This document shows positions 1 to 27,152 of a DNA stretch of 27,152 nucleotides, one piece after another. The position numbers were made by a program, and so were the translations under genes. The DNA is from Candidatus Aerophobota bacterium (lineage in GTDB: Bacteria; Aerophobota; Aerophobia; Aerophobales; JAGGXI01): assembly GCA_021163155.1 (NCBI GenBank), contig JAGGXI010000012.1, positions 1 through 27,152 of the forward strand, read 5' to 3'. Position 1 is the stretch's first letter. Each line of letters begins with the position of its first letter. Below the pieces are notes generated by a model. That model was not told the DNA's origin, made no database searches, and saw only the letters and a list, made by a program, of their open reading frames with translations.

Positions 1-119
1 ACACACAGGATGCGGATTATAATGCGTCTTTGAATATCTTAAATCTTGGCATAGCTCAGCAGTCTATGGTCGCTGAAAGTGCGAAAGTTAGCCAAATGGA
101 TATTTGTCCATTAAACTAA
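1..119 (+). CDS. IS200/IS605-family TnpB (OrfB) transposase-like protein, C-terminal end only
   Basis: The frame is open from the window edge to the TAA at 117-119. It reads TQDADYNASLNILNLG and then a short tail. The DADYNA-LNI motif is the characteristic C-terminal part of the RuvC-like nuclease domain of TnpB/OrfB, right after the zinc ribbon. The rest of the gene lies upstream of the window, so nothing can be said about completeness. No TnpA is visible. The following 140 bases should contain the right end of the element, but I could not define it. Confidence 0.8.
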   Translation, partial: TQDADYNASLNILNLGIAQQSMVAESAKVSQMDICPLN

Positions 120-258
120 CAACTATAACAATGAGAGAATTTTTTTATTTCATTGAAGATTCATCCAAGCGTGCATACCGAAAAATTATTTTAACAGCCT
201 CCATTTTAATCGCTACTCTATAAGTTATTTCATCAAAAGCATTAGGATATTTTGATGG

Positions 259-286
259 TGGACAAATTTATTTTTTTATCTATTAT
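259..286 (+). promoter_or_regulatory. Predicted sigma-70 promoter of the feo operon
   Basis: A -35-like TGGACA at 259-264 is followed by 16 bases and a TATTAT -10 at 281-286. A second TATTAT at 288-293 is an alternative. Transcription would start near 293, giving a leader of about 50 bases before feoA. The DtxR-type palindrome at 293-310 lies directly on the predicted start site. Confidence 0.5.
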
Positions 287-292
287 GTATTA

Positions 293-310
293 TGTTAGGT
301 TAACCTAACA
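293..310. promoter_or_regulatory. DtxR/IdeR-type iron operator, perfect palindrome
   Basis: TGTTAGGTTAACCTAACA is a perfect 18-bp palindrome. Its core TTAGGTTA-ACCTAA matches the well-known half-site TTAGG of DtxR/IdeR-type boxes. It sits on the predicted transcription start of feoA, where binding of a repressor would block initiation. A DtxR/MntR-family regulator is encoded in the same cluster at 2508-2909. Binding is inferred, not shown. Confidence 0.75.
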
Positions 311-345
311 AATAGAAAAATTAATTAAAATATAAAAGGCAAAAG

Positions 346-573
346 ATGAGTTTGGTAGAGCTAGCGATAGGTATGGGGGCACAGATAGTTAAGTTAAAAG
401 GGGGATTTGGAATGCAGCGGCATTTAATCTCTCTGGGTATTGTTCCGGGAAAAATTATTCATAAAATAACCAGTCAGCCAATGGGAGGACCAATTGTCAT
501 TGAGATAGAGGGAGCTCGTATAGCTGTTGGCAGAGGAATAGCAAGAAGAGTTATAGTTAAGAGAATAAGTTAA
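346..573 (+). CDS. feoA: FeoA-type SH3-like ferrous iron transport protein
   Basis: A 75-residue cytoplasmic protein with the FeoA SH3-like fold, made of small beta-strand-rich segments (LVELAIGMGAQIVKLKGG near the N-terminus; a basic, glycine-containing VGRGIARRVIVKRI at the C-terminus). FeoA supports Fe2+ uptake by FeoB, probably through contact with it. An AAGGC ribosome-binding site lies 7 bases before ATG 346. Its TAA overlaps the ATG of the next gene by one base, so translation is likely coupled. It is the first gene after the palindromic iron operator and so is probably repressed when iron is sufficient. Length is normal for the family. Confidence 0.9.
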   Translation: MSLVELAIGMGAQIVKLKGGFGMQRHLISLGIVPGKIIHKITSQPMGGPIVIEIEGARIAVGRGIARRVIVKRIS

Positions 574-1070
574 TGAGAATACTGTTAATGGGAAACCCTA
601 ATGTAGGGAAAAGTGTCATTTTTAATCGCCTTACAGGAATAAAGGTTATTATCTCTAATTATCCAGGAACCACTGTTGAATTCTTGGAAGGAAGTATAAT
701 CATTGAAGGAAAGAAAATGAAAATAGTTGATGCTCCGGGGACATACTCTCTTATTCCTTCTGACAAAGCAGGAGAAGCAGCAGTTAACCTTCTTTTAAAA
801 GAAAAAACAGATTTAATCATCAATGTAGTTGATTCTACTAATTTAGGAAGAAATCTTTACCTTACTTTACAATTGAGAGAACTTTTTATTCCTTTGATTC
901 TTGATTTAAATATGGTTGATGTAGCACGAGAGCAGGGTATAGAGATAGACATACCTGCCTTATCAAAAGAATTAAAGGTCTCTGTAGTTTCTACTGTAGC
1001 TATAAGTGGAGAAGGAATTCGGGAATTAAGAAAGGCAGCCGCAGAGATATTAAAAAGGGACGAGAAATGA
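573..1070 (+). CDS. feoB: FeoB G-protein domain as a separate protein (split FeoB, part 1)
   Basis: A 165-residue GTPase matching only the N-terminal G domain of FeoB. Visible motifs are G1 GNPNVGKS (residues 7-14), G2 in NYPGTT, G3 DAPGTYSL, G4 NMVD and a G5-like SxxAISGEG near residue 145. The family normally continues from here into a helical GDI domain and a membrane permease in one polypeptide of about 650-750 residues. Here it stops with TGA right after the G domain. The stop overlaps the start of the next gene (ATGA, 1067-1070), and that gene begins with the missing GDI helices. The protein probably works as a soluble GTP switch paired with the downstream membrane subunit. The clean domain boundary argues against a random frameshift. 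Confidence 0.9.
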   Translation: MRILLMGNPNVGKSVIFNRLTGIKVIISNYPGTTVEFLEGSIIIEGKKMKIVDAPGTYSLIPSDKAGEAAVNLLLKEKTDLIINVVDSTNLGRNLYLTLQLRELFIPLILDLNMVDVAREQGIEIDIPALSKELKVSVVSTVAISGEGIRELRKAAAEILKRDEK

Positions 1071-2488
1071 GGATAAGATTTGAGCCAAGAATAGAAGCAG
1101 CTATTAAAGATATACAAAAAAAGAGTAATTTGCCCCGATGGAAAATACTTCTTGCTTTGGAAGGAGATGAAAGATTTAAAAAAAAGATACCTGAGAAAAT
1201 CTGGCAAGAAGCGATTTCGTTGGTGGAGAAAGACCATAAAGAGCCTATAGAACTAACTATGTTAAAGGCAAGATTTGGACAAGCAGGTGCTATTGCTAAT
1301 AGGGTACAAAAAGTTCATCATCGTCATCCTACTTTTCTCGAAAAATTAGGAGATATCACAGTAAAACCCCTTATTGGTCTTCCTATAGCAGTAATTATTC
1401 TTATGGGGGTATTTAAATTTTTTATTACTGCCGCCGGATTTATTACTGATAAAATAATGACTCCTTTTTTTGAGGGTCCCTATGATGTATTTATCCACTT
1501 TTTGGTAGAAGGAACATTCCCAAAAGGCTTCATTCATGATATGCTCATTGGAACTCCGGGAGCCGGATATTTAGAGTCTTTTGGCGTTCTTACCACAGGA
1601 ATTTTTGTCCCTATAGGAATTGTTCTACCGGCAGTTTTAATTTTTTATATTATTCTTACTCTTTTAGAAGATGTAGGTTATCTTCCTCGTTTAGCTATTT
1701 TAGTAGACACTATATTTCATAGAATAGGTCTGCATGGTTACTCCATTATTCCGGTCATTCTCTCTTTTGGGTGCAATGTTCCTGGAGTTATGGCAACAAG
1801 AATTTTAACTTCTGATAAACAGAGATTTATGATGCTTACTCTATTGGGGATATCTATTCCTTGCACAGCTCAAACAGCAGTAATTTTAAGAGTTATCGGC
1901 CCTTTTGGCCTGGGTTGGGTCATCTTAATCTATCTTATTTTAATGACCATTTTTGTAACTACAGGAAGTATACTTAATAGAGCGTTAAAGGGAACAGCTC
2001 CTGAAATAGCTATAGAAATTCCTCCCTATAGATTACCTCGAATCTCTAACTTAATGATGAAAACAGGATTAAGAATTAAACAATTTTTATTAGAGGCGAT
2101 ACCATGGGTATTTGTAGGAATTATACTTGTTAATACTTTACATACATTAGGAATAACAGTTTATCTATCTCGAATTTCAGGGCCTCTCATGGGAAGATGG
2201 TTAGGACTACCTGAAGAGGCTATCTATCCTTTAATAATAGGCTTCTTAAGAAAAGACGTAGCCACAGGATTGCTCACTCCTTTATTAAATAAGAATATTA
2301 TGAATTTCTATCAGGCAATGGTTGCAGTAACAATTCTGGTTATCTATTTCCCCTGCGCAGCTACCTTTGTTGTATTTTTAAAGGAATTAGGAATAAAGGG
2401 AACTATAAAAAGCACCTTTATTATGCTTGTGGTAGCTTTTGGCATAGGAGGATTATTACATTTAATATTTAGCTTATTTGCTTTATAA
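1067..2488 (+). CDS. feoB: FeoB helical/permease part as a separate protein (split FeoB, part 2)
   Basis: A 473-residue inner-membrane protein. Residues 1-60 resemble the helical GDI region of FeoB (PRIEAAIKDI and LPRWKILLALEGDERF). Then come about eight hydrophobic segments with both FeoB gate motifs: the first with YLPRLAILVD and SFGCNVPG (GCNVP, containing the Cys proposed to line the Fe2+ path), the second with GFLRKDVATGLL. The fold is that of nucleoside-recognition/gate transporters. It takes up Fe2+ using the G protein encoded just upstream (4-base overlap, translational coupling). Together the two parts have the length of a normal FeoB with nothing missing, so a split but functional transporter is likelier than a pseudogene. 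Confidence 0.9.
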   Translation: MRIRFEPRIEAAIKDIQKKSNLPRWKILLALEGDERFKKKIPEKIWQEAISLVEKDHKEPIELTMLKARFGQAGAIANRVQKVHHRHPTFLEKLGDITVKPLIGLPIAVIILMGVFKFFITAAGFITDKIMTPFFEGPYDVFIHFLVEGTFPKGFIHDMLIGTPGAGYLESFGVLTTGIFVPIGIVLPAVLIFYIILTLLEDVGYLPRLAILVDTIFHRIGLHGYSIIPVILSFGCNVPGVMATRILTSDKQRFMMLTLLGISIPCTAQTAVILRVIGPFGLGWVILIYLILMTIFVTTGSILNRALKGTAPEIAIEIPPYRLPRISNLMMKTGLRIKQFLLEAIPWVFVGIILVNTLHTLGITVYLSRISGPLMGRWLGLPEEAIYPLIIGFLRKDVATGLLTPLLNKNIMNFYQAMVAVTILVIYFPCAATFVVFLKELGIKGTIKSTFIMLVVAFGIGGLLHLIFSLFAL

Positions 2489-2507
2489 TAAGGAATAAAA
2501 GGCGATT

Positions 2508-2909
2508 TTGATGATAATGCAGAAGACGCTAACTCCCACTATGGAAGACTATTTAGAGCTCATAAGTAACTTAAAAAAGAGAAACCGGGTAGTTAGAGTA
2601 AAAAACATTGCTCAAGAATTAAAAATAAAAATGCCCAGCGTGAGCGAAGCTTTAAAATTATTAGTTAAAGAAGGGTTAATAATACACAAGAAATATGGAA
2701 ATATAGAATTGACTGAAAAAGGTAATAAATTAGCGGAAGATGTTAAATCTCGTCATCAGACTATTTTTAAATTTTTAAATGAAGTTCTGGGTATAAATCC
2801 CAAAACTGCTAATAATGATGCTTGTAAAATGGAACATTCTATTAGCACAATTACCCTGGAAAGATTAATAGTATTTTTAGAATCTATAAAATCGTCTTAC
2901 CAGGAATAA
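2508..2909 (+). CDS. DtxR/MntR-family metal-dependent transcriptional regulator
   Basis: A 133-residue regulator with an N-terminal winged helix (LTPTMEDYLELI, then recognition region IKMPSVSEALKLLVKEGLI) and the short dimerisation domain. It lacks the C-terminal SH3 domain of DtxR, so its size is MntR-like. Metal-site positions look mixed: Asp14 and Glu17 resemble MntR D8/E11, while CKMEH near residue 105 has Cys-x-x-Glu-His as in iron-sensing DtxR/IdeR rather than Glu-x-x-Glu-His of MntR. It lies 19 bases after the feoB permease gene and likely controls the palindrome at 293-310, closing a feedback loop. ATG 2517 (residue 4) is an alternative start. Iron rather than manganese sensing is inferred from the operator and neighbours. 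Confidence 0.85.
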   Translation: MMIMQKTLTPTMEDYLELISNLKKRNRVVRVKNIAQELKIKMPSVSEALKLLVKEGLIIHKKYGNIELTEKGNKLAEDVKSRHQTIFKFLNEVLGINPKTANNDACKMEHSISTITLERLIVFLESIKSSYQE

Positions 2910-2923
2910 ACTTAGGAGAAGAT

Positions 2924-3592
2924 ATGGGGATAAAGGATAATGTGAAACATTTATTAAAAGAGATTCCAGCTAATGTTATTCTTGTTGCTGCAGCAAAAAC
3001 AAGAACACCTGAGGAGATACTTGAAGCTATAGATGCAGGGATTGAGATTTTTGGGGAGAATTATATTGGAGAGGCGAAAAAAGTATATACAGTAATAGGG
3101 AAAAAAGCAAAATGGCATTTTATCGGGACACCTAAAACACAAAAACACGACCTTCTAAGAAGGAAAACATTAGAGATGTTTGACATGATAGAAACTGTTG
3201 ATTCGTTTGAAATAGCAATAGAGGTTGATAAAAGATGCGCCCAAATTAACAAAGTGATGCCAATATTAATTGAGATCAACAGTGGTAGAGAGCCTCAGAA
3301 ATCAGGAGTGTTACCAGAAAAGGCAATCGAATTAATAAAGGAGATTTCGGGTTTTCAAAATATAAAAATAGTAGGGCTTATGACTATGGGACCCCGTTTC
3401 GGAAATTCAGAGGATGCAAGACCGTATTTTAAGAAAACAAAGGAAATATTTGAGAAAGTAAAAAAAATAGCCATCTCCAATGTGGAAATGAAGTATCTTT
3501 CTATGGGAATGAGTAACTCTTACCGTGTTGCTATTGAAGAAGGGGCAAATGTTGTGCGAATAGGGACAAAGATTTTTGGACTACGCAAATAA
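2924..3592 (+). CDS. yggS: YggS/PROSC-family pyridoxal phosphate homeostasis protein
   Basis: A 222-residue protein with the single-domain TIM-barrel PLP fold (alanine racemase N-terminal family). Seen: the PLP-binding Lys25 in VAAAKTRTPEEI; FGENYIGEA; WHFIGTPKTQK (usually WHFIGxLQxNK, so a slightly altered loop); a LIEINSGREPQKSG strand; GLMTMGP; and the C-terminal SMGMSNSYRVAIEEGANVVRIGT phosphate-binding region. These proteins bind PLP without known catalysis and buffer free PLP and amino-acid pools. A clear AGGAGA ribosome-binding site precedes ATG 2924, 15 bases after the regulator stop, so it may be in the same transcript as the feo genes. Length matches the family. Confidence 0.9.
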   Translation: MGIKDNVKHLLKEIPANVILVAAAKTRTPEEILEAIDAGIEIFGENYIGEAKKVYTVIGKKAKWHFIGTPKTQKHDLLRRKTLEMFDMIETVDSFEIAIEVDKRCAQINKVMPILIEINSGREPQKSGVLPEKAIELIKEISGFQNIKIVGLMTMGPRFGNSEDARPYFKKTKEIFEKVKKIAISNVEMKYLSMGMSNSYRVAIEEGANVVRIGTKIFGLRK

Positions 3593-3603
3593 GTGCTAAG
3601 AAT

Positions 3604-4446
3604 ATGAAAACATATCTTGATTGTATACCCTGTTTTTTTAGACAGGGTTTAACAGGAGCTCGGTTATTCACAAAGGATAAGGAAAAACAGAGAAAAATTT
3701 TAGAAGAAATCGCCAAAGAAATTCCTTCAATTTCTTTAGACAATACTCCCCCTCAAATGGGAAGAAAAATTCATTTAATTATCAAAAAAACAACAAACTC
3801 TCCCGACCCCTATAAAAAAATTAAGGAAAAATATAATAAAATAGCTTTAAAATTATACCCTCGATTAAAGAATGAAGTAAAAAAAGCTAAAGACCCTCTT
3901 CTTACTGCAATAAGGGTAGCTATTATAGGAAATGTTATCGATTTTGGAGCGCCTTTTCATCTAAACCTTGAGCAAGAAATAAAAACAATTTTAAATCAAG
4001 AATTTTCTATATTTGACTATGCTAAATTTAAAAAAGCATTAAGCAAAACAGAGGAAATTCTGTATTTGGGTGATAATTCTAGCGAAGTTGCTTTTGACAA
4101 AATATTAATAGAACAGCTAAATAGAAAAGTTACCTATGTGGTAAGAGAAAGACCAATAATAAATGATGCTACCTTAGAGGATGCCTTATTTTTCGGGATG
4201 GACAAGATAGCTAAGGTTCTCTCCTCCGGATGTGATGCTCCAGGAACTATTCTTTCTCTCTGTTCAAAAGAATTTATAACCTATTATAACTCTTCTGAAT
4301 TAATCATCAGCAAAGGACAGGGTAATTATGAGAGCTTGTCTGGAGAAAATAGCCCCCTTTTTTTTCTTCTTAAAGCGAAATGCCCGATAATAGCAAGAGA
4401 TTTAGGATGTAGGGAAGGAGATATAGTATTAAAAAGTATAAAATAA
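3604..4446 (+). CDS. DUF89 / ARMT1-like metal-dependent phosphatase-family protein
   Basis: A 280-residue member of the DUF89 family. The N-terminus MKTYLDCIPCFFRQ has the CxxC (Cys7, Cys10) typical of the bacterial/archaeal subfamily. The metal/phosphate motifs are LGDNSSEVAFDKILIE (around residue 155), RERPIINDATLEDA, and a DAPGT loop. Studied relatives are Mn/Co/Ni-dependent phosphatases proposed to remove damaged phosphometabolites; the real substrate here is unknown. It starts 11 bases after yggS and ends before a hairpin that may terminate the transcript. Length is normal for the short, CxxC-bearing subfamily. Confidence 0.8.
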   Translation: MKTYLDCIPCFFRQGLTGARLFTKDKEKQRKILEEIAKEIPSISLDNTPPQMGRKIHLIIKKTTNSPDPYKKIKEKYNKIALKLYPRLKNEVKKAKDPLLTAIRVAIIGNVIDFGAPFHLNLEQEIKTILNQEFSIFDYAKFKKALSKTEEILYLGDNSSEVAFDKILIEQLNRKVTYVVRERPIINDATLEDALFFGMDKIAKVLSSGCDAPGTILSLCSKEFITYYNSSELIISKGQGNYESLSGENSPLFFLLKAKCPIIARDLGCREGDIVLKSIK

Positions 4447-4619
4447 TAGAACTATACAGAGCATTACTTATTTGTCCTGGAACTGATCTAAGACTATGCA
4501 GAGCATTACCCATTGGGTAGGGGAGGCTTTAGCCTTCCTTTTATTTTTGGCGATTAAACTCGCTTCTCTAAGCATCTTGAGAAGATTAATACGGGAACCA
4601 CTTACTTCAGAAAGTTAGT
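4447..4619. other. Gene-free stretch with a direct repeat and a REP-like hairpin
   Basis: No coding sequence is visible between the DUF89 gene and thrC (4447-4771). The left half contains an imperfect 20-base direct repeat (17/20 identical) at 4451-4470 and 4493-4512, beginning actat(a/g)cagagcattac, 42 bases apart, followed by the REP-like hairpin listed separately. I looked for a TPP riboswitch (CTGAGA and ACCTGATCTGG cores) and did not find one; CTGATCT at 4483-4489 is a chance partial match without the partner motif. Confidence 0.5.
4515..4547 (+). terminator. REP-like hairpin followed by T-rich tract; probable terminator of the upstream transcript
   Basis: GGGTAGGGGAGGCTTTAGCC and the next four bases form a stem with GGAGGCT pairing to AGCCTTCC (one bulge). 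TTTTATTTTT follows at 4539-4547, as in an intrinsic terminator. The first 24 bases match 22574-22597 on the opposite strand at 23 of 24 positions, so this is a dispersed repeat that may have been recruited as a terminator. The GTAG just before the palindrome resembles the foot of REP elements handled by RAYT transposases. Confidence 0.6.
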
Positions 4620-4647
4620 TTGACAGAAGGGGTATTTTATTTATAAT
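4620..4647 (+). promoter_or_regulatory. Consensus sigma-70 promoter of thrC-thiC
   Basis: TTGACA (4620-4625), 16 bases, TATAAT (4642-4647): both boxes match the consensus exactly. Transcription would start near 4654, leaving a leader of about 118 bases before thrC. The leader is A-rich and has no riboswitch core that I recognise. Confidence 0.7.
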
Positions 4648-4771
4648 TAAACAGATACCAAACTTTAGTAATAGGTAAGCTCTCCTAAAAAAAGCAGAAT
4701 TAAAGGATTAAAGGGGAAAGAGAAGATAATTTTAGAAAGGCTAAACTATTACAAGCTTTAAGGAGAATTTA

Positions 4772-5851
4772 ATGAAATGGGAAGGAGTAATTAAACATTA
4801 TCGAAACTATTTACCTGTAACAGAGAAAACACCTATTGTCACCTTATTAGAGGGTAACACTCCTCTTATTTCGGCCAATAATATCTCGAAAGAGTTCAAA
4901 GGAAAAATTAAGCTATATTTAAAATATGAAGGATTAAATCCTACTGCTTCTTTTAAAGACAGAGGGATGACGGTGGCTGTCTCCTGTGCTTTGGGAAGAG
5001 GAGCAAAAGCAGTAATGTGTGCCTCTACTGGCAATACTTCTGCTTCTGCTGCTGCTTATGCTGCAGCAGGGGAATTAAAGTGTATTGTTCTTATTCCAAA
5101 AGGAGCTATAGCTTTGGGCAAGCTCAGCCAGGCACTTCTCCATGGAGCAAAGGTTATTGCCATTGAAGGGAATTTTGATGATGCCCTGGAATTGGCAAAG
5201 GGGATAACCTCCAAATATCCAATTACTTTAGTTAACTCTTTAAACCCTGACCGTATAGAAGGGCAAAAAACAGCTGCTTTTGAAATCTGTGATATTTTAG
5301 AAACATCTCCAAATTATCAGGCTATGCCTGTAGGAAACGCTGGGAATATCACTGCTTATTGGAAAGGTTACAGCGAATATAAAGAGAAGGGAAAGATAAA
5401 AAATCTTCCCAAAATATTAGGTTTTCAGGCTTCTGGTTCTGCTCCTATTGTTGAAGGACATCCCATAAAAAATCCACAAACTATAGCCACAGCAATAAGA
5501 ATTGGTAATCCAGCCCGATGGAAAGAAGCAGTGGAAGCAGCAGAAAACTCAAATGGATTAATAGAAAAGATAAGTGATGAAGAAATCTTGACAGCTTATA
5601 AAATGCTGGCTAAGAGAGAAGGAATATTTGTAGAACCAGCCTCAGCCATTTCCATAGCTGGGATAATAAAATTATATAAAAGAGGATATTTTGATTCTCG
5701 ATCCTCAAATTCCCACTCTCCAATAAAAATTGTCTGCATTTTAACTGGACATGGCTTAAAGGACCCAGATATAGCTATAAAGGAGTCGTCCCAACCCGTA
5801 GTGATTCCACCAAAAGAAGAAGCTGTATTAGAAGTAGCAGGATATAAATAG
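4772..5851 (+). CDS. thrC: Threonine synthase (PLP-dependent)
   Basis: A 359-residue fold-type II PLP enzyme that converts O-phospho-L-homoserine to L-threonine. Seen: TPLISANN near the N-terminus, the PLP lysine Lys62 in TASFKDRGM, the ASTGNTSASAAAYAA loop, a VGNAGN phosphate-binding loop, FVEPASAIS and a terminal ILTGHGLKDP. The length and the compact N-terminus fit the short (class with about 350 residues) bacterial/archaeal threonine synthases. AAGGAG lies 7 bases before ATG 4772. It is the first gene behind a consensus promoter, and thiC follows after 17 bases, so the two are likely co-transcribed. Confidence 0.9.
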   Translation: MKWEGVIKHYRNYLPVTEKTPIVTLLEGNTPLISANNISKEFKGKIKLYLKYEGLNPTASFKDRGMTVAVSCALGRGAKAVMCASTGNTSASAAAYAAAGELKCIVLIPKGAIALGKLSQALLHGAKVIAIEGNFDDALELAKGITSKYPITLVNSLNPDRIEGQKTAAFEICDILETSPNYQAMPVGNAGNITAYWKGYSEYKEKGKIKNLPKILGFQASGSAPIVEGHPIKNPQTIATAIRIGNPARWKEAVEAAENSNGLIEKISDEEILTAYKMLAKREGIFVEPASAISIAGIIKLYKRGYFDSRSSNSHSPIKIVCILTGHGLKDPDIAIKESSQPVVIPPKEEAVLEVAGYK

Positions 5852-5868
5852 AGAGGAATTTAAATAAA

Positions 5869-7164
5869 ATGACTCAATTAAGTGAAGCAAAAAAAGGAGT
5901 GATTACTCCCGAGGTTAGAAAAGTAGCCAAGGAAGAATCTTTAAACCCTGATTTTATTAGTGAGAGAATAGCAAAAGGAGAGATAATTATTCCTAATAAT
6001 ATAAAACACAATCTACTTAAGATAAAAGCTATTGGTAGCAACACAAGAACTAAGGTAAATACCAACATTGGGACATCTACCGATAGTATAGATTTAAGTT
6101 ATGAATTAAAAAAATTAAAGGTAGCTATTGATGCAGGTACAGATACAGTTATGGACTTAAGCACAGGAGGAGATTTAGATAAGACAAGGAGATCTATCTT
6201 AAACTCTTCTCCTGTTCCTCTGGGAACAGTCCCTATTTACCAGGCAGCTATTGAAACGATTGCAGAAAAAGGTGCTTTAATAAAAATGGATAAAGATAAA
6301 ATATTTGAGGTGATTGAAAGACAGGCTGAGGATGGGATTGATTTTGCTACTGTTCATTGTGGTGTGACCAGAGCCTCTTTAGAACGCCTTAAAAAAGAAG
6401 GAAGAATTACAGATATAGTAAGTAGAGGAGGAGCATTTTTAGTTACCTGGATGGTAGCTAACGACAAAGAAAATCCTCTTTATGAGGATTATGAGCGTCT
6501 TTTGGAAATAGCTAAAAAATATGACCTTACTTTAAGTTTAGGAGATGGTTTTCGTCCAGGGTGTTTAGCTGACTCTACAGATAGAGCTCAGATTCAGGAA
6601 TTAATCCTTTTAGGAGAATTAGCTAAAAGAGCCTGGGAAGAAGATGTGCAGGTAATGATAGAAGGCCCGGGGCATATTCCTTTCAATGAAGTAAAAGCAA
6701 ATGTTCTGCTTGAGAAAAAATTATGCCATAATGCTCCTTTCTATATTCTCGGTCCTGTGGTTACTGATATTGCCCCTGGTTACGACCATATAACTTCAGC
6801 TATCGGAGGAGCGTATGCGGCAAGTAGTGGAGCAGATTTTTTATGCTATGTTACCCCTGCCGAACATTTAAGACTTCCTACCCTAAAAGATGTAGAGGAA
6901 GGGGTAATGGCTACCAGAGTCGCTGCCCATATAGGAGATATAAGCAAAGGAATAAAAGGAGCTCTGGAATGGGATTTAAAAATGGCAAAGATGAGAGAAA
7001 AGAGAGATTGGGAAAAGCAAATTAAACTGGCTATAAATCCTCCTCTTGCCAGAAAAATGAGAGAAGAGAGTAAACCTCATCTTTCCGATGTATGTACTAT
7101 GTGTGGTGAGTTCTGCGCCTTAAAGCTTGTAGAAGAGGTACTAAGACCCGGTAAAAAGGGTTAA
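5869..7164 (+). CDS. thiC: Phosphomethylpyrimidine synthase ThiC (thiamine biosynthesis)
   Basis: A 431-residue radical SAM enzyme that rearranges aminoimidazole ribotide to hydroxymethylpyrimidine phosphate. Seen: KVNTNIGTS, TVMDLSTGGD, SSPVPLGTVPIYQA, DFATVHCGVTR, SLGDGFRPGC, EGPGHIPFNEV, GPVVTDIAPGYDHITSAIGG and the C-terminal cluster motif CTMCGEFC (Cys409, 412, 416). The spacing is CX2CX3C, one residue shorter than CX2CX4C of the long enterobacterial form; this matches the short anaerobe/archaeal-type ThiC. GAGAGGAA precedes the ATG. No TPP riboswitch lies directly upstream, and expression probably depends on the thrC promoter. Confidence 0.95.
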   Translation: MTQLSEAKKGVITPEVRKVAKEESLNPDFISERIAKGEIIIPNNIKHNLLKIKAIGSNTRTKVNTNIGTSTDSIDLSYELKKLKVAIDAGTDTVMDLSTGGDLDKTRRSILNSSPVPLGTVPIYQAAIETIAEKGALIKMDKDKIFEVIERQAEDGIDFATVHCGVTRASLERLKKEGRITDIVSRGGAFLVTWMVANDKENPLYEDYERLLEIAKKYDLTLSLGDGFRPGCLADSTDRAQIQELILLGELAKRAWEEDVQVMIEGPGHIPFNEVKANVLLEKKLCHNAPFYILGPVVTDIAPGYDHITSAIGGAYAASSGADFLCYVTPAEHLRLPTLKDVEEGVMATRVAAHIGDISKGIKGALEWDLKMAKMREKRDWEKQIKLAINPPLARKMREESKPHLSDVCTMCGEFCALKLVEEVLRPGKKG

Positions 7165-7201
7165 GCAACCGCAGGGGTAAGCTTTATAATTTCAAGATAA
7201 A

Positions 7202-7226
7202 GGGCGGCTGTTGTCTCCAGCCTTAT
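7202..7226. terminator. Weak hairpin between convergent thiC and the DUF6282 gene
   Basis: GGCTG (7206-7210) and CAGCC (7218-7222) can pair across a 7-base loop. No clear T-run follows on either strand, although a T-rich stretch lies at 7240-7262. The position between converging genes suits a bidirectional terminator, but the evidence is thin. The rest of 7165-7351 shows nothing recognisable. Confidence 0.25.
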
Positions 7227-7351
7227 TCCAGAAAGTATATCTCTTATCTTTTTTTATTTTTCAATTACACATATTTTCATAGAGTTGATGAGGTTTTAAA
7301 GATTTGCCCTGAAGTCAATTCTGAGATTGATTATTTTGAGATTTATCTTTA

Positions 7352-8218
7352 TTAAATATCCAGCAACCACGTAGGATTTTCAATCATCATAATCTCTAAA
7401 TCTTTCTTACAGATACCAATGTCACTGAGACATTGAGCAAATATTCTGATTGTCTCAGGAGGAGTTGATTTGGCAGGTCGTCCCGCATCACTGGAAATAA
7501 TGAAATGTTCAGCACCTATTTCTTGAATTGTATCTCTATAAACATAAATGTTTCCATATCCTGGAACTGGATAAACTGTACCAGCACAGAGCTCCATTAT
7601 TGCACCCAATTTAGCCAATTTCTTTAAGGACTCAATGTTTAGATCGGGTGGCTTCCAATAAGGATGGGTTATAACAACCTTCCTATTGCCAATCTCTCCG
7701 GCACTTTTTACTAATTCAAATATCTCCGATTTTGATAAGTGTGAGGTGCCTATTATAACATTATATTTATGTGTTAATTCAAGTACTGTTATTACATTTT
7801 TGTCTAATTTTCTATCTGTAAGTATAGTAATCCCTTCGGTTTCTGTCGAAAAACCTGCACTCATATAACCATAAGTTCCTGTTGAACCATAAACTTTTGC
7901 GTGTGCTGCAGAATCCATCGTAGGCATCCAGACCTCTTTTGCTCCAAGTTTCAGTGCAGCTTCTACTGCAATTGGATTAATCCCCCCAACTGCTCTATTT
8001 AAAACTATACCTCCAAAAACTTTTATCCCGGGTACCTGTCTACTGGTATGATAAGCTCTACTCACAGTGCTCTCATGATGAGATTTAAACATTATCGCCT
8101 GCATTTCAGCATCTCTTGCAACTTTAGCAAGATCAACATCGTCTCCCATTCTTTCCATTAGAGAAGGAAAAGCATGGATATGAAGATCACATGCATTCTT
8201 CAAATTTATTTTTGCCAT
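7352..8218 (-). CDS. DUF6282-family protein, PHP/amidohydrolase-like metal hydrolase fold
   Basis: A 288-residue cytoplasmic protein. The start CDLHIHAFPS (His13, His15) is the HxH motif of PHP/amidohydrolase TIM barrels. Other likely metal-site elements are FKSHHESTVSRA, ELTHKYN, GTSHLS, VITHPYW and the late ISSDAGRP with a conserved Asp. The overall pattern matches proteins now classed as DUF6282, whose substrate is unknown. GGGGAGAG lies 7 bases before the ATG. It is the last gene of the long minus-strand block that includes the CooS-like cluster, 128 bases after the PLP enzyme. It could hydrolyse a C-N bond of a compound processed by that block; this is inference only. Confidence 0.7.
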   Translation of the reverse strand: MAKINLKNACDLHIHAFPSLMERMGDDVDLAKVARDAEMQAIMFKSHHESTVSRAYHTSRQVPGIKVFGGIVLNRAVGGINPIAVEAALKLGAKEVWMPTMDSAAHAKVYGSTGTYGYMSAGFSTETEGITILTDRKLDKNVITVLELTHKYNVIIGTSHLSKSEIFELVKSAGEIGNRKVVITHPYWKPPDLNIESLKKLAKLGAIMELCAGTVYPVPGYGNIYVYRDTIQEIGAEHFIISSDAGRPAKSTPPETIRIFAQCLSDIGICKKDLEIMMIENPTWLLDI

Positions 8219-8346
8219 TTTATCTCTCCCCTTTTGAATAAATTTTTAACCATTAATAATAGTTTAGCAAATCAGACGTTATTCATTTTTCTCTAAAGAC
8301 TAAAGAAAAAAAAATTTAATTCTTTCACTCTCTTACTGCGAAATCA

Positions 8347-9456
8347 CTATTGCGATTTCCCCCGAGCCAGGACGGGCCACTTATAGACAACGCAGCCTTT
8401 TTTTATTCCATAGATATAGTCATACAGATTGCAGGTAGGACAAGCATGATTGGGAATTATTTCAATTTTTTCTCCGATATAGAAATTATAACCTGGTGGA
8501 GAGTTAAATACACCATGCTCATCGGACACCTCACTTAGATGAACTTCAGGTAGAGCTTTCAATAGACCATAACCCTGAGTTCGGCCCATGCCTGTGCTAC
8601 GAACAAAAGCAGTGAGAGCTTTAACGCCAGCATCGATCACTACATTTCCTGATATAGGCCGGTTCACAACTGTAGCAAGAACCGTGAGAGCGCAACGTTT
8701 ATAACTCCCCAAAATATTTCCTTGAGCAGCGTCTAAAAATATATAGGTACCGGGTCGAATCTCTGTGATGCCGGAGAGAACATCACCAACAAGGAGAGCC
8801 GGTGTTGCCCCTACACTAATCTCTTCCACATGGACATCAGCCTGCCGCAGCAATCTTGCAGTTGTTAGCATATTTTCCTGGCTATGACGAAAAACTTGCT
8901 TGATCTCAGCAACATTCTCTGCTTTGTAACTGTGACCTTCGTGTGTAAAAATACCTCGAAGCTTAAGGGTGGGCGACTGGAGGATAAGCCGTGCAAGGTC
9001 CAATACCTGTTGGCCTGGTTTAACCCCTGTACGACCATACCCTGTATCTACATCAATAAGTACCTCAAGTGGCCGTGCTTCAGAAGCAAAAGCGGTTGCT
9101 AAAATACTTACATGTTTGGGGTTATCTACTCCTACCGTAATGCGCACTTGCTGTGCCAATTTACGCAAGCGTTTTAGCTTGATGGGACCAACAATCTCAT
9201 TGGCAATAAAAATATCGTTAATTCCGGCTGCAGCCATCACTTCCGCCTCTCCCAGCTTAGCCACTGTAATTCCTTGTGCCCCCAGTTCAACTTGTCTTTT
9301 AGCCAAAGCAGGTGTTCGGTGCGTCTTTGTGTGAGGTCTGAGCTTTACCCCAGTCATATTCGCCTTTCTCTGACCCCAGCGAAGATTTTCCTCCATCACG
9401 TCTACATCAACCAAAAGCGCGGGTGTATCCACTTCCTCTATACCAGAGTGCTTCAC
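8347..9456 (-). CDS. DSD1-family PLP enzyme (D-serine dehydratase / D-threonine aldolase-like)
   Basis: A 369-residue protein with the alanine-racemase-type TIM barrel followed by a beta domain. The PLP lysine is Lys44 in RPHTKTHRTP. Later motifs are AKLGEAEVM, VDVDTGYGRTG, TPALL and the C-terminal NHACPTCN, whose His-x-Cys pair (about 337 and 339) matches the Zn ligands of eukaryotic-type D-serine dehydratase. Relatives act on D-threonine, D-serine or beta-hydroxyaspartate. The start is GTG 9456 with AAGGTG upstream. By eye the gene has clearly higher G+C (high 40s percent) than its neighbours (mid to upper 30s), which suggests recent transfer. The exact substrate cannot be read from the sequence. 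Confidence 0.8.
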   Translation of the reverse strand: MKHSGIEEVDTPALLVDVDVMEENLRWGQRKANMTGVKLRPHTKTHRTPALAKRQVELGAQGITVAKLGEAEVMAAAGINDIFIANEIVGPIKLKRLRKLAQQVRITVGVDNPKHVSILATAFASEARPLEVLIDVDTGYGRTGVKPGQQVLDLARLILQSPTLKLRGIFTHEGHSYKAENVAEIKQVFRHSQENMLTTARLLRQADVHVEEISVGATPALLVGDVLSGITEIRPGTYIFLDAAQGNILGSYKRCALTVLATVVNRPISGNVVIDAGVKALTAFVRSTGMGRTQGYGLLKALPEVHLSEVSDEHGVFNSPPGYNFYIGEKIEIIPNHACPTCNLYDYIYGIKKGCVVYKWPVLARGKSQ

Positions 9457-9588
9457 TTTTGTTCACCTTCTTCCTAGTGTGAGTTTACCGCACTAATTTC
9501 TCTAATTTTTGAACTATCCAAAATATCATTAACAGACACCTCCATCTAAAGAATAATTCCAGGAGAAAGAAAACCCTTGAATATCTTG

Positions 9589-10233
9589 TCAGTATGTATG
9601 TCTACACCAGAAAGGTGACATTTTACTTAACAATCCTGATGCCCTTTCTTGATTAAAGACCCCGCAAACGCATGGTTTAGCCAATTCTATCCCTGCTTCC
9701 TCTACAGTCTTTTCTCCTTTTTTTACCTTAAGAAGCATATCTTTAACTAAATTAGGAGCTACCATACCATGACCACACATAGTTGTTATCTCCCGAATAT
9801 CCTCATCCGGGAGATACTCCCTTTTTCCATGAATCCCTAAGGATAAATTTATAGAATGGGGCTTAATGTCAAGCTCCCTGGCTATTCTCTCAATTTCACT
9901 AATGAGTCCACTCACAGTTATTGAAATACCAAAATTTTCTTTAACAAGCCTCCTTAAAACTTCTTTTAATTTCTCCCTATTAGAAAATAAACATCGTGGT
10001 CGTGAACGGTCATTAATGGCTTTTTTGACTTCTTCAGCCGTGACACCTGTAAAAATATTTCCCTTTTCGTAACCACCATAGTTAGCTGGACCAACTTCAA
10101 ATATAATATCAATTATACGCTGTAGCTTTCTGAGGGCTCCTTTATCATTTATTCCCTTCACTGGGGTAACCAAAAAGGGAAAATCATCTTTTAATGTATC
10201 TTCCGAGCCTTCTCGGTGTAGGGTATGAGTCAT
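9589..10233 (-). CDS. Unrecognised Cys-containing protein paired with the ferredoxin-like gene
   Basis: A 214-residue soluble protein with no family that I can name. Visible: an N-terminal FLVTPVKG strand; VGPANYGGYEKGNIFTG; a RPRCLFSN segment; a helical middle (LISEIERIARELDIK) and a Cys-rich C-terminal third with TTMCGHGMVAPNLVKDML, then KPCVCGVFN and a final FWCRH. The CGHGM and CVCG motifs could hold a metal or Fe-S cluster. The ATG overlaps the TGA of the ferredoxin-like gene (ATGA, 10230-10233), so the two products are probably made together and may form a complex. It reads as an accessory or enzymatic partner of the upstream redox genes. Confidence 0.6.
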   Translation of the reverse strand: MTHTLHREGSEDTLKDDFPFLVTPVKGINDKGALRKLQRIIDIIFEVGPANYGGYEKGNIFTGVTAEEVKKAINDRSRPRCLFSNREKLKEVLRRLVKENFGISITVSGLISEIERIARELDIKPHSINLSLGIHGKREYLPDEDIREITTMCGHGMVAPNLVKDMLLKVKKGEKTVEEAGIELAKPCVCGVFNQERASGLLSKMSPFWCRHTY

Positions 10234-10961
10234 TCTTCTTCTCCTTGTATTCTTCGGCCTAAGCCAAGGTTAATTTTAGCGTTCTTTCTGAGAGAAAAAC
10301 CTTCTTTCTCAATTACTTCTCTTTCGGGAATCTCTAAGTTATGTTCAAAACACGTAATCAAATCTAAACTGAACACAGTATCTATTTTTTTAGCAATTTG
10401 TTTAATTGTCTTTAAACAAGCACTTAATTGGTTCCTTTTGATTTTGAATTCTAAGATAGCTGAAAGAACTCTCTCTTTTTTAAGCTCTTCTTTCAACTCT
10501 CCTGTTTTTTTGTTAGTTATTAAGTTGAAGACTGGATTTCGTTCTTCAAAATTTGTAAAACCTGCTTCGATTAAAGTCTCGATTGCTTTTTCTATATCCT
10601 CCATCCAGGCGCCTACGCTCGGGCGACCCATCTCAAGAGCAATTCCTATTTCACCAGGTTTGTAACGTTTCGTAACATCATTAGTTTTAACTTCATCAGT
10701 ACCCCGCCCAGGAATTCCTGTTTCTGCATGAGTAGTAGCAGGATCACCAAAAAACTTCCTTGCGGAGCGAGGAAATTCGAAAACATTGGGTGATTCATAG
10801 ATAGCGTCTACAGGACAAACTTCCACCCTTAAGCAAACCCCGCACTCAAGACACTTATTCTGGTCAATTACACTTCTCCCTTCCTCAAATCTTATACACG
10901 CAGCTGGACAATAAGGTTGACACCTTCCGCAACCGACACACTTTTCGGCATCTATTAGCAC
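10230..10961 (-). CDS. Two-cluster ferredoxin fused to an unrecognised C-terminal domain
   Basis: A 243-residue protein. Residues 1-55 form a 2[4Fe-4S] ferredoxin with Cys8, 11, 14, 18 (CxxCxxCxxxC) and Cys37, 40, 43, 49 (second set with a CX5C end). The remaining 190 residues are unfamiliar: TGIPGRGTDEVKTNDVT, then GEIGIALEMGRPSVGAWMED, an alpha/beta region and a final INLGLGRRI. That region is well conserved-looking (Gly/Pro-rich loops) and may bind a ligand. The GTG start abuts the TAA of the FAD/NAD oxidoreductase gene with no gap, and the 3' end overlaps the next gene by 4 bases. Most likely an electron-transfer enzyme subunit acting with the oxidoreductase; the reaction is unknown. Confidence 0.7.
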   Translation of the reverse strand: MLIDAEKCVGCGRCQPYCPAACIRFEEGRSVIDQNKCLECGVCLRVEVCPVDAIYESPNVFEFPRSARKFFGDPATTHAETGIPGRGTDEVKTNDVTKRYKPGEIGIALEMGRPSVGAWMEDIEKAIETLIEAGFTNFEERNPVFNLITNKKTGELKEELKKERVLSAILEFKIKRNQLSACLKTIKQIAKKIDTVFSLDLITCFEHNLEIPEREVIEKEGFSLRKNAKINLGLGRRIQGEEE

Positions 10962-12215
10962 TTACACACCTCTTCTTATCAAATCTCCATAACAGAGATG
11001 ATCGCTTAAAAAATTCAGTCTATCAACATCAATCAACTTCTTTTGACTATTAATCAATCCTGCTATGATGCCAGATGCTCTGATATTCCCAATGAATATA
11101 GCACCCTTTACCCGGTCCTTCTCTACTACTATTTTTCTATATTTTTTCTCTTCGGGTACAATATTTATCAGCTCTTTATATCTCTTCCCCCCAGAGAGAC
11201 CAATAGAAACGATAGGTAGTCCAAAAAGTTCAACTGCATTCATCCGTATGCTACCCCTGTAACTTTTTCTTATTCCTGCCATATTGTAACCGGCAATTTT
11301 CCCCTGTTCACAGGCCATCGGCCAAATAGCACTCACAATACTTTTTTTACTCACTTTATCAAAAGTCTCCGCTACATCCCCAGCAGCAAATACATTGTTA
11401 ACATTGGTTCTCATATATTCATCTACAGGGATACCTCCCTCAATTTTAATTTCATCCCCTTGGACAAGATCCGTATTCGGTAAAACTCCTTTCCCTATGA
11501 ACACAAAGTCACATGAAATTCGTTTTCCCCCTTCTATTATAATCCCACTGATTTTTCTCTCTTTAGATTCAAGATTTGCTTCAGTTAATATCCTTTGCAC
11601 ATTCTGATTAGTAAGTATTCTTAAACCTTGACTAAATAAATGTTTCTGCACAATTTGAGCTCCTGTTTCATCCAACATTCGAGACAGAATCCAATTAGAT
11701 GAAACAATAATTGAGATATCTAAACCCAGTGAATGTAAAGCTTCGGCTAGCTTTAAACTAATTAATCCTCCTCCAATAAATACAACTCTTTTTTTCTTCT
11801 GAGCCAAAGAGAGAATTTTCTCCCCATCTTCTAACTTTCTTAGGGTTACTACCTCATTCCCATCAATTCCTTCTATAAAAGGAATTTTTGGTAAACCTCC
11901 GGTAGCAATAAGTAGCTTATCATAATTTAGTCTTCGCGTATTAGATAAAAATAGCTCGTTTTGGATTGAATTCACCTTAAGCACTTTAGTACCTAAATAT
12001 AGTGCAATATCGTTTTTCTCATAAAACTCTTGTCCACGAATAAATAGTTTCTCTTTTGATACTTTTTGCCCTATAAAGTAGGGGAGTAATACTCTGGAAT
12101 AAGCCGGATATGGCTCATCAGAGAAAATAATAATCTGGTTTTTCTTATCCACTTTTCTAATTGCTTCGGCGGCGTTTATTCCTGCAGGTCCGTTACCAAT
12201 GATAACATATCTCAT
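10962..12215 (-). CDS. FAD/NAD(P)-dependent oxidoreductase (CODH-associated FNOR type)
   Basis: A 417-residue pyridine nucleotide-disulfide oxidoreductase-fold flavoprotein related to the NirB N-terminus and ferredoxin/rubredoxin reductases. Seen: FAD-binding YVIIGNGPAGINAAEA at the N-terminus, PAYSRVLLPYF, LLIATGG, NAD-binding VVFIGGGLISLKLAEAL around residue 160, and VFAAGDVAE near residue 290. I chose ATG 12215 because AAAGGG lies 7 bases upstream; an in-frame TTG at 12239 would add 8 residues but has no ribosome-binding site. It probably moves electrons between NAD(P)H and the ferredoxin-like proteins encoded on both sides. Its association with CooF/CooS-type genes is a known arrangement. 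Confidence 0.85.
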   Translation of the reverse strand: MRYVIIGNGPAGINAAEAIRKVDKKNQIIIFSDEPYPAYSRVLLPYFIGQKVSKEKLFIRGQEFYEKNDIALYLGTKVLKVNSIQNELFLSNTRRLNYDKLLIATGGLPKIPFIEGIDGNEVVTLRKLEDGEKILSLAQKKKRVVFIGGGLISLKLAEALHSLGLDISIIVSSNWILSRMLDETGAQIVQKHLFSQGLRILTNQNVQRILTEANLESKERKISGIIIEGGKRISCDFVFIGKGVLPNTDLVQGDEIKIEGGIPVDEYMRTNVNNVFAAGDVAETFDKVSKKSIVSAIWPMACEQGKIAGYNMAGIRKSYRGSIRMNAVELFGLPIVSIGLSGGKRYKELINIVPEEKKYRKIVVEKDRVKGAIFIGNIRASGIIAGLINSQKKLIDVDRLNFLSDHLCYGDLIRRGV

Positions 12216-12414
12216 CACTATGCCCTTTATTCTAAACAAAATATTAAAAGAAATTTTTCTTTTTACGCTCCCTTAAAATTAAAACTTATTTACTCCTTAC
12301 ATATTTCTCCAATCTTCTAGATTTTAAAAGTTTTAAAGAATTTTTGAAATACTGAAATTTTCATATTCTAATGGTGAGGTGTACGATAATATATCCGCTC
12401 CATTAAACTGACAG

Positions 12415-14226
12415 CTAAGGTTTTAAGAATCGGCTTACTTTACTCACCATCTTTGAGGAGCTTATTCCCTCAGGAGAAAGAATCAAATTTGCCCCAAATA
12501 TATTTCCTAATTTTTGAGTGAAGAAATCGTAGACAAGCTCACTTCCACCAACCGGCGCAGGAGAACCAATTAAAGTAGGTATCCCCAGGCTAACTGTCCA
12601 TATAGCTTCACATATGGCTGGCGGCTGGCTAATTTCCGGGAACAGAGCAACTACTGGAATTTTGCTTTGCTCCGATGATGCATTTTTCTCTACTTCTTTA
12701 ATAATTTCTACTCCCCGTACTAGCTCAGAGCATGAGCCTATATGAAGAACAGGAGGAAGAGATATATTCTCTGCCTTAGACAATTCCCCAAGGGTCAACT
12801 TTAATTCCTGACCACAACATATATTGGTATTAGCCGCATCTAATAAACCAGCTTTAGCCAAACTCTCTGCAGCACAACCGGCTGCAAGACATAGTATATT
12901 TTGTTTCAAAAGAGAACGGACAATTTCAATAGTTTTTTTATCCTGAGATTCCCTAACACTATTACAACCCCCTATCAAGGCAATTCCTGGAATTTTTCTT
13001 TCTTGAATTTTTTTAGACAGAATTTGTGAAGAGGCCTTTCCTATAGAAATTTCCTTTAACGCATTTTGCTTAATGTTGGGTATCTCAATCTGGTATTTTC
13101 TTCTGTTTGTAAAATTTTTGATGGCTTCCTTCACTATACTTTTTGCCAGGCCTTCGTTATAATCCACAGATCCCTGGATATAAAACAATTTTGTATGAGA
13201 GTCAAGGGCAAGCCTTCTAAGACTTGTAATTGAGCATCCATTACCTACCACTAATAAATCAATAACTCCTGTTAAGAAACTCACCTCCTGGGAGTTGTAA
13301 TTTGTAATAACTTCAATTTCTATACCTCGCGGATTGTAACGGGGAATAAGATTGTAAAGCTTCACACCTTTTATAGCTCCTTGCTGAACAGCTTTCTCCT
13401 GTAAGTTTTCAGCAAAACTTTTTATTGCTTTGAGTAAAGAGAAAGGAATAAAACCTTCTAACAAAATATTCACCTTTTCTTCTTCAAGTTTCCCTATATT
13501 TACTTCTTCTATCCTAGGAGAAGAGGTGCCCAACAGCAATTCTTCAACACGTACAGCTAACCATTGGGAAATATATGCCTCTAAAGCTACCCTTATCATA
13601 CCTTTAATAATATCGATTGGAGAGGCAACAACTTGAGAGCTAATTTTTGATTGTAAATCTAGATATGAGCGAAAGGGAGCGAAAGGGAGGTAACCCTGGG
13701 TGTGCAAACTTTTCACTACTTCCTTCCCCAAGGACTTCTCTTTAAAAGGTAAAGATAAACTGCCATTTCTATTCAATATCATAATAATTTTTTCACTAAT
13801 TTGCTTCATCAATAATTGAGTTTCTTTATCTTTAGTTTCTAAACCTAAATCCTCAGCAAAAACTCTTAGCTTTTCTTGATCGATATTTGAGAAATTTTTA
13901 CTGCTAATTTGATTTAAGAAAGAAGATAAGCTTAAAATTCGTTGGAAATCATGTGAGGCTCCGGAAAGTATAATCTGGGCAAATCTCATAGCTACTAAAT
14001 CATCGCCGTTTTTACCACAAATGGTTTGACTAAACTTTTCATTAAACGGATGAATTCTGCAAGGTCCCTGCCAGCATGCTTGACAACAAAGAGATAATTC
14101 TCCAAATCCGCAAAGAGGTTGTTGGTTTTCGTACCGATCCCAGCATAAAGCAACTTTTTTTTGGTTTGCTTTGGGTAAAAAGTAATTGACCGCTGGATCA
14201 GTAGACTTTCTGGTTATGGATTCCAT
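12415..14226 (-). CDS. CooS-like anaerobic CO dehydrogenase family protein with incomplete C-cluster site
   Basis: A 603-residue CooS homologue (usual length about 630-640). The N-terminal ligands of the D and B clusters are intact and even share the numbering of the Carboxydothermus CODH-II: Cys39, Cys47, Cys48, Cys51, Cys56, Cys70. Four C-cluster Cys are kept: Cys331 (VGNGC), Cys421 (IGGCN), Cys451 (AAGCAA) and Cys499 (IGSCSE). But the GHxP His is replaced (EGFIP, Phe259), the CCTGNE Cys is absent (there is no Cys at all between 70 and 331), and the catalytic Lys of SEKA is not present (QPPAICEA). Normal CO oxidation is therefore unlikely. An AAGGAG site precedes ATG 14226. The gene follows the CooF-like gene by 14 bases. 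Confidence 0.85.
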   Translation of the reverse strand: MESITRKSTDPAVNYFLPKANQKKVALCWDRYENQQPLCGFGELSLCCQACWQGPCRIHPFNEKFSQTICGKNGDDLVAMRFAQIILSGASHDFQRILSLSSFLNQISSKNFSNIDQEKLRVFAEDLGLETKDKETQLLMKQISEKIIMILNRNGSLSLPFKEKSLGKEVVKSLHTQGYLPFAPFRSYLDLQSKISSQVVASPIDIIKGMIRVALEAYISQWLAVRVEELLLGTSSPRIEEVNIGKLEEEKVNILLEGFIPFSLLKAIKSFAENLQEKAVQQGAIKGVKLYNLIPRYNPRGIEIEVITNYNSQEVSFLTGVIDLLVVGNGCSITSLRRLALDSHTKLFYIQGSVDYNEGLAKSIVKEAIKNFTNRRKYQIEIPNIKQNALKEISIGKASSQILSKKIQERKIPGIALIGGCNSVRESQDKKTIEIVRSLLKQNILCLAAGCAAESLAKAGLLDAANTNICCGQELKLTLGELSKAENISLPPVLHIGSCSELVRGVEIIKEVEKNASSEQSKIPVVALFPEISQPPAICEAIWTVSLGIPTLIGSPAPVGGSELVYDFFTQKLGNIFGANLILSPEGISSSKMVSKVSRFLKP

Positions 14227-14240
14227 AGTTTTTTTCTCCT

Positions 14241-14801
14241 TTATGATGAGCTTCCTTGCTTATAATCAAACTTAAGCAAACCTCGCCTTATTCCCTCAGA
14301 AGTATCAGAAAATACTTTTTGGATGAAATTACCTTTCTTCTCTTCTAATATTAATTTTGCTGATTGTGTATCACAATAAACTAATGCTCCTGTGGGACAG
14401 GCATCTACACAAACCGGTCTCTCCATATTTACACAAAGATCACATTTGATAATTTTCTTTCTCTCTAACAAAGGAGTTATTGCCCCAAAGGGACAGGTCA
14501 TAACACACATCCAGCAACCTACACATAAATTCTCATCTACAATCACCGGCCCATTATCCTCTTTTCTAAATAATGCTCCTGTGGGACAGGCATTAAGACA
14601 GGGGGCTTCCTCACAATGACGACATTGTAAGGGCAGGTAGCCATCTTTAATGGACTGAACATCTATTCGGGGAAGGGGCTTTGGGTTTTCTCGCACTGCA
14701 CTGTATAAACTCTTACTCTTTGATGAGCGCTCTACAGCACATCTTAACTCACATGTTTTGCATCCAAGACACTTATCCAGGTTCACTAATATTTCTTTCA
14801 T
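14241..14801 (-). CDS. CooF-like four-cluster ferredoxin
   Basis: A 186-residue iron-sulfur protein with sixteen cluster Cys arranged for four [4Fe-4S] centres: Cys11/14/17/21, Cys60/63/68/72 (CRHCEEAPCLNACP), Cys93/96/99/103 (CVGCWMCVMTCP) and Cys120/123/131/135 (CDLCVNMERPVCVDACP). This is the pattern of CooF/HycB/DmsB-type electron carriers. It lacks a signal peptide, so it acts in the cytoplasm. It lies directly upstream of the CooS-like gene and should take electrons to or from it, passing them to the FAD/NAD oxidoreductase. ATG 14801 has GGGGG upstream. It is the likely first gene of the redox cluster. Confidence 0.85.
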   Translation of the reverse strand: MKEILVNLDKCLGCKTCELRCAVERSSKSKSLYSAVRENPKPLPRIDVQSIKDGYLPLQCRHCEEAPCLNACPTGALFRKEDNGPVIVDENLCVGCWMCVMTCPFGAITPLLERKKIIKCDLCVNMERPVCVDACPTGALVYCDTQSAKLILEEKKGNFIQKVFSDTSEGIRRGLLKFDYKQGSSS

Positions 14802-15000
14802 TCAACATTCCCCCAGCTCTTTCTACTTTCAACTTCACCTTTAAATACTTTCAAAGCTTTATCTTAATTTTAATTATTAACAAATTTTTATTAACTTCTT
14901 TTTCATCCCTTTCAAATAATTACTGTAACACCTTGCAAATTTGGAAACAACCATTAGATAAATAATTTTATTCGTCTTACTTAATCACGATTTCTTATTT

Positions 15001-15022
15001 ATAAACATTCTATAATGTTTAT
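15001..15022. promoter_or_regulatory. Perfect AT-rich inverted repeat at the tctA stop
   Basis: ATAAACATT-CTAT-AATGTTTAT forms 9-bp arms around a 4-base centre and includes the tctA stop codon (15019-15021). No T-run follows on the minus strand, so it is a poor intrinsic terminator. It may slow read-through from the transporter into the cooF-like gene or bind a regulator. The gap to the cooF-like gene is 217 bases and shows no other clear motif. Confidence 0.35.
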
Positions 15023-16515
15023 TTGCTTGCTCTTTTTCGCATTTTTTTACGAAAGATAGGCAATATCACCATACCTATAGTCATCAGGAAGATAATAAAA
15101 ACGATAGGATCAAGAAAGCTTCTAAACCCATTTATCTGAATAGACCAGTAAAAATTTTTTTCAGCCAATGGCCCAAGGAGTAAAGCCAACAAAAATGCAG
15201 GGACTGAGTAACCGTACCGAGAAAGAAAAGCCCCCAAAATCCCAAATATAACCACTAAAAGCATATCAAATACCATACCACGCCACGCAAATCCACCCGC
15301 TAAGCAAAAAAGACCAATGAGAGGAACCAAAAATCGAGTCGGTACCGAAGTAACTCGAGCCATTAAAAGTACTATAACCAGTCCGCCAACCAAAATAAGA
15401 CCATTTGATATCAGCAATGAAAATAAAATAGCGTAAGCTTCGGCGGCATATTTGGCAAAAAGACTAGGGCCCGGCAGTAAGCCGTGAAGCAGTAGAGCTG
15501 CCAGAACAATCAGGGTAGTTCCAGAACCAGGAATACCAAGAGTAAGCGTAGGCATAAGAGCTCCTCCAGGAACTCCGTTGTTACAAGCATCAGCCGCTAT
15601 AAGACCCTCATAATGTCCTGTGCCAAATTTCTCTGGAGTTTTACTCCATTGCTTCGCCTGCCCATAACTTACCCATGTAGCAATCGCTGCCCCTGTGCCA
15701 GGAATAACTCCTATTATAAAGCCGATAAGCCCGGAGCGTATCACGAGGCCCCAACGACGCAGAGTCTCCCTCATTCCTTCAAAAATAGGTGCATAGCCGC
15801 TAAAGGATTGGCGTCCTTTCTCCACTAACCATTCTTGTTGAACAAGGGAAAATAATTCCGCAAAACCAAACAACCCTAGAATCACCGGAATTAGAGGAAA
15901 TCCTTCATAAAGTTCAAAGAAGCCAAAAGATGATCGAACATAACCTCGTTGAATTTCGGTGCCTACACAGGCAAAAAACAATCCTAATATCGCAGAAAAC
16001 AGCCCCTTTAGAGGAGATTTACCTGTTAATGAACCCACAGCTGTCATACCAAACATAGCCACCATGAACATCTCAGGGGGACCAAATTTAAGAGCATAGG
16101 CACCAGCTATGGGAACTAATACCACGGCAAGACCCGCAGAAAGAAGCCCCCCTAGAGTGGAGGACATAATAGAACACCCAAGAGCTTGAGATGCTTTACC
16201 TTTGCGAGTGAGAGGAAATCCTTCAAGACAGGTGGGAGGATTACTAGGGGTTCCGGGAATATTTAGTAAAATAGCGGGTACCGAGCCCGCTGCCTGAGAG
16301 CCACAAAAACAAGCCATCATGAAAATAACTGCTTGCTCCGATCTCAAATAAATTGTAAAGGGCAATGCCATCGCCAAGAAATTAGTACTATTAAAACCTG
16401 GTATCGCTCCAACAGTAAATCCTAAAATCGTACCTATACCCAACCATAGCAATACATCAAATTGAAAAAGTAAAGATAAACCCGAACTAATTACATCAAT
16501 ACTAGGCAAGTTCAC
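15019..16515 (-). CDS. tctA: Tripartite tricarboxylate transporter large permease, TctA family
   Basis: A 498-residue inner-membrane protein with about 11-12 hydrophobic segments and the typical TctA sequences: GFTVGAIPGFNSTNFLAMALPFT near the N-terminus, SQAAGSVPAILLNIPGTPSN, GFIIGVIPGTGAAIATWVSYG, and GVPGGALMPTLTLGIPGSG. These duplicated Pro-Gly motifs are the signature of the family. It moves a carboxylate together with the TctB and TctC products encoded upstream. The start is GTG 16515, with GGAGG 7 bases before it. G+C is a little higher than in neighbouring regions. The substrate cannot be read from the sequence. Confidence 0.93.
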   Translation of the reverse strand: MNLPSIDVISSGLSLLFQFDVLLWLGIGTILGFTVGAIPGFNSTNFLAMALPFTIYLRSEQAVIFMMACFCGSQAAGSVPAILLNIPGTPSNPPTCLEGFPLTRKGKASQALGCSIMSSTLGGLLSAGLAVVLVPIAGAYALKFGPPEMFMVAMFGMTAVGSLTGKSPLKGLFSAILGLFFACVGTEIQRGYVRSSFGFFELYEGFPLIPVILGLFGFAELFSLVQQEWLVEKGRQSFSGYAPIFEGMRETLRRWGLVIRSGLIGFIIGVIPGTGAAIATWVSYGQAKQWSKTPEKFGTGHYEGLIAADACNNGVPGGALMPTLTLGIPGSGTTLIVLAALLLHGLLPGPSLFAKYAAEAYAILFSLLISNGLILVGGLVIVLLMARVTSVPTRFLVPLIGLFCLAGGFAWRGMVFDMLLVVIFGILGAFLSRYGYSVPAFLLALLLGPLAEKNFYWSIQINGFRSFLDPIVFIIFLMTIGMVILPIFRKKMRKRASK

Positions 16516-16545
16516 GATATCCTCCAGCCAGTTAAATTTAAAAAA

Positions 16546-17025
16546 TTATATGTTAAATTTACCAATGCTGAGTTGCGGCAAAGACATTTTCAGGAAAACT
16601 ATTAAAGCGATGTGCAAAAGGAAGACAGTAATGAATGCAGTAACGATGTTTTGCATCCATTTTTTGCTACCCAAGCCACGAAAAAGTAAAATCAAAAGAC
16701 AAAGATTACTTATGGAAAAACCAAGATAAGGAAGGGCAAGTAGATATCCTATGAAAGCTGATAAAACTAAACCCATTTTTCGTCCCTTTCCCCAGAACCA
16801 AGAGATAGAAAATTTTCTACGATTAGCCTGATCAACCCTTGAGAATACAAATAAAAATAATATCATTATCCATAAGGAACCCATGATAACAGCAATAAGA
16901 ACAGGCCAATAGACAGCGATCCAAGGTAAGTTGATCACTTGAATGAAGTACGCAACAATAAAGGCTAATCCTATCCCGGGAACGATAGCCTCGCCCCAAT
17001 TTATAGCTCTTTTCGGTTTATCCAT
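16546..17025 (-). CDS. tctB: Tripartite tricarboxylate transporter small permease, TctB family
   Basis: A 159-residue membrane protein with four hydrophobic segments, separated by a basic cytoplasmic loop (RVDQANRRKFS), as expected for TctB. Sequence conservation in this family is low, so the call leans on size, topology and position between tctC and tctA. GGAGG lies 8 bases before ATG 17025. The 30-base gap to tctA and 50-base gap from tctC support one operon. Confidence 0.85.
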   Translation of the reverse strand: MDKPKRAINWGEAIVPGIGLAFIVAYFIQVINLPWIAVYWPVLIAVIMGSLWIMILFLFVFSRVDQANRRKFSISWFWGKGRKMGLVLSAFIGYLLALPYLGFSISNLCLLILLFRGLGSKKWMQNIVTAFITVFLLHIALIVFLKMSLPQLSIGKFNI

Positions 17026-17075
17026 TAATAGCCTCCATAGGAATCTACTTGCTCTCCGGTATTTATAATAGAGAG

Positions 17076-18035
17076 CTATTCCATAAGATGTTTATACTTA
17101 TTCCATACACTTTGAAAGCTCTCAACATAAGCATCGCACTTCTCGGGTGACCAATATTCTATAAATGCTGTCATCCCGGTCTTCTTAGCCATTTCCTGTG
17201 TTTCCTTAGATGCAATAGCTTGTTCAAAAGTCTCCACCAATTTTTTATAAGCTTCTGGCGATTTGGTAATTGTGTCTCGTTTTATCATGAAAGCAAATGG
17301 TTCCACTAAATTAGGAAATTGTTTGCCGGTAGCTTTAGACAAAGTAGGAACATCCCAAATTCCAGGCCAGACTTTTTCATCAGTAAAAGATGCCAATGCC
17401 TTGATGAATTCTTTTTTTGACGAAGAAGAGAAATATGGTCCAACGCAGGCATCAACATGTTTACCTGCTAAGGCATTACGAGCTGCGCTTCCACCATCAA
17501 AAGCAACTACTTTACCATTTATTCCAGTAAGTTCAATAAATATCTTGGCAGCTAAGGTACTTACCGCTTTCGGATGTGAAGTAGAGATAGTAAGGGGCTC
17601 CTGCGCCTTTTTGCCAGCTTTGATAAAATCATTAATGGTTTCCCAGGGAGAATCCTTATGAACCAATATAACGTTAGGATCAACGATGAGGTTACCTATA
17701 AAACCGATTTGATCCCAGCTAAATTTGGATATACCTACATTGATGTTCATTGCCTGCATAGCGATGGTGGTCATAATAATAGTATAACCATCGGAAGGAT
17801 TATTCATTATTTCATTGAAGCCTATCTGACCAGAGGCACCCGGAAGATACTTAAACTTAATTGGCTGCCCAAGTGTTTTCTCCCAACCAGCTGCCACTAC
17901 CCGGGAGGATTTATCAAACCCTCCACCTGCCCTTGACGGAATGATGAGAGTAATTGGCTTGTTTGGAAACTCATCTGCTAAAGCAGCACTACTTACTATA
18001 AGCACTGTAATCAAGACAAAAATCAACCTTTTCAT
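17076..18035 (-). CDS. tctC: Tripartite tricarboxylate transporter substrate-binding protein, TctC/Bug family
   Basis: A 319-residue secreted binding protein. The N-terminus has a clear signal peptide (Lys2-Arg3, hydrophobic 4-16, cleavage after ALA at 18-20). Mature protein features fit the Bug family: FPNKPITLIIPSRAGGGFD, PLTISTSHPKAVS, VAFDGGSAARNALAGKHVDA and VWNKYKH at the end. Bug proteins bind small carboxylates such as citrate, tartrate, adipate or aspartate through two ordered loops. GGAGAGG lies before ATG 18035. First gene of the tctCBA operon, itself upstream of the CooS-like cluster. Confidence 0.92.
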   Translation of the reverse strand: MKRLIFVLITVLIVSSAALADEFPNKPITLIIPSRAGGGFDKSSRVVAAGWEKTLGQPIKFKYLPGASGQIGFNEIMNNPSDGYTIIMTTIAMQAMNINVGISKFSWDQIGFIGNLIVDPNVILVHKDSPWETINDFIKAGKKAQEPLTISTSHPKAVSTLAAKIFIELTGINGKVVAFDGGSAARNALAGKHVDACVGPYFSSSSKKEFIKALASFTDEKVWPGIWDVPTLSKATGKQFPNLVEPFAFMIKRDTITKSPEAYKKLVETFEQAIASKETQEMAKKTGMTAFIEYWSPEKCDAYVESFQSVWNKYKHLME

Positions 18036-18256
18036 TTTATACCTCTCCTTATCAATAATTAGTTTTATTTGCGTTATTTAGTGATAAATATCTTTTTAGA
18101 AAGATTTGATCCAATCTTCTGCGGAAAGCTCTTCAAAAAAACTAATCTTTCGATTTTTTTCAGGAAACCTTCCTTATCTTCAGGTTAATAGCCCTATTTA
18201 TTTTTTCACCTCCCTTCGGCCCTATTTTTAACCTTTTTCTCATCAAGATTTCGATA

Positions 18257-18335
18257 ACCTTCATCAATAGCATACTTAATTGCTTTTCTCACCAATCTTT
18301 TACTGCCTGTTTGAGAGATGGGTTTAATCCTTATG
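18257..18335 (-). pseudogene. Remnant of a second isocitrate dehydrogenase gene
   Basis: These 79 bases match icd at 19948-20026 with 71 identities (90%). The encoded piece [20 protein letters not shown] corresponds to the same segment of the intact enzyme, with three amino-acid changes nearby (G to R, E to Q, K to E); the other five base changes are silent. Similarity ends sharply on the hairpin side. The silent-site bias shows that the copy evolved as a working gene before it was lost. Confidence 0.85.
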
Positions 18336-18355
18336 GGCAACTCAAAGAGTTGTCC
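18335..18355. repeat. Strong hairpin abutting the icd remnant
   Basis: GGGCAACTC-AAA-GAGTTGTCC forms a 9-bp stem with one G-T pair and a 3-base loop. It starts exactly where similarity to icd stops. Its design (GGGC.ACT...AGT.GCCC-like) resembles the REP-like palindrome at 22529-22546, so it may be a member of the same broad family that inserted or recombined at the breakpoint. Confidence 0.5.
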
Positions 18356-18711
18356 AAGTGATACGAGTAATCCAGAAGTTTATCCACAGAACACCAGCAT
18401 CCACAGTGAGATTCTTAAACGTTGTTAAAGAGCTATCTCTTTTGATTAGATTTCACTAAAATTTTTATAGCAAGCTATCGATAATTAATCTTCTATTTCT
18501 TAACCCAGCATCAAGCTCTACAGGTATCAAAACATTATTTTCAAAAAAAGTTATGATCTTACCCCAGAGAAAATTTTATCTTTTTACTTTGTTGGCCGCT
18601 CATATTTATTTTTCATATTCTTTTATAAAATCTTCAGTATTACCAAGTTGAGTATTGTTATTCTTCTGTTCATAACCATCTTGGGATCTAACTTGCACTC
18701 CAAAGTGTTTT

Positions 18712-18861
18712 TTAACTATCTCCACAGCTAATAGCTATGTTACTACCGTGCGGTAGAATACAGATTCTCGCCGATGCCTCTCGTCCTTTTAAAACTCTGT
18801 TTATTGCTCCTTCTAAGGTGTTTGCGTGATCAAAGAACATCTCATTTAAAACTTTGGGGCC
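18712..18861 (-). pseudogene. Probable remnant of a lactate racemase (LarA)-like C-terminus
   Basis: A 49-residue reading piece begins GPKVLNEMFFDHANTLEGAI and continues to ASARICILPHGSNIAI before a TAA. The layout (a helix after a 'sDL.p.dv..mfF' type segment, 'leeAi...l', then 'a+i.vlPhGsn..i') resembles the last part of LarA/DUF2088 proteins. No upstream catalytic region could be followed because the frame is interrupted. The identification rests on pattern memory only. Confidence 0.35.
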
Positions 18862-19182
18862 AATATTTTCCGTCTTTTATTCTTTCTTTAATCCAGAGAA
18901 AAAGATCTCCTCCCTAATACCAATTCCTTTAGATAGTTCAGTAAATCTAGCATCTTTCTCGTCTCTCTATGAAGAGATCTTTTTTGTTTTGTCAAAGAGC
19001 CGCTGAGATAAGTAAAATCCTTCAGATACTCGTCCTTTTTTGTCTAACTTTTACTTTTTCTCTCCCAACCTACCTCTTATTTACAGATTTTTTATCCACT
19101 TTTCAGTAGAAAAAGGGAGTTCTTAAACCACCTCATCTATATTATAACATACCCAGAAATCTCATAATTGTTTTTTTGACAA

Positions 19183-19224
19183 GGGGGCAGCTGAAATTAA
19201 ACATACAGGTTAGCTGCTGTCCCC
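19183..19224. repeat. Imperfect inverted repeat downstream of icd
   Basis: GGGGGCAGCT (19183-19192) faces AGCTGCTGTCCCC (19212-19224) across about 19 bases. Pairing has one small bulge. On the minus strand it lies about 130 bases beyond the icd stop and is not followed by a T-run, so a terminator role is doubtful; it could be a REP/MITE-type end. Confidence 0.35.
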
Positions 19225-19353
19225 GTTGCTTCGTATTTGCGTCATACTCGTATGGGAGGATAATTGCCAAGTAAAAAGTATATAATAATTATGAGAAAAA
19301 ACTGGAAAACTTCACAGAAGATTGAACCACATCCTAATTTTGCTAAATATAGT

Positions 19354-20601
19354 TCACTTCATCCTTTCAATAATAGCCTCACCAAATTTCGAGCACTTTA
19401 CCGGCTCAATTCCCTCCATTAATCGAGCCAGATCATAGGTAACTTTTCTTTCCTTGATCGTCTTGACCATACTCTTCCAGATTAAATCCCCGGCTTCTTG
19501 CCATCCCAGATATTCTAACATCATCACCCCGGATAAGATTAAAGAGCTGGGGTTAACTTTATCCTGTCCGGCATATTTTGGAGCTGTGCCATGAGTAGCT
19601 TCAAATAGTGCAATGTAATCTCCAACATTAGCTCCTGGAGCCATCCCCAGTCCTCCAATTTGAGCAGCACAGGCATCAGAAAGGTAATCGCCATTTAAAT
19701 TAGTTAAAGCCACTACATCATACTCATCTGTTCTGATGAGAACTTGCTGAAACATACTATCAGCAACTCTGTCCTTAATTAGCAATTTACCTTGAGGGAG
19801 TCTCCCCTCATATTTTCTTCCCAATTCTTCCTCAGTGATAGTTTTATCTCCAAATTCTTCTTTGGCTACCTCATATCCCCAATCTTTAAAAGCCCCTTCA
19901 GTAAATTTCATTATATTCCCTTTGTGAACAAGAGTTACACTTTGGTGACCTTTATCGATAGCATACTTAATTGCCTTTCTTACCAATCTTTTACTACCTG
20001 TTTCAGAGATTGGTTTAATCCCTATGCCTGAGTCTTCTCTTATCTTTACTTTAAATTCTTCTTTTAAGTAAGAGATGAGTTTTTCTGCTTCAGTGCTTCC
20101 TTTAGGCCATTCAATTCCTGCGTAAACATCCTCTGTATTCTCTCTGAATATTACTATATTCATCTTCTCTGGATGTACTACCGGACTGGGAACACCGGGA
20201 ATATATCGCACAGGTCTTATGCAAGCATATAGATCGAGTGTTTTTCGCAAAACTACATTTAAACTGCGATAACCTCCACCAATGGGAGTAGTAAGAGGAC
20301 CTTTTATACCTACTATGAAATATTTAATCGCTTCCAGAGTATCTTGAGGTAAAAACTCACCGTATTTCTTTTCCGCTTTCTCTCCCGCATATATTTCAAG
20401 CCAGACTATCTTCTTTTTCCCCTTATATGCTTTATTGATAGCTACATCTAATACCTTTCTTGTTACTTTCATTATCTCAGGCCCTACCCCATCGCCTTCA
20501 ATGAAAGGAATAATAGGATTATCAGGAATAGATAATCTACCTTCTGTAAATTCTATTTTCTTTCCCTCTAAAGGTATTTTAAGTTTATCAAAGTGAATCA
20601 T
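19354..20601 (-). CDS. icd: Isocitrate dehydrogenase, NADP-type
   Basis: A 415-residue enzyme, close to the 416 of E. coli Icd, converting isocitrate to 2-oxoglutarate and CO2. Seen: [12 protein letters not shown], the substrate segment [23 protein letters not shown] with the regulatory-type Ser, the ENTEDVYAG loop, the [11 protein letters not shown] region, NLNGDYLSD and the cofactor site [15 protein letters not shown] plus TYDLAR. Lys-Tyr after HGTAP and the later Tyr/Arg are the NADP+-selecting residues. It ends with TGA. It follows the collapsed aconitase locus by 4 bases and would be transcribed from the promoter at 21334-21361. A 90% identical 79-bp remnant of a second copy lies 1.7 kb away. 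Confidence 0.95.
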
Positions 20602-20605
20602 TATT

Positions 20606-20980
20606 TTATTCTCCGTTAGATTCTCTTCGTTCTAATCGAAAATCTCCATATTTTTGGATATGAGAAAGTAGTCCACCATCATTTAGTATCTTTCTCATTA
20701 CAGAGGGGAGAGGAGGAAAAGTTAGTTGGATGCCTTTGGTTTTATTAAGAATCTTACCTTTTTCTAAATCCACTTCTAACTCATCCCCTTCCTCTATCTT
20801 ATCTGTATCACATTGTATAGCTGGTAGTCCCACATTGATTGCATTTCGATAAAAGATACGTGCAAATGATTTAGCTAATACAGCGTTTATGCCGGTAATC
20901 TTCATAATAGTAGGAGCATGCTCTCTCGAGGAGCCTAATCCAAAATTTTTTCCAGTGATTCTACTATCACCTGATGACAA
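20606..20980 (-). pseudogene. Aconitase/LeuD-type small subunit, N-terminally truncated by deletion
   Basis: About 120 residues matching the swivel-domain subunit of the LeuCD/homoaconitase/aconitase family: GKNFGLGSSREHAP, AKSFARIFYRNAINVGLPAI and a complete C-terminus. Missing are the first 40 or so residues with the NTDxIxP region. The frame begins inside the coding sequence of the large-subunit fragment; the only start is an unsupported TTG at 20980 without a ribosome-binding site. It is out of frame with the large-subunit part. Probably not made, or not functional, in this molecule. icd follows directly. Confidence 0.85.
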
Positions 20981-21276
20981 ATGCCATTACCAATATCTGA
21001 AAGGTAGGCTCCTGTCTTTCGGGCAAATTCTCTTAAAGTAATATGGTCATTAGATAATTCTTTGCGGGGGCTGGGAACAGCATGGCCCATAAAAAGGACA
21101 GTCTTTTCAGGATTTTGAGCTTTTTCTAAATTTATCTTTTGTAGTTGACGAATAGATAACGGACCTGTGCCATCGTGAACCAGACAAATATCTATCTTAG
21201 CTACTACAAAATCTCCTGCTTGGACCTCTTTTCCACAATGTTCGCTGATGATTTTTTCGGCGATTGTTTTACCCAT
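20935..21276 (-). pseudogene. Aconitase/LeuC-type large subunit, only the first ~108 residues left
   Basis: MGKTIAEKIISEHCGKEVQ, VHDGTGPLS, GHAVPSPRKELSN and DIGNGICHQVI are the conserved N-terminus of the LeuC-type aconitase/homoaconitase/isopropylmalate dehydratase large subunit, normally about 420 residues. After GICHQVI the sequence passes straight into the small-subunit gene (SRITGKNFG in another frame) and ends at TAG 20935. About 310 residues including all three [4Fe-4S] Cys are gone. GGAGAAGGG precedes ATG 21276 and the consensus promoter is intact, so the loss seems recent. Pairing with icd suggests that the family member was an aconitase. Confidence 0.88.
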
Positions 21277-21308
21277 TTTATTTATCCCTTCTCCAGAGAA
21301 CTTATTTT

Positions 21309-21327
21309 AGTATACCAATGGTATACT
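21309..21327. promoter_or_regulatory. Palindromic operator at the start site of the aconitase-icd operon
   Basis: AGTATACCAATGGTATACT has 9-bp arms around one central base. TGGTATAC half-sites of this kind are typical of GntR-family operators. The element directly follows the -10 box on the minus strand, over the expected transcription start, and overlaps a second, looser palindrome CCAATGGTATACTATTGG. A repressor that responds to a carboxylate is plausible; no such gene is in this window. Confidence 0.6.
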
Positions 21328-21333
21328 ATTGGT

Positions 21334-21361
21334 ATTATAAATAATTTTTTAACATTGTCAA
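21334..21361 (-). promoter_or_regulatory. Consensus sigma-70 promoter of the aconitase-icd operon
   Basis: On the minus strand TTGACA (21361-21356), 16 bases and TATAAT (21339-21334) match the consensus exactly, with the same spacing as the thrC promoter. The start site would fall near 21327, inside the palindrome at 21309-21327. Confidence 0.75.
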
Positions 21362-21381
21362 GAAGGATAAAGATGAAATGT

Positions 21382-21425
21382 TAATTAAATTTTAAAAGTG
21401 GAGTAATTAAATTTTAAAAGTGGAG
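21382..21425 (+). repeat. Exact 22-bp tandem duplication
   Basis: The unit taattaaattttaaaagtg plus gag occurs twice without a gap (21382-21403 and 21404-21425). It borders a cluster of insertion-sequence scraps and may be a duplicated terminal sequence of the element whose transposase start is at 21501. GTGGA-GTATA-TCCAC follows directly as a small inverted repeat. Confidence 0.7.
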
Positions 21426-21500
21426 TATATCCACAGATCTTTCTCAAAACAAATTATATATGCTATCCTTCTTCTTAAATAATATAAAGGAGGATAGATT

Positions 21501-21548
21501 ATGGCTAAACAACTGCACAAGAGGTTCTCTATTGAAGAGGTAAAGGCG
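21501..21548 (+). pseudogene. First 16 or so codons of an integrase-type transposase gene
   Basis: MAKQLHKRFSIEEVKAL starts at ATG 21501 behind AAAGGAGG. The N-terminus resembles rve/DDE integrase-type transposases of related elements, with a 'KRFs.EEvk.il' start. After about 16 codons it changes abruptly into the reversed fragment of another element. The ribosome-binding site lies in an inverted repeat (CTATCCT...AGGATAG), a common IS arrangement that limits read-through translation. Confidence 0.5.
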
Positions 21549-21644
21549 CTTTCTAACGGTTTTTCCTTCTCGATATAATTCGGCAATACTGTAAGAAGTG
21601 TACTCTTTATCTTTATAGCGATAAGTGCCATAGGTTAAGTGCAT
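21549..21644 (-). pseudogene. N-terminal fragment of an IS1634/IS4-like transposase
   Basis: From ATG 21644 (GGAG upstream) the frame reads MHLTYGTYRYKDKEYTSYSI and on to REGKTVRKR, the typical beta-rich N-terminus of IS1634-type transposases ('YRYKGKxYxxYsLxEsyREGgKVRqR'). It then runs into the opposite-strand scrap at 21501-21548. It may be a relic of the same family as the transposase at 25958-27152. Confidence 0.5.
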
Positions 21645-21760
21645 AATATGCAATCTCCTTTATTTGACTACATATTATACACAATGAAAACTTATTTGTC
21701 AAGTACAATAGTCATTATATATAAATACTTATTAGACCACAAAGGAGAAGATTAGCTTCT

Positions 21761-22440
21761 TTAAATTTCATTTAATCCCTCTATCGACAAGGGATTGAGC
21801 TGAAATTTGCAATATTTTTTTGCGGAATATGGAATATAAATAGAATTTTTTAAAATGTTTAAAATTGCTTGTCTGGAAAAATCTTTACCTCTCGTAGTCT
21901 TTATACCCTTCTCTTTTAAAAGTTTTTGAATTTTACCTAATGATTTTAATCTAAAATATTCTTTAAAAATAAGTTTAACTAAAATTGAATGTTTGCTAAC
22001 AGTTAAAGCTCTATGAGGTTTTTCACCTTGCCATTTAAATCCTAAAGGTGCAATCCCTTTGGAATATTCACCCCTATCAAGTTTTTTCTTAGAGCTGCCT
22101 CAGTCCGAAGTCTTGCTAAGTCAGCTTCAAGCTCTGCTATTCTCTCCCGAGTATGCTTAATAAATTTTTGAGACGGGTCACCAAGGTCGAAAAATTTTTC
22201 CATTACTGTATATAATTTAACATTATGTTTTTTAAATTCCTTCTCAATTATCATTGATAAAGCCAGATTTCTTGCAAGACGGTCCAGTGAATAGGTAAAT
22301 ACTTCACTAATCCCATCAGTTTCTATATCCGCCAGTAATCTATTTAGACCATGTCTGTCCCTTAAACTGCCACTTATACCTTTATCAACATACCATTCAT
22401 CAATCTTCAACCTGAATTTGGCAATTTGAATGATGACCAT
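21761..22440 (-). pseudogene. Serine recombinase, frameshifted and N-terminally incomplete
   Basis: The 5' part carries the resolvase core DEWYVDKGISGSLRDRHGLN and VFTYSLDRLARNLAL, but the N-terminus with the catalytic Ser is not recognisable. The 3' part, in another frame, reads KKLDRGEYSKGIAPLGFKW, then HRALTVSKHS, and SLGKIQKLLKEKGIKTTRGK up to TAA 21761-21763: the 'Recombinase' domain of large serine recombinases. The frame changes in or near the A6 run at 22082-22087. The gene is a relic of a mobile element; no attachment sites were found. Confidence 0.8.
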
Positions 22441-22525
22441 TAAGTTTATCGTTGAATATTGCTCTGAGTCTAATTTTCATAAAGATTAAATTTTTTAGGA
22501 GCAAAAAATATTTTTCTTTTTTGGA

Positions 22526-22597
22526 TAGGGGCGACTTCAGTCGCCCTTTGCAAAACAAGAGCTAAAGTCTATTGGGAGGCTAAAGCCTCCCCTACCC
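22526..22597. repeat. Composite REP (BIME-like) unit
   Basis: Two different perfect palindromes face each other: GGGCGACT-TC-AGTCGCCC (22529-22546) and GGGAGGCT-AA-AGCCTCCC (22574-22591). The unit is bounded by ATAGGGG on the left and CCCCTAC on the right, an outer inverted repeat. The right half is the reverse complement of the element at 4515-4538 (23/24). Such pairs of REP palindromes with a short spacer are typical BIMEs, normally spread by RAYT (TnpA-REP) transposases. No RAYT gene is in the window. Confidence 0.7.
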
Positions 22598-22609
22598 AGG
22601 CCAGGCATT

Positions 22610-23069
22610 CTAACAGTTTACCGAATCTGGGTTCAATTTCTTTTCTTTAGCTAACTCCTGAACCTTTACTTTTTGGGAATCAATCCCTAAACCATTTTTA
22701 GCTTGTTCTTCAAAGAATATTACATATGTCTTCTTCTGGGAATCGGAATAGTCCGCTGAATTTCAGTAGCTCGTCTCTTTAACCCTTTCTCCCTTTTTCT
22801 TCCAGATTTGAATTTAATTAACTTTTCCTCTTGTAAGATTTCCAAGCTCTTTTTTATAGAAGGAATGCTAACTCCTGATTTTTCTGATAGCTTCCTGTAA
22901 TTTATAAAAATTCTACTTCGTGCAGGGTACCTCCGCTTCTTTTCTACCCTGATAATCGCCAGATAAATCATTGATATAACTGGTTTTAATTTCTTTGGCC
23001 AACCATACCGCCAAAAGTCTTCCTCTCTCCATTTTCTAAAGAGAATAATTGCTCATATCTTCGTATCAT
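22610..23069 (-). pseudogene. Helix-turn-helix protein (replication-initiator-like), two frameshifts
   Basis: Reading from ATG 23069 (AAGGAG upstream) gives MIRRYEQLFSLE; one frameshift near 23030 leads into WREEDFWRYGWPKKLKPVIS and the HTH piece INYRKLSEKSGVSIPSIKKS, LEILQEEKLIKFK; a second near 22735 leads into KKTYVIFFEEQAKNGLGI and ends at TAG 22610-22612. Joined, the product would be about 150 residues with a winged HTH, like the DNA-binding part of phage/plasmid replication initiators. In the present state only the central 83 residues form one open frame. Likely a decayed gene of a mobile element. Confidence 0.6.
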
Positions 23070-23303
23070 TCTTATCCCTGCTCCTTAAGATTACCTTAAA
23101 CAAGAAAATCAGACAGATAGACAATAAAGCTACATATTCTGAGGTATTTGAGGCAACAAGGGAGATTAAGGCAGTAGGGGTTGCTCCGCCACCACGGATC
23201 ATATCCTATCAAGAAAGAGAAAACCTAGTGTCGCGCCAAAGGTAGGTTTTAGCTCTCTCGTCGATAAAAGGGAAAACTTTGGAAGGCAAGTGTCAAACTT
23301 GCG
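23070..23303. other. Spacer with a short unexplained + strand reading piece
   Basis: From about 23087 to 23248 the + strand reads KIRQIDNKATYSEVFEAT and REIKAVGVAPPPRIISYQ and ends at TAG. It has amino-acid composition like a real protein C-terminus but no start and no family that I recognise. The remainder holds nothing visible. Confidence 0.3.
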
Positions 23304-23630
23304 TTAAAAAATTTCTCTTTTTGTGATAGCAGCGTCATTTACGGGAAGGGTAACAATAATTCCCATGCCTGGCTGGGTAAAATCGATATTCTCTTCAGCA
23401 ATAGGAAGAAAATTCTTTCGCTCAACCAATGCCAATATAGTCCTGTTGGCGGTTTTCTTCTCGCCTACTAATTGTCGCAAACTGGTAAATATAGGCACTT
23501 CGTAAGATAAGAAATACCCGAGACCTTCGCTGTTTAAAATCGTAGCTCTCGAAACCTCAAGTTCAACAAGAATAGATAGTATCACTTCAAGATATTCTTC
23601 CCTATTAAGCACAATTATTAAAAGTTCTAT
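23304..23630 (-). CDS. P-II-like small protein associated with the antiporter
   Basis: A protein of about 108 residues with the ferredoxin-like P-II fold pattern: LLIIVLNREEYLEVIL, VSRATILNSEGLGYFL, VPIFTSLRQL, NRTILALVE and MGIIVTLPV. P-II relatives of this sort lie beside Na+/H+ antiporters and may sense a nucleotide or ion. The T-loop Tyr/uridylylation motif is not evident. The first good start codon is GTG 23612 without a ribosome-binding site. However, homology-like sequence IELLIIV extends upstream to ATA 23630, which has GGAG exactly 8 bases before it. I therefore place the start there: either a lost ATG or a rare ATA start. It follows the antiporter gene by 49 bases. Confidence 0.6.
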   Translation of the reverse strand: MELLIIVLNREEYLEVILSILVELEVSRATILNSEGLGYFLSYEVPIFTSLRQLVGEKKTANRTILALVERKNFLPIAEENIDFTQPGMGIIVTLPVNDAAITKREIF

Positions 23631-23679
23631 TTTTTATTCTCCAAATTTAGCCCGTTAGAAATTCTATCTCTAAGGGGGT

Positions 23680-24897
23680 TTATTTGGCCTTATTCATCTC
23701 TCCTGCTTTTGAGATAGCGAATTTTGTTGCTATTGGCCCAATTATTTCAAAAATAATTGTAGTAGCAGCGATGATATTTATTACAAGTATAGCTAAATCT
23801 TGTCCCGCCTTACCCAGAGGGCCAAATTCTCTGGTAACTAAGATAGCAAGTCCTATAGCCACCCCGGCTTGAGAAAGAATCCCAAAGCCTAAATATTTTC
23901 GGATAGCCGGATCTTGCTTTGATATCGTAGCGCCGAAAAAAGCTCCTCCTATTAATCCCGATGTTCTACATATTGTATAAATTAGACCAATAAATCCCGT
24001 AGCAGGAAGAAGTTTAATTTGAAGATGAGCACCGGCAATAACAAAAAAGATTATGTATATAGGCAGAGTAATGGATTGTATTGCCTGATAGGCCCTGCGG
24101 TTAGCAAGTGGAAAAAGATTGGCAAAGACCATTCCTAAACTTAAATTCGATAGAATAAGTGAAAGATGAAAATATTTCGACAAACCTATGCATATAAGAA
24201 TTACTGCGAGAGATATGGCTAATACTCCATCTTTACCTTTTAACTTTCTTATAAAATATCCAAAGGTGATACCCATCAATCCGCCTAAAACAATTGCTCC
24301 AAGTATTTCAATAAAAGAGCCTCCTACGATATTTAAGAATGATACCGTGCTGCCGGTTAGAAAAAGTTTTGCTAATGCAGCAGCAATGGCATAAATCATA
24401 ATAGCCAATCCATCATCCAATCCTACTACAGCATAAAGGGCACTTGTCAAAGGGCCTTTTGCTTTATATTCCTGCAAAACCGCTACTGTTCCTGCTGGGG
24501 CAGATGCCGGGGCTATAGCACCAAAAATCAAAGCCACATATAATTTATGCGTCAAAAGATAGACTCCAAGAGCTACCAGCAAGAAAGCGCCAAATGACTC
24601 TGAAAAGATAATGGTTATAATTCCTCTTCCCATCTTTCGCAGAGTACTCATCTGCATTTCGCTACCGATTATAAAAGCCACAACTCCTAAAGCTAAATCG
24701 TTAAATACTCCGATTTTATCCAATAATTCCAGACTAAAAATTTTAAAGACAGAAGATCCCAATATGACACCTACCAAAAGATAACCAGTAACTCCAGGAA
24801 ATTTAAGCAGGTTACTAAATCTGCCGCCAATAAAACCGAGGATAATAGCTATACCAATAAAAAATAATATATCCATCTGTGAATTAAAATTACTCAT
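23680..24897 (-). CDS. CPA2-family cation/proton antiporter (KefB/NapA-like)
   Basis: A 405-residue inner-membrane protein with about 12-13 hydrophobic segments and no cytoplasmic TrkA domain. The TM4 unwound region is APASAPAGTVAVLQEY and the TM5 ion site is VVGLDDGLAIMIYA; the adjacent Asp-Asp pair is the mark of CPA2 exchangers, often electrogenic Na+/H+ types. GFIGGRFSNLLKFPGVTGYLLVG at the N-terminus is also typical. AAGGG lies 8 bases before ATG 24897. The start overlaps the stop of the EIIA-like gene by 8 bases, and a P-II-like gene follows: this triplet suggests a transporter controlled by PTS or nitrogen-type signals. Confidence 0.88.
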   Translation of the reverse strand: MSNFNSQMDILFFIGIAIILGFIGGRFSNLLKFPGVTGYLLVGVILGSSVFKIFSLELLDKIGVFNDLALGVVAFIIGSEMQMSTLRKMGRGIITIIFSESFGAFLLVALGVYLLTHKLYVALIFGAIAPASAPAGTVAVLQEYKAKGPLTSALYAVVGLDDGLAIMIYAIAAALAKLFLTGSTVSFLNIVGGSFIEILGAIVLGGLMGITFGYFIRKLKGKDGVLAISLAVILICIGLSKYFHLSLILSNLSLGMVFANLFPLANRRAYQAIQSITLPIYIIFFVIAGAHLQIKLLPATGFIGLIYTICRTSGLIGGAFFGATISKQDPAIRKYLGFGILSQAGVAIGLAILVTREFGPLGKAGQDLAILVINIIAATTIIFEIIGPIATKFAISKAGEMNKAK

Positions 24898-25295
24898 TAT
24901 TATTTCCCTTCAACTTTTTTAAATCCATCAATGATTTCTTTCGGGCGCGTTTCAGAAGCCTGGTTAAGTGGGCTAAAGTCCCTAAATAATTATTTAAAGT
25001 TTTCTCTTTGTGTGCGTCCATTAAGAAAATAAGATTAGCTGGCTTACCATCTAAAGAGTTAAATTCCACACCTTCGGATGACCTACCAAAGGCGATTACG
25101 GAATCCTTTACAACATCGGTTCTGGCATAAGGAATGGCTATTCCATTGCCGATTCCCGTTGTGCCCAGATTCTCCCGCTCAAAGACATCTTTAATAAGAG
25201 TATCGAAATCAACCAGCTTTTTTTGCGTCTTTCAATAGTGTGAATATTTCTTTAATTGTTTCCTCGCTCAATAAAGTTATCCGCTGTTTGGCCTT
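24890..25295 (-). pseudogene. PTS EIIA (fructose/nitrogen type)-like domain, frameshifted, His replaced by Tyr
   Basis: Two frames join into one EIIA-like domain of about 130 residues: RITLLSEETIKEIFTLLKDAKK, then LVDFDTLIKDVFERENLGTT, GIGNGIAIPYARTD, and SSEGVEFNSLDGKPANLIFL. The frame changes at an A7 run (25218-25224); removing one A restores it. The phospho-accepting His of the GIAIPH motif is Tyr (codon 25127-25129, a single C-to-T change). Its 3' end overlaps the antiporter start by 8 bases, so it was part of that operon. The 5' end meets a transposase remnant at about 25270, and no normal start remains. Confidence 0.75.
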
Positions 25296-25895
25296 CTACA
25301 CGCTTAAAATAGCGTAATTTTGGCTCTTTTTTAAAAGAGAATCCAATAAAGTTTAATGGTTTAATTCTCCCAGTGATATATTTTTTACCAATGAAATCTG
25401 CTTCTAAAACTCTATCTCATAAAAGATTGAAAATGGTATATTCTGGACAACAAAGATATTTAGCTGCTCCTTATGTGTCTATCTTTTCTTCTTTTATCTG
25501 AAAGTCCTAAGCTTGATAGAATTTGACCAATTGTTCTCAGAGGTGGAGGAGACATGTTGGGGGATCTTTTTCTCCATTCTTGTTCAATAGCTGTGGCTCC
25601 GGTATAAAATTGAGAAGGACCCTTTTCTAAATCGCTACGAATTTTCCAAATTATTCTTTGGTCTGCTTTTGTCCATTTTCTTCCTTTACCTTTTGGCCAA
25701 CCACGATTGTCTTTAGTGAAATCTTGATTTGGTGATTTAGTCCATTTGATAACAAAGTTTCATGGAGACCTTTTCTTTTTAGCAATCATTGATTTGGAAA
25801 GATGATGATTGAAAAATAACTTATTGACTCTTTTTCTTAATCTAATTAATTTTTTTTCATAGCTATTCTTATTATTTTTATGATTAATCCCAGCC
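25256..25895 (-). pseudogene. Decayed integrase-type (rve/DDE) transposase
   Basis: Pieces in order: KKLIRLRKRVNKLFFNHHLS, TKDNRGWPKGKGRKWTKADQ, IIWKIRSDLEKGPSQFYTGA, PPPLRTIGQILSSLGL, and in another frame CPEYTIFNLL, VLEADFIGKKYITGRIKPLN and YFKRVEGQTADNFI. The last piece holds the first catalytic Asp region (EADFIG) of the integrase core. In-frame TGA codons lie at 25760-25762 and 25417-25419 and a frameshift near 25475. The core's second half is missing; the sequence passes into the EIIA-like gene. Bases 25896-25957 show nothing recognisable. Confidence 0.75.
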
Positions 25896-25957
25896 TCCGC
25901 AAAGCACCTCGGAAGCCCTCATATTATGCGAGTTTGAATTTTTATATTAGACTACAT

Positions 25958-27152
25958 TTAGTTTTCCTCTGTTGTTTTTTGAAATATTTTCTTATCCAAA
26001 AGATGACTAAAACCAAGTTGCTGAAGAATCTTTAAGTCCTCAGGTTCTGGATAGATAATCTTTTCTTTAACCCAGCCAAACTTTTCATCTTTAAACCTGC
26101 TGAGTCGGGAATTCTTAAAAGGTTGATAGAGTTTTTTGGAATTGAGAAATTCAGTTTCTTCATGCTTACTTCTCATTCGGGCTAAGTGGAAATTAAGAAA
26201 ATAAGCCAAAACACAGATAGTATACACTGCTCTCACATGTTCATCAAGATTTACCCAGAAGGGTCGGATTTTTAAGAAAGACTTAAGGTGCTTGAAAGCA
26301 TCTTCAATCTTCCTCTTGTTCCGATAGCCATAGATAACCTTTTCTGGAGGAAAGAGAAATTGATCATCTTTTTTCTCAGTATGATTGGTAACAAAACAGC
26401 AGACACCATCAAGAAGGGATGCTTTTCTGATTTTTTCTTCCCTCTTTTTAATAGATACCTGATAACCTATTATCCTTTTAGTTGAGCCATTAGAAAGAGT
26501 TCGGCTAATATTAATCTTTGAAAAACGAGGCTTTTCAAAGAAACGGGTAATCTTTAAGCGGGCAAGTTCTTTTTTGACACTGCCTCTAATAACCTCTTTG
26601 CTTCTTTTGCGCTTAGCTTTTTGAAGCTCTCGGTTAAGTTGAGAGATAAACTTAAGAAAGAGTTCAATTTTTTCTTCTCGATTGCTTCTTTGCTCGATAA
26701 AGAGAGAGAGATTGATTCCTAAGATATAGCGTTTGTCTTTAACCTTTCCTAAATCCTGATAATAGAGAAACTTATCATACCTAGTAAATCCGGGAAGAGA
26801 TTCTATCTCTTTCTTAATGTTCTTTATTGTTAGGTCTTTAAAAAGTTGTAGATTGACTCCTTCAACCTTTGGTATCTGGTTTTTATCTAAAGTAGTGATG
26901 TATTTTAAGCTCTTTTCTTTATTTTTATCTATCAGTTGGAGGTTGTCTTCTGAGACAACTCCTCTATCAAAGACAAGGGAGACGTCCTTAAGATGGAATC
27001 TGTCTCTGCAGGCTTTGACTTTATCTTTTAGAGTGGTTACCTCAGCGGTATTCCCTGGCAGGACATCCCACTTAAAGGGGTAACCATCCTCATTAACCAT
27101 AATAGCAAGGATAACCTGCTTACGATGGGATTGGTTGTTTTTGCTTTTCCCT
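25958..27152 (-). CDS. IS1634-family (IS4 superfamily) transposase, 5' end outside the window
   Basis: An open frame of 398 codons running off the window edge; the in-frame ATG at 27100 is internal, since sequence upstream (KSKNNQSHRKQVILAIMV) still matches the family. Seen: the N2/N3-type segment LVFDRGVVSEDNLQLI with the second catalytic Asp, and the C1 region FPPEKVIYGYRNKRKIEDAF with the Tyr-Arg-Lys-Glu signature and catalytic Glu, followed by IRPFWV, HVRAVYTICVLAYFLNFHL. This is the usual YREK motif of IS4/IS1634 transposases. The visible part has no stop or frameshift, so the element may be active. Terminal repeats were not identified. Confidence 0.85.
   Translation of the reverse strand, partial: GKSKNNQSHRKQVILAIMVNEDGYPFKWDVLPGNTAEVTTLKDKVKACRDRFHLKDVSLVFDRGVVSEDNLQLIDKNKEKSLKYITTLDKNQIPKVEGVNLQLFKDLTIKNIKKEIESLPGFTRYDKFLYYQDLGKVKDKRYILGINLSLFIEQRSNREEKIELFLKFISQLNRELQKAKRKRSKEVIRGSVKKELARLKITRFFEKPRFSKINISRTLSNGSTKRIIGYQVSIKKREEKIRKASLLDGVCCFVTNHTEKKDDQFLFPPEKVIYGYRNKRKIEDAFKHLKSFLKIRPFWVNLDEHVRAVYTICVLAYFLNFHLARMRSKHEETEFLNSKKLYQPFKNSRLSRFKDEKFGWVKEKIIYPEPEDLKILQQLGFSHLLDKKIFQKTTEEN

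Follow-up and report, generated by a model that had tools for sequence, protein, structure and literature searches.

Within the 27,152-nucleotide stretch of Candidatus Aerophobota DNA analyzed here (the window), a gene related to CooS-type CO dehydrogenases (CODHs) encodes a protein that keeps the cysteines of the B- and D-clusters and has lost both ligands of the exo iron of the C-cluster, together with both acid-base residues. We refer to this protein (P0001) and to the nearest relative found for it (L052) as CooS*. That CooS* is inactive toward CO is very probable, judged from sequence and from the published CODH-II C295 variants. Our overall explanation, which we rate at about an even chance, is that CooS* is a maintained pseudo-CODH that would act as the Fe–S electron-transfer or assembly subunit of an NAD(P)H-linked module; the role is the hypothetical part of this explanation.

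The open reading frame runs on the minus strand from 14226 to 12415, opens with ATG and encodes 603 amino acids with zero internal stops, and the initial annotation was right to call it undamaged. In Pfam the protein matches Prismane (PF03063, 225.5 bits; Prismane/CODH superfamily). Its sole NCBIfam match is a full-length one, scoring 337.8 bits, to TIGR01702 (CODH catalytic subunit, CooS type); this score and that of L052 (347.5) do not reach the equivalog cut-off of 478 bits. The solved structures matched by the sequence are exclusively CODHs, with M. thermoacetica AcsA at the top. Fold prediction, which had been suggested as a check, gave an AlphaFold2 model (35 aligned sequences as input, mean pLDDT 89.6) whose superposition on CODH-II covers 593 residues at 2.1 Å, with a Z of 44.9. 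The model thus shows a retained CODH fold, and the six cysteines of the B- and D-clusters that accompany this fold in CooS-type CODHs are all present.

Residue equivalences were taken from an alignment of P0001 to R. rubrum CooS, C. hydrogenoformans CODH-II and 50+ CooS proteins (Table 1). The cysteines of P0001 are at positions 28, 39, 47, 48, 51, 56, 70, 331, 421, 446, 451, 470, 471, 499 and 539; the chain is Cys-free from 71 to 330 and His-free from 176 to 343. The initial annotation had listed the cluster cysteines (39/47/48/51/56/70 and 331, 421, 451, 499) and the Cys-free stretch exactly, and its reading of the site as dismantled is supported by the alignment: the GHxP histidine is a phenylalanine, the cysteine of CCTGNE is missing and its column holds a proline, and the catalytic lysine is gone. 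The lysine had been placed in a segment ICEA, which begins two residues after the actual Lys563 column (PEISQPPA, compared with the canonical PEAMSEKA). The change of the acid-base His93 to aspartate had been overlooked. Of the six ligands of a CooS-type Ni,Fe-CODH (His261, Cys295, Cys333, Cys446, Cys476 and Cys526), only four cysteines are left, and neither acid-base residue (His93, Lys563) is retained; the acid-base residues vary also in CODH clades C, D and G (PMC6344411). His96 (Arg96), Asp219 (Glu) and Ile567 (Glu) are changed as well, and Gln332, Thr474 and Val527 are likewise replaced. Displaced but equivalent residues were sought in the sequence, and the surroundings of 259 and 295 contain neither Cys nor His, those of 536 no Lys.

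Table 1 Features of the CooS* locus, in positions of the window
Feature	Position	Strand	Basis or remark
TctA (15019-16515), TctB (16546-17025), TctC (17076-18035), tripartite tricarboxylate transporter, upstream	15019..18035	-	Pfam; module membership uncertain
CooF-like polyferredoxin, 186 aa, 14 bp upstream of CooS*	14241..14801	-	Fer4 families; 46% identity to L052 counterpart
CooS* (P0001), CODH-fold protein, dismantled C-cluster site	12415..14226	-	ORF, profile, alignment, model
D-cluster Cys39/47 and B-cluster Cys48/51/56/70, complete, codons 39-70	14017..14112	-	alignment
Asp93 at acid-base His93 column	13948..13950	-	alignment
Phe259 at C-cluster exo-Fe ligand His261 (GFIP vs GHxP)	13450..13452	-	alignment, ligand census
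Pro295 at C-cluster exo-Fe ligand Cys295 (LIPRYN vs ICCTGN)	13342..13344	-	alignment, ligand census
Cys331 = C-cluster Cys333, present	13234..13236	-	alignment
Cys421 = C-cluster Cys446, present	12964..12966	-	alignment
Cys446 = CODH-II position 471, rare in canonical CODHs, common to L052	12889..12891	-	alignment
Cys451 = C-cluster Cys476, present	12874..12876	-	alignment
Cys499 = C-cluster Cys526 (Ni ligand in CODH), present	12730..12732	-	alignment
Pro536 at catalytic Lys563 column	12619..12621	-	alignment, ligand census
FNOR, FAD/NAD(P) oxidoreductase, 425 aa	10962..12239	-	nearest NCBIfam model PadH; 42% identity to L052 counterpart
Fer243, two N-terminal ferredoxin motifs and C-terminal domain without Pfam match	10230..10961	-	Pfam
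U214, unnamed 214-aa protein, overlaps Fer243 stop	9589..10233	-	no Pfam or NCBIfam match
PLP-fold enzyme, D-Ser dehydratase / 3-hydroxy-D-aspartate aldolase type, downstream	8347..9456	-	profiles; module membership uncertain
DUF6282 protein, downstream	7352..8218	-	Pfam; module membership uncertain

How unusual these losses are was judged by a ligand census of 69 CooS proteins (P0001 included) from the window's order, a broad bacterial sample and the solved CODH structures. Leaving P0001 and L052 aside, all six C-cluster ligands are present in 60 of the 67 others; six carry Glu for Cys295, the CooS-V type (L098, of this type, matches the CooS-V structure 7b7q with 696 bits), and one, L024, has a lone change of the histidine to Asn. 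None of the 67 has lost more than one ligand, whereas P0001 has lost two and L052 five, and for this reason the loss in P0001 is not attributable to chance. The published CODH classification gives the same picture: the C-cluster His is kept throughout clades B to G, and only the clade-A groups A-4 and A-6 lack both this His and Cys1 (PMC6344411). The gene L024 (positions 2648-4657) is an Anaerolineae CooS with GNEP for GHEP and the other C-cluster ligands complete, which is either a single-residue change or a sequencing error. It was also the sole match, and an otherwise canonical one, in a scan for non-His GHxP patterns through contigs of 84,980 species; this near-empty result is no measure of the rarity of CooS*, because the pattern demands GT..P upstream and would miss L052 too.

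The closest relative of P0001 in searches of about 1,200 whole genomes, and the only other CooS* among them, is L052 (G229:C49:1573-3426), a protein of 617 amino acids from another phylum with 35% identity and 349.7 bits; canonical CooS proteins reached at most 251 bits in that search. The C-site of L052 has eroded further, with Asp for His261, Cys295 absent and Ser/Glu/Ser for Cys446/Cys476/Cys526, so that Cys333 alone is left. Its B-cluster cysteines are complete, and the D-cluster has one of its two, Cys47 being replaced by Ser. In the large phylum of G276, CODH-like proteins scored up to 394 bits, and the ten best that were examined all have intact sites. Viral contigs and plasmids held no close homologues of P0001 (plasmids gave two matches at 23-29% identity). 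Within the window's order CooS* occurs in one of 17 genomes; the 16 others have no CooS* match, and any CooS there is canonical. The window's own genome (93% complete) yielded no other CooS, one separate HCP and no detectable ACS CdhC domain. A misbinned contig was considered and rejected, as its ThiC is 68-81% identical to those in other genomes of the order and its GC content has no sharp step. A C-terminal Prismane-family scrap near a rubrerythrin gene in the same genome (L021:5805-6014, contig C110) looks like a remnant.

A set of 57 canonical CODHs defined 70 near-invariant positions for a comparison of the two CooS* proteins. Of the 11 such positions in the N-terminal cluster region (30-75), 10 are retained in both, compared with 25 of 59 elsewhere (Fisher p = 0.006, the positions being not strictly independent). 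The positions that neither protein retains, among them H93, D219, H261, C294, C295, D330, Q332, T474, V527, D528 and I567, correspond for the most part to residues with a known or expected place in the active site. Conversely, the two CooS* have in common 26 residues that canonical CODHs seldom carry. One of them is the cysteine at CODH-II position 471, and some metal site could therefore still be under selection.

In a joint tree P0001 and L052 group together (SH-aLRT 100) and adjoin clade F, on branches of 2.5 and 1.9 changes per column. Because both branches are long, the placement was repeated for each protein singly after masking the site columns. Both then fall inside the clade-F group of MtAcsA, Rr CooS, CODH-II and CODH-IV, P0001 with support of 97-98 and L052 at the edge of the group with 43. 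Given the latter value, part of the case for a sister relation comes from synteny; joint tree, score gap, gene order and neighbors together indicate it, for what are the only two CooS* sequences known, both on long branches. A clade-F cassette of CooF, CooS(IV) and FNOR, as in the CODH-IV genes CHY0735-0738 of C. hydrogenoformans (PMC4703632), is the natural ancestor of the CooS* locus.

In the window the CooS-type gene is flanked by CooF and FNOR, and L052 lies in a matching CooF-CooS*-FNOR order. The shared order extends to five genes: CooF, CooS*, FNOR, Fer243 and U214. The spacing between CooS* and FNOR differs (a 175-bp gap in the window, a 4-bp overlap at L052), as does the outer context, which comprises TctABC, the PLP-fold enzyme and DUF6282 in the window and GlpC, a Zn-alcohol dehydrogenase and a TRAP-type transporter (the last recognized by eye) in G229. 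For Fer243 the identity between the window and the L052 locus is 49%, and for U214 it is 45%; copies in other genomes reach at most 40% and 36%, respectively. U214 has invariant residues C153-G-H155 and C188-x-C190, and a fold search with it gave nothing at E under 0.001, with weak partial PII-like/ferredoxin-like matches only.

The Fer243-U214 pair, with its invariant Cys/His, is found in seven of 336 genomes beside differing redox genes (pairs at L067, L068, L069, L070, L072, L073, L074 and L075; U214 alone at L071), and neither U214 nor the C-terminal part of Fer243 has a Pfam or NCBIfam name. One such locus (L073:4648-10009, genome G040) has FNOR, an intact-site CooS (776-codon frame), Fer243 and U214 consecutively on one strand; elsewhere the pair lies beside a GlcD-type oxidase (L068) or between bioF- and bioA-like genes (L069; bioA by eye). 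Since it accompanies several kinds of genes, the pair seems to serve as redox partner to several modules. No Rfam or tRNA features were found within the window, and its promoter-like sites are not above chance. At 20606-21276 (minus strand) an aconitase appears as two short overlapping frames, a 113-aa N-terminal catalytic part and Aconitase_C, with the center missing; a deletion or an assembly fault could account for it, and an isocitrate/isopropylmalate-type dehydrogenase (19354-20601) follows immediately downstream. A resolvase-domain fragment (22042-22440, minus strand) and a 380-aa frame (25958-27100, minus strand; IS-type transposase-like by eye, no Pfam match) are signs of mobile DNA on the right side of the window.

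These observations can be joined in one account. CooS* would descend from a clade-F CooS in a CooF-CooS-FNOR cassette, in which CO was oxidized and the electrons passed to CooF, to FNOR and on to NAD(P). With the exo-iron holders (His261, Cys295) and the acid-base pair (His93, Lys563) lost, it would be unable to assemble a normal [Ni-4Fe-4S] C-cluster or to interconvert CO and CO2, and the four C-site cysteines left in P0001 could carry an ordinary [4Fe-4S] cubane. As an Fe–S electron-transfer or assembly subunit it might link CooF and the NAD(P)H-dependent FNOR to the Fer243-U214 pair, in a module that sits beside organic-acid transporters and catabolic enzymes. His261 is one of the two exo-iron ligands of CODH. 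Cys295 binds exo Fe1, and the CODH-II variants C295A/E are Ni-deficient and do not oxidize CO (PMC9311411). As both of these ligands and both acid-base residues are gone, CO catalysis by P0001 is very unlikely.

The initial annotation had proposed that the protein kept its electron wiring and may reduce or sense something else, under selection for a new role. The wiring is complete in P0001, but L052 has the B-cluster and only one D-cluster cysteine; owing to its Cys47 to Ser change, a full B–D wire is not conserved across CooS*. Selection for some role is likely, to judge from two full-length, diverged copies and their synteny. That gene order is kept while the C-site of L052 erodes further argues for a maintained role other than CO oxidation, whereas the new role itself stays hypothetical. 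A reaction at the C-site has become less plausible: with one of six C-site ligands left in L052, a conserved new reaction there is unlikely and an electron-transfer or scaffold role fits better, and the site, nearly erased in a module of unchanged order, seems dispensable for the module's present job. Between such a role and new catalysis at the C-site, we would put the chances of the former at roughly one half.

New catalysis would require a modified Fe–S cluster on C331/C421/C451/C499, perhaps with C446, that reduces another small substrate in the way that CooS-V and HCP act on hydroxylamine. All four cubane cysteines are present in P0001 along with the novel shared Cys446, and CooS-V shows that one ligand change can make the C-site a redox-active Fe/S/O cluster (PMC9311411). 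We nevertheless consider it unlikely, since P0001 has Phe, Pro and Gln where HCP/CooS-V have the ligands His, Glu295 and Glu561, and L052, in a matching module, lacks three of the four cysteines, so that the chemistry would not be common to both. Somewhat less probable again is a redox or ligand sensor, a regulatory pseudoenzyme whose B/D clusters report redox state and control the FNOR module. Regulatory roles have been suggested for CODHs of clades C and D (PMC13056359), and retention of fold and B-cluster without a catalytic site would suit one; however, both cassettes lack a regulator gene, and its close grouping with CooF, FNOR and Fer243 has the appearance of an electron-transfer module. 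Simple decay, a CODH drifting after loss of CO oxidation, would account for the long branches, for further losses that differ between P0001 and L052 and for the presence in a single genome of the order. We regard it as improbable in view of two stop-free, full-length frames with 35% identity in different phyla, the matching five-gene order and the retained N-terminal cluster ligands. A protein that is still a CODH, its C-cluster restored by displaced residues or another metal arrangement, is hardly credible: four of six ligands are left and His92 stands one residue ahead of the His93 column, but the Cys-free and His-free stretches, the lack of Ni and CO activity in the CODH-II C295A/E variants (PMC9311411) and the loss of D219, I567, Q332, T474 and V527 around the site all oppose it.

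If the electron-transfer reading of CooS* is true, erosion of the C-site with the cassette kept would show that the CODH body is workable as electron-transfer machinery without its Ni site. More tentatively, CooS* may represent a new CODH-derived family that has discarded the Ni–Fe site and uses the dimeric Fe–S body as electron hub of an undescribed NAD(P)H-linked complex (CooF, CooS*, FNOR, Fer243 and U214) that supports organic-acid metabolism. The window's genome, lacking another CooS or a detectable ACS CdhC domain, would be a caution against inferring CO metabolism from cooS alone. CODHs are regarded as ancient CO/CO2 enzymes, and in surveys homology decides their annotation. A 2026 marine survey discarded sequences with altered C-cluster ligands (PMC13240472). 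By either practice a lineage such as CooS* would be missed, and the literature searched contained no paper describing the group.

CooS* is not categorically new, because CO-inactive CODH-fold proteins (CooS-V) and the A-4/A-6 loss pattern have already been published. What appears new, from the sequences compared, is a CooS-type clade-F lineage in which both exo-iron ligands are lost, with a relative lacking nearly all C-site ligands, and the conserved five-gene module with its two unnamed families. Among known systems, HCP shares with P0001 the superfamily and four Cys positions, but its structural match to the model is much weaker (Z 25 vs 45), and an assignment to HCP was rejected because the His and both Glu ligands are absent and only the four cysteines remain (equivalences from PMC10502027). 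The bacterial clade-A group A-4 (Inoue 2019) has a loss pattern like that of P0001, with His to Asp, Cys1 to Pro, four cysteines kept and the acid-base His/Lys changed to Gln/Arg (PMC6344411). The A-4/A-6 proteins are, however, Cdh-type and ACS-linked, with E/F clusters and no D-cluster, whereas P0001 is CooS-type with FNOR partners; its full-length TIGR01702 match, clade-F placement and lack of Cys from 71 to 330 exclude it from these groups. CooS-V of C. hydrogenoformans (Inoue structural group D-1) has a CODH scaffold with an altered C-site, as CooS* does, and is CO-inactive (PMC9311411). Yet it keeps the His, has Glu for Cys295 and carries a hybrid cluster, and it is more distant in sequence (structure 7b7q, 24% identity to P0001); with Pro295 rather than Glu, Phe259 rather than His and Gln534 rather than Glu two residues before Lys563, P0001 is not of this type. 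The clade-F cassettes, CHY0735-0738 (PMC4703632) and the related Geobacter GSU2098-2095, correspond to the window in fold, B/D ligands and CooF and FNOR partners, and the window has the CooF-CooS-FNOR gene order of CHY0735-0738. CooS* differs from them in being without His261, Cys295, His93 and Lys563, in having no rubrerythrin, CooC or RcoM adjoining it in the window, and in the addition of the Fer243-U214 pair.
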